Positions 1 through 64,000 of a DNA stretch of 64,000 nucleotides are shown piece after piece (positions within the stretch are counted from its first letter, which is position 1; every line of letters begins with the position of its first letter). The position numbers and the translations under genes are program-made. This DNA is from Coptis chinensis (Eukaryota > Streptophyta > Magnoliopsida > Ranunculales > Ranunculaceae): contig CM027382.1 of the NCBI GenBank assembly GCA_015680905.1, forward strand, positions 5,146,001-5,210,000. Reading direction: 5' to 3'. The notes below the pieces were generated by a model. It searched no databases. It saw nothing but the letters and a program-made list of their open reading frames with translations, and was not told the origin of the DNA.

Positions 1-1452
1 AAATTGTACTTTTTGAGCACTTTTCAACATTAAGACTACAAATGTATATGAACTCCTTAGTTGTCTAGTTGTCTATCACAAAAAGGATCTGAAAAGTCTA
101 TCGTAAGTGGTCTTATTAATGCCAATGGAAAACTTATAATGTAACAAAAGAATACTTACTGGGATTTGTAAGTTGAGTAGATAGTGATCTAAGCGGTGAT
201 AATGAAATACTTGTGAAGAAAAAGCTAAATCGGTCATGACACATAATGGTCACTTGGCCATAAACCATGGTGTAGAAGGAGAATGGTATGGGTACATAAT
301 GCAACTGAGTTGGTAATTGCTTTAAGAGCTCTATGTGCATCGAATTTAATATATGTTATCATATATAGTTGGTACTTGGTTCTCCTCCCCGCTACAACGT
401 TCTCATATATTATCATAGTCAAGCCTAATAACCTGCAAAAAAAGTAACATTCAATCTAGTAAATAATACAACCATTCTTGTTGATATTTCCATACATTAA
501 ATTAAGCCAAAGATATTTCCATCAGTACAAAAGCATATTGCTTCGTCTAATTAGAAAACAAACACGTAAACTATAAACGTCAAAAAGATTGGTGACTCTT
601 GGGGACCATGGACAAATTGGTTTACTAACTATAAGGGATGGGTAATGTTAACTTATATATATTAGATCACCAAGAAGTTCCAAGAAAAAATTTCTTATCC
701 TTGTCAAGCATAACTTGTACTAAAATCCCCTCTCCTCCTCCAGTAAAAAATATTATAAGATCAAAATTGGACTAAAACATAATTGAGAGATCATCGTTCC
801 AGTTTCCTTTCATATATTGTGTTGCAAACCATAAGTTGGCATCTCATTAACAAAGATTTTAGTAAACCTTTTATATGTTATTAAAGATTTTAGCAAGGCA
901 AAGAAAGAAACCAAATATTTTGTTGTGTGTGTGATTCGGCCAAGTTATTTGAAGTATCCACAGAAAACTACTAGAATAAAAGTAATGAGGAACAAATCTT
1001 ACAACAAAATGCCATCACGAAAGGAGAAAAACTGCAGTAGTTAGTGGTCCAAAGCATGCTTTGCATAAGTGATGATTCGAATTCGTTCTTAATACCTTCA
1101 TGTTGGTTGTCTTTCATATGTTATTTCACACATTCAGATACAATGAGAATGAATAGCTCACATCAACAACTCAAATAGGTTAGTTACTCCAATATCACAT
1201 AATTGTAAAACACTTGTCAACGGACTTGAAAATCTTAGGAGCTAAATACTTCATTTTTGAAAGATAACAATAGGAGCTAAACACTTTTAAGGAAACAGTT
1301 TTATTCTATAAGCGTACTTGTGTCATTCTAGTACTATGATGATTTGCCACATACTTAAACGAGAAATCTAGCTCCATTAGAATCTTTAACACGCTAAAAA
1401 CCATAAAAATGCGGACATTCCATCTAAATGGATTAAGAAGACTTATGAATAA

Positions 1453-4400
1453 TGTCATAGGCCAATTTCTAAACGATAACAAAGTGAATATTTGAAATAT
1501 AAAAAAATCTCAAACATCACTAGGTTCACTTGTTTAAAACCCGGACTATGACGAGGATACTACATAGAAAACCCTAACAGCCATGTCATAAAAGAAACAA
1601 CTTAAAATAAAATAATCCCAATAATTATCTGCAACTTCTTTATTAAGATAACATCCTTCCAAATAAAATATCAAACAAACTCTCAGAATAGTATTCCTCA
1701 CTACCATGTTCTCATGCCATGAAAAAGGTAAACTACGTTATTACATCCTTCCAATAGGAATCAGACCTATAAGAAAACTAACGGACTGCTCCAGGCAAGA
1801 ATCCCAATCACATGCCGCAGTTCCACTGCCTTCCACCTATGTTCCCAAGAACACACCCACGTTGCCAAAACAAAGCAAACATGGCTCAAACAAATAGAAT
1901 TTGCTGGTATGAAATAGACTAAATACATATAAACATTTCAAACTTTACTTATCCAACTAACACTTTAAATCTATCATAACCTAAACATTCTCAAATTGGA
2001 AGACCAGTAGTTCCGCATCTCAACCGCATAGTTTCTTCCCAAGCAAAACTTCCATTTTATTAACTCATTCTAATAACTCCTTTTAATATCTAAATAATTG
2101 AATTACACTTACCGATGTCCGCCACAGAAAGGGTAGGACCGCTGGCGTCCCTACAAAAATATTATTAAGTCTTACCCTCCCAAGAAAAAAAGTTAGAACT
2201 TGTATATAACATATGTAGATATCCTATATGGATTCAAAAGTAAGCCCAAACACACACGCATAATCTAATCAATTTCTCTTGTCAATTAATCAATTACTTT
2301 TCTTATACACCCACCCTTTAGTACCTACTCTACGATTTACACTCCACACATTTGCCAAATCACACATTCCTGTGTGCCTCTCTCCCACCAAATGCCACAA
2401 TATCATAGCCATCTCTAGGCTTTCATACACATATTTCACACCTCTTTGGGCACAAAACTCGGTCATTCATGGCACATTCAATGAACACCTTAGGTCATTC
2501 CCCGCCACATTCAAGGAATACCTATCATATCACTAACGGTCATTTATGGCACATTTCAATGAATGCCCTGGTCATTCCTGCCACATTCAAGGAATACCCA
2601 ATCCTACATTCCCGTGCACACTTTCAAGGAATACAACTAACCCGCAAGGCTAATACCTTAGTTCCTCTTTAGGGCGCCCACTAATCTGTCATTCATTGCA
2701 CATTCAATGAATACCCGGGTCATTGATGGCACATTCAATGAATACCCTTATATAACGCTAACGGGCCATTTATGGCACATTCAATAAATGCCCACCTAAC
2801 ATATGACATCATCAGTCATAACTCAATTCCAAAACTTGAGGCGTGGAGAGTTCTAAAAGGGTGTAGTAAGTTTTGTTTACGCATTATTGTACTTTATTGC
2901 ATAGATTATTTCAGAGAACGTAGGAATATCTTGATTCAATTAATTTTGGTTTACACGTTATTAATTTCATGAATGTATAAGTGTCGTAACGTTGTGTATC
3001 GTAGAAGACTGAAAAAAATCACAAAGCAGTAAATACATGTACACAAATATATTTAGAAAGGTCTTAGCCTAAAGTCAAACACGTTAATAGTCCTAGACTT
3101 ATCCTATTAGACCGAATCATAATTTTAGGTAAAAGTCAAATTTTCGGGTCAACTAGTCAAAGTCAACCCTGGTCAAAGTCAAAGTCAAAGTCCACTCTAG
3201 TCAACAGTCAAAGTCAGAGTCCACTCTGGTCAACAGTCAATATTGGTCAACCTAGCCTAAACTCCAAAAACCCAAAAGCCCAAATCCTAAGGCCCATAGT
3301 CTAAAGTGAAGTCCAAAAAATTTAAAACCAAACAAAACATATAAGCCCATCACGATTTGGCCCAAGCCCAAATCGTGATGTAATCGCTTCATCTTCTTCA
3401 CTCTCCCATTCTCCAAACACCACCACCGACCACCACCACAACACCACCACCGCCATCCATGACTAAAAGAACCCAGAGGTTTTCATCCTCACAAAAACCC
3501 CCACCTACCTATACCATCAAATCATGATTCTATTATACTGTAAAAATTTGAATCGACGCCATTAAAGGTTTATTCAAGCTTCAATCACCCTCTCTCCAAA
3601 GACCCAATCAACCACCAACAATCCACCTCAACCCAACAACATAACCTCACAACCAAATCTAATAAAAAACACTAGTCTAAACAATCAAGACTCAGGACGG
3701 TGTGGTGCTGATTTTGTCGCCATTGAAGCTCCTCCGGAGCTTCAGCAGCCCACCTCGCGACACCAACAACCCATCTAACACCAGTTATCACCCTAACAGT
3801 TCCAATCACAACCACAGCCAAACCTCATCAATAAAAATTCAAATTTTACAGTAATACTTCACCACAAAGTTCCAAACTTAACAACCATTCCAACACACTA
3901 GACAAATAGGGCGTTTTGGGTTCTGAGGTTTACGCCCTTAACCACCGGTGTCGAGTCTTCGACATCTCAATGCTAAACTAGTCATAGTTTTATTTACTGT
4001 ATTGTTGAAAAAAAAAAGGTATCTAACATAGTCTGCACCATTAACAGAGTCGGCACCCTTAACAGAGTTTTACATACTGTGGTACTGCGACATTCGTATA
4101 AATCAGTCGACACCATTAAAGGGGTTTACACTATCTCAATTCTGGAAAACAGTATTACTGGGATGAATAGCTTAAACAAATATAACAAAAACTTCAGACT
4201 ACTCACCGTTTTAAAACCGAATAGCTTCCCGAGAGCGAAACCCCGAAAGCCCAACGTCTACTGTCGCGCGAAACTAGACGATCTTTCTCGTTCAAAAACT
4301 TTTCAGTAAAACTCTCCCTTTTTTTTTTTTTTTAAACCCTCGCTGTGTTTTTCCCCCAGAAACTCTCGGGAGAAAACTCTATTTTCTAGTTTTTAAAACC

Positions 4401-4557
4401 TCCCCGAAAAACAAGGGTTTTAAACCTATCTACTTACTTACGGGCTTTTATCCGAACTACTGGATATCCTATTTCTGTTTTATCTATTTACCTTATTATT
4501 ATTATTATTAATATTAATATTATTATAGGAAAAGCAAATAAAAGCCGGGGTGTTATA
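1453..4557 (-). mobile_element. Solo LTR, Ty3/Gypsy chromovirus-like (Tekay/Del type)
   Basis: A 3.1-kb LTR bounded by TGTCATAG on the left and GGGGTGTTATA on the right, with a 5-bp target duplication AATAA on both sides (1448-1452 and 4558-4562). The right end read in reverse (TATAACACCCCGG) resembles the TGTAACACCCC start of chromovirus LTRs. The interior has the GGTCAAAGTCAAAGTC-type runs often seen in such LTRs (3160-3240). No primer site, polypurine tract or coding region lies next to it, so it is a solo LTR, a fossil left by LTR-LTR recombination. Orientation is inferred from the terminal motif and is the least certain part. Confidence 0.75.
2455..2800 (+). repeat. Degenerate tandem repeats within the LTR
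   Basis: The motif GGTCATTCATGGCACATTC with TCAATGAATACCC (or AAGGAATACC) recurs about eight times over 350 bases. Related blocks alternate between GGCACATTCAATGAA and GCCACATTCAAGGAA. The same block occurs in the second LTR copy at about 20530-20870. It is an internal tandem repeat of the LTR. Confidence 0.7.
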
Positions 4558-6880
4558 AATAACAATCACAAAAATTCTAAATTGAATAAGATCCAATTAT
4601 GAAAAGTTTTGATTCACAGAAAGCCACAATATAACAACAACAATAACAGAACAATAAACAACTAATCTAAACCAATAAAATTATAGATTTATAAAATTTG
4701 TAGTGTATCAACAAACAACTGAAAAAAAATCAAGGTTTGTGATCATCTAAGGCTATCCACGTCATAGTGATTTTTTCTTGAGTAAGTGGATTTTATGCAC
4801 CTACCTATATAGAATCACCGTAAAACTTTGATTATTTCGTTTGCAATGGAGATATCAGTTACAATCGGCCATGGAAAGTAGTCGAGTAGCCTCTATTCAT
4901 GGGAGAGGAAAGTCATTATAAGGGTTTTAGAGAGTTCGATCGGTTTATTAGCTGCGTTCGGGGTTTTTCTAGGATGCATGATTATAGTTTCTAGTCACGG
5001 GCTTTTTTGGGTTTTACTTTTCCATTTAAGTCAGACACATCGATCCCCTGATTTTCCGTGAGTAAAAAAATTGTGGACACACTTTTTTGGATTTTACTAA
5101 GTACATGCATGTGACAATGACTCACGCTGTTAAAGGAACTACAATTATTTGAAGTAAAGTACCATCGACCTTTAGAAAATCATTTTTGCATAGCAATTCA
5201 GGGCAACAAAAGCGAGAGAAGGTACAATAAATGAATTTTTCAAAGAAATCATAGCACCCTTGTAAAATGTAAAGCATTTGATGCATATACTCTTGCACCA
5301 ATTATTTAAAAACTTCAAGTTTTGTAAAGATTTAAATCCGATAAAGACTAAAGGACTTATCCCTAAAAACATGCAAGTTTTTACGAAGATACTCAAGGTA
5401 TGTTGGAATGGTGAACTTATAATACTACCTTAGATGTTGCAGAGAGATATAGTCTCCTCATTTCCTGTGGTGCTGTGAAGAGAAAAAAATTAGCACTCAC
5501 ACAGTTCTGCAAAATTAAAGCTAGAAAGAATGATCTAATTCATTAGTTAATTTCATAAATCTCTTTTTCCATATGTTACTGTTTTAAAAATATAAATTTG
5601 AACTCGAGAAATTTGGGTCATATAAGCTTTGTTTAATTTCTTGCTCCGGCTACGTATAACATTTCTCTCTTCATTTGTTACAAATTAATTTTCTTTAGAT
5701 TAAATTCATTTAATCATAATAGAAGTTCGTACTCATTCATTAGACAATTAATATCTAGTATGATATAAATCAATAGGTCGTATGATACTATAATGATAGG
5801 GCTAATAACACATCCATGCATATCATATATACAAATATCGAAAAAAATATACATGTATCATATATACAAATCCCCCGCTCCATTCAAGTGAAACATCCCT
5901 GAAGCCCTCCACATTCAGCAACCATACAAACACAAAATCACACACACACACATACAGAAAATGTAAAAGGTACTACATAGCCAGAATTTATTAGTGCAAA
6001 AACCAAAAAAGCTTACCAAAACACATTTGACCATTGCCATAGTGTATGGATGCAAAAGTAACGAGGTGGGACTAAAGCCTGTTTTCACACCGAAAAATAT
6101 CATTAGGAAAACTGTATCCCATAGCCACAAAGGAAAAACAAAATGAAACACAAAACACAAAAGTTCCAATAAAAATTATATGTTTTTGGGAACATGAGGA
6201 GCTACATAGGGTAATGTTCAAGGTAATCAACTTGAAACTGAGAAAGGCTATCCGTGTAAAATGAACTGAAGAAAAAGAGTATAAAGAAAGTAGAGGAGTC
6301 ATACCTGATATGATCAGGTAATCTGGGTAATTAGATAAGGGTTTTGACTTTTGAGTAAAAGAGAAATTAAAAGCTCGAGCTCCTAAAAGTCCTTCGCCGC
6401 ACAGAGACACAAATAATCTTTATATTAATCCCTGGGATACAGATAAATAATTTGATGAAGCTTATGATGCCAAATTGACAGTTTAATATGGCACGTAAAG
6501 ATCAATGCAAATCGGTGTATAAACCATATCAATGATCAAAGTGCAATGGTGCGGAGAGCAACAAATCATTAAATCCTTAGCAAGGTACAAATTAATTGTC
6601 CCAAACAGGAGAGGTTCTCCTATACTTTATCAGGTTCTTAAACTAACCAATTCCAAGTTCACGAAGAAGAACCAAATCTTAGTTTATAAGAAATAATGTC
6701 AGAAACCACCAATTTTTAGGTAGTAAACAAAAAGGTCTGCACTGATCAAATGATTAAGTCGTAAAATGAAGCTTACTATTGTTCATGGAATAGAAACATG
6801 GCAACCTCATTATCTAAAAAACTCGGTCGGGGTATTAATTTGGCTTGAACTAAGGAAACTTGTATTAATATGGCAACCCC

Positions 6881-7107
6881 AAGCTTGACTCGGACATAAC
6901 GGTCTACGAAGGGCTCATCCCCCCGTTCTCCGGCTTAGAGGCAACTCATTTTGCCCCAAGCTTGATTCGGGCACGACAGTCCACGAAGGGCCCATTCCCC
7001 CCGTTCTCTGGCTTAGAGGCAGCTCATTTTGCCCCAAGCTTGATTCGGACACAGCGGTCCATGAAGGGTGCATCCCCCCCGTTCTCTAGCTTAGAGGCAA
7101 CTCATAT
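6881..7107 (+). repeat. 77-bp tandem repeat, about three copies
   Basis: Three successive units begin AAGCTTGA at 6881, 6958 and 7036. Each reads through a CGGTC(T/C)ACGAAGGG-type block and CCCCCCGTTCTC to GAGGCAACTCAT. The array starts 16 bases right of the duplication breakpoint at 6864. It is more GC-rich than its surroundings. I cannot assign it to an element family. Confidence 0.85.
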
Positions 7108-9670
7108 CTATCTCTTCCCACATAAAAGTAGACCAAACATCCTCGGTAAATATGTGCGGGGCCAGATTCTCGAAGCATTAAGAGATAATAGTGTACATGT
7201 ATATAACTTCGGTGCAAAGATATCATGCCCTTAATGTGAACTGTAAGTCACCACTACATAGAGACACCAACAGACTCGAGGTACCCGTATAGCTAGTGCG
7301 GGGGACCGACCGATCTTACTTAATGTTATATCATGCAATAAACCTTTAATGTAGAAAGTACACTCTTTGATGACAATATAGTGTATGCAAATAAGGGGAG
7401 TAAATGAGGTAAGATGGATCCATCTCTCAATACCAAAATCAATCTCAACTCGATCCAGCGGTGCGCAGTGGATCTTTCTCTTTCTCTGTAACCTGAAACT
7501 TTCATATTTGAGTTTTGCACAAATAACACGTGAGTTTTAACGAAGAACATTAATTCAGCATAAGTATTGGCCTACAAATATAATGGAGATCATGTGCTCC
7601 AAACAGTGTACCATCCATCTTACCCTAAGGTGTACAACCACGTTTCTTATTCATGGTCTGCGACCTCCAAGAGCGAATAGGTTCGCGGAATACTACGAGG
7701 TCTGAGGACAATCCCATTTTGTCCCCACATACATCTCTACCAAGGACGGGGACAAGGCTTGTTTGCCCCCAGTGTAACTATGGCTGACGACCGAGTCACT
7801 ACTCGTCCATCCATTATGTACATGATGGTAAAAGAAACGAATTACCTGCCGCGGTGTATGCCTCTCTATGTTTTTTGTAATCATCTTACCATCCGTATTC
7901 AAACGCTCCAAGCCATTGATCTCAGTCCCAACCTTTGCGAACTTCATGATTTCAAGCAGTAAAAGCATTGAAGAACTCTTCTGAGAAGTATGTCCAACTT
8001 ATGCATTTTCTATAACCCACCAGTCCATCATGCTCCAGAGACAATAAACTTAATCAAATGGCAAGATTTGGCTTTTGTATACTAAAGCATCTTCATTGGA
8101 AATAAATTTGTTGGTGTTTAAAGAAAATGGATAACAAAAGACTTATTTGTTCATAGCTCTTCATGCGCATTTTGTTGAACACTCTTTGTGCACTGACTTT
8201 CGCTGTGGAGCAATACAAGCTTGTATCTCTCTATCTTATACCTATCCGCGTCGTGGTATGACCTCAGTGTCATACACTATTAAGGGTGTTACTCTTTTGA
8301 TTCCATCATTTCCATTTTTTCCGTCGTCGACGACCCGATCTTACGATTCGCCACCACGATCTTTGCTTCATTTCCCTACCCTTTGTCAAACACTTCCTGT
8401 TCCTATCTTGATAATCACAGAAAAACACCTTCTATTTAATTACTCAAACAATGGTGGCCAACACCCAATGGTATTTATGATATGAACAATATCACCATCA
8501 TAACTAACAACTTATTTTGCCTAATACCACAAATGTTCACCCTTCTGCTGACATCTGATCTCGAACTCCGCGCCTCCTCTGTTCCGATTTCGCGAACTAC
8601 TTCTACCATCAGCCTTTTCCCTTCTAAAATATAGATATCTTTCATAAAGCGAATAATATTAAACTTGAGCACCTAGTTCTTGGTATTAAACTTTCTGCTG
8701 GAACAGTCCCTGCCCCTGTTTGTTCTTCAAACATATACTATTTCTCTAGCAACGGTTTAAAAGGTCCCCAACTGCCTGAAACAACTAACAAACCAAGTCA
8801 ATATTTGTAAAAGAAACAAGCTTAATTAGTCTTGCTAATTTACGGAAAATCATAGTGGCATATCAACCAATGACACTTTATATAGTGGCATAATTAAAGG
8901 AGAAACATAGTCGAAAAGGCAACAAGGAGAAGGCCCAACAGCAGATTACTGCCTATGGAGCTATTACGCGGCACTCCTGAAGATCTTTAATGACAACAAG
9001 GCTAGAATTAATATAAATAAATTGGTAGCCCCATATACCCATGTGCTTAGCACCGATCATCTTCTCTAGCACAAAAAAGATGAGAACTTGAAAACGACAT
9101 AAAAGAAACATAAAGGTTGCACAGCAGAGCAGATATCAAATAATGACATATCAAATTTATCTGATTTGGTGGTATAGATCTGTCGCGCATTCGAAAGATA
9201 AACTAGACCGAACATCAGTGTCGAGTTTGGAAGATGTATTATCTGGAAATGTTACTCGTCGTGATTAGGCTGTTAACTATTGTCGCTTTATCTTTAGCAC
9301 CCCGGATCTCCACCACCAGATTCTCTTTTCTTGACCACCAACTTATTTTTCACTCCCCACGAGACGAGCCATTTGTCGCACCCCATTACCGCGACCAAAC
9401 ATCTTACTCAGATTAGAACTCTATTTGTTATCGGCTGCACCAATTAGGTTGCCTATGTACCCATTTCGGGATCAAACCGCCCGTAGCTCACCTCTCTCTC
9501 CTCACCCCTCTCTGCCTCCATTATGAGCTCCCCACCCTCTCCTTTCTCCTATTTTCCCTTTTATATCCCTCTCTTAGGTTTTACTTCACGAGGCATAGTA
9601 TGGTCTTGGGCCTATTCTCTGGCCCAATACATACTATGGTCTTTAACTATCTCTTATCCCACTTCACACA
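7108..9670. other. No recognised gene
   Basis: I see no recognisable protein in any frame here. Open frames up to about 110 codons (for example 8147-8485 plus and 7693-7968 minus) resemble no family I know. The pyrimidine-rich stretch at 9480-9600 followed by TATGGTCTTGGGCC looks like repeat-derived sequence, but I cannot place it. Confidence 0.4.
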
Positions 9671-9671
9671 T

Positions 9672-9955
9672 GCTCCCTCTATGAATATGGCTACTACTGA
9701 AATTGCATCCATTCAGTTTTTATTTCTCGTTAATTATTCTATGAGGTATTCATTTTTGTTAATTATTCTTTGAAGTTAATTCATCAATGCAATTGCATCC
9801 AGTTTACGATTTCCCATTAATTATCTAAGATAGTGTGTAATACCAACTTCTAATGAACATTTTGTAGTGTCTTTGCAAACATGGCACAAAAAAATTATAA
9901 ATGATTCAATCTGTATGGGATCAACAAAGATACTCAATTTCTAATTTAAATTACG
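9672..9955 (-). mobile_element. Relic of the minisatellite Helitron family
   Basis: Contains the unit seen in the large arrays at 52-59 kb: AATTGCATCCAGTTTACGAT next to CCCATTAATTAT. It then has the block GTGTGTAATACCAACTTCT to TTGTAGTGTC-TTGCAAACATG, which recurs at 53790-53840 right after the first large array. Only about two or three repeat units remain and no termini are visible. It shows that this repeat family is spread across the region. Confidence 0.6.
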
Positions 9956-10605
9956 ATACTACATTCCCATCGGGTGATAATATGCATCGAAGGCATATGA
10001 TTCATGTGCAACTACATTGTCGTGCATAGCATGGTTGCATGGTTGCCCCCGCACGCCCAATCTAATGATACCTGCAGCATCTTGGGGAGTTGGGATTAGA
10101 ACCATCCTTGGCAGTGCAAAACTTTTGGTTTGTAGTGTCATTCATTCACCAATAGTTACGCATATCCAGTGCATTGGAAATGAAAGCATCGACTACTCAC
10201 TTTTGTGATCCATACTATACTGTTACTGGCACATACAACTATATCCCCAAAGAAAATGATATTGAGAAAAATAACGCATTTTGTTAAACATCAAGTATCC
10301 TATTACTAATTGTTCCAGTAAAAGCAAGATATTTGTCAAATTATTGGGCCAATCTCTGTTTTTTTTTTCGTTATCAATTATTGGGTCAATCTCAACCTTT
10401 ATAAAGTTGAAAATCAAAGCACATAATATTTACAATGAATTAACGTGAAAAACCTCAACTATTTAATTATTAGATATAAGCTCTCATTCAATACCCTCTT
10501 AAATAAAGGATATGGTAGTTTCTACACCAAATTAAGGTGGGCAGCGTTGAAAATGTTTTGCTATATTAGCTTCATACCTAACAGAACGTGAATGACATAA
10601 CATTA
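9956..10605. other. No recognised gene
   Basis: Anonymous sequence downstream (minus strand) of the subtilase remnant. A minus-strand open frame at 9959-10141 has a protein-like composition, with cysteine and histidine in PCNHAMHDNVVAHESYAFD, but I do not recognise it. No subtilase catalytic His or Ser region is detectable here. Confidence 0.35.
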
Positions 10606-10609
10606 GGAA

Positions 10610-11640
10610 ACAAGTTACTTATACTTGATAGACTCCTACGTCAGTTAAGAATATGGGATTATACTTGTTGCATGTAATATTTTTGCCTTTATGCAACTGC
10701 CCTTCCATTTTTCGGTGGAGGACCAAAGCCTTCATCATTAAAACTCTCTACTTACGGCGGATTCGGTGTCCATGGCGCCTACCATGATGTTGCTCTCGTA
10801 GCCACTCTTTCCACATTACATACTCAACCCCATGAAATCCGATGATCTTGTCGTGTGAAGACTTATTGTTCTACTTGGAAAGACGGGTACAATCCCTCCA
10901 ATGCCTAAAGATGCAAATGTGTCAAAGATATCACTTGAATAATATAGCAAGTAAGATGCTATGCTTTCATTATTAAAATCAGTTAAGTACTATACTAATT
11001 GTCAAGCTTTTTCCTTTCTCTAGCAGTGAGTTTGGCTGCAAATCCATTGAAACTTCTTTTGTAGCTATGAACCAAGGAATCTGAAAGCGAACTGGGAACA
11101 AAAAAAAACACTATAAAATAAATAATCACAGGTGATTAAATCGAGATACAAAAAAGTAGAGAAATCCCCAAGTAACGTGAAGAATTAATTAACTAATACG
11201 CAATAATTGTGTACCTGTTCTCAAGAATTTGTTCCAGAATGGTCTGGTGGTGTGCTAAAGGTGAATATGTGCTCTTCGTGAGAGCTCCCATATACACAAT
11301 GTAAACCTTCATGAAAACAAAATTAGAATTTTCATCATACATCAGACTCTATCTTATAGTCTTCTTATAAACATTTAAACATCCATGATAGAGAATAATC
11401 CATTCTTTTCCTCTCTTTTTTTTTTTGGTAAGGCTGGCTGAGGGGCTGAAAAACCCATACCATTTCACATAAAAGAAAGGAAGGGCTAGACAAAACTTTT
11501 GGTAGAGTGTTTGAAAAAAGGAAAAACCAAATGGCGTATTAGGGAGGAGTGGAGGACAGAGCGGAATGTTACCTTGCGATCATCAGCAAAGGCAGAACAA
11601 TAGAAGATGCTTAAGAAGGAGATTAGAATAAATTAAAATA
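10610..11640 (-). pseudogene. Truncated subtilisin-like protease (SBT4/cucumisin type)
   Basis: Four blocks on the minus strand match the N-terminal part of a plant subtilase. Exon 1 (about 11640-11574) ends FYCSAFADDRK, a likely signal-peptide end. Exon 2 (11306-11215) encodes VYIVYMGALTKSTYSPLAHH, the start of the inhibitor I9 propeptide, with a GTAC donor. Exon 3 begins at 11091 and encodes SLVHSYKRSFNGFAAKLTAR, the end of the propeptide. A further block (about 10900-10620) encodes GGIVPVFPSRTISLHTTRS and then VGAMDTE, the region of the catalytic aspartate. Stops and frame changes break the last block, and the catalytic His and Ser regions and everything after are missing. Introns are retained, so it is not a processed copy. 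Subtilases of this group are secreted serine proteases; this copy cannot make one. Confidence 0.8.
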
Positions 11641-13050
11641 GTTAGTACTTAACCAATTACATCATACAAAATACATGAAGCTAAAAATGATGGTGAGATT
11701 ACCCACCAAACTGAAGCCATTGAATGTATTGCCGCCTATTGCAAATGGGGAGGGGGAATTGAATTAGGGTATTTAAGGCAGAAGTGAAAGAAGTCAGATA
11801 AATCCTATCATTGATCTGCTAACTTGTCGGCACACCCGTCTACCTCTTTATACCACCACTGTAATGTTAATCTCTTGATTGACTACAAATATCCTTAATA
11901 TCCATAGATAGTGGTTGAAATGACGAACGTACCTTCTGAATTTCTCTGTAGCAAGCATTATCGACGATAACTATGAAAAGCAAAGCGGTCTGTTGTAGAC
12001 ACAACTCCAGCCATGCATTGCCATAGGAAAACTTTCCACTCATAAGGCAAGTTGACCTTCCAAATTCTTGAGTTGTCTCTAGCAGCATTCCATCTAAGAG
12101 CCTAATAATAATTAGTATCCAAGTTCCAGACTAATGAGGGCCATCACACAAACAAACAAAAAGAGGAAATCCACTTGGATTTTTTTTCCCGACCAATCTG
12201 TGTTTCCAATATTGCCTGTAATGGGAAAGGGAACATGTAATAAGAAAGTATTCCATTTCTACTTACAGAAAAAGAAAAAAGTCGTATAGATAAAACAGCT
12301 GATGCAATAATTTGATATGAAACATTTCAGACTATTCAATTTAATATCAATTTTTTCTTCCTCCGATACCAGAGCATAAGACCTTCAATCAACATGGAAA
12401 AACAATCGTACTTATAACTCATTTTTTAAGAATACAATATTCTACGATATCTAAAAGTCAACTTACTGGTTATGGTATTAAATTCTACCTTTATCTAGCA
12501 GCTATGCGCTTGTCTTCTCTTAGCCTCGTAACTATCTTTCATCCTGCAAATGCAATCCACGTTTCTCAATGACTTTCACATACAAAACTGTTGAGTAAGT
12601 TATGTTATTGCAACATGCACCAACAGGGGCCAATACTCTGCAACACTGTGCAACATAGCATATATAGAGATAATACATAAAAAGGTAGGCTTATCATAAA
12701 TAATTCACAGATAGAAAATACCTTAGAGTAACCACTTTCAACAATCAATCAGAATAGAAAAAGGCTTTTAAGGTAGTGTCGTGATTCATATAGGTGATAT
12801 ACTTAATATAATGCACATATTGGTTGAGATGGTGTCTCATATGCAAAGGTATATCTTGATAACAATCCCCATTGTAACTGCAAATGTTGAGGATGAGGAC
12901 ACAAAGTCCAACAACATAAGCTGGAATAAATCTACTTTGTTCTTTGAAACCGAATTTCATATTGTACCTCTCCAACCAATTCAAGCCACCCATTAATAAG
13001 TTTACTTGGAAATGAGATTTAACCTAGATTCATGACAACCCTTATTTAGC
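11641..13050. other. No recognised gene
   Basis: AT-rich sequence without a recognisable family. Minus-strand open frames at 11867-12088 and 12745-12993 have plausible composition (the second contains FIPAYVVGLCVLILNICSYN) but are unmatched. They may be exons of a decayed gene shared with the coiled-coil remnant just to the right. Confidence 0.3.
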
Positions 13051-13785
13051 TTAAGCCTCCACTTTTCTTAGCTTAATCTTTAACTCCTCAATATCCCCAG
13101 CTAGCTTGGATTCCCCATTAGTCTCAGCTACTCTCCCATCATCCACATCTTTAGTTATGTTCAACTCTTCGACATCATGTTTCAACTCTTGCACATCTTT
13201 GAGTACTTTCATGTCCATAACAACCTACCAAAAGGAAAAACTAACTTCTATATAATGATTTCCTATAAGAGATATAAGTACTCTAATATAATATACATTA
13301 CAAAATAAAAAGATCACGGGGATATTAGTCATAGTGGAGAATGGGATCGACCGAGGAGAACGACTCTCAATTTATGCTCTCTTCAATTTGATGTGTCTTT
13401 CATTATCTTTAGTGAACTGTTAAAATAAACGAAAACAGGAAAGAGCAATGAAACAAACCAAAATCTAAGAACTTTTCATACTCACCAAGCTCTTGGTGAT
13501 TTCCTCCTCTTTTGTCCCGAGAGAGGCTCGATACTAATCAAATGTCCTTAGTCCTTACGAACTCCTTCTACTGAACATGCATCCAATCTACTGTATTACT
13601 CAAACAAAGTGAAACCAAAGAAAATAAAATAATAATTATATAATATTGAAATACTAAAGGAAAGAGAAAGGAATAAGAGCCACAAAGGTATATATAAAAA
13701 TTGATGAAACCAACCTGAGAATTGTGAGAGTGACGATTGAATGGTTTTTTTTCTGGTTTTACCATATCAAAGGACTTGGCTGTAG
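13051..13785 (-). pseudogene. Possible remnant of a multi-exon coiled-coil gene
   Basis: The last block (13224-13051) follows a good acceptor (TTTTCCTTTTGGTAG). It encodes 57 residues ending in a stop, rich in Glu, Lys and Leu with heptad-like spacing: VLKDVQELKHDVEELN, then LAGDIEELKIKLRKVEA. A preceding block near 13532-13487 encodes SLGTKEEEITKSL with a GTGAGT donor in a compatible frame. A third block near 13783-13714 encodes SFDMVKPEKKPFNRHSH and stops at a CAG/GTTGGT donor. I do not recognise the family. The join is inferred from splice signals only. Whether this is a live small gene, the end of a longer one, or a decayed copy cannot be decided here. Confidence 0.4.
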
Positions 13786-16555
13786 ATAATTGAAAGCAAA
13801 ACAGAGTTTCAAAATAACATATTTAAAACAAACTCAGCAAGACATTCTAACAATCACTTAAGATGTAGTAACACACTCAAGAGCTCTTCTTCTAAGCTAA
13901 AGATCATTTCAGGATACATAGAACCATTAGATAGATCAAGTCCAACAAAAAACCTTTTCTACAAACAAAAAGTACTAATAAAGTAAAGTCTAGGTATGTT
14001 ATTTAATTTCTTCTAAACATGCTACTTTTCAAACCCAGTGTTGAGTAGCTTATTGATGTGGTAACCACACTGAAAAGCATATTGATGTGTCTATATTGAT
14101 TTGAATGTGTCAATCAAAATTTTCAAGTGTGTCGATAGTGTATGACAATAGTTCATTAAACAAATTGTGAAATCTGGACAACACACTAAAAATATGTATA
14201 TTGTGGTTTTCCTTGGTTCTACTTTAGCCAATCTGCTCCAAAACTTAAAATGCCTAAAATGCTATTTTAATCCAAAAATATTTTAAACTATCAAGAACTA
14301 TAACTAACTCTTCTCAAACTATCTATCTGAGTGAAGATAAACCTGTAAGCATTGATTTTGTAGTAAGTCAAAGTTACTAATTTTGCATAATATTTAATCA
14401 AAAAGATATTTGTTAACCTGATAGAGCGTACATATTCGAAGTATTGAGTGTAGAATTTGATATTCATTAATTCTTCAAGATAGGGCCAATGATATTCATT
14501 TAACATTGACCATCTTTATTCAAAGTATGTGATTCTAACCAAATATACACATTTAGAAAAAACTGGAAGAAGAGAAATACCTTATTAATTGGAGAATTTT
14601 AAATCAATGATTGTGGCTTGTGCATAAATCCCAAAGAGATGGAGGTACCTGTTCATAATCACTAATCCCCGTGAGATTGAAGCCCTACAATTGCATAAAA
14701 GATCATATTCAAAAAATTCATATATCTAAGACCAAATCAGAAAGTTTGATAATGACATCTCAAATTTGTAAATTTATTGTAAATAAGGTTCATATAATTT
14801 ACTTGTATGACGTGTTCATATCAAGTGTGCACGAACCCCGATGTTTTAGCTAATGTTCACATAACATTTAATATTTCAATTTATAAAATAGGCAATTGGA
14901 TAGAATGTTCCACTTGAAGGTAATCAGAGGTTTTAGATAGAGGCAAAAAAATAGTTATTTACCCATTAATGAACCTGCCTTCAAAAGCAACTATGTCAAA
15001 ATCGATTGTGTATAATGAAGTGTTCCACCAATTGATATACCAAAACTTAGATATCTATCACTTGACTTAGTAGTATTGATATAAACAATGCACAATTAAT
15101 ATCCTCAATACCATTACTCCTAATACTATTTATCATATATAAGCTAAGCCAATGCATCCATAGTTTACTGATTATCTTCACAACCTGCGTATTTGTTATT
15201 ATGGGGTGATTGAGGGGCAAGATGGGAAGTCAAGGGGATATTTTTGTCTAAGTATAGAAAAGAGTTGGGGAGAAATACCAAATCCAGCACAAAATTAGAC
15301 ACATAGACATAAAAGTGCAAAACCTACTACCTTTGGTTGATTTTCGATTGGATCAAAGGGACTTCAAGTTGTTGCTTTGGCTTGCGATGAATCATCTATT
15401 CCTGAAATCTTTTCAATGCTCACTTAACACATTTTCACACAAAATGGAAACGATATAAAATAACCAATTATTCAAAGATCAATACCTTAATAGAACAATA
15501 CTTAATATGACGAAGCAATAACGCAATGAGAAAGAAAAAAATATAAAAATTAGATTATCCCTGGATTGCATGAATTAAGATGGACGCATAACTAATTTCA
15601 CTTACCTTAATACTAAAGTTGAAATTTTAGGGTGTACTTTGATCTATCTAAGAAATTTTAGAATTACTAAAGTTGAATGATCTAATCTTTTTTACCTTAT
15701 TACTATAGTGAATTAGATGGTCATATGGAATATGTTCATGGCAAGTGCAAATCATACAAAAAGAGTGCATGAAGAAAGCTCTTTTTTCTATTGCCTTGCA
15801 TATTCGACTATTCGAGGAGAGACCAACCTAGTAGCACGCAGACAAAGTTGCTAAATGTTAAAAAATAGTAAGAGCAAACAAAATGCTACGTCTAAACTTT
15901 CAAAGGAAAAAACATACAGAGATGAATATAGTATCAATAAAATACCAATAAGTAATATTTTAGTTGTATAAGATATGCATTGTTCTTGCTGATTTAAAAA
16001 TCGATTAAAATGCAAACTCTCTTTTGCAATATTAGAAAGAGACTTGGATCAAGCTTGGTATTGTATCCCTTTCTTGGGGTCTTAGACCAATGCCATGTGT
16101 TAGTCAATGGTCTGCGATTGGACTCCAGTTCAACTATAAATAGTCACGGTGGTTGAACCAACTATTCCAGCATATTAGGAAATTACTAAAAAAAAATTAA
16201 TGACAAAGTGGCTACTAAAAAGTCCCAATCTTGTGCAAATGACATATATCTACCCAATGGAGATTGAGGTTTTGTGAACTTACCCAACTGTAGAAGTCAT
16301 CATAGAGCTAATAGTGTCACACTTGATATAGATGAAGAGTCTGAGTTGAGTATAAACCTTTAAAAACAACTGAGCTACCATACCTGAAAAAAGAATCGAG
16401 AATGAGAGCTTGTAACAAATATCTAAGGTCGTGAGGCTACCGTTAGCAATTAAAGAAAGTATTACATTTGACCTTGCCTCTTTTTGTGTGTGAGATGGTA
16501 TATGGATGATGTAGATAGATGATGGTCGTTCAACAAAATAGAAGCGTATCAAAAC
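13786..16555. other. No recognised gene
   Basis: AT-rich sequence with frequent stops in every frame. A minus-strand frame at 16280-16552 ends at a good donor (GGTAAGTTC) but its product is unfamiliar. Nothing else stands out. Confidence 0.35.
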
Positions 16556-16559
16556 CTAA

Positions 16560-18065
16560 TTATCCCTCAATAAGTAAAGGATGAGTAGGGTATCGTTCCA
16601 CTTTTAAGTGTATGTTATGTGAATGACAGGACTGGAAAGGGGGTTTGAAGGATTAAAAACTATGATTGTAGAGATTTTAGATTCTAATGCTAAACTAAAC
16701 TTAACTAAATTAAACTAAACTAAACTATTGAGAATTTATAAGAGAAGGAATTCAAGAGATTAGAATCCACCAATACTTTTGATCTATGACCTTATGCTTC
16801 ATGGTTGTTCTCATAAGTAGACTACAATTAGGCAATCGAGCGAGTGCCGATGCCCTCTTGGACGAAACATCATTAATGAATAACTCTACTTAAGGTTGTT
16901 CCTATGTTCATGTTACTAGGATCTTCTTTCCTTTTATGTGAGCTTGGGTAGCTATTCAATGAATCACCATCTACGACAAACACAAGGAATACTTCCCTTA
17001 CTCTAAAACATTACACAACTAGAAGAAAAGTAGAGAATAATAGTATAATATATATTCAATTACAATAAATAAAACCCTATTCTAGCATTATATTCAATTG
17101 CAATAAATAAAAACATGTCACTAACAAATATTCAATTGCAATAAATAAAAACCTTAATCTATACTTCCATCCCCTGGTCTGGGCAATGGAACTAATAACT
17201 TAAAACATAAATAACTAACCTTATTGAAGAACACCATGAACCAAAAGAATCAACAAACCCTAAGCACGGCTTCATCTTCTCCCTTGAAGGAGAAGATTAG
17301 CCTTCCATAAAGAAGGAAGAACACGAAGAACGAGAAGAAGAAGAGTCGAAGAACATAAGACTAGAAAGACTAATTTATTAAGACTCAGCTAGTTAAAACC
17401 GATCTTTTATTATTAATCGCTCTCTGCCTCAAGTTCTGGAGACAAGAGTATAAGTGAATTGGAAAATTACATGAGGTACTTAGGTCATCTATTTATAGAG
17501 GTTACAATGAGCTCTAGAAGCATTCCAAACCGCCATTTGTTTCCTAATACAAATAGACTTCTTTCAGAGTCCAACTTCGTCTCTAAAACTGAGAAATAAT
17601 TGGCTACAAAGATTAATCGTTTCATACGTTTGGACTCATGATCCATGCGTCTCAGACTCGAGAAATACATCTGGACTTATGATCCATGTGTCCCAGACGC
17701 GAGCATTGAGTCTGGACTCACGATCCATGAGTCTCAGACGCGGAAGTCTATTTTGTCTCTTCTACTCTATCCTTCTATCCTCTTTTGCGGGTTTTGGTCC
17801 AAGCAACGAATCCTTTGGCCTTGGGCTTCCAAATAGTCTTTAAAATAGGTCCAAGTCGCATATTTAATAACTTCAATTCCTTGGCCTTCTCCATGATTGT
17901 CCACGAGCTTCCTATGTGATCTTTAATGCTCCGAATTGCTCCGTTTTACCCCTTTTTCTCTAAAATTCTACAAAACTCACTTTTTCTCCTGTAGAATCAT
18001 AAAACATAACTTACAAATACTATTAGTCCACTATGATGGCTAAACAAGAGGCATAATCGAGGGTT
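16560..18065. other. Repeat-derived sequence, probably retroelement-related
   Basis: A block beginning GGGTATCGTTCCACTTTTAAG, with repeated TAAACTAAACTTAACTAAA at 16690-16730, has the look of internal sequence from a high-copy plant retroelement. Inside it, TATTCAATTGCAATAAATAAAA recurs three times between 17052 and 17150. It runs up to the second copy of the duplicated segment. No coding region and no termini were recognised, so the class is a guess. Confidence 0.3.
17630..17745 (+). repeat. Short tandem repeat of about 39 bp, three copies
   Basis: Three successive units read GGACT(C/T)A(T/C)GATCCATG(C/T/A)GT or close variants, followed by CTCAGAC or CCCAGACGCG. Starts are near 17631, 17672 and 17711. 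The role is unknown. Confidence 0.75.
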
Positions 18066-21000
18066 AAATTGTACTTTTTGAGCACTTTTCAACATTAAGA
18101 CTACAAATGTATATGAACTCCTTAGTTGTCTAGTTGTCTATCACAAAAAGGATCTGAAAAGTCTATCGTAAGTGGTCTTATTAATGCCAATGGAAAACTT
18201 ATAATGTAACAAAAGAATACTTACTGGGATTTGTAAGTTGAGTAGATAGTGATCTAGCGGTGATAATGAAATACTTGTGAAGAAAAAGCTAAATCAGTGC
18301 GACACATAATGGTCACTTGGCCATAAACCATGGTGTAGAAGGAGAATGGTATGGGTACATAATGCAACTGAGTTGGTAATTGCTTTAAGAGCTCTATGTG
18401 CATCGAATTTAATATATGTTATCATATATAGTTGGTACTTGGTTCTCCTCCCCACGCACAACGTTCTCATATATTATCATAGTCAAGCCTAATAACCTGC
18501 AAAAAAAGTAACATTCAATCTAGTAAATAATACAACCATTCTTGTTGATATTTCCATACATTAAATTAAGCCAAAGATATTTCCATCAGTACAAAAGCAT
18601 ATTGCTTCGTCTAATTAGAAAACAAACACGTAAACTATAAACGTCAAAAAGATTGGTGACTCTTGGGGACCATGGACAAATTGGTTTACTAACTATAAGG
18701 GATGGGTAATGTTAACTTATATATATTAGATCACCAAGAAGTTCCAAGAAAAAATTTCTTATCCTTGTCAAGCATAACTTGTACTAAAATCCCTCTCCTC
18801 CTCCAAAAAAAATATTATAAGATCAAAATTGGACTAAAACATAATTGAGAGATCATCGTTCCAGTTTCCTTTCATATATTGTGTTGCAAACCATAAGTTG
18901 GCATCTCATTAACAAAGATTTTAGTAAACCTTTTATATGTTATTAAAGATTTTAGCAAGGCAAAGAAAGAAACCAAATATTTTGTTGTGTGTGTGATTCG
19001 CCAAGTTATTTGAAGTATCCACGAAAAACTACTAGAATAAAAGTAATGAGGAACAAATCTTACAACAAAATGCCATCACGAAAAGGAGAAAAACTGCAAG
19101 AGTTAGTGGTCCAAAGCATGCTTTGCATAAGTGATGATTCGAATTCGTTCTTAATACCTTCATGTTGGTTGTCTTTCATATGTTATTTCACACATTCAGA
19201 TACAATGAGAATGAATAGCTCACATCAACAACTCAAATAGGTTAGTTACTCCAATATCACATAATTGTAAAACACTTGTCAACGGACTTGAAAATCTTAG
19301 GAGCTAAATACTTCATTTTTGAAAGATAACAATAGGAGCTAAACACTTTTAAGGAAACAGTTTTATTCTATAAGCGTACTTGTGTCATTCTAGTACTATG
19401 ATGATTTGCCACATACTTAAACGAGAAATCTAGCTCCATTAGAATCTTTAACACGCGCTAAAACCATAAAAAATGCCAGACATTCCATCTAAATGGATTA
19501 AGAAGACTTATGAATAATGTCATAGCCCGAATTTCTAAACGATAACAAAGTGAATATTTGAAATATAAAAAAAATCTCAAACATCACTAGGTTCACTTGT
19601 TTAAAAACCCAGACTATGACGGAGGATACTACACATAGAAAACCCTAACAGCCATGTCATAAAAGAAACAACTTAAAATAAAATAATCCCAATAATTATC
19701 TATAACTTCTTTATTAAGATAACATCCTTCCAAATAAAATATCAAACAAACTCTCAGAATAGTATTCCTCACTACCATGTTCTCATGCCATGAAAAAGGT
19801 AAACTACGTTATTACATCCTTCCAATAGGAATCAGACCTATAAGAAAACTAACGGACTGCTCCAGGCAAGAATCCCAATCACATGCCGCAGTTCCACTGC
19901 CTTCCACCTATGTTCCCAAGAACACACCCACGTTGCCAAAACAAAGCAAACATGGCTCAGCAAATAGAATTTGCTGGTATGAGTAGACTAAATACATATA
20001 AACATTTCAAACTTTACTTATCCAACTAACACTTTAAATCTATCATAACCTAAACATTCTCAGCTTGGAAGACAGGTAGTTCCGTCATCTCAACCGGCAT
20101 AGTTTCTTCCCAAGCAAAACTTCCATTTTATTAACTCATTCTAATAACTCCTTTTAATATCTAAATAATTGAATTACACTTACCGATGTCCGCACAGATA
20201 AGGGTAGGACCCGGCCCCTCCAAAAAAATATTATTAAGTCTTACCCTCCCTGCAAAAAGAAAGTTAGAACTTGTATATAACATATGTAGATATCCTATAT
20301 GGATTCAAAAGTAAGCCCAAACACACTCGCATAATCTAATCAATTTCTCTTGTCAATTAATCAATTACTTTTCTTATACACCCACCCTTTAGTACCTACT
20401 CTACGATTTACACTCCACACATTTGCCAAATCACACATTCCCTGTGCCCTCTCCCCACCAAATGCCACAATATCATAGCCATCTCTAGGCTTTCATACAC
20501 ATATTTCACAGCCTCTTTGGGCACAAAACTCAGTCATTCATGGCACATTCAATGAACACCTTAGGTCATTCCCCGCCACATTCAAGGAATACCTATCATA
20601 TCACTAATCGGCCATTTATGGCACATTCAATGAATGCCCGGGTCATTCCTCGCCACATTCAAGGAATACCCAATCCTACATTCCCGTACACTCAAGGAAT
20701 ACAACTAACCCGCAAGCGAATACCTTAGTTCCTCTTTAGGGCGATCCCACTACAATCGGTCATTCATTGCACATTCAAATAATACCGGTCATTGATGGCA
20801 CATTCAATGAATACCCTTATATAACGCTTAACGGGCCATTTATGGCACATTCAATAAATGCCCACCTAACATATGACATCATCGGTCATAACTCAATTCC
20901 AAAACTTGAGGGAGGAGAGTTCTAAAAGGGTGTAATAAGTTTTGTTTACGCGTTATTGTACTTTATTGCATAGATTATTTCGTGAGAACGTAGGAATATC

Positions 21001-24000
21001 TTGATTCAATTAATTTTGGTTTACACGTTATTAATTTCATGAATGTATAAGTGTCGTAACGCGTGTATCGTAGAAACCAAAAAAATCACAAAGCGAGAAA
21101 ATACGCATGTACAAATATATTTAGAAAGGTCTTAGCCTAAAGTCAAACACGTTAATAGTCCTAGACTTATCCTATTAGACCGAATCATAATTTTAGGTAA
21201 AAGTCAAATTTTCGGGTCAACTAGTCAAAGTCAACCCCGTCAAAGTCAAAGTCAAAGTCCACTCTAGTCAATAAAAAAGTCGAGTCCACTCGGTCAACAA
21301 ATAATATTGGTCAACCTAGCCTAAACTCCAAAGACCCAAAAGCCCAAATCCTAAGGCCCATAGTCTAAAGTGAAGTCCAAAAAATTTAAAACCAAACAAA
21401 ACATATAAGCCCATCACAATTTGGCCCAAGCCCAAATCGTGATGTACTGTTCATCTTCTTCACTCTCCCATTCTCCAGCCACCACCGACCACCACAACAG
21501 TCACCACCGGCCATCCATGACTAAAAAAGAACCCAGAGGTTTTCATCCTCACAAAAACCCCCACCTACCTATACCATCAAATCATGATTCTATTATACTG
21601 TAAAAATTTGAATCGACGCCATTAAAGGTTTATTCAAGCTTCAATCACCCTCTCTCCAGCACCCAATCAACCACCAACAATCCACCTCAACCCAACAACA
21701 TAACCTCACAACCAAATCTAATAAAAAACACTAGTCTAAACAATCAAGACTCAGGACGGTGTGGTGCTGATTTTGTCGCCATTGAAGCTCCTCCGGAGCT
21801 TCAGCAGCCCACCTCGCGACACCAACAACCCATCTAACACCAGTTATCACCCTAACAGTTCCAATCACAACCACAGCCAAACCTCATCAATAAAAATTCA
21901 AATTTTACAGTAATACTTCACCACAAAGTTCCAAACTTAACAACCATTCCAACACACTAGACAAATAGGGCGTTTTGGGTTCTGAGGTTTACGCCCTTAA
22001 CCACCGGTGTCGAGTCTTCGACATCTCAATGCTAAACTAGTCATAGTTTTATTTACTGTATTGTTGAAAAAAAAGGTATCTAACATAGTCTGCACCATTA
22101 ACGAGTCGGCACCCTTTAACAGAGTTTTACATATTTGGTATGCTGCGACATTCGTATAAATCGGTCGACACCATTAAAGGGGTTTACACTATCTCAATTC
22201 TGGAAAACAAGATACTTTGGGATGAATAGCTTAAACAAATATAACAAAACTTCAGACTACTCACCGCTTTAAAACCCGAATAGCTTCCCCGAGAGCTTAA
22301 ACCCGAAAGCCCAACGCCTACTTGTCACAAAACTAGACGATCTTTCTCGTTCAAAAACTTTTCAGTAAAACTCTCCATTTTTTTTTTAAACCCTCGTTGT
22401 GTTTTTCCCCCAGAAACTCTCGGGAGAAAACTCTATTTTCTAGTTTTTAAAACCTCCCCGAAAAACAAGAGTTTTAAACCTATCTACTTACTTACGGGAT
22501 TTTATCCGAACTACTGGATATCCTATTTCTGTTTTATCTATTTACCTTATTATTATTATTATTAATATTAATATTATTATAGGAAAAGCAAATAAAAGCC
22601 GGGGTGTTATAAATAACAATCACAAAAATTCTAAATTGAATAAGATCCAATTATGAAAAGTTTTGATTCACAGAAAACCACAATATAACAACAACAATAA
22701 CAGAACAATAAACAACTAATCTAAACCAATAAAATTATAGATTTATAAAATTTGTAGTGTATCAACAAACAACTGAAAAAAAATCAAGGTTTGTGATCAT
22801 CTAAGGCTATCCACGTCATAGTGATTTTTTCTTGAGTAAGTGGATTTTATGCACCTACCTATATAGAATCACCGTAAAACTTTGATTATTTCGTTTGCAA
22901 TGGAGATATCAGTTACAATCGGCCATGGAAAGTAGTCGAGTAGCCTCTATTCATGGGAGAGGAAAGTCATTATAAGGGTTTTAGAGAGTTCGATCGGTTT
23001 ATTAGCTGCGTTCGGGGTTTTTCTAGGATGCATGATTATAGTTTCTAGTCACGGGCTTTTTTGGGTTTTACTTTTCCATTTAAGTCAGACACATCGATCC
23101 CCTGATTTTCCGTGAGTAAAAAAATTGTGGACACACTTTTTTGGATTTTACTAAGTACATGCATGTGACAATGACTCACGCTGTTAAAGGAACTACAATT
23201 ATTTGAAGTAAAGTACCATCGACCTTTAGAAAATCATTTTTGCATAGCAATTCAGGCAACAAAAGCAGAGAAGGTACAATAAATGAATTTTTCAAAGAAA
23301 TCATAGCACCCTTGTAAAATGTAAAGCATTTGATGCATATACTCTTGCACCAATTATTTAAAAACTTCAAGTTTTGTAAAGATTTAAATCCGATAAAGAC
23401 TAAAGGACTTATCCCGAAAAACGCATGCAAGTTTTTACGAAGATACTCTGGGCGTATGTTGGAATGGTGAACTTATAATACTACCTTAGATGTTGCAGAG
23501 AGAAGATATAGTCTCCTCATTTCCTGTGGTGCTGTGAAGAGAAAAAAATTAGCACTCACACAGTTCTGCAAAATTAAAGCTAGAAAGAATGATCTAATTC
23601 ATTAGTTAATTTCATAAATCTCTTTTTCCATATGTTACTGTTTTAAAAATATAAATTTGAACTCGAGAAATTTGGGTCATATAAGCTTTGTTTAATTTCT
23701 TGCTCCGGCTACGTATAACATTTCTCTCTTCATTTGTTACAAATTAATTTTCTTTAGATTAAATTCATTTAATCATAATAGAAGTTCATTTGTTCATTCA
23801 TTAGACAATTAATATCTAGTATGATATAAATCAATAGGTCGTATGATACTATAATGATAGGTCTAATAACACATCCATGCATATCATATATACAAATATC
23901 GAAAAAAATATACATGTATCATATATACAAATCCCCCGCTCCATTCAAGTAAAACATCCCTGAAGCCCTCCACATTCAGCAACCATACAAACACAAAATC

Positions 24001-24929
24001 ACACACACACACATACAGAAAATGTAAAAGGTACTACATAGCCAGAATTTATTAGTGCAAAAACCAAAAAAGCTTACCAAAACACATTTGACCATTGCCA
24101 TAGTGTATGGATGCAAAAGTAACAGGTGGGACTAAAGCCTGTTTTCACACGAAAAATATCATTAGGAAAACTGTATCCCATAGCCACAAAGGAAAAACAA
24201 AATGAAACACAAAACACAAAAGTTCCAATAAAAAATTATATGTTTTTTGGGAACATGAGGAGCTACATAGGGTAATGTTCAAGGTAATCAACTTGAAACT
24301 GAGAAAGGCTATCCGTGTAAAAATGAACTGAAGAAAAAGAGTATAAAGAAAGTAGATGAGTCATACCTGATATGATCAGGTAATCTGGGTAATTAGATAA
24401 GGGTTTTGACTTTTGAGTAAAAGAGAAATTAAAAGCTCGAGCTCCTAAAAGTCCTTCGCCGCACAGAGACACAAATAATCTTTATATTAATCCCTGGGAT
24501 ACAGATAAATAATTTGATGAAGCTTATGATGCCAAATTGACAGTTTAATATGGCACGTAAAGATCAATGCAAATCGGTGTATAAACCATATCAATGATCA
24601 AAGTGCAATGGTGCGGAGAGCAACAAATCATTAAATCCTTAGCAAGGTACAAATTAATTGTCCCAAATAGGAGAGGTTCTCCTATACTTTATCAGGTTCT
24701 TAAACTAACCAATTCCAAGTTCAATTTAAGAAGAACCAAATCTTAGTTTATAAGAAATAATGTCAGAAACCACCAATTTTTAGGTAGTAAACAAAAAGGT
24801 CTGCACTGATCAAATGATTAAGTCGTAAAATGAAGCTTACTATTGTTCATGGAATAGAAACATGGCAACCTCATTATCTAAAAAAACTCGGTCGGGGTAT
24901 TAATTTGGCTTGAACTAAGGAAACTTGTA
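18066..24929 (+). repeat. Direct duplication, copy 2 (6.86 kb)
   Basis: Second copy of the segment at 1-6864, in the same orientation, offset by 18065 bases and of essentially equal length. Its left edge follows ATAATCGAGGGTT at 18065, and its right edge cuts into an unrelated minus-strand exon (24930-25118). The solo LTR and its flanking AATAA are present at the matching place, so the LTR inserted before the duplication arose. Two explanations fit: a recent segmental duplication, or an assembly artefact in which two haplotypes were placed in tandem. Confidence 0.95.
19518..22611 (-). mobile_element. Solo LTR, second duplicated copy
   Basis: Same LTR as at 1453-4557, carried along inside the second copy of the duplicated segment. 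The same AATAA flanks it (19513-19517 and 22612-22616). It is a fossil LTR without internal region. Sharing both the insertion site and the target duplication shows that it is a copy by descent and not an independent insertion. Confidence 0.75.
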
Positions 24930-25118
24930 TAATCATCTACAGGAAAAGCAGTAGCACCTCTTAAAGGACCCGATTCTAAATCATTTAAGCTCCTTTTGAA
25001 ATCAACATTTGAAGTTGTTATGCCATATCTCATTGACATCACCCTATGTAAATTTAATGAAGGTCCACTATCATTAAATAACCTATAGAGAAAATTAATT
25101 TCTAATGCAAACAAACCT
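24930..25118 (-). pseudogene. Unrecognised exon cut by the duplication edge
   Basis: On the minus strand an acceptor (GACTTACAACAG) near 25119 opens a frame beginning GLFALEINFLYRLFND and continuing LHRVMSMRYGITTSN, then LESGPLRGATAFPVDD. The frame looks like real protein, but I cannot name the family. It runs straight into the right edge of the duplicated segment at 24929, after which the reading is unrelated sequence. The gene was therefore cut by, or before, the duplication event. No other exon was identified nearby. Confidence 0.45.
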
Positions 25119-25396
25119 GTTGTAAGTCCAGGAGATCTCCGGCCTCCTAAAGTTGTACAAAGGTAGGGTACGATGCAAGTCCTATTGTCCTAAAAACATT
25201 CAACTTTGTAAATCAGATTTCAGACCAACAGTTTAATGTAGTAAAACTTCAAGGTTATAAGTCTGTTTTATTTTGGCCACGATCATAAATTAGACACCAC
25301 AATGTCAAAGAAGTGACACCCTTGATGTATAATTATAATTATAAATTGACATTGGTGGAATGTGCGTATGCGCCTATATTTTCCCTTTATTTTTTA

Positions 25397-25732
<336 letters not shown>

Positions 25733-25882
25733 TCATTTTTCTTGATAAACATGGCCTAGGTAACCTTAGAGTGTGATTTTTCATATTGTACCACCTCATC
25801 TATAATAAATGAAGTGTATGTGCAAGCATCTAGTACTCTAGGAGTGCATTTATTATGTCCCTCCTATATTTTACATTCATAA

Positions 25883-26379
25883 GAGCATCTCTAGGTGGAC
25901 GCATTCGTGGTCGCATTCTTCAAATTTGAAGAAATGCGTCGGAATTTCCCGGAATTCCAACTCTAGGTGGACGCATTCGTGGTCGCATCACCTGCTTGTT
26001 CGCATTCTTGTTCGCAAATTTGGCAATTTGGATGGGGATGCGGCGTGACATTGGTAATGTCACGCGCCATTGCAAATGTCGCCCCACAACTTTTTTGACT
26101 TTGACCAGCACCACACGCGCCAGTTGCACTGTCGCGCGCCACTTTTAATGTCGCGTAGGGGTTTTTTTTCACTTGCGCGCCACTCCTAATGTCGCGTGGG
26201 TTGTTTTCAAATTATACATGGGCGACATTACAACTGTCGCGCGACAGTGCTAATGTCGCGTGGGTTGTTTTTTGGTAATCGAATTTGCGACCACCTAGAG
26301 TTGGTCGAAATTTGCGACCAACTTCTTCATTCGCATTCTTCAAATATGAAGAGTATGCTACCACCACCTAGAGATGCTC
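25883..26379. mobile_element. Tourist-like MITE (PIF/Harbinger), 497 bp
   Basis: Terminal inverted repeats begin GAGCATCTCTAGGTGG on the left and end CCACCTAGAGATGCTC on the right. A 3-bp target duplication TAA lies on both sides (25880-25882 and 26380-26382). This is the standard signature of Tourist elements. The interior is unusually GC-rich for the window and repeats (T)AATGTCGCG-type motifs several times (26050-26270). It has no coding capacity. Confidence 0.9.
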
Positions 26380-26382
26380 TAA

Positions 26383-26548
26383 CATTAATATGCTGGTAGG
26401 GGTCCGTTGAACCCCCTTCCTCTTGAGGCCGCACTAAAAAGGGATGGTGCTGGGGGTGGGATGGTGGTAAATACATGTGTTTCTCAAGAGCTTTTCATAG
26501 CTGAATTGCCATCAAAAGAACAATAAGAAACTTGATAGGAAACAAAAC
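26383..26548. other. No recognised gene
   Basis: A short non-coding gap between the Tourist MITE and the CYP98A fragment. I see nothing in it. Confidence 0.4.
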
Positions 26549-26907
26549 TCATAGAAGACCGATAATGGTATCATCGCTAAGATCGTATTTCTCTTGGAGA
26601 GTGAGCAATGCATCGACAAAGTGTTTCTTAGCACCCCACTCTTTTCATGGGCAAGTGTGTGTTCTTCCATAATGGCTCTGGTAAGACGTCCCTACGTGCC
26701 CCATGCTTGGCAAATCCTCCTCCTCCAATGAAACATCCAACGGAGCCATGGAATGTGTTCAGCCATTGCAAGCGATGCACCAAGCTTTAACCCATTGGCT
26801 ACAATTGCCTTGAACTCCACTCCTTGTTCATCCATGACGCCTTCTGAATTAACAAAGTGCTTACCAAAGGCAAGCCTTGTTATGTTGATGAATGTTACTA
26901 TACTCAA
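26549..26907 (-). pseudogene. CYP98A (p-coumaroyl ester 3'-hydroxylase) fragment
   Basis: The minus-strand reading [20 protein letters not shown], then [20 protein letters not shown] and IPWLRWMF, followed by [17 protein letters not shown] and [20 protein letters not shown], matches the middle of CYP98A, the lignin-pathway P450. It covers roughly residues 180-290 of about 510. Between RWMF and GRLTRAI the frame is disturbed by what look like three single-base losses (two C, one T). Further small losses follow after HEKSG, and the expected Trp after IIGLL is a stop. No I-helix, ExxR or heme-binding region is present. It lies left of, and possibly inside, the outer Helitron A whose 5' end is at 27295-27370. 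Confidence 0.85.
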
Positions 26908-26910
26908 GTA

Positions 26911-27294
26911 ATTTCAAAGAAGTTCAAGCAAGAAAAGGCCGAGAGAGAAATCAATAATACCAACACTAATACTAATGGTTCAGACTACAAATAGTTGAGC
27001 GTTTGAATATTGAAGCATTAGAAAATACCTTACAGAGTTACAGGAAACATTGGTCTGATCTCTTTGTAAGCATAGAAGTGTCTGATTCTTTGTCCTTTGT
27101 TGGGGTCGCTATTCATGTGAGTTTCTCGTTTCCAAAAATAGTTTATTTCCTAAAAAAATACGTATAGATTTCTCCTTTTCCAAAAAGAGTTTAATTCCTA
27201 AAAGATAGGTAACTACCTAAGATATAGGAAAACTTCTTATTTAGTTATCCTGATTTTCCGAACTTCTTATTTAGTTGTCCTGATTTTTCGTAAC
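26911..27294. other. No recognised gene; small duplicated block
   Basis: Contains two 30-bp direct copies of AACTTCTTATTTAGTT-TCCTGATTTT near 27230-27292 and a repeated TCCAAAAA-AGTTTA(A/T)TTCCTAAAA motif near 27135-27205. It probably belongs to the outer Helitron A. There is no coding content that I recognise. Confidence 0.35.
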
Positions 27295-27370
27295 AACCCA
27301 GGATACTTAATCCCCCTGGGTACGTGGACAGCCTCAGAGAGCTTCAAAAAGAACTACTATTATATATATA
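27295..27370 (-). mobile_element. 5'-terminal part of an outer Helitron (A), interrupted
   Basis: The sequence CCCCTGGGTACGTGGACAGC to CTTCAAAAAGAACTACTATT followed by TATATATATA is the reverse of a Helitron 5' end. Near-identical 5' ends occur at 38630-38697 and 39500-39564. Here the last bases (TATAAAGA, followed by T) are missing, and the other Helitron's CTAG end begins at 27371. Those missing bases sit at 39565-39572, just past the far end of the inserted element. Helitron A therefore continues left from here; its own 3' end was not found. Confidence 0.65.
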
Positions 27371-27401
27371 CTAGTTTTCAAACCCGTTCTATGAACGGGT
27401 G
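27371..27401 (-). other. Helitron 3' terminus with hairpin
   Basis: On the minus strand it reads ACCCGTTCATAGAACGGGT, then TTGAAAA and CTAG, followed by host T. The stem is 8 bp with a 3-base loop and the spacer is 7 bases, typical of Helitron terminators. The same design, slightly altered, stands at 51993 and 57992. Confidence 0.85.
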
Positions 27402-27439
27402 CCGTTATATTAAATTATTATGAAAATTATAATACCTAT

Positions 27440-27700
27440 GTGGAGCTATGAGGTATAAATATTATATTGGTTTTTACTTTATTTTTTGTGTGTTGTTCTT
27501 TGTCTTTTCCAATTCGGTTGTGTAACTGTTATCCACATATTCTATGTAGAGCTATGAGATATGCATGTTATATTTTCTTTTACTTAATTTTTTATGCGGA
27601 TGGTTCTTTATCTTCTCAAGTTCGGTTGTGTAACTGTTATCCACATGTTATATGTAGAGCTATGAGATATGAATATTATATTGGGTTTCACAATATTTTT
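27440..27700. repeat. Subterminal direct repeats of Helitron X
   Basis: Two and a half copies of a unit of about 130 bp: TCGGTTGTGTAACTGTTATC then CACAT, TATGTAGAGCTATGAGATAT and a T-rich tail. The motif GCTATGAGATATG(A)A-ATTATATT is shared with the 3' regions of the Helitrons at 52 kb and 58 kb, so they are relatives. The open reading frame through the repeats (27467-27730, plus) is a by-product. Confidence 0.7.
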
Positions 27701-28069
27701 GATGTGTTTCCTATGAATATCATTAATTAGTATATCTCGCTGTCACGTAATATTGCTTCAATCTAGTTATTAGATAATGATACTTGGCTACACTATGAAT
27801 AAATTATGATTGAGCATTTAGTAATGGTTTCTTGCTTTCTAGGAAAAAAGTGTTAATCTTTTCAAGTTTACATCCATTATCAGCTATATTTTGTTTGTTT
27901 ATTTATGTAAATCAATTGGGAAATAATTGATTATGGACAGAGTAGAGGTGTCAATGATAGGTGGCCGAAAACTGTAAGATTTGAGGAGAAAGGTTATTCT
28001 GGGTTGCATTATCCCACAACTCTTTCGTTGTACATAGAACTTGTTGTTGATTGGAAATGATGTTATTTT

Positions 28070-28558
28070 TCAGTTTTTTAATGTAAATGGTGTAAATTTA
28101 TAAAATTTTGTAATGGCTGAAAAGTAAGAGCAAAAGCGGCAATGCGCACGTAAAAATGTTATCAATGCATCTCTGTTGCTATTTCTGATTATGTATGATC
28201 TGACTCTATGGTAGAGTCTTTCGTGTATAACAAATGATATTGGACCACGCCCATGCAATACACATGTCTGGATTAACACCAAGACTTGTAAAAGCATTAC
28301 ACGCATTGTATGGCCGAATGTGCTCACGAAATGACCTCGCATTGGCATTAGATCCTTCATACAATGATTTAAAGGTAGGGGGCAGTTCAGAAAGCAAAGG
28401 CAATTTGATCTTTCCTTGTAAACAAAGACATCCCAAATAGAGGTCTGTTTTGGTTGACTTTGATAGTTGTTCATCTTTCCAATGTAGGGCGTAACGAAAT
28501 CCACATTGCACATCCATTCAACCAAGATAATGTTTTCCTTTCTATGGAGTAGGCACAT
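28070..28558 (-). pseudogene. Relic of Helitron Rep/helicase-like N-terminal region
   Basis: Two overlapping minus-strand frames together show the conserved start of plant Helitron proteins. One reads LPLLSELPPTFKSLYEG and SFREHIRPYNACNAFTSLGV. The other reads GRGPISFVIHERLYHRV, corresponding to the family's RGPYTFRIxGxLYHRIGSL stretch. The frame change falls between them, near ASLGVN. The Rep nuclease motifs and the helicase domain do not follow, so only this N-terminal piece survives. It reads in the same orientation as Helitron X and lies about 0.7 kb from its 3' end, which supports the Helitron call independently of the termini. Confidence 0.75.
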
Positions 28559-28609
28559 CTACATCCATTGGAGAGGTGAATACTCATTGCATACGATTCT
28601 TTTTTTCTT

Positions 28610-29700
28610 GGCGAAGCGTTGAGCCAATTGTTGCCGAAAGTAGGTACTAACCCTCGTGAGATAGTATGTTGAGAAAGAGTTGAAGAAGTAGACTTCTGAG
28701 AAACATTGTAAACATTTATGTTGTTATTTCTTTTCCTTCCTGAATGCTAATAGAGAAATTAAGTGTCAAAAATTGATTTAAACAAACATATACTTTACAA
28801 TATAAGGAATAAGATGAAGAATATTTCTTTTAGAAAAAAAAAAAAAAAAAAAAAAAAAATGCTAATATTAATACATGCATATGAAAATTGTCAAAAACTG
28901 CTTTAAACATTATTAATAGTTTAACCAACAACTTACAAATGAGATAACTACAAAAACAAACATAGAATATGAAATCTTTGTTTCACAATATATAGAATAA
29001 GAATTCGCAATGCATCTTCGTAGTATTATAAAATTGATAGCATGACATGTCCAGTAGCAATTACCTCTCAATTATTAATACATGATGGTTAATATTCCAT
29101 GAATTAGATGAAAAATTCTTCATACTATGGTAGAAAGAAACAATTATTTTATAGCTTAGTTTACGAAGATATCAATTTTTTTACTTTTTCGACTGTAGAG
29201 GCTAACAAAAGTACAGAAGAAGTGGATGATTAAAAAAAAAGATACCTCAATATTCTCAAAGATTTTGAACGCTTTGCTCCCAAAGTCTTGCTCTATGAAT
29301 TTCTACTTCCGTTTGGTGTACTAATCCTTATGAGATGGAATGTTGAGAAAGAGTCAAGAAGTTGAATTAGAAAACATTGTAATCGTTTATGTTGTTATTT
29401 CTTTTCCTTCCGAATGCTAATAATAATACATTCGCCTAAAAAAGTAACAAAAATTGATTTAAACAAACAATATAAGGAATAAGATAAATAATATAAAAAA
29501 AATAACAACTCATAATAAGTTTGTTACTTTTTAGGGAGATGGATGCTAACAAAAGTACGTAAGAACCGGAGAAGTTGTGCTATGAGTAAAAAAAATATAC
29601 CTCAATATTCTCAAAGATTTTGAGCACATAATTGCTCCCGTCTTGCTCTATGAATTTCTACTTATGTTTGTTGTTCCATGATGATTATACCTTTAACTTA
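28610..29700. repeat. Internal direct repeats of Helitron X
   Basis: Two kinds of block recur in the same direction. GTTGAGAAAGAGT to TTGTTATTTCTTTTCCTTCC is found near 28667-28752 and 29341-29420. ACCTCAATATTCTCAAAGAT to TTGCTCTATGAATTTCTACT is found near 29240-29315 and 29600-29670. A run of about 27 A follows at 28834. No coding content was recognised. Confidence 0.6.
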
Positions 29701-31740
29701 AAAAATAAATGGTAATCGTACCTCAATTGATTAAAGAGATGCAGCGAAGAGAAGTTAGAAAATTATTGCTATTCACCTATTGCTTCAAAATTACTTGCTC
29801 TTTCGACCACAATGTGGTTGAGTTATCTTGTCTAATTATCTATGATTAAAGAACCACTATAATCAATCGAGAACAAAGAGGGTACCTGTTTTCTCCATTG
29901 TTTGAAGACGGCTACTGAAAAAGAGTTGAACTTGGAGTGCTTTTATGGGAGTGCCTCTCTTTTACATATTCGTGAAAGTAAAAATAGGGGTGAAGTGAGT
30001 GAGATGGCTTTAAACAACTGAATAAAACTTGAAAAGCAAGCTTTAAGTTTGTGATAGAAATCTCAAAGTAAAAAAAAAAACTTTGAAGAGGCCTAACTTC
30101 ATTCTGTAAGGAAACCAACATGAATATTTTGTGCCATGGCACTTACCTTATGACCATGCTGAAATCACTGGCCTCACTGTGTTGATAAACTTGGCTTGAG
30201 GTTTTATAAGGAATGGTGAATTTATAAGTAAGGGCGGGAATAATTTGATGCATTCTAGGCAAGTGTTACCTCCTTGTACATTCTAAACACAGTTTTATGT
30301 GGTTCAATATACTTTACGTCTATCTTTATGTTTGTCTATGGAGCAAAGAAGTATGCATATATTACTTGGTGTCATTTGCCAACAGGGCATAATTTTGTAC
30401 TTTGGAGCAGCATTACTATTTTCCTTTCTATATTGGTACTCGATGTTTAAATTTTTTTTTTCGGTTTATTTCGTTTATTTCATTTGTCATTGGTTTTTAA
30501 GTCTAACAAATGGTGGGTTGTTTGAATTATTAGGATTTACAACTATCTTAACTTTGATGTATAAATTTGCACTTATTAGAAGTTCTGATACATCAGTAGA
30601 TTTAAATAGTAGGTTAAAATGTTAAATAAGTGGGTCGGTGTAAATTTACTGCTTTGAAAATAAGACATATTGTAAACATTTGTCTAAATATGATTTTATG
30701 ATGTTTGAAGTTTGTTTCGGTTAAAGTGTAGAAGTTCTTTCATCATCATTCCTTACACCTCCAGCCACAAACCCATTTTCCCTAAACTCCTAGTTGTCGC
30801 CCTCTATTCTTTTGTTTTCATATTCATTGTAGTCTTACTTATCTACTACCGTAGACGCCATGGATGGGTAAGTTTCTTTAGTCAAATATTGTTTTAGTCT
30901 AATTGCTTAAGATACTTAAGAGACAAAATGGACTGAGTTGTATATGTGCATGTGTTGGGGACTTGGGTGTTATCTTTATCCTAATTTATGTTTTGGCTGA
31001 ATTGAATATTTTATGTTTGATTTGACAAGTTTAGTAGTGGACCTGCATCAGTAGTAATATTCCAGATTATGGATTTGGAATGAGAAATACTAACTGCTGT
31101 TTTGTTAGTTTTAAAAAGTTGTTGTTAGTTTTTATGTTTTTGGAGGGCATTTTTTTTATGTTTTGAAATGTAATATGTCTTGATACTTTGCAAGTTTGAA
31201 AAAAACTTATACCATGGCATATGCTTATATTATTGGATATAGCTTGGCTACTGGTAAAGTATATGGGAAATGGTTTGCTCACGATCTTTGAAGACGAAAC
31301 AAATAAAAGAGCACTATTCTTGATCTTTAGGCATTCTTTTAGGCCCATATATATTTCTAAATATGTGTTTTTTTTTTTTAGTTATTGGGAGATGATGTTC
31401 GGAATCCTCAAGATTTAATTTTTCATTGCTTCCTCCAATAAATTTGGATTAATGTCCGTCTATTTTTAGGTTTATTCGTTTCAGGCATGAACTTCAGTGA
31501 AATTAGAAGACTTCTTTTGTAATGGTATAGTTCGAATAGCACATTAACTACGAATATATTTCAAAACAACATTATTTTTCTACAAATGAAGTAAATAAAT
31601 GAAATTAATGCATATCTAAAGTTTAAAATAAGCGTTTAACAGAAAAAAAAATACTATGTGACCAACATAATAAAATTTTGGTATTCAAGTACTAATCCTC
31701 ATGGTTTTCTTTTCTTTATTATGGAACTCTCCATTCCCTT
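29701..31740. other. Helitron X interior, no recognised gene
   Basis: Open frames on both strands (29912-30142 minus, 30299-30625 plus) have low-complexity, Phe/Leu-rich products and no family resemblance. Nothing in this stretch is supported as a gene. Confidence 0.35.
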
Positions 31741-31747
31741 CATTCCT

Positions 31748-32181
31748 TTAATTTTTTTCTTCGAGATAATATATTTTATCTTTGTTGTGTTTATCATCAA
31801 CCAAACAATCTAGCATAATATTTTTGAGGATGTCGAGTTGATTCTGTTTCTCTTCAACTTCTATTCTTTTCTTCATAAGTTCTTTGAAATTGAAGTCTTC
31901 AATTTCCATATCACGTTCATCCTTTATAAACTGTATTGCGTGAAAAGTCAAATCCTCTCGCTTTTGCAAATGTAATATGTGGTGCTTCCATCAATTTCTT
32001 TAACTATGATGTCTTCATTGTTAAAGAATAAGTCTTTCGGTACCTTTAATGTTACAGTGCTTTTGAATCGTCCGCTCTCTAATTTTGTGTTGTAGACCGG
32101 ATCTTGTTGTATGTTAAGTCCTGCTTCTAGAATTTCCTTTAGATTTTTTTTTTTTTTACATAAGCTGCATGTAATTTTCAT
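31748..32181 (-). pseudogene. Unrecognised captured coding piece, possibly dsRNA-binding-like
   Basis: Two minus-strand frames overlapping by 22 bases read like one protein with a shift. The first has PVYNTKLESGRFKSTVTLK and KEIDGSTTYYICK. The second is charged and coiled-coil-like: DFNFKELMKKRIEVEEKQNQ, then LDILKNIMLDCLVDDKH. The stretch YNTKLESGRFKSTVTL weakly recalls a double-stranded-RNA-binding fold of the HYL1/DRB kind, but I would not assign it on this basis. It lies inside Helitron X in the element's own orientation. Confidence 0.3.
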
Positions 32182-32199
32182 ACGCCATTATCTGCAATA

Positions 32200-33780
32200 G
32201 ACATAATAAAATGAAGTCAATAAATAATTGAAAATAATGGAGAAAAGGAAGAAAATAGGCTACTTGGTTTTTCGATATGTGTAGTTCAATTGTTTTTTTT
32301 TTAGGTTAATAGATTATGTTTTACTAAGTGATTGAAAGTTCACTTTTCGTAAGGTTCTAGTTTTGTATATATATCTTATATTTTGATATTTTGGAACAGC
32401 GAGCTTCTCCTTTTTTGCAGCCTCCACTCTATTAGGACCCAAGATTATGACACGTGTTGGGTAATTTGAAATGTGGATTTTGAGTTTTATGGTGTGGGCA
32501 CGTGTAAAACGTGAGTGGTAGTTGTGACATTTTGAAAGAGCATAACACCATACACACCACAATAGACGGTCAAACTTGGTAAATGATGGTTAACTAACGA
32601 TAGGGTTAGCTAAAGCTAAAAAATGTAAAAATGTGGGTCTAACGCAAATACCCATATTATTGGGACGACCTAAAGCTAAATCACCTTATTTTAAATTAGA
32701 TTTTTTTTTAATTAGGTAGAAGTTTTTGGGTTTTAGAAACCTCTAAGTTTACTATTACTGTTGGGCCTAGGACCATCAAATTTGGTAACATATGTTTTAA
32801 GCGGGTATTGTATTTCAAATTCTATTCAAATTTGACCTGCTACACTACACAGCCACTCGATTACTTGAAATCGATAAAAACTTGAGACCAAAGAAATCCT
32901 ATCAATGAAAATTCATTCTCTATTTTTTGAAACTTCACGACTCTTTAAGTTTCAACATTCATGGCGTTTCAAGCTTAAGCTAATGTATCGTTTCCGTCTC
33001 CATTTGTTCGACATTCTATAATTCTCCATTGAAATTCAATTTTGAGAGGAAAAAGCCCACACTGAATTCTAAAGCGAAAAAAGAAGACAAAGAGGTATTG
33101 GTTTTCACTTATTTTCATTATTACTGCTGTTGAAACTGAAATTGCTATTGTCCAGTTCCTGTCCAGTTGTCCGTCCATCTGTGTAAAAATTGTTCTGTTT
33201 TGAGGCACTTCATGCTTCACGCTCGAACATGCTTGAAGAAACGGAAAAAGGGGCTGAGATTAAGGCATGTTTTGTCGCAGGCTCGTTAATTGACTGTCTC
33301 TTTGGAAGGAGTAGGCACGGAGTTGACTATTTAAGATAAGGTGCTTGTACCTTTTTTTACTTTTGTTTGTGTTCCCCACCCCCTGCAAATGCCAGTTTTA
33401 TAAATTTCATGGCCTCCACTGAATTTATTAGGAGCACCAACAAACAAAAAAAAGAAGAGGAAAGTAGTATCTTTGAAATAAACTGTACAAAGGGGGAGCA
33501 CCAGTGGAAAAATTAAAATGAGGAAACTAATATTTTATTTCTAGCTCTTCCCAAAAGAACACATATATCAAATTACGCCCGAGAGTTACCGTAATTCCAA
33601 TTTATGGGGTCACAACAGTGTTACTTTTGTTGAAAGATGATTCCATTGGAACAGGCAACTATAGTGTACGGCTCGATACTGGGTCACTGGGTGTAAGGAT
33701 CACCTTTGTGGTAGTCGTCTGGAAGTAGATCCAGGTGGCAGGTTGGCTTCGTATAGGAAAGTTTGAAGCTAATTGGTGAA
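32200..33780. other. Helitron X interior, no recognised gene
   Basis: No recognisable coding sequence. Runs of T near 32290 and 32700 and a TATAT tract near 32365 are the only local features. Confidence 0.3.
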
Positions 33781-33794
33781 TACTGTTTTTTTCA

Positions 33795-33995
33795 TCAAGA
33801 CAGAATGTACGCCCCCTGTAAGCTTTTTAGCTTAACCCACTCAAACTGAATGTGATTCAGCTTAAATACTTCGAATTCAATAGTGAAGTAGTTCTGACTC
33901 ATCATCTGCGCTGGTAAGTAACTTCCACCTTGCAATCTAGTGGAGTCCCCGTTTTTGTCAAGACATGAAATAGGCCAATCTTCTATGTCCACCAT
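33795..33995 (-). pseudogene. Short coding-like piece, weakly F-box/DUF295-like
   Basis: The minus frame contains EFEVFKLNHIQFEWVKLKSL, a pattern similar to the FxVFKLDxxxxxWVxVxSLGD stretch of plant F-box proteins with a DUF295 region. Upstream residues GGSYLPAQ are compatible, but the block is short and the usual following motif is absent. Treat it as a possible captured fragment only. Confidence 0.25.
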
Positions 33996-34599
33996 AGATT
34001 GCCCGAGTATAGTGTGAAAAAGAATTCTTTGTTGTGTGTGTATTTTTTGTGTTCCTCCATTAGAAAGTATAGTAGAGATGTGCTTCTTTGACCATGAGGT
34101 GGATTAACTTGTCATCTTAGTATTTCTGTCGATGATGTGCACTTATAATGAGGCTTTCCTGTCTGAATACTAAAAGTGAAAAAATTTCATCTGTTGTTCT
34201 GAGCTTCTGATTTTTTTTATATGCAAATGTATATTTAGGTTAAGGAGTGTCTAGGGTTCATTTAGAATTTTAGGAGTTGTGATTGGTAGCTCTTGGAGCC
34301 TGTTACAGTCTAATTTTCACTTAACTACATAATGTACGCAAGCAAATGTTGGCCTAGATTTTCTCTTTGATTCGGTTCTAACCTAAGTCATCGTAATCAA
34401 TATCCTTCAGTGAGCACCAGGGAATGTGAAAGAGTTATCAGAAAGTATATGTGATTCTTTGGTCTATAATCATTTTGTTCCCCATTTTTGTATGTGGCGA
34501 ACTTTTATCCTACCTAACTGCCTTATAAAGATAAAGTTCATTGATTATTTCTGGTGATTGGCTCAGTAATTCTTTGAAATTACTTAGAATTGTTAATTT

Positions 34600-34672
34600 T
34601 AGTATTATTCTTATTCCTATTACTATTTGTATTTTTATTGTTATTGTTGTTGTTGGTTGTTGTTGTTGTCGT
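34600..34672 (+). repeat. ATT/GTT trinucleotide tract
   Basis: Imperfect run of TATT, ATTGTT and GTTGTT triplets. It creates poly-Asn and poly-Thr frames on the minus strand and poly-Val/Cys frames on the plus strand, which are not genes. Confidence 0.8.
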
Positions 34673-35551
34673 CATTTGAATAGGCTGTCTTGTGTTCCAT
34701 TCCACCAATGTGCTATTTGTTTGGTTAGACTTCCCTCGAAGTTTTCTAGAGGCCCGACACGATATATCGATGTTCTCTATTTTCATTGCTTTGCTTTGAT
34801 TGAAAAAAAAAAAAAAGAAAAGAAATATTTTGCACAACATTGAGTTTGTTGTTGGAGAGCAGAAAAGGTATGAATTGATGGAAACCGGGAAATAGATTTG
34901 AGGTAAAATTTAACATTAGAAACATCCTTTTCGAAGATGAGGCTCCTTGTTAGATATTATACTTCAAGGGTTTAGCCTAGTCTATGCTTACGGTCCTATG
35001 GCAGCGGTTGTGATCTTGTTCAGGGTGATAAGGTTTGATGGTTTCATATTCATTTGGTTGGGATAATGGTTTGGTGGTAGTATAGTGCATCTGGTTTAGT
35101 GGTATTAGCTAGTGTGGTTGTAAGTGCGACCTTATTTTCTCTATTAGCAATGAGTTCTGATTGTGCCATTGTAAAAAAAGGGAACAAAAATCTAAAGCTT
35201 GAGAATACAATATGTGAAAAAGGCAATTGAATAAAAAAGACGGGGGTTTAAACAATGATTAGGTAAAGTAGGTCGACACGACTTGAATGATTGCTAATGA
35301 AAGGGTGCAGTAGTTTATTCATTGATGCTACTTAGAGTTAATATTGTGTTTTTGTTTATTTTTTTGATCCTTAATAGTTACTAAATTAATATTGTCACAC
35401 AAATATTACAACAGTTCTTGGGAAGTTAGCTAGAAGCTAACAACCTAAGACCAAGTATCCCAGTCCCAACTCTCAAGGTACCAAATCAGAACCAAAAGAG
35501 ACGAAAAAAATGCAATAGTAGCACAGGAATAAGGGCGAAATACAACATGGT

Positions 35552-36276
35552 ATGTAACAAAGGGCTTCAGGCTATGGCTGCAACATGCAGTGACCTACGT
35601 GAACTTCGGGTCTTTCCAGCTTTTGCCCGGGAGGACAGTGATTCCCCAGTCTCATAAGTGGGCCTTGTTGCCATTTCTAAAGGCTGTAAGAAGTTGTGTT
35701 CAATTCTACATTTTTGCAATAAAATGACCAATGCAGCTGTTGTGGCCATGTCAAAGAACTATCCAGATCTTGTGGTTTTCCGTCTTTGTATAATGGGGCG
35801 ACACCTACCAAACCATCTGACAGGTGAACCCATGGATATGGGCTTTGGTGCTATTGTAATGAACTGTAAGAAGCTCAGAAGGTTAGCAATATCTGCTTTG
35901 CTCACCGATAAGGCCTTCTATTACATTGGACAGTATGGGAAGTTAGTTCGCATTAATCGGTTGCTTTTTTGAGACACCGACGTGGCACTAACTTATGTGC
36001 TTCCGAGGGATGCCCTGAATTGCGAAGCTTGAGATTAGAGATTGCCCTTTTGAGTATGCAGTCTCGCTCTTCTTGGTTTGCACCATTTTCATAACATGAG
36101 GTTCCTGTGGATGTCTTTTTGTAGATTGATTGTTGGAGGTTGCTCGAAGACGACAGCAAACACGTGAATTACCGAAGATTGAAGAGGATTTTGGCCAAAC
36201 AGTTGAGAAGTTATACATGTATCGATCTCTTGATAGATGGTGGAGTGATGCACCAAACTTTGTGACAATCTTGTAG
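35552..36276 (+). pseudogene. AFB4/5-type auxin receptor, C-terminal fragment
   Basis: The reading [19 protein letters not shown], then [76 protein letters not shown] and [18 protein letters not shown] is the C-terminal leucine-rich repeat part of an AFB4/5-class F-box auxin receptor. MGRH-P-H-TGEPMD is the class-specific wording. Later pieces, in shifted frames, read EGCPELRSLRL, LHHFHNMRFLWMS and finally LYMYRSLDRWWSDAPNFVTI with the native stop at 36274-36276. A stop replaces the residue before VGLVAIS, and at least three frame changes follow. The F-box and the first repeats are missing. It lies inside Helitron X in the opposite orientation to the element's own Rep relic. Confidence 0.9.
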
Positions 36277-36691
36277 ACTTGCGTTTTAACAGAAGGGAGA
36301 GCACATTGCTTGTTTGTTTATATCACAGCTCAGGAGCAAATTCCGGAGGGATTTGAATAGTGGGTATTTTTTAAAATCCACATGAGATGCTGGTTCCTGC
36401 AGACATAATAGCCTTCTATTTTCTTGGCTTGGGCTGTTGGAATGGCATTAGGACGAACCATGTTGAGAATGCTGCATGTTTTACCATCTGGCCTTCCAAA
36501 AGTTTGTTAAAGAAAAAATTGATGTGGCTTATGGTTGTTTGAATGAAATTGGTTGGCTCACCCCACTATAATCATACTGTTTCAGATATTTCTCTTGTAG
36601 AGTTTCTTGTAGTCTAATGTCTGTGCAAAGGAATAATCATATTTGTGCTCTTTGGTTTGTTGAACTGTTCTTGTTTCATTTGCTTCTCTAG

Positions 36692-36906
36692 GAGCAAGTG
36701 CTGTTTTGGGATTCTTCGCTTCGGCTTGCAGTCTGCCCTTTGATTACGTTAAAAGTCAAATACAAAAGATGCAGCCAAATGCAACTGGAAAGTACTCTTA
36801 CAGCGGCTCTTTGGACTGTGTCCTTAAAACTTGGAAAGTAGGAGGAGCCTTAAAATTTTACACTGAATTTCCTTTTTATTGTGTTAAGATTGCTCATTAT
36901 GTCAAG
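36692..36906 (+). pseudogene. Mitochondrial dicarboxylate/tricarboxylate carrier exon
   Basis: An exon bounded by an acceptor (TTGCTTCTCTAG) and a donor (AAG/GTAAGC) encodes GASAVLGFFASACSLPFDYV, KSQIQKMQPNATGKYSYSGS, LDCVLKTWKVGGALKFYTEF and PFYCVKIAHYVK. PFDYVK-QIQKM matches the third mitochondrial-carrier signature (PxDxxKxxxQ) of the plant DTC, which exchanges dicarboxylates and tricarboxylates across the inner membrane. Only this part, near the C-terminus, is present. It follows the AFB fragment by about 0.4 kb in the same orientation and is a captured fragment within Helitron X. Confidence 0.85.
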
Positions 36907-37263
36907 GTAAGCTCTTCCTCATAGTATTTAAAGGTCATATAGGATTCTTTGTTGCCAAAAGGATTTCTTTATGATATTCTCCTTTCTCAAAAATTCATTC
37001 CGACTTAACATCGTCCCTATATCGCCAGTAAGTGCTTTTTATTTTTTCTCTTCACATATGTTAAATTTGTTTTTCATTTATAGCTGTGGAAATTAAGATT
37101 ACAGGACTTCATATTCAATTGTGGTGGACTATCAGTAGCATTTGTTTTTGTGACGTACTGGGATTCTGACTGCATGTCCTCCATCTTTAGCAGCTAATAT
37201 GTTTATTTCTTTTATTCTAACCCTTTTTCATTGAGCTCGGTCTGACATCATGATTTTACTCAG

Positions 37264-37361
37264 GGTACAAAAGCTGAAAGGGCAATTCAGAAATCTCTAT
37301 GTGATTATCGTGCGCGCCCGACCACAGAGCAAAATGATTCCTTTGTTCGTTCTTATTTCAA
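37264..37361 (+). pseudogene. Captured exon of unknown gene
   Basis: A 98-bp block framed by an acceptor (TTTTACTCAG) and a donor (GTGAGT) encodes GTKAERAIQKSLCDYRARP, then TTEQNDSFVRSYF. The protein-like composition and good splice sites suggest a real exon from a host gene, but I do not recognise it. A minus-strand frame just right of it (37493-37759, ending SLKPLRCYSRGVLKEI...LLGALFV) may be another captured piece in the reverse direction; it is also unrecognised. Confidence 0.45.
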
Positions 37362-38135
37362 GTGAGTTGCCAATCATCTGTGATCAAACTGGTTTTTACA
37401 TGACAAAATTCTGTTTTGAGGAACTTGGATATGTTGGTTTGGTAAGGTATGGCATGGAGATTGGCAGGCCAACATTTGTTCCAAATCAAGACTTATCGAT
37501 TCATGACTATTAGTCTCAGAAAACATGGGAAAAAAACAAACAGTGCTCCCAATAGTTCATGCAAATGCTCTAATGATTTCAATGCTTTTTTTTTTGTAAT
37601 TTCCTTCAGCACACCCCTTGAATAACATCTCAATGGTTTTAAGCTCTTGAACCATAACTGACGTTTGAATACCTCCACCAAAGCAACAATGTCTAACATT
37701 TTTAAAATGGTGTCTAATTGCTCAACGATATCCGTATTCTCTTGCAGTTCTTGCCCCATCAGTATTAAGATTTAGACACCCATCAGCTGGTGCTTACCTT
37801 TCGCTTTATTGAGCTTTACCATTAGTTGGTTTGATAGAACACCTAGTTGATGAAAAAATTGTCAGTTTTTTTGACACTGGTTTGTTATCTAGAGCCTGTG
37901 TAAAGCGAAACTTTGTCAAATCCTAGTTAGCCAGAGAGTTATTATTTCTGATATACAGCCCTGGGTGCAGATTTTTGTTTTACTTTTAGATAAGTTCAGT
38001 TGGTTACAAATTGACTTTTCTACCACTTTAGTTAGAGTATGTATTCAAGTATGTTATATTGCTTATAGATTTTCATTCATATGCTACCTTATTTGAGTTT
38101 GGATTGTGGCTTACTGTTAGTTTCTATAAATGCAG

Positions 38136-38262
38136 AATCGGCATCGAAATTTGGCTCAGGAATGTTTCTTCTTGTTCAAGTTGTTCTCTTGTTGGATTTC
38201 GTTCACGGATGGAACGACGCATAGGTTAAAAAAGATGATCAAGCAATTCTGGTTAACAAATA
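38136..38262 (+). pseudogene. SERINC/TMS membrane protein exon
   Basis: After an acceptor (TTTCTATAAATGCAG) the reading ESASKFGSGMFLLVQVVLLL then DFVHGWNDA matches the conserved transmembrane segment and VHGWND motif of the SERINC family of multi-pass membrane proteins. The usual next residues (W-V-KDEQFW) follow only after a stop and a frame change, as KKDEQFW-type residues. It is the third recognisable gene piece in the same plus orientation inside Helitron X. Confidence 0.8.
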
Positions 38263-38629
38263 ATTATCAACATGGGCACTAATGGAAAAGTTATGTATCC
38301 TATCAGTTGGATATAGACTCAAATTCACATGGTTTGTTTTTACTGTTTGTTCTTGGGTGTGAACAAAATGAACATTGTTTTAAACCAAACAAATAATACC
38401 ATTTCAATCTACTACTCAATGTTCGCTTTGGTGGAGATAGTAGCACATAGAAGTAATTACAATATACACAAAACACAATGTCAGCTGCATTTCAAACTTG
38501 TGCACTTAAATAATCACATAGAAGATCAATCTTAATTTAGCATATTATATGATTAAAATATCGGGACCTTCATACTTTGATGAGTGTCAAAAAGCAAATC
38601 GTGATAGAAATAATTCCTACTGAGCAGTC

Positions 38630-38697
38630 TGCCTGTCGACGTGGATACCCTCACAGCGCTCCAAAAAGGACTGCTATTATATATATATATATAAAGA
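38630..38697 (-). mobile_element. 5' end of a further nested Helitron (b)
   Basis: Reverse-strand reading TCTTTATATATATATATATA then ATAGCAGTCCTTTTTGGAGC and GGGTATCCACGT is homologous to the 5' end of Helitron X (39500-39564) and to the interrupted one at 27295-27370. It is followed on the plus strand by T, as expected. Its 3' end should lie somewhere to the left within X; I did not find a second CTAG hairpin, so its length is unknown. Confidence 0.6.
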
Positions 38698-39564
38698 TGT
38701 GGGCTACCATTGGGGATAATGTCATATAAACTTATTGGAACATTGATATATAAAGTGAATTGAAGGCAGAACTTATTCTCCACTAATATAAATTAACTTT
38801 AGCAGCTGATGATAGTATCCAAAAGTCAGACGTTAATTTAGTTCTTGTATTTGGAAAGGCATTGTAAAAGAATCGTACCATTGACAACCCAATCACTCCC
38901 ATAAAATTTAAGCAGCAACATATAATTAAAAACCACCAAAGAACCAATTATAAGCACAACAAACTATCGAAAACATGCAAAATAATAAATGTGTACTAAA
39001 AAGAAAACACCGTATTAGAAACAATAAGCATCAGTCAATATTTAGTCCAACAAAAAACTACAAATTACAAACTAAATTAGACCAATAAAAAAAATTGACC
39101 TGGGTCTTACGAATTGAAGGGCTCTTAATTCCTTCGGGGCAAGCCATGTAGCTGTTGAACGTTGTCCCATTACATATAGATGGTAGGTTTAGGATTACCT
39201 ACTTGTGATGCCATACTTTAAAACTTGTCCAATTTGAAGACAAAAAAAGAAGAACTGAGTTGAAGAAGTGTATATGAGAGGGTACTAAGAAATGGTAGTC
39301 ATCAAAATTGAAACTTCGTCGCTTGATTTTAGGTGAAGAAGATGATGTTTGAGAGACGGTGGGTTTTGTTTGATGTGGATTCTTTGTAGAAAAGAAAGGG
39401 TTTTGGTCGGGGTCTTGGGGAAAGAGTATTGGGGATTTGGGGTTTATTAGGAAGAGCGTGGGTCTTTTTAGCAGTTTTTTTTTCCACTTTTTTCGTAATC
39501 CCCCTCCTTACGTGGATAGCCTAATAGAGCTCAAAAAGGGACTACTATTATATATATATGAAGA

Positions 39565-39572
39565 TATAAAGA
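39565..39572 (-). mobile_element. Displaced 5' tip of outer Helitron A
   Basis: TATAAAGA followed by T matches the last bases of the Helitron 5' end at 38690-38697. It is exactly what is missing from the 5' end at 27295-27370. It marks the far side of the Helitron X insertion. Confidence 0.55.
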
Positions 39573-39698
39573 TGGAAAGATGGAAAGGGCTATTGCATTT
39601 CTTGGTTTGGCAAGTCCCTGACACGGTCATTTATTCGCTGGCCCCAAATGTTCTAACAAATCAATATATGTTCTGACAAATCAATATTATTTTGTGAG

Positions 39699-39894
39699 TT
39701 TGTCTACCCCGAGGATATCTTCATAGGGACGAGATCCGAGACCGTTGGATGTGTGATCTAACAGTCCGAAAATCAAAAACAAACTCACATTCTCTCTCTT
39801 CCTTTTTGTTTTTTATTTTCGGACCGTTGGATCACACATCCAACGGTCTCAGAACCCTCATCCCTATGAGGATATTCTCGTGGTTGCCCAAGCC
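39699..39894. mobile_element. Foldback MITE, 196 bp
   Basis: The two halves are inverted copies. AGACCGTTGGATGTGTGATC on the left pairs with GATCACACATCCAACGGTCT on the right, and GAGGATATCTTCATAGGGA pairs with TCCCTATGAGGATATTCTC. The element is flanked by a 13-bp direct repeat ATTATTTTGTGAG (39686-39698 and 39895-39907), longer than any standard target duplication. The family was not identified. Confidence 0.75.
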
Positions 39895-39907
39895 ATTATT
39901 TTGTGAG

Positions 39908-40380
39908 GACATTTGAGTGATGAGACCAGAGGTCTAAAAACAAAGTATCTGACATAAGTTTTTGAAGCTTTTCTTAAATGTTCGCTAGAGTGATTTTGTA
40001 TCACGCTGCTTAAATTTGTCAAACAAATACACTCTTTGGATTGGGCTGGTGGTGGAATGAGACATTTTGGATCTTAGGTGCAAATGTGCGACCTCGATCG
40101 ATTGATAAATGATAAGTGATAACTAGAGTTAACCAAGCACCTAAAATCCGAATAATATGTGGTCGTGACTCGCGAGACGCTTGCAGGTCGAGAGATGCTT
40201 GCAAGATACTTTGCTTTTAAACGCTATGGACCGAAAAATTTTCTAATCAATTAATTTACTCTTAATTTTTCCCATTTGGTAAAACTTCTTTCCGTTACTA
40301 CCATTTGAACGACCCAAAGGGCAATCATGCATTAAGTTTTATAAGGTACAAGGCTTTTTGCGGTTTATTGTTTTTGGCCC
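39908..40380. other. No recognised gene
   Basis: Sequence between the foldback MITE and the region upstream of the UGT pseudogene. It contains TCGCGAGACGCTTGCAGG-type repeats near 40170-40205, where AGACGCTTGCAGG is followed by AGATGCTTGCAAG. No coding sequence was recognised. Confidence 0.35.
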
Positions 40381-40383
40381 TTA

Positions 40384-40620
40384 GAGCATCTCTAGGTGAA
40401 GCCATGAAGGTATCAAGTGTCAATTTGACTCCACCATTTAAAATTTCGGCAAAATTTATTTCTAGGTGGAGACAAATATAGAGGCATTAAATGTCTAGCT
40501 GCATCCGTAGAGACAAATTTGTTGTTTTGGATATGGATGCAGTGTAACATCCTGGGAGTGACGAGTGGGGTTTTTTTTAGAACAACTCTAGCTACTTTTT
40601 TAGGCAAAACAAAATTTTAA
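40384..40620. mobile_element. Degraded Tourist-like MITE
   Basis: Begins TTAGAGCATCTCTAGGTG, the same terminus as the intact Tourist MITE at 25883, preceded by a TTA-type target. An internal TTTCTAGGTGGAG (40460) echoes the terminus. The right end is only hinted at by CAACTCTAGCTAC near 40585-40600. The exact end is not clear. Confidence 0.5.
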
Positions 40621-40900
40621 TAATTTAAAAAAATTAACTTAGGATCCACTTTTAATGAAAAAAATATTTAATAGATCCCACTATTAACTAGATTTGCTTT
40701 TGCCACTTCTGCCACTTAGAGAGGTTAGACTGTTAGAGCGGAATGGTAGAAGCCCAGCATGGCAGGGTGCCATACCAATATTCATTCCTATCCGTGTACC
40801 GCGAATTTATATAAAATTTCCAGCTTTTCTCTGTAAAAAAAAAATCGAAGCAAGCAACGTATCCACACCAAACAAACTCACTCTAGAGCAACTTTTGGTG

Positions 40901-42254
40901 ATGGATCAAACTTCAGAATCTGTTCAACTTGAAGTGATCTTCATACCATTCCTAGCTCCTGGCCATATGATTCCCATGGTAAACATAGCTAGGCTTTTTG
41001 CAACTCACGGAGTAAATGCTACTATCATTACTACCACCTTTGCCTCTATCCAATTCCATAAGGCCTTTACACAAGAGCTAAAATCAGGTAACAAAATTAC
41101 CATTCACACAGTACTATCAGAAGAAGAGAGTGCCTCGCCACAAGGAACAACTGGTGAAGCTTCCTTTTCCAAGGTGACAGATTTAATTGTTTTGATGGCA
41201 ATGCTTCAACCAAAGATTGAACAAGTCATCAGACAACGCCGTCCCCACTGTATCGTTTCTGACATGTTCTGTGCTTGGACTTCTGATATAGCCATCTCCC
41301 TTGGTATTCCTAGACTTGTTTTTTATGGGGTTAGCTACTTGGCTCATTGTTGTACGGAGATTGTTACTGGAGTCCCTCCTGGTTCAGAGGATCCCTATGT
41401 TATTCCAGGCCTTCCGGACAAGATAGAGTTCTTAAGATCACAATTGCATTTCAATGTTAAAACCCTAACGATGTGGTATGATTTCCTTCATGAACTTAGG
41501 GAGGCAGATAAGAAGAGTTTTGGTGTCTTGGTGAACAGTTTCTATTAAATTATACCAAGTTAACTGGAACTAATACATGGCACATAGGGCCATTGCATCA
41601 CATTATCAAGAGATTCAATGTAGAGAAGGCTGATGATGTCAATACTGACGGGCATAATAGTTGTTTGAGTTGGCTTAATACCAAGAAGCACAATTCTGTT
41701 ATGTATATTAGTTTTGGGAGCATGGCAAAATGTAGTTCAGCTCAACTTCTGGAAATTGCATCCGGTCTCGAAGCTTCAGGACACCCCTTCATTTGGGTTG
41801 TTAGAGAGGGTGAGACAACGGTGGGTGAGATAACATTGTTGCCAGAAGGATTGGAGGAAAGAATGACGGAAGGGGACAAGGGGTTGATAATAAAAGGATG
41901 GGCACCACAAATGCTCATCTTGGAACATCCAGCTGTTGGTGGTTTTGGCCAATCACCGCCGAACAATTCTACAATGAAAAGGTTATTACTAAGGTGCTTA
42001 AGATTGGCGTGGAAGTGGGCGTTGAGAAATGGTGTGAGATGACGGTTGAACAAAGTTACTTTGTTACAAGGGGTAAAATAGAGAAGGTGGTAATTCGGTT
42101 GATGGGTGTTAATGAAGTAGCAGATGAGAGGAGAAAGCGTGCTAAGGAGTATGGTCAGATGGCCAAGAGGGCTGTGGAAGATGGTGGCTCGTCTTATGTT
42201 CATCTCGTCTCTCTTATAGACAATCTCAAATCCCTGCCATCTTCCAAAAAATAG
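40901..42254 (+). pseudogene. UGT73-like glycosyltransferase, broken in two places
   Basis: A single-exon family-1 UDP-glycosyltransferase. The start at 40901 gives the usual N-terminus: MDQTSESVQLEVIFIPFLAP, then GHMIPMVNIARLFATHGVNA with the conserved His of the acceptor site. The frame breaks after LVNSFY (41547), where about eight codons expected in this family are missing, and resumes at TWHIGPLHHIIKRF. SWLNTKKHNSVMYISFGSMA and the start of the PSPG box, GWAPQMLILEHPAVGGF, follow. Here about 20 codons, including the HCGWNS core that binds the sugar nucleotide, are deleted with a second frame change. The reading continues as WPITAEQFYNEKVITK to the native end SLPSSKK. The enzyme group glucosylates small molecules such as phenolics and triterpenoids. 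Without the HCGWNS core this copy cannot be active. Confidence 0.9.
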
Positions 42255-42637
42255 ATCTATACTCCCTATTGTTCGTTCTTCTAGTTATCATATTGTTGTT
42301 CTTGCTGGAGTGGTGCATTGCTCATTGGTGGTGCAAGTGTGCAAATGTGCAATTGTTGTTATCCCAATTCAATTCTGGGACAAATAAACAGTCTTTAGAG
42401 TAGCCAGTATGGTAGTACTAAAGTAGGAGTTGTAATTCTCGCCATTAACGATGCAATTTTTTTTTCGATAGAAGGTCATTCACGATGCATAAACAGGCAC
42501 ACCACCAATTGTGTACATACAATTGCTCTATCGAAAAAAAAATGTACTTACAATTGCATAAAGCCATGGTAAAACATCAACAATGTAAATATGTAATTAC
42601 ATTTTTAGTACTTACCCAATGGCTAAATCTATTCCAC
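42255..42637. other. Downstream of UGT pseudogene, no gene
   Basis: AT-rich 3' flank. Contains an inverted pair, CAATTTTTTTTTCGATAGAA (42450) against GCTCTATCGAAAAAAAAATG (42525), possibly a small foldback. Otherwise nothing. Confidence 0.4.
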
Positions 42638-42751
42638 TTCTTAAAGGGAAGCGACTACAACACATGGCCAATACATAAATTTTTAACGAAGTCGCACCTG
42701 ATTGGTTTGAGATCATGACGTGGCACTAAAGAGAAACTAATATCTCTCAAG

Positions 42752-43035
42752 TAGGGCAGGGATTGGGTCGGGTTCGGGTCGGATATGACTATATCCAAAT
42801 CCGAATCTGAATATTTTCACAATATCCGAACCCGAACAAAATTGAAATTTAATATCCGAATCCGACTCGAACCTGACCGACCCGATCGGATAACACTAAA
42901 AATTTTTAAAAAAAAAAAAAAAAAACCCAAATTTTTTTATCCAAACCCGACATATCCGAACCCGAACCCAACCCGAATCCGATGTATTCGGTAATTGGGT
43001 CGGATTTGGGTCTACCCGACCCGATTCCTGCCCTA
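42752..43035. mobile_element. hAT-like MITE nested in the MULE left arm
   Basis: Termini TAGGGCAGGGATTGGGTCGG and CCGACCCGATTCCTGCCCTA are inverted repeats of hAT type. The flanks CTCTCAAG and CTCACCAG match at six of eight positions, fitting a slightly decayed 8-bp target duplication. The interior is rich in CCGAACCCGA and CGGGTCGG motifs. Non-coding. Confidence 0.75.
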
Positions 43036-43862
43036 CTCACCAGTGAATGAACTGAATATTAAGGGAAAAAAACAGTAAAGTGAAGTAAGAGTCTCTCTCT
43101 TCTCTTTCCTAAAGTACTTGTTAAAACATTCCCAACTCTCCTCTCTTTATTTATTTTCATTAATAATTTGGGGGTTTTAGAAGAAAGTCATGGGGGATGC
43201 CTATATAGTATACTAGGATTACTAGCGACAAATTTCCAACTTTCTCAAATTTCACATAAGAAGATTTTGATAGTGTTTCGTTTGACCAATTTCCTACTGC
43301 TTTTTCAAATTTCACAAAAGAAGATTTCGATAGGTTTTCAAAAGAGTTAGGCTCGCTTACTAATTTTGAAGACCCTATGGTCACATAAGTTAATATGCTT
43401 GCTGCCCATGAAGAAGATAATGTACAAGAATTAGAAGTTTGTGATGTGGAAGGATATGAGTTCGAAGAGGATGATGCGGACGAAATGGTTACAATGGATT
43501 TATTTTAATGATATTATGTTGTGTTGGTATTGAAACATATCGTCAATCAAGATTTAGTGTTCGACAATATATATATATGGTTTTAATAAATATCAATAAT
43601 ACTTAACTTTTTTTTAATGATTACTGCTTATGCATATATGATTGTTGATCTGTATGAATATATTGATTAAGACAATCATAGTCTGCTTCCATAAATAATT
43701 GACAAAATAGCTTCAGTTCACACAACAAAAATGATGAAATAGGATTTTACTCTTTATTTTTTGTAAAAAAGAAAATGGTGAAAAGAGAGAAGAACGAGAG
43801 ATAGAAATGGAGGAAAGAGATACTTTTACTTCACTTTACTGTTTTTTTCCCTTATTAATAGA

Positions 43863-44972
43863 GTCTTGTTACTACCATATCCCATATTGTGTTGGGCAGA
43901 CCTTGAGTTGTGTCGGGGTCTGCCTATTGTGTTGGGCACAACTTGACTCCATACACCCCCAACCAAAATACCCATAAACCGTATAACCGGCAAATACCAG
44001 TTCCATAAAAAACCAGTTTCATCTCCATGTTTACCACACCGTTTACAGCTTCATCTTCATAAAAAACACACCGTTTACCACTGTTTGTGTTTTTTTATGT
44101 TCAAATCCTAAAACGACATGGCCACACCGTTTGAAATAAGTCCCAAATGGTGTGGACACACCGGTAAAGAGGCCAAAAAACAGAACTCTATGTTTTTCCA
44201 AGTTCAAATCCCAAACGATATGCCTACGCCGTGTGGACTAAGTCCCAAACGGTGTGGCTACACCAGTAAAGAGGCCAAAAAACAAAACTTTATATTTTTC
44301 CAAGTTCAAATCCCAAACAATATGACAACACCGTTTGGGACTTAGTTCAAACGGTGTAGCCATATCATTGGGGACTTACTCCAAACGGTAAGTTTTTTTT
44401 TTCTAAGTCCAAATCCCAAACGACATGACCACATCGTTTTGGACTCACTCCAGACGGTGTGACCAGACCGTTTGATGTGCAAAACGAACGACCTAGCCGG
44501 GTCATTTAAGCCTAGGGTGTTCGAATTTTCTCTTTCAACCCTATATATCACTGTACACATGCTTAATTACGTTTAATTTAGATTTACCTTATTCTTATTA
44601 AATGTATCATCATCCATTCCTCTATTTTCTTCACTTGGAACTTGTTCTATATTTTCTTCTTGAATGGAGTCATGATGCATTACATTTTCTTCTTCATCTT
44701 CATGTTCTAAAATAGGGTTGGGCTCTTCCATTAGTGTTTAGTGTTAGTGTTATGATATAGTTTTCTTTAGGGTTTAAGGGTTTAAGGTTTTTTATGGTGG
44801 AAGAGAAGAGAATAGAAGAGAAGGGCTGAAAAGGTTGCAACAAGTCAAATTCACGTTGGTTTGGGAGGTGCCCAACACAAAACAACTTTTAGGGCCAATG
44901 ACACATTTGTAATAATTATTTTTGTTTTTGGGGTCTGCCTAACACAATATGGGGTCCGGTAGTAACGAATAC
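43863..44972. mobile_element. TIR element A (1.11 kb) nested in the MULE right arm
   Basis: Terminal repeats GTTACTACCATATCCCATAT and the reverse of ATATGGGGTCCGGTAGTAAC, followed by TGTGTTGGGCAGACC, lie at the ends. An 8-bp target duplication TATTAATA is present at 43855-43862 and 44973-44980. The interior repeats CCAAACG(A/G)(C/T)-(G)TG-CCACACCG(T)TTGG-type palindromic blocks about ten times. It is the same family as the element at 50197-50978. Probably a non-autonomous MULE or hAT relative; the 8-bp duplication and long repeats do not settle which. The open frames inside arise from the repeated blocks. Confidence 0.8.
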
Positions 44973-45183
44973 CTATTAATATTCGGCTCATTATTCACTC
45001 GTGAGATATTAGTTTCTCTTTAGTGCCACATCATCATCCCAAGCCAATCAGGTCCTGACTTCGTTAAAAATTTATGTACTGGCCACGTGTTGTAGTCGCA
45101 CCCTTCTTAAAGAGGCCTGAGAGCAGCTGGTTAAGCCGTTCGTGCGTACTTGTTTTGTCGTTTTGTGTCTCCTGGCTTTTAGC

Positions 45184-46144
45184 TAGGGGTGGAACTCAGG
45201 CGGATTGGGTCAGGTTGTGGCATAACCTGAGCCCAAACCGAGTTTCAAATGCTTCAACCCGAGCCCGAGACCAAGCCCTAGTCGATCTTTAAATTTTCAG
45301 GCCAAGCCCTAGCCCGACCAATTCAGGTTGAGTCGGGTTAGTCAAACTTCTCTGGGTTTTTTTGGAATTATGAGATAAAAAACACTAAAATAAAAATCTT
45401 CTAAGAGCATCATCAACACGTTTCTATATTTTTTTGTGACACCTCAGCATTTTTAGTCCATCAAAATTCCTAAAAACAAGTCAAGCGCCAACACCGTTTG
45501 GAAAAAATTTGGGGGACGAGAATAGCTATCCCGTTCCAAATTAAATTTGTTTTAGACGGCAAAAGTTGTTCGTCCCTGTTCAAACAAAAGCCCAACGGTA
45601 CAAAATCGAGCCATTTAAAAAAAAAAAAAAAAATGCTGGACTGCAAAACTTGTCCCGTCACACTGTTGGACTGAACAACTAATCCTGTGTGGCTCATTTC
45701 TATATTTCTCACTAATTTGGTCTGGAATTTGAGAATTGTTAGAATAGAAATTGAGTTTTGACAGCACGTTGGGGACGAAAATTGCCAATTTTTTTGTCAA
45801 CTGTCACATTAGAAATAGATTTTAACAATGCATTGATGATGTTCTAATGAAATCAAAGATATTTGATTGTTTGAAAGAGAAACTAACCTTGTTGATTATA
45901 TTATTCTCTCTAAAATAGAGATTCTCAACCTTATTTTTTACAAAAATAGAATGATTGAAAGATATACGTACATATGCACACGGGCTCAAGTTTTTCGGTT
46001 TTTTGATATTCTAACCCGAGTCGGGTTTTGATTTTACAAAACCTGCAAGCCCGGACCACGGATATGACATGTTAGCCCATGACCAACAAAAATCGGGTCT
46101 TAATCCATCGGGCTTGGGCTAACCCGACCCAAGTTCCACCTCTA
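45184..46144. mobile_element. hAT MITE (961 bp) with nested Tourist
   Basis: Termini TAGGGGTGGAACTCAGGCGG and the inverted AGTTCCACCTCTA are typical of hAT. An 8-bp target duplication CTTTTAGC is perfect on both sides (45176-45183 and 46145-46152). The subterminal regions are rich in CAAGCCC and AACCCGA motifs. A Tourist MITE (45405-45844) has inserted in the middle. Removing it leaves a plain MITE of about 520 bp. Confidence 0.9.
45405..45844. mobile_element. Tourist-like MITE nested in the hAT MITE, 440 bp
   Basis: Termini GAGCATCATCAACACGTT and the inverted GCATTGATGATGTTC are flanked by TAA on both sides (45402-45404 and 45845-45847). The target size and terminus fit PIF/Harbinger Tourist elements. 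This is a different subfamily from the one at 25883. Confidence 0.85.
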
Positions 46145-46152
46145 CTTTTAGC

Positions 46153-48160
46153 GCCTCTAATTGTTTTCCTTGTTTTATATGACCCACCCCACATTGCCAT
46201 AGTTTAAACACAATCACTCGATATTCCCTATTTGTTTCAAAAGGGATATGTTAATATGGTGCGGCGTGCGTGCATAATACTTGTTTAGTATTATTATAAG
46301 TATGCAAACCGTTCTACGATCGATATTTAGTATGATTTCTTTAGATTCTAATTGTAAATGATAATTGTAATTATATAGGAGAGACACATCTATTTATTTT
46401 TTAAAACAAAATGGGAGATAATTATGTTATTTAAATGATATTAGAGAGGTTCTTTTAAATTATCAATAATAAAATAAGGTTTGTTTTAATTTCAATATGG
46501 AAAATGGAAATAGCTATTTAATTTAAGTGACATTAGTGAGGTGTTTCTAAATTATTAATAAAAATGGACTTTGTTCAAATTATATGAATAAAAGTGGGGT
46601 TTATTCTAAATTTAGTGAGGGAGGTGTTTCTAAATTAAGTAAATAAGGAGATTTTAAATTGCCTACTCGATATTGGAAAGGGTATTCTGGAAGACCCGGC
46701 TATCATATAGTATAAAGGGTAAGTGTGTTATGGTTGTCTGTCAGTCGGCTTTTATAGAGTGTCACTCGACTTTCATATCAAACCAGGAAACCTCTCACTC
46801 AAATTTTATATTGGCAAATGATAAGGAAAGATTGATCTCTCTAAATTTAGAGCGCACCAAATAGCCACCTATAAGTTTTGGCTCGTATCTCGAGAATGAC
46901 ACTATGACAGACAAAACCAAACCAAACCAAATTTAATATAGAGAATTGAAATGACTTTTAAACCCCTCATCTTCTTCTCCTGATTTAAACATCTTTCACA
47001 AAAGGAAATTCTCATGAAGACGAGAACAGATGGGTTTTGATTATATTTTTATTTAACACAATGGTAGCAAATAATTCATATTTGTTGAAGAATTGAAGAG
47101 ATGCAGAAAATTATAATTTTATTTTGTTTTATAGTACTTTTGTCTTTATTTTTTATTGTTGAACACTTGAACCTACTCACGAAATATTGATGAATTTTAT
47201 CAATACAAATGGATTTTGTGATGTTTTTGTTGATGAATTCTTTCTCTTCTTACATTGATTTTCGTTAAAATTCATTACAAAAAAAGAAAATAACATAGAT
47301 GGATAAGTTATTTTTTAGAGAAAATCTAGTGTGCCAGGAGAAAGAGTGGTGTAGTCAATCGATGCCACTCATCACACCAAAAAGTGTGTGTGTATTTTAT
47401 CATGAAGTAATGTGCAAGGGCCCAGATTCATACGTACCGGTGCAGCAGGCGTATTCTAAAACTGCTATTTTTTTTTATGCAAAATCTATAGTGAGCAAGT
47501 TGTACGTGTGCTCTAGAATCTGAGCCCTCCTATTAACAAAAGATGCGTGTGTACTGCCCCACAAAGTTTTGAATCAAGAGATGAGAATCCAGCACTCAGA
47601 ATCTCTATATTTTTTTATACCACAAAGATGGAGAAGTTGAAGTGTGTTAAAAAGAGAAAGGGGTTAAAGGGTCATTTTGGTATTTATGTCATCTATTTCG
47701 GTCCTTGTGAGTTGCCAATCACCAGGTGAGTTTCCAAATCAAATACGTGGATGAAATCAGCTCCCATCCGACGGCTGATGAAATAGATCTCTCCTTTCCA
47801 TAGAGAGATCAATCTCTCCTTATCAGGACTCTAAACTGCGTTGGACCTTAAAGATTACATAGTAGAACATTCGGTGAATTCCTCACATTGACGCACAGAG
47901 GCGCAAGAATATTAGATGTACTGATAATGGAAAACTGGATATTAGTACCATTTAGAACTGCTTAAAAAAACAAAATCGTAATTCCGTAATTGCTTTTTGA
48001 GCTAAAAGTGCCTATTTACTGCTGGAGTCGACACACATGCAATTGCTCAAGTAAGCAGTTAACGAAAATTGCTTTGTGAAAAGAACCATTTAAAGAAACC
48101 GCAATACAAATTCTAATAAATCCTAAATACTAGAGTTCGTACAACAAGTAATTTTCTTTT
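46153..48160. other. No gene; decayed Helitron-like end and diffuse repeats
   Basis: Near 46270-46330 AAACCGTTCTACGATCGATA resembles a decayed version of the Helitron hairpin end (AAACCCGTTCTATGAACGGG). From 46400 to 46650 similar lines (AGTGAGGTGTTTCTAAATTA) repeat at about 80-110 bp spacing. TGATAAGGAAAGATTGATCT (46819) and AGATCAATCTCTCCTTATCA (47805) form an inverted pair about 1 kb apart. No protein was recognised. Confidence 0.35.
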
Positions 48161-48166
48161 TTCAAT

Positions 48167-50106
48167 CTAAATGCTCATGGGAAATGGATTCAACCTGATT
48201 GAGGGTACAAGCATGAGAGGTTTGGCCTTTGGAACAGTTAATCCAGGCCTTTCACTCATATCAACTACCTTAGGTGCTACCTCATTACCATTGGATGGTA
48301 TACTCCAATCAAAGCCCTGGATCAACAAAGCCAACACTGTAGGAACAACTTGAACAGCCAATGCCACGCCTGGACACCCCCTTCTTCCAGATCCAAATGG
48401 CAAAATATTAAAATGTTGGCCTCTAACATCAACCATACTTGCATTTTCATTACCTGGGCCTTGAGACATGAACCTTTCAGGTTGGAACTTAAATGGGTTT
48501 TTCCAAGTTTTAGGATCTCTACAAATAGACCAATTATTTATGAAAAGAATGGACTTTGCTGGTATGTCATAGCCAGCAACTTTGCAATCTTCTGTTGATT
48601 CTCTTTCAAATATAGGAATTGGTGGGTGAAGTCTAAGTGTTTCTTTGAATATTGCTTGCAAATAAGGTAAATTTGCAATATCAGATTCCTTAACCAACCT
48701 GTTTTTGCCCACAACTGAATCTATCTCTTCTTTTGCTTTTTCCATAAGTGCAGGATTATTAACTAGTTCTGACATTGCCCATTCCACAACAATCCCAGAT
48801 GTATCAGTTGCAGCTGTAAGAAAGTCCTACAGGGAAAAAAAAATATAAAACAAAGATAGAGTTAAGGGACCCGAAAGTAATTGCAGGTATTAAAGGAGGT
48901 TACAAACATTACTTTGACCAAACGCTAATAAAGCCCATTATCAGTTGCGCTTACCATACTTGTGTTAACAAGTTGGATAATTTTACCTAGCAAAGCAACA
49001 AACAATTTTGCTGCTAAAACAACTGAAGTCTAGTAGATTAGTAATATACCATGTACAAGTGATCGATGTTGGAGACTTGGAGTTATGGAGTGTGTATATT
49101 GGACTATTGGTACAATGGTACATGTTGAAGTGATTAATTATTATGAGAATGAGGATGTTTATGTAAAAAAAAATAATGAAAATGAAGAAAGGTCAAAGTA
49201 ACTTACGAACATGAACGCCTTAATATTAGCTCTGGTCAATTTGATTTTCGAGCTCTCATCCTCTGATAGATCAAGCAACATGTCCAGAAAATCCTTGCTA
49301 CTCTTCTCCACTTTCTTCCTTCTAACTTGTTCACGCTCCTTGATAATTTTTTCAAGTAAAGTATCAAATCTGAACTGAATATTCATGGCTCTCTTTTTAA
49401 TTCCTTGCACATCAATATGCCGCAAAAACCAAATAAAATCGGATAAGTTAAACGTTGCAATGATCTCCGTGGCCTCTCGGACTACACTTCTAATCCCCTT
49501 GCCCCATTCATCCTCTCCAGAACACCTAAAGCCCAACATCATCCTAGAAATTATATTGTTCGAAACTTTAGCAACTTCTTCGGACAAATTCACGACTTTA
49601 CCACTATTGGCTTTGTTCAACAATATGCTAATCAGTTCAGAAGCTTCATCAGCTCGAAGGCGTTGTAACTGTGTAAGTGTTCTTTCACCTAGTAATTCAG
49701 TAGTGACAATTTTTTTCATGAACTGCCAGTAAGTACCATAAGGCGCGAAACCAAAACCAGCTGAATCATAAGTTAGGAGATCAATCACAATGTTAACTGG
49801 ACGTGAAGCAAAAGTGAGACCATTAGTAATGAGACATTCTTTTGCAGTTTCAGGCGTAGAAGCGATAATGCAAATTTCTGACCCAAGCCGGAGATGGATT
49901 AATGGACCGTAAAGTTTGCAGAGATTATGGAAAGATGAATGAGGGGTGTTGTTGAGGAGGTGAAGGTGCCCAATAATTGGTAGTCTCATTGGACTTGGTG
50001 GGAGATGCATTTGGCCTAGTTTGGTCTTGGAAAACAAAAAATTTCGACATAGAATTGCTGTAAAGATTAAGAAAGTTATAGTGGAAAAGAGAATTGCCAT
50101 ATCCAT
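48167..50106 (-). CDS. Cytochrome P450, CYP93 family, two exons, apparently intact
   Basis: Exon 1 (50106-49207) encodes 300 residues and ends at GTTC/GTAAGT. Exon 2 (48826-48167) follows a TTTTTCCCTGTAG acceptor and encodes 219 residues, giving a 519-residue protein of normal P450 length. The N-terminal membrane anchor (about residues 4-26) precedes the hinge [17 protein letters not shown]. Exon 2 has the I-helix oxygen-binding motif AATDTS, the K-helix ExxR in [14 protein letters not shown], and the heme-binding loop [10 protein letters not shown] with its ligand Cys. The single phase-0 intron before [10 protein letters not shown] is at the position usual for CYP93. The C-terminus (SIRLNPFP) and DVRGQHF resemble CYP93A, while PPIPIFERE recalls CYP93E, so the subfamily is open. 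CYP93 enzymes oxidise flavonoids, isoflavonoids or triterpenoids at the ER; the substrate here cannot be told. Intron 1 is 380 bp. Confidence 0.93.
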
Positions 50107-50185
50107 GGTGTATAATGAGCTCTAAGAACCGTGTGTGTTATCTAATATATCAACTGATGTACAGCCATCTCTGGGCGGTGGTATA

Positions 50186-50197
50186 CTATTTATAAAG
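50186..50197 (-). promoter_or_regulatory. Likely TATA box of the CYP93 gene
   Basis: Minus-strand CTTTATAAATAG lies about 80-90 bases upstream of the ATG at 50106, leaving room for a leader of about 50 bases. Its TTTATAAA core is exactly the left target-duplication copy of the TIR element at 50197-50978. That element inserted at the TATA box and duplicated it. Confidence 0.65.
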
Positions 50198-50978
50198 GTC
50201 CTGTTACTGCCGGACCCCAATTTGTGTTGGGCGGACTCCCACAAAAAAAACAATTATTATAAGTGTGTCATTGGTTTCAAAAAATCTAAAAAAATTATTA
50301 TTACATGTTATTATTGGTTAAAAAAAATTGAATTCGAAACTCCAAACTTAAACGACCCGGCTAGGTCGTTTGGATTAAGTCCCAAACGACTTGGCCACAC
50401 CGTTTGGGACTTAGTCCAAACGACTTGGCCACACCGGTCAAGAGCCCAAAAAACAGAACTTTGAATTTTTTTCAAAGTTCAAATCCCAAACGACATGGCC
50501 ATATCGTTTTGGACTAAGTCCAAACGGTGTGACCATATCGTTGAAACTTAGTCCAAACGGTGTTGCCATATCGTTAGGGATTTTTCTAAGTTCAAACGGT
50601 GTGGCCATTTTTTTCTAAGTCCAAATCACAAACGACATGGCCACACCGCTTTGGAGTCCAAACGCGCGCCATATCGTTAGGGATTTGAACTTTGAAAAAA
50701 AAATTCAAAGTTCGCTTTTTGGGCTCTTGACCGGTGTCGTTTGGACTAAGTCATTAAATTAAATGGCAAGTCGTTTGGGACTTAGTCAACGACTTAGTCC
50801 AAACGACATAGCCGGGTCATTTAAGTTTGGGGTTTTGAATTCAATTTTTTGGGGACCAATGGCATACTTGTAATAATTGTTTTTTTTTAGATTTTTTGAA
50901 ACCAATGGCACACTTGTAATAATCATTTTTTTTGGGAGTCCACCCAACACAAATTGGGGTCCGTCAATAACAAATACC
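50197..50978. mobile_element. TIR element B (782 bp) in the CYP93 promoter
   Basis: Termini GGTCCTGTTACTGCCGGACC and the inverted GGTCCGTCAATAACAAATACC continue inward as CCAATTTGTGTTGGGCGGAC and its complement. The target duplication TTTATAAA is perfect (50189-50196 and 50979-50986). The interior carries repeated CCAAACGACTTGGCCACACC and AGTCCAAACGG-type blocks in both directions, and inverted AAAAAAATTCAAAGTTC arms. It is a close relative of the nested element at 43863-44972. Non-coding. Confidence 0.9.
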
Positions 50979-50986
50979 TTTATAAA

Positions 50987-51992
50987 AAACAATTTACCGT
51001 TTATTATTGGAAAAAAAAAAAAAAAAAATTACCGTTTTGGGTACCGAACTTGAGTGTTTTTTACACATACCATGTATCACCTGTATATTGCAATGTATGG
51101 CTAAGAACATTCTCATTGCAGTCAAATTTTTTTTTTCACGTAGGATTATTTCCCCTCTTTGCTATCTTTGTGGTGAAAACAAGAAAAGGTTGCCCAATGC
51201 AGGGGTGACTTTAAATCTCGGATGGAATGTTTGATTCCGTTTGAATATAAAAATTGAAAAAACGCATGCAAGATGGAATGAAACATGTCGTCCGAAGTTA
51301 AAAAAAAAACCGAAAAAAAGTCAAAAAACACATGGACAGAATCTAGAAAAAAAAACCGATTTTTTTTTAAAAAACACTGTGAGATGGTTCTATCCGAAGC
51401 TCACAACTCAGTAAAAATCTCAATAGCAAGTGCTACTCTTATTGTGACTTAGTTACAAGTCACCGAGTTTGTCACCTTTACATTGGGCAAGGATTTTTTA
51501 ATATTTAAAGGTGAAAACTCTCAATTTCCCTCCTAATGACTTGAATTGGAAATGCTCTAACATTTAAAGTATTTGCTGACTTGGAATTGAAAACTTTGCA
51601 AAACAAGATATTTCGCAACAGTAAAATTGAAATGTGAAAAACAGTAATCCCCCTAACACACAGTGGACATTCTGTTGGACTTGAACCATGAAAGAAAGAA
51701 ACCAGACTTTGATTCAAGCAACGAATGGAAAGTCTCAAGCAATGCAAGCATTAAACCATCAACAATAAACCATAGATAAGTAATTAGTCACTGGTCATTT
51801 TAATTCATGGAACAGAAGAAAGAGTTATATAACAAGAACACATTCCGTAAAGATTCAACTAATAACAAAGCTATTGAGCATCCATGATTTAGCTACCGAC
51901 CATAGAATTCCAAGCGATTAACTTCCAAATCAATCAACTAAGGGAATAAATTGAACCAAATGAGTATTGGGAGCAACGACCATCAGACCATA
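50987..51992. other. No recognised gene
   Basis: This is the original upstream flank of the CYP93 gene, now pushed beyond the TIR element. It contains A-rich runs (51010, 51300, 51345). I recognise neither coding sequence nor a defined regulatory motif. Confidence 0.4.
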
Positions 51993-52387
51993 CTAGCCTT
52001 CAAACCTGTCCTACGAACGGGTGCCTTTATATTAAATTATTCTAAAAAAAAATATTATCAACTATTCATATATGCATAGTTAGCTATGCATAGCTATGAG
52101 ATATGAAAATTATATTAATCACTCATTCAAATTTCTTGCACCACTCTCTATAAAAAGGAAGCACCAAACCTTGATAAAACCCAATGACTTCTTTTTGTTG
52201 TTAGGTTTAATAATAGAAGTTTGATTGAAGTTTTGTGAGAATGCCAAATGTGGCGAAAATAATATTGAAGCTACTTGAATAGCAAGACATTCCCAATCAT
52301 AATAAAAGAATTATGATAAACACTACTTAAAATATAAAACTATATTTATCGAGACATTTATTCTCCTACATATAATACAAACATGTT

Positions 52388-53795
52388 TTAGGGTTATTAG
52401 TTCAATGCATTTGCATCAAGTTTCTGATTTTCTATTAATTATTCTTTAAGGTTAGTTCAATGTAGTACATTTATTTCCAATTTCTCATTAATTATTCTTT
52501 GAGGTTAGTTCAATACAATAATTGCATCAAGTTTCCGATTTTCCATTAATTATTATTTGAGGTTAGTTCTGTGCAATTGCATCCACTTTATGATTTCCCA
52601 TTTGTTATTCATTAAGGTTAATTCAGTACAGTTGCATCCAGTTTTCGATGTTTCATTAATTAGCCTTTGAGATTAGTTCATTGCATTTGCATCCAGGTTC
52701 CAATCTCCTGTTAATTACTCTTTGAGGTTAGTTCAATACATGTGCATCCAGTTTTTGATTTTCTGTTAATTATTTTTCTAGGTTAGTTCAATAGTTTACA
52801 ATTTATAGCTATTTATACTTTGAGGTCAGTGTGATACAGTTACATCTGGCTTCCATTTCCAGTTAACTATTCTTAGAGGTTATTTCAATGCATTTGCATC
52901 CAATTTATGATTTTTCGTTAGTTAATCTCTGATTTAGTTTAATGCAGTTGCATCCAGTTTCTGATTTTTCAGTATTATTCTTTGAGGTTAGCTTAATGCA
53001 GTTGCATCCAATTTCCGTTTTTATGTTAATTGTTCTTTGAGGTTAGTTCAATGTTTTGCATTAAGTTTTCAATTTTCTGTTAATTATTTTTTTAGATTAG
53101 TTCAATGCAGTTACATCAAATTTATAATTTCCCGTTAATTATTCATTTAGGTTAGTTTAATGCAGTTTCATCCATTTTTCAATATTTTGTTAGTTAGTCT
53201 TTAAGACTAGTTCATTGCATTTGCATCCAGTTTCCGATTTTCCATTAATAACTCTTTAAGGTTAGTTCAATATATCTGCATCTAATTTTTTATTATTTAT
53301 GTTTTGAGGTTAGTTCGCTGCAATTACATCCAATCGTTTCTGATTTTCTGTTAACTATTCTTTGAGGTTATTTCAATGCATTTGCATTTAGTTTATGATT
53401 TTCCACCAATTATTCTATGAGGTTAGTTCAATACAGTTGCATTTGATTTTTTATTTTTTGTTAATTATTTTTAGTTTAGTTCAATGCATTTGCATCTAGT
53501 TTTCAGTTTTCTATTAGTTATTATTTGAGGTTCGTTTGATGTATTTGCATACTATTTCCAATTTCCCTTTAAATATTTTTCAAGGATTTGCATCCAATTT
53601 CTAATTTTTCGTTAGTTATTATCTGACGTTAGTTTAATGCAATTGCATCCAGTTTCGGATTTCTAGTTAATTACTTTTTGAGTTTAGTTTATTGCATTTG
53701 CATAAAGTTTCTAATTTCCCGTTAATTACTCTTTGAGCTCAGTTATGTATTTAAATCCAGTTTCCAATTTTCTTCTAATTATCCAATGGGGTGTG
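52388..53795 (-). repeat. Minisatellite array 1, units of about 55 bp, about 26 copies
   Basis: The unit reads roughly TTGAGGTTAGTTCAATGCAT, TTGCATCCAGTTTCTGATTT, then TCCGTTAATTATTCT. Units differ from each other at many positions, so the array is old or was formed by slow turnover. It lies just inside the 3' subterminal region of Helitron 1. Confidence 0.9.
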
Positions 53796-54324
53796 TAATA
53801 CCAACTTCTGTTGATCCATTTGTAGTGTCCTTGCAAACATGACATAAAAAATAAATTATGCTTGATTTACTATGTGGGATCATCGAAGATTATCCAGTTC
53901 CCGATTTCCTATCAATTATTCTTTAAATTATATGCATTACTCATTATGTGGAATCTTCAAAGATTATCTACAAATGGGTGTTGTTATATTAATTATTCTG
54001 AAAAATATTTGCAAATATGCAGAACTATTATATATATAATATTATATTGATCATTCATCCAAATTTCTTATAATGTGAAAACCTCACTCTCCATTAAAAA
54101 AAAACTCACCTTTGATAAAACCCTTCAATTCAACTTCATTTTGTTGTTTAATAATAGAAGTTTGATTGAAGTTTTGTAAGATTGCCTAATAAGGCGAAGG
54201 TTATATATATTGAAGCTACTTGAATAGCAAAGAGTTCTCAATCATACGGAAAGAGATAAGATAAACACCATTTTAAATACAAAATTGTACTTATCGAGAC
54301 ATTCCCACAACATATAGCCCAACT

Positions 54325-55205
54325 ATGTTTTAAGGTTAGTTCAATACATTTGCATCCAATTTCTGATTTTCCATTATTTATATTTTGAGGTTAGTACAAT
54401 GCAGTTGCATCCGATTTCCGATTCCCGTTATTTATTTTTTGAGGTTAGTTCAATGCAGTTGCATCCAGCTTCCAATTTCTCGTTAATTATTTTTTGCGGT
54501 TAGTTCAATACATTTGCATCCAATTCCCAATTTTCTGTTAATTATTTCTTTGAGGTCAGTTCAATGCATTTGCATCCAATTTCTGATTTCTCGTTAATTA
54601 TTATGTGAGATTAGTTTAATATATTTGTATCTAGTTTCTGATTTCCGATTCCTTGTTTATTATTTGATAAGGTTGCATTTGCATCTAGTTTCTAATTTCT
54701 CATTAACTATTGTTTGAGGTTAGTTCAATGAATTTGCATCCTGTTTCTGATTTCCCGTTAATTATTTCTTGAGATTAGTTCAATGTATTTGTATCCAGTT
54801 TATTTTTTTAGATTAGTTCAGTACAGTTGCATCCGGTTTTCAATTTTCCGTTAATTATTCTTTAAGATTAGTTCCATGCATTTGTATAATGTTTTCAATT
54901 TACAATTAATTTTTCTTTGAGGTTAGTTCAATGGAGTTGTATCTAATTTCTGATTTTCCATTAATTAAATCTTTGAGGGTTAGTTCAATGCATTTGCATC
55001 CAATTTCTGATTTTCCGATAATTATTTTTTTTATGTTAGTTTGATGTATTTGCATCCAAGTTTTGATTTCCTATTAATTATTCTTTCAGGTTAGTTTAAT
55101 ACAGTTGTATCCATACAGTTTAATGCTTGCATTTGCATCCACTTTCCGATTTCCCATTAAATATTATTTGAGGTTAGTTCGATGCATTTGCATCCAGTTT
55201 GTTAA
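54325..55205 (-). repeat. Minisatellite array 2, about 16 copies
   Basis: Same unit as array 1, starting GGTTAGTTCAATACATTTGC. It follows a second copy of the Helitron 3' subterminal block (AATAATAGAAGTTTGATTGA to TTGAAGCTACTTGAATAGCA). Confidence 0.9.
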
Positions 55206-55444
55206 TTAGTTTTATTCAGTATTATATATATTTTAAAATATTTGTCATTATTGTTTTGCCATTTTTTTTATTTTATATTATATATTTTGTGATATTATTT
55301 TTTGTATAATTAATTTTCCACATATAATTTTTTTTGGTTTGGTATATAATTTATTTAAGTCCAATGTCCACTTTAATTGAATCTCGTTATTCCGCCGAAT
55401 ATATAACATTATAGAGTTGAAAAATTATATTATAGTGTTGAAAA

Positions 55445-56305
55445 ATTATAAATTCATAAATTTAATTTGAATATGTCATAATTATTGTGGCCAGAATTGT
55501 GATTTTTGGAATCCTTAACTATGAATAAATGTCTAAATCCCACAGTGGATGGCGTATCAAATCGAAAGAGTTTTAGGAAAATCGTTTTCGGTAGAAACTA
55601 TTATTTTTAGCAATTTAGTTTTTTGTCTCATATTTTTTTTTGTAATTAACTATATTGTTTAAAAAAGTTGGAGACTCTGTGATTCTCTAGACAAGATTGT
55701 TTTTCGTATTTAACTATAATGTTTAGGAAAAGTTAGAGACTTAAACTCTAAATGGGATTGTTTCTTTATTTATATCATACTTTTTGTTATAATTAGTAAT
55801 AGAGTTTAGAAAAAAAAACCGAGTCTCTCCGAGAGTGCTCCAAAACATAGATTGGTGAGGGTATAGCTATAATATATATCTAAGGAATTGGAATATGTCA
55901 TAATTATTGTGGTTGGAATTGTGATTTTTTGAATCCTTAACTATGAATGAATGTCTAAATCCCATGGTGGATGACACATCAAATCGAAAGGGTTTTAGGA
56001 AAATCATATTCGGTGGAAACTATTGTTTTTAGTAATTTAGTTTTTTGTCTCTTATTTTTTTTTTCCGTAATTAGCTATATTGTTTAGGAGAAGTTGGAGA
56101 CTGTGAAACTCTAGATGGGGTTGTATTTTTCATAATTAGTTATAATGTTTAGGAAAAGCTAGAGACTCGATGAAACTCTAGATGGGATTGTTTTATTATT
56201 TATATCATACTATTTATAATTAGTAATAGAGTTTAGAAAAAACTGGAGTCTCTGCAAGTGCTCCAAAAAATAGATTGGTGAGGATATAGCTATAATATAT
56301 ATCTA
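55445..56305 (-). repeat. Two direct 430-bp repeats in Helitron 1
   Basis: Two units share TCATAATTATTGTGG(C/T), ATCCTTAACTATGAAT-AATG, AATCGAAAG-GTTTTAGGAAA and ATAGATTGGTGAGG to ATAATATATATCTAAGGA. Units start near 55460 and 55895. The same pair occurs in Helitron 2 at 62440-63298. Non-coding. Confidence 0.85.
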
Positions 56306-56424
56306 AGGATAAAGATAAATATTTGTTTCCTATTTTATCTTCTACTTTTTCTTAATTAGCCATGACACGTGGACACCCTAGAAACGCTTCCTCAATTGAA
56401 GAGGGTAGAGCTATAATATATACA

Positions 56425-57990
56425 AAGTTTTTGACCCAGCCATATGGCCGGACTCTTTTTGATAATTTGTGTGTTACACAAATTTTTGATAATTCATTTC
56501 TTCAGTCCTGTTATGCAAATTTTGCAAACATATATTTTGAATCTTTATAGATTTTATGCATAATAATGCATAATAAGAAGATCCTTTTTGAGCAAGCCAA
56601 ACTGACCTATTTCCTCGAGTAATGCATATTTGAGTAGAAGGGTCTTCTTTAGTTACTCTATCAATAATCAAACATTCAAAAATACTTCTTAATCCATAAT
56701 TACTAATGCTTATCCATTATATCTGACTTGAGTCATATTACATTTCAAAATTTGGGGATTATACATGCATGAATTTTGTTTTTCTTAAATTCAATAGTCA
56801 AAGTGATAAATAAGGCATTAATTACACATTCTATTATATTTCAGTTAGACAAATTATTAGCCAATGTCGTCTTGGATAATCACAATGTAATCTTAAACCA
56901 ATAATTAAAGAGTAATTGCGTGCTATTATAAAGATATGCATCCATGAGTAATAATTCATGCATGTAATGAATATGTCAGACGACAATTGAGAAACAGTGC
57001 CAAAGAAATAACTCATATAAATTGTTCTATTAATTACATAGAATCCCATAGAATTTTCAAATTACATTAGTAGGAATGAAGCTCTCTTTCACTAAAAACT
57101 GAAAAGAAACACAACTTTTAATTTGCTACATCTCCAAATTTTCTTATAATTCTGAAAATAAATATTTATTACATACACACCACATGTTCTCAAAAATAAT
57201 TTAATATGAATCCAAAGAGTGTAACTTAGATTTATTTTGTGTCTATTGCTTTATTCAAGCTAAGTAATCTGAAATAGCAAATCAAGGTAAGGCATTTTCA
57301 TATTATTGATTACAATATTAATTCTATAACACCACAATGCCGCCCATAAGCAAACATTGGCTTGCAATCAGCGCTTAGCTGCATCATCTGGTATGATTGA
57401 AGCTCTTTTGGTATTGATTGCAACAACAAAAACTGTCAGAGTGATCCAGATTTTAAGGAGAAAGTGTATGAAGACGGCCGAATAATTAATACTTAACTGT
57501 AACAAAAAATCAAATATGTAACAAAAAATCAAATATTTTGTAATTTTTTGTGTTCAACAAAGAGGACTTCATGATAGTTTTGAAGATATATTCACTTAAG
57601 ATATGCCTTCACTTAATGCAATTAATTGAACTCTTCATATTTTCAATACATACAAAGACATACGCTAAACTTACCGAAGAAGAAATCCATTAACTTTGTG
57701 GTGGAGTTCTTCACATTAATCAATATATTGGTTTGGGCATATATTAATCTATTTTCTAGGGTGATCGTACGTGTGTCTAAATTGATTAAAATTAGAATTG
57801 ATTTCTAATTGTGCGTATATTTGTTTACTATTTTTTTTAGTATAAGTTCTAGTTTAATTAGAAAACTAAATACACAAAGATATAATTATTAAGAGTGTCT
57901 ACTTGGCTTCACTCTCTCTTGGGAGAGTGCCACCTAGGATAGAGACTGTCCATGTCAGATGTATTCTGCTTTAATATAGAGAGAGGTGAT
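56425..57990. other. No recognised gene
   Basis: AT-rich stretch between Helitrons 1 and 2. At its right end, 57895-57985 read in reverse as TCTCTCTATATTAAAGCAGA then CATCTGACATGGACAGTC. This looks like a Helitron 5' end of another family, but no partner end was found. Confidence 0.35.
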
Positions 57991-58357
57991 ACTAGTTTTC
58001 GAACCCGTCCTACGAACGGGTGCCGTTATATTAAATTATTGTAAAAAATACTAGGAACTATGCATAGCTATGAGATATGAAAATTATATTAATCAGTCAT
58101 TCAAATTTCTTACACCACTCTATATAAAAATGAAACACCAAACCTTGATAAAATTCATCGACTTCTTTTTGTTGTTAGGTTTAATAATAGAAGTTTGATT
58201 GAAGTTTTGTGAGATTGCCTAATCAGGCGAAGTTCATATATATTGAAGCTACTTGAATAGCAAGGAGTTACCAATCATACGGAAAGAGATAAAATAAGCA
58301 TTATTTTAATTAAATGCAAAACTATACTTGTCGAGACATTCTCACAACATATAATCC

Positions 58358-59295
58358 AACTAGTTTTGAGGTTAGTTCAATGCATTTGCATCCAATTTCT
58401 GATTTTTCATTATTTATATTTTGAGGTTAGTTCAATGCAGTTGAATCTAATTTTCGATTCCCGTTATTTTTTTTTAGGTTAGTTCAATGCAGTTACATCC
58501 AGTTTTCGATTTCTCGTTAATTATTCTTTGCGGTTAGTTCAATACATATGCATCCAATTTCCAATTCCTTGTTAATTGTTCTTTGAGGTCAGCTCAATGC
58601 ATTTGCATCTAGTTTCTGATTTCCTGTTAATTATTCTATGAGATTAGTTTAATGCATTTGAATATAGTTTCTAATTTCTCGTTTATTATTTGATAAGGTT
58701 GCATTTGCATCTAGTTTCCGATTTCTCATTAATTATTGTTTGAGGTTAGTTCAATGAATTTGCATCCAGTTTCCAATTTCCCGTTAATTATTTCTTGAGG
58801 TTAGTTCAATGCATTTGTATCCAATTTAATTTTTAAGATTAGTTCATTGCAGTTGCATCCGATTTCCGATTTCCCATTAATTATTTTTTTAGATTAGTTC
58901 CACATATTTGCATCATGTTTCCAATTTATAATTAATTTTTCTTTGAGGTTAGTTCAATGTAATTGCATCCAGTTTCCGATTTTCCGTTAATTTAATCTTT
59001 GAGGGTTAGTTTAATGTATTTGCATCCAGTTTCCGATTTTCCAACAATTATTTTTGATGTTAGTTTGATGTATTTGCATCCAAGTTTTGATTTGTCGTTA
59101 ATTATTCTTTGAGGTTAGTTTAATGCAGTTATATCCATATTTCGATTTTCTATTAATTACTTTTTAAGATTAATTTAATGCTTGCATTTCCATCTAGTGT
59201 CCGATTTCCCATTAAATAGTATTTGAAGTTAGTTCGATGCATTTACATCCAGTTTTCAGTTCCCCATTAATTGTTCTTTGACGTTAGTTTCATTC
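58358..59295 (-). repeat. Minisatellite array 3, about 17 copies
   Basis: Same 55-bp unit as arrays 1 and 2 (GGTTAGTTCAATGCATTTGC then ATCCAATTTCTGATTT). It aligns in order with array 2, including the odd units TTGATAAGGTTGCATTTGCA and CAATTTATAATTAATTTTTC. Arrays 2 and 3 therefore descend from one array. Confidence 0.9.
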
Positions 59296-59476
59296 AGTAT
59301 TATATATGTTTTAAAATATTTTTCATTATTGTTTTGCCGTTATTTCTTTTTCATTTTCTATTATATATTTTGTGATGTTATTTTTTGTATAATTTAATTT
59401 TCCACATGTAATTTGTTTTGGTTTGGTATATAATTTATTTAAGCCCAATGTCCACTTTAACTGAACATGGTTATTC

Positions 59477-59477
<1 letters not shown>

Positions 59478-59550
<73 letters not shown>
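59478..59550. repeat. TA microsatellite
   Basis: Continuous (TA)n of about 72 bases. Further TA tracts lie at 59929-59949, 61968-61979, 62363-62438 and 63402-63440. The first four look like one ancestral tract split by insertions. Confidence 0.95.
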
Positions 59551-59552
<2 letters not shown>

Positions 59553-59928
59553 CTCGGCTGCCTATGCCGACATACAGAAATGACATACGCAATCCAAAAG
59601 AGGACTTGCACATTGCTCTAAGGGTTGATTTTTTGTAGATATTATCTCCCTACCATGGATAGTATCTCCACAAAAAATCAACTCAATCCGATGTGTCTAG
59701 TCTTGTCAAAAGAGTGTTAAAATTTTGGATCATTAGATAAATTTCTAATTTAAACTCAATTTTTGGTAGGGTTAGACATGTTCAAAGGAGCTGATTTTTT
59801 GTGGAGATGATCTCCATGTTGTGGAAATCACATCCCTATAAAATCAACTTTTAGTTCGTTATGTAGGTAGGTAGGATTGCGTATGTCAATTCCGTATGTA
59901 ATTTTTGTATGTCGACATAGCCAGCCCG
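59551..59928. mobile_element. MITE in TA tract, first of three
   Basis: Terminal repeats GGCTGCCTATGCCGACATAC and AATGACATACGCAATCC on the left match the reverse of the right end (GGATTGCGTATGTCAATT, then GTATGTCGACATAGCCAGCC). TA runs lie on both sides. The interior folds on GATTTTTTGTAGATATTATC against its complement. It behaves like the Micron-type MITEs known to sit in TA microsatellites. Confidence 0.8.
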
Positions 59929-60215
59929 TATATATATATATATATATATAGCCCGGCTCTTAAACGGATGTACTTATACTTCTAATTTACGGACTTGATA
60001 AAAAAAAAAAAAATCTCACGTGAGAAACAAAAAGAAAACCCCAGCCGCCACAAAAAAAAAGGCAAATAAATCTCCTATTTTCCCTCTTCGTGACTCTCTC
60101 TCTCTCCCTAATATTCTCTCCCTCCAAATTCTCTCTCCTCTGTCTCAGGGCTTTTATCTCTCTTTCCTAGTTCTCTTTTCTTGTCTTTCCACCATACATG
60201 ACAACATTGTATTGT

Positions 60216-60697
60216 GACGGAGGCTGAGGTCATTGAGGTTGCGACTCTAGCGAATGCCCACAAGTTCATCTCAGCATTACCTGATGGATACAAAACATGG
60301 GTTGGGGAGAGGGGAGTGTAGCTATCTGGTGGGCAGCGACAAAGGGTTGAATTGCCATAGCTCGAGCCTTCATAAAGAAGGCTAAAATAATGCCACTTGA
60401 TGAGGCAAGTCAGACAACAAGTGCACTGGATGTAGAGTTAGATAGAGGCATCCAGGAGGCACTTGAACGTGCTTGTTCTGGGAAAACAACAATTGTTGTA
60501 ACACATTGACTATCGACGATAAGGAATGCCCATGTAATAGCAGTGATTGATGATGGGAAGGTGGCTGAACAAGGGTCACACTCTCATCTCTTGAAACATT
60601 ATCGGGACGGATGTTACACCCACATGATACAATTGGAACGTTTCACTCATGAACAAGTAATGGGATTGGTATCAGGTTCCACTTCTGCGATTCCCTG
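60216..60697 (+). pseudogene. ABCB1-type transporter, second nucleotide-binding domain and C-terminus
   Basis: Readings [20 protein letters not shown] then [22 protein letters not shown] (ABC signature), DEATSALD-region traces, then [16 protein letters not shown] and HSHLLKHYRDGCYTHMIQL, RFTHEQVMGLVSGSTSAIP match the end of plant ABCB1/P-glycoprotein auxin transporters. Several stops and frame changes break it (for example a stop just before LSGGQ), and Walker A is absent. The part up to 60423 lies in the MULE arm and is repeated inverted at 61489-61715; the rest is single-copy. It cannot produce a transporter. Confidence 0.85.
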
Positions 60698-60699
60698 AG

Positions 60700-61488
60700 A
60701 GGGCGAACAGAGGAAATCCAAATGAGAAAATTATCACGAATAAGGCATTACGGTTGGTGTTCCGAGGGCTTCCGTTTTCTTTCCTTTTTCACGGGGTGCA
60801 CAAGGGAGTCCTTGTGAATGGTTGAAAGGACCTCAGGGTGCACAAGGGCACCAGCGCTAGTGTTAGTGCAAGACTGCAAGAGTACTGCGTTGCTATTTTG
60901 ATATACAAAACAATTGGAGCCACTTGGAAGTATAAATACATTGGAGTCAATATGAATACATTCTACACGGAAAGGCAGGCATTATTTATTGACATGCTGC
61001 AGCGATCCAAAGTCCAAACGGTCTCCTTTTTTAACACAACTATGACACATACAACTAAACAAACCAGAGTCGATTACATTCTGATTCTCATACAAATACA
61101 AATACATATATACATACAACAGGAAAAAAAACATGTGGTAGATGACTATGTGCACTACAAGGTATAGGTTACATTTAGATATATGCATGGAGAAGCTTAG
61201 CAGTAGTATAAGATTTAGCCAGGAAGATAGTAGTCCATCTTATCCACCGGGAGATTCAGAACTGATGTTTCCACCTGTAATAATACACAATAAGGTGTCA
61301 AACAACTTGAAACGGATTTCCTTTTACCCTACTCTCTCAAAAAACAAGTCTCTTGCACAAAAAGGATTTAAGTTAGACGGTGACATTGGGCTAAAAACTA
61401 ATGTACCTCTTCAAAAGGCATAAAGACAAAAGGATTCAGTCCCCTCCTATGTGAAACTGCAGGCACATCTGGGTTGTGGGTTTCCTTA
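60700..61488. other. Interior of the Pack-MULE, no further gene
   Basis: Begins with what may be the 3' untranslated part of the ABCB gene (GTGCACAAGGG repeated at 60795 and 60838). No other protein family was recognised. Confidence 0.4.
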
Positions 61489-61715
61489 CTTGTTGCCTGA
61501 CTTGCCTCATCAAGTAGTATTATTTCAGCCTTCTTTATGAAGGCTTGAGCTATGGCAGTTCAACCCTTTACCGCTGCCCACCAGATAGCTGGACTCCCCT
61601 CTCCCCAACCCATGTTTTGTATCCATCAGGTAATGTTGAGATGAACTTGTGGGCATTCACTAGAGTCGCAACCTCAATGACCTCAATGACCTCAGCCTCC
61701 GTCACAATGCAATGT
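61489..61715 (-). pseudogene. Second, inverted copy of the ABCB fragment
   Basis: Minus-strand reading VTEAEVIEV..., [12 protein letters not shown] and LDEASQA-region traces repeat the start of the 60216 fragment within the right MULE arm. Here the residue before LSGGQ is intact Gln where the left copy has a stop, so the two arms have decayed separately. The plus-strand open frame at 61545-61943 is its antisense. Confidence 0.75.
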
Positions 61716-61979
61716 TGTCATGTATGGTGGAAAGACAAGAAAAGAGAACTAGGAAAGAGAGATAAAAGCCTGAGACAGAGGAGAGAGAATTTGGTGGGAG
61801 AGAATATTAGGGAGAGAGAGAGAGAGTCACGAAGAGGGAAAATAGGAGATTTATTTGCCTTTTTTTTGTGGCGGCTGGGGTTTTCTTTTTGTTTCTCACG
61901 TGAGATTTTCTTTTTTTATCAAGTCCGTAAGTTAGAAATATAAGTACATCCGTTTAAGAGCCGGGCTGTATATATATAT

Positions 61980-62362
61980 CAGGGGAGGGATCCGTTTACC
62001 ATGGTTTTTTATACCATGGTTTATACCACGCCCCTTTACAAGATGAGTTAAAAGCTAATATTTTGTAGATATGATCTCCTAACTATAGATAAATTTGCCA
62101 CAACAATTCGGCTCATTTGGAAATCTCTAACCTATTTAAAAATTATTGACAACTTTAATTTTTTTTTAATTGCCCAGATTTTTCGATTTTGCAATCATAT
62201 TTTGACATTGTTAAACATCATCAAATGAGATGAAATTTTGTGGAGGTGATCTTCATAGTTTGTTGGACATATCCACAAAAAATTAGGTTCTAGTTCGTCT
62301 TGTGGGCCATGGTATAAATCATGGTATGAAAACCATGGTATATTGATCCATGGTATATTGAT

Positions 62363-62364
<2 letters not shown>
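61980..62364. mobile_element. MITE in TA tract, third of three
   Basis: The left end GGATCCGTTTACCATGG, then TATACCATGGTTTATACCA, pairs with the reverse of the right end TGGTATAAATCATGGTATGA and ACCATGGTATATTGATCCA. TA tracts lie on both sides. The inner blocks GAAATTTTGTGGAGGTGATC and TATCCACAAAAAAT resemble those of the MITE at 59551, so the two are probably related. Confidence 0.75.
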
Positions 62365-62439
<75 letters not shown>

Positions 62440-62442
<3 letters not shown>

Positions 62443-63298
62443 AAAATTTATAAATTCATAAATTTAATTGGAATATGTCTTAATTATTGTGGCCAGAATT
62501 GTAATTTTTGGAATCATTAACTATGAATAAATGTTTAAATCCCATTGTGAATGACACACCAAATCGAAAGGGTTTTAGGAAAATCGTTTTTGGGGTAAAC
62601 TATTGTTTTTAGCAATTTAGTTTTTTGTCTCATATTTTTTTTACATAATTAGCTATATTATTTAGGAAAAGTTAGAGACTATGTGAAACTCTAGATGAGA
62701 TTGTTTTTTTTCATAATTAGTTATAGTGTTAAGGAAAAGTTGGAGTCTCTGTGAAACTCTAGATGAGATTGTTTGCTTATTTATATCATATTTTTTTATA
62801 AGTAGTAATAGAGTTTAGAAAAAATTGGAGTCTCTGCGAGTGTTCCAAAAAATAGATTGGTGAGAGTATAACTATAATATATATCTAAGGAATTGGAAAA
62901 TATCGTAATTATTGTGGTCGTAATTGTGATTTTTTGAATCCTTAACTATGAATAAATGTCTAAATCTCACAGTAGATGGCGCATCAAATCGAAAAGGTTT
63001 TAAGAAAAATCGCTTTCGGTGGAAATTATTGTTTTGAGCAATTTAGTTTTTGTCTCCTATTTTTTTTTTTTTTTTTCATAATTAGCTAGATTGTTTAGGA
63101 AAAGTTGGAGATTTTGTGAAACTCTAGATGGGATTGTTTTTTCGTAATTAGCTATAGTGTTTAGGAAAAGTTTGAGAGTCTGGAAAACTTTAGATGGGAT
63201 TGTTTTCTTATTTATATCCTAATTTTTTATATTTAGTAATAAAGTTTAGGAAAAACTGGAGTCTCTGTGAGGGTATATCTATAATATATATCTAAGGA
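62440..63298 (-). repeat. Two direct 430-bp repeats in Helitron 2
   Basis: Counterpart of 55445-56305. Units start near 62455 and 62893 and share ATCCTTAACTATGAATAAAT, ATAGATTGGTGAG(A/G)GTATA and ATATATATCTAAGGA. They are followed by TTAGCCATGACACGTGGACA, the reverse of the Helitron 5' region. Confidence 0.85.
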
Positions 63299-63399
63299 TA
63301 AAAATAAATATTTATTTCCTATTTTATCTCCTGCTTTTTTTTAATTAGCCATGACACGTGGACACTCTAGAAACGCTTCCTCAATTGAAGAGGGAGAGC

Positions 63400-63446
<47 letters not shown>

Positions 63447-63450
63447 AAGA

Positions 63451-63967
63451 TAAATATATCATCAAATTCAAAGCTCAATTAAAAAACCCACCAACAAGAA
63501 GAATATAAACAAAAAGGAGCAGTTGGTTATAACAAAACGTTTTATGTAACCACAATCCCCGAAGCTTCTTTCCAATTGAAGAGGAATATATAAAAACAAC
63601 TCCCAAGTCAATCAATTTCTGTAGAGAAAAAGGGTGATTTTGTTTTTTCAAATTGCCAAACCACGATATATCTCCATCTTGTGGTTTGTTCTTCACATTA
63701 CATTAATTGTTTTCACTTTATTATTTCGTAAGCTTAGTATTATTTTTCTCCAGAAACCTATTTTCCAAAACCAAGAAAGTGTTATAAGTGGGATATTCAT
63801 TCTTTGGAGGAATGTTGAAGTTTTGTCTATTGAGAATGATCGATCCTTATATCTCGTGTGGTTTGATTGATCCGCTTTGATACTTGTTTATTTGATATTG
63901 TAAGTGTTGTTGTGTTTCGTCTTTATTTATTCTTGTGTAAACATTTGTTGTGGGTTGGTTGTCGTCA
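63451..63967 (+). mobile_element. Possible LTR end of a retrotransposon
   Basis: The stretch ends in TTGTCGTCA at 63967, then GCG, then TTGGTATCGAG from 63971, close to the TGGTATCAGAGC primer site complementary to plant tRNA-Met. That arrangement is what follows the left LTR of many plant retrotransposons. The left edge of the LTR is not identified, and the internal region lies beyond the window, so family and completeness are unknown. Confidence 0.4.
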
Positions 63968-64000
63968 GCGTTGGTATCGAGTATATAGGTTACGACTTAG

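Follow-up and report, generated by a model that had tools for sequence, protein, structure and literature searches.

The P450 gene and the element beside it

The window, which is the whole analyzed stretch of 64,000 nucleotides from Coptis chinensis, carries a P450 gene on its minus strand and a foldback transposable element close to the start codon of this gene. The features of this part are given below by window position.

48167..48826, minus strand: exon 2 of the CYP93-like P450 gene, from the list of open reading frames, the gene model and Pfam
49207..50106, minus strand: exon 1 of the same gene, from the same three sources
50187..50194, minus strand: TATAAATA, putative TATA box at a distance of 88 nt from the start codon
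50189..50196, no strand: gene-side copy of the target duplication TTTATAAA
50197..50978, no strand: non-autonomous foldback MITE of the hAT family, 782 bp, from its sequence, its fold and the family copies
50979..50986, no strand: distal copy of the target duplication TTTATAAA

The P450 gene is intact, with two exons which encode 519 amino acids from the ATG at 50106, and its protein gives a single Pfam p450 domain (314.7 bits). The closest solved chain is isoflavone synthase 1 (8e83; E 9.9e-123), which we take to be a CYP93C. The preliminary description of this DNA had reported an intact CYP93 gene; the frame is indeed whole and the closest solved chain supports the name, so that the gene is designated here as CYP93-like on the basis of its sequence. 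Elsewhere in the window, glycosyltransferase-like open reading frames were observed in pieces at 40694-42254, and one of the three which were scanned matches UDPGT with 32 bits.

The limits of the 782-bp foldback element were read from the sequence. It is flanked on both sides by a perfect 8-bp duplication (8 of 8 bases identical) and the duplicated TTTATAAA is a palindrome. The left end begins with GGTCCTGTTACTG and the right end, read as reverse complement, with GGTATTTGTTATTG; one G of the GGGTCC end usual in the family is missing in this copy. From each end an inverted-repeat arm extends inwards, and the terminal inverted repeats with an 8-bp target duplication which had been described for the element were found in all their parts. 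None of the open reading frames of at least 110 aa in the window list overlaps the element, and TATA[AT]A[AT] does not occur within it on the gene strand. The gene-strand RNA of the complete element folds over its full length with -448.6 kcal/mol, as compared with -188.9 kcal/mol for the shuffled element (sd 8.5, n = 20 shuffles; z -30.5). The arms make a near-perfect foldback, which agrees with the earlier suggestion of hairpin RNA and could form such a hairpin if it is transcribed.

Read on the gene strand, the duplication beside the gene and the three bases after it give TTTATAAATAG. Six of the eight bases of TATAAATA fall within the duplication, and TATAAATA is the sole match to TATA[AT]A[AT] from the element to the ATG. 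It had been claimed that the duplication is also a TATA motif 80-90 bases before the start codon and that the motif was retained beside the gene; both points hold, as the motif lies at the distance listed above and the duplication kept it complete there. Since the motif is complete, stands at a plausible place and has no second match in this interval, and since the gene is intact and conserved, the gene-side duplication most likely works as the TATA box of this P450 copy. The leader of the window copy also has an upstream ATG at 50168 which opens a frame of 8 codons (50142-50168, minus strand), and it would be transcribed only if transcription starts before 50168.

The motif may instead be a by-product without any role, the gene being driven from elsewhere or unexpressed and the element being neutral or a silencing neighbour. 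Of random 70-nt stretches taken from the window, 8% contain TATA[AT]A[AT], the upstream side is crowded with repeats, and near-perfect hairpin elements, of which this is one by its z of -30.5, could attract silencing. Against this, the exact TATAAATA is present in just 0.9% of these random stretches, its distance of 88 nt to the ATG resembles the 66 nt of TATATAAA in the closest paralogue, and the frame is intact with a dN/dS between the two copies of about 0.12, a value which averages both copies. A motif without a role is considered unlikely.

Family copies, target choice and hAT origin

The copies of the element were searched in the genome assembly (935.6 Mb in 116 contigs), where 40 of 1480 candidates were scored. 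With this scoring at least 109 matching stretches were found, a count which covers both strands and includes the window, and the best-scoring other copies among the 40 have 87% identity; the exact 22-nt family end occurs 90 times in the genome. The window element is short and non-coding, has inverted ends and occurs in many copies, which are the properties of a MITE.

The ends and duplications were determined by a script in 41 copies (the 40 which were fetched and the window copy), a slide of the ends of at most 3 bases being permitted. Both ends were located in 29 of them, and the 8-bp duplication is perfect in 19, with one mismatch in 5, two in 4 and three in 1. No slide was needed in 17 of the 19 perfect cases; a slide of 1 was used for the window copy, owing to its missing terminal G, and for the copy L017.

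The choice of targets was surveyed in 100 insertions having the exact 16-nt end, by a search pattern which barred C at the first position; some of the flanks in this set are identical and probably belong to duplicated segments. The 8 duplicated positions and the base outside are 87-98% A/T, and the A/T content falls to 61% at position -10 and 55% at -11. The targets of the family are A/T tracts of 9 bp or more, without preference for a TATA motif. It might be supposed from the window case, and from the 5 of 100 other targets which are TATA-like (TATAWA on either strand, e.g. CTATATAA), that this is a promoter-targeting family with a built-in preference for the TATA box. Column shuffles, however, give 8.9 such targets on average, and 1913 of 2000 shuffles reach 5 or more; the TATA-like targets are not enriched, and at the level of target sequence a TATA-targeting family was rejected as extremely improbable; the insertions may still be biased in their distance to annotated genes. 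As the family shows no such preference, the overlap with the TATA motif in the window is a by-product of its taste for A/T.

The origin of the family was traced through a larger relative. An element of 4,629 bp on another contig (C7:28163320-28167948; L093, L047) has both family ends and a perfect 8-bp duplication, TTATTAAT, and the PF05699 match at C7:28165826 falls inside it. Among its open pieces there are matches to hAT-like_RNase-H (97.1 bits) and to Dimer_Tnp_hAT (96.8 bits), its transposase frame is broken by a stop, and its zf-BED match of 20.2 bits stands just below the cut-off of 20.6. Because this relative, the one full-size element in which family ends and transposase were seen together, has the same ends as the window element, the latter is a hAT derivative. 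The window element is a hAT MITE, and the 8-bp duplication, perfect in 19 of the 29 two-ended copies, is that of a hAT element.

Searches for hAT and MULE transposases, in each of which 150 candidates were scored (of a MULE total of 4347), were compared with the positions of 113 family ends. Three of 144 typed hAT matches lie within 20 kb of a family end, as compared with 0.70 expected, and one of the three, 2.1 kb from it, is the match inside the 4,629-bp element. For MULE, none of the 149 typed matches among the 150 scored lies within this distance (0.72 expected). A Mutator origin was rejected on these figures and on the 8-bp duplications, and a Merlin origin was rejected as PF12762 (IS1595-type transposase) gives no match in the genome.

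The ends and targets of the MITE are atypical for hAT. The Ac-type target consensus is nTnnnnAn, and the family departs from it, since position 2 is T in 55 and position 7 is A in 49 of the 100 targets. The Buster-type consensus is nnnTAnnn (PMC3517528), and the family departs from this also, with position 4 being T in 47 and position 5 being A in 37 of the 100. The same paper gives terminal inverted repeats of 5-27 bp and a length below 4 kb as hAT traits (PMC3517528); here the arms span the whole MITE and the full-size element has 4,629 bp. These two traits are descriptive and are outweighed by the transposase match.

The paralogue, the upstream sequence and the order of events

The gene and its surroundings were compared with the closest paralogue, for which the following features are needed.

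46799..47831, no strand: interrupted dispersed repeat, adjoining the shared gene block on its 3' side
47832..50147, minus strand: block common to the paralogue (C6:5412838-5415177), 96% identity over the BLAST alignment
50148..50188, minus strand: leader and core-promoter stretch absent from the closest paralogue, by sequence comparison
51011..51100, no strand: short dispersed-repeat fragment upstream of the element, found at four other places
51102..51560, no strand: second dispersed repeat of about 450 bp, with 40 of 3553 candidates scored, window included

The paralogue (C6:5412879) lies on the opposite strand 217 kb away and has 9 amino-acid differences in 519. The shared block begins 41 nt before the ATG, extends 335 nt beyond the stop codon and ends abruptly at both sides, at 50147 upstream and at 47832 downstream; in 4 of the 5 repeat copies compared, one end of the repeat falls at the 3' limit of the block. 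The identity is 97.8% in exon 1, 96.5% in the intron and 98.6% in exon 2; the 13 differences in 375 intron positions amount to 3.5% for the two lineages together. The values of dN 0.0074 and dS 0.061 suggest that the gene body is under constraint. The paralogue has its own TATA region, TATATATAAA, about 66 nt before the ATG, which is different from the window motif, and the window TATA with its 49-bp context is missing from the paralogue. As the paralogue has a different TATA region, the window TATA is not common to both copies.

Sixty differences between the window copy and the paralogue were listed, several of the 5' rows being local misalignment, and fragments on chromosome 9 (L053, L054) inform 25 of them. 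In late exon 1 and the intron these fragments agree with the paralogue at 16 of 17 informative differences, and in exon 2 they agree with the window copy at 7 of 8. With L051 as an outside copy, 21 of the 60 suggest a change in the paralogue, 9 suggest a change in the window copy and 30 are uninformative; the promoter of L051 gave no usable alignment with the window or the paralogue promoter. The fragments themselves are truncated P450 copies (L053 1231-1662 at C9:74.38 Mb; L054 at C9:48.47 Mb) with 98% and 95% amino-acid identity in the matched parts, and other sequence is joined upstream of the P450 part in both. In L053 this sequence holds a fragment of a KIP1 domain (Pfam KIP1, 51.2 bits) within a single open frame, and L054 resembles its arrangement by eye. 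Both look like gene pieces captured by a transposon.

The preliminary description had further stated that the insertion pushed the whole of the original upstream control region 790 bases farther off. In that form this part is not supported: the match with the paralogue already ends at 50147, the sequence beyond the element consists of repeats and about 60 bp with weak collinear similarity to the paralogue promoter, and the element looks older than the present gene body. The first 115 bases beyond the element include the 51011-51100 repeat fragment, and this fragment holds AAAAAACACTCAAG, bases which are common to the promoter of the paralogue. The alignment with the paralogue promoter, from which the element and the 51102-51560 repeat were left out, consists of three short collinear blocks, and one of the three is repeat-derived. 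The score of the 120-bp promoter stretch is reached by none of 2000 single-base shuffles, and over 1.6 kb of promoter the score is 44 against a maximum of 42 in 200 shuffles. The collinear similarity points weakly to an old shared promoter and, if it is true homology, would favour an old promoter which was interrupted. Farther upstream of the gene, a loose tandem-like array of aggttagttcaatgcatttgcatcc units was seen by eye at 52400-53500.

An unoccupied copy of the site was searched in the assembly with the joined flanks (174 nt), and at that sensitivity none was found; the matches were the window's own flanks and four places with a dispersed-repeat piece of 40-55 nt. A copy of the paralogue promoter is present at C6:5,271,343-5,272,441 (L092 2843-3941), with 89.9% identity over 869 ungapped columns and large gaps besides. 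Its orientation is that of the window gene (minus strand), and it is located some 75 kb upstream of that gene; no part of a gene was seen in the 2.8 kb towards its gene side, and its break is not attributable to a single transposon end. This copy may be the promoter which the window gene lost, or what remains of a third copy.

The age of the element was estimated from its private changes. The comparison covered 28 copies, a small and biased sample of the family selected for resemblance to the window copy. Among them the window element has the second highest value (46 of 649 poorly methylatable columns private, 7.1%) and the second longest end branch (0.084); the argument gives an upper bound, as part of the end branch may have arisen before the element inserted. 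Since the private changes of 7.1% exceed the intron difference of 3.5%, which covers two lineages, these figures are suggestive of an element that probably predates the present gene body, and if the end branch mostly represents time since insertion, the element was present before the gene bodies separated, whether through a transposed copy or through gene conversion. By our own estimate about one third of 8-bp duplication pairs are still identical at 7% per site, and the perfect duplication is therefore compatible with an old element; with 8 of 8 bases identical, it nevertheless suits a younger one.

At about even odds (roughly 0.5), we consider that the MITE inserted into an A/T tract, probably before the present gene body existed, and that its duplication then came to serve as the TATA box when the promoter was rebuilt. 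The hAT foldback MITE entered the A/T tract TTTATAAA and left one copy on each side; by this account the gene-side copy with the next three bases, TTTATAAATAG, would most likely be the core promoter of the P450 copy. The present gene body would be a recent copy of the inverted paralogue 217 kb away, or would have been recently overwritten by it. It is more likely that a rebuilt promoter took over the duplicated target as its TATA box than that the insertion broke up an intact ancestral promoter, and the sequence beyond the element, if it acts at all, would do so from about 790 bp further away.

The opposite order, in which the gene and its TATA box came first and the element then inserted in the TATA box, kept a copy of it and displaced a working upstream region, appears rather unlikely. 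The perfect duplication with its complete TATAAATA would suit it, and so would the three collinear blocks which resemble the paralogue promoter and the 120-bp score that none of the 2000 shuffles reaches. The paralogue, however, lacks the TTTATAAATAG context, the private divergence of the element is greater than the divergence of the gene body, the score over 1.6 kb barely exceeds the shuffle maximum, and one of the three blocks belongs to a dispersed repeat. A more specific form of events, in which the P450 body was placed or converted beside an older hAT MITE, the duplicated target was adopted as core promoter and the paralogue-type remnant stayed about 75 kb upstream, we hold to be unlikely as well.

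Meaning and comparison with known systems

The case is mostly ordinary in kind, being a common hAT MITE beside a gene. If the motif is used, it would provide a clean natural example of a transposon target duplication which doubles as a core promoter, and the near-identical paralogue with its different promoter would serve as a built-in control; if it is unused, this is one more MITE near a gene. The data also present a foldback MITE family which favours A/T tracts and is tied to a hAT transposase. In a narrow literature search of titles and abstract openings, no duplicated target supplying a TATA-like core was found, nor was any paper which combines 'inserted into the TATA' with 'transposable element'.

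Mar of Drosophila is an example of a hAT-derived MITE (PMC3517528), and the present family resembles such elements in being short, non-coding and present in many copies, with inverted ends, an 8-bp duplication and, in this genome, a relative with the same ends which bears a transposase. Unlike them, the family element is one long foldback and does not have short inverted ends only; its two ends differ from each other (GGGTCC.. and GGTATT..), and it targets any A/T tract, fitting neither nTnnnnAn nor nnnTAnnn.

Mutator-like MITEs have long inverted arms, ends starting with G and A/T-rich targets, and the family is like them in all three; the duplication of Mutator (MULE) elements is 9-11 bp, whereas that of the family is 8 bp, and its ends are adjoined within 20 kb by hAT (3 of 144) and not by MULE (0 of 149) matches. 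Plant MITEs also occur inserted in promoters next to genes, and the window MITE is like these in lying less than 100 bp from a start codon; it would differ from them in that the duplicated target itself appears to supply the TATA-like core.
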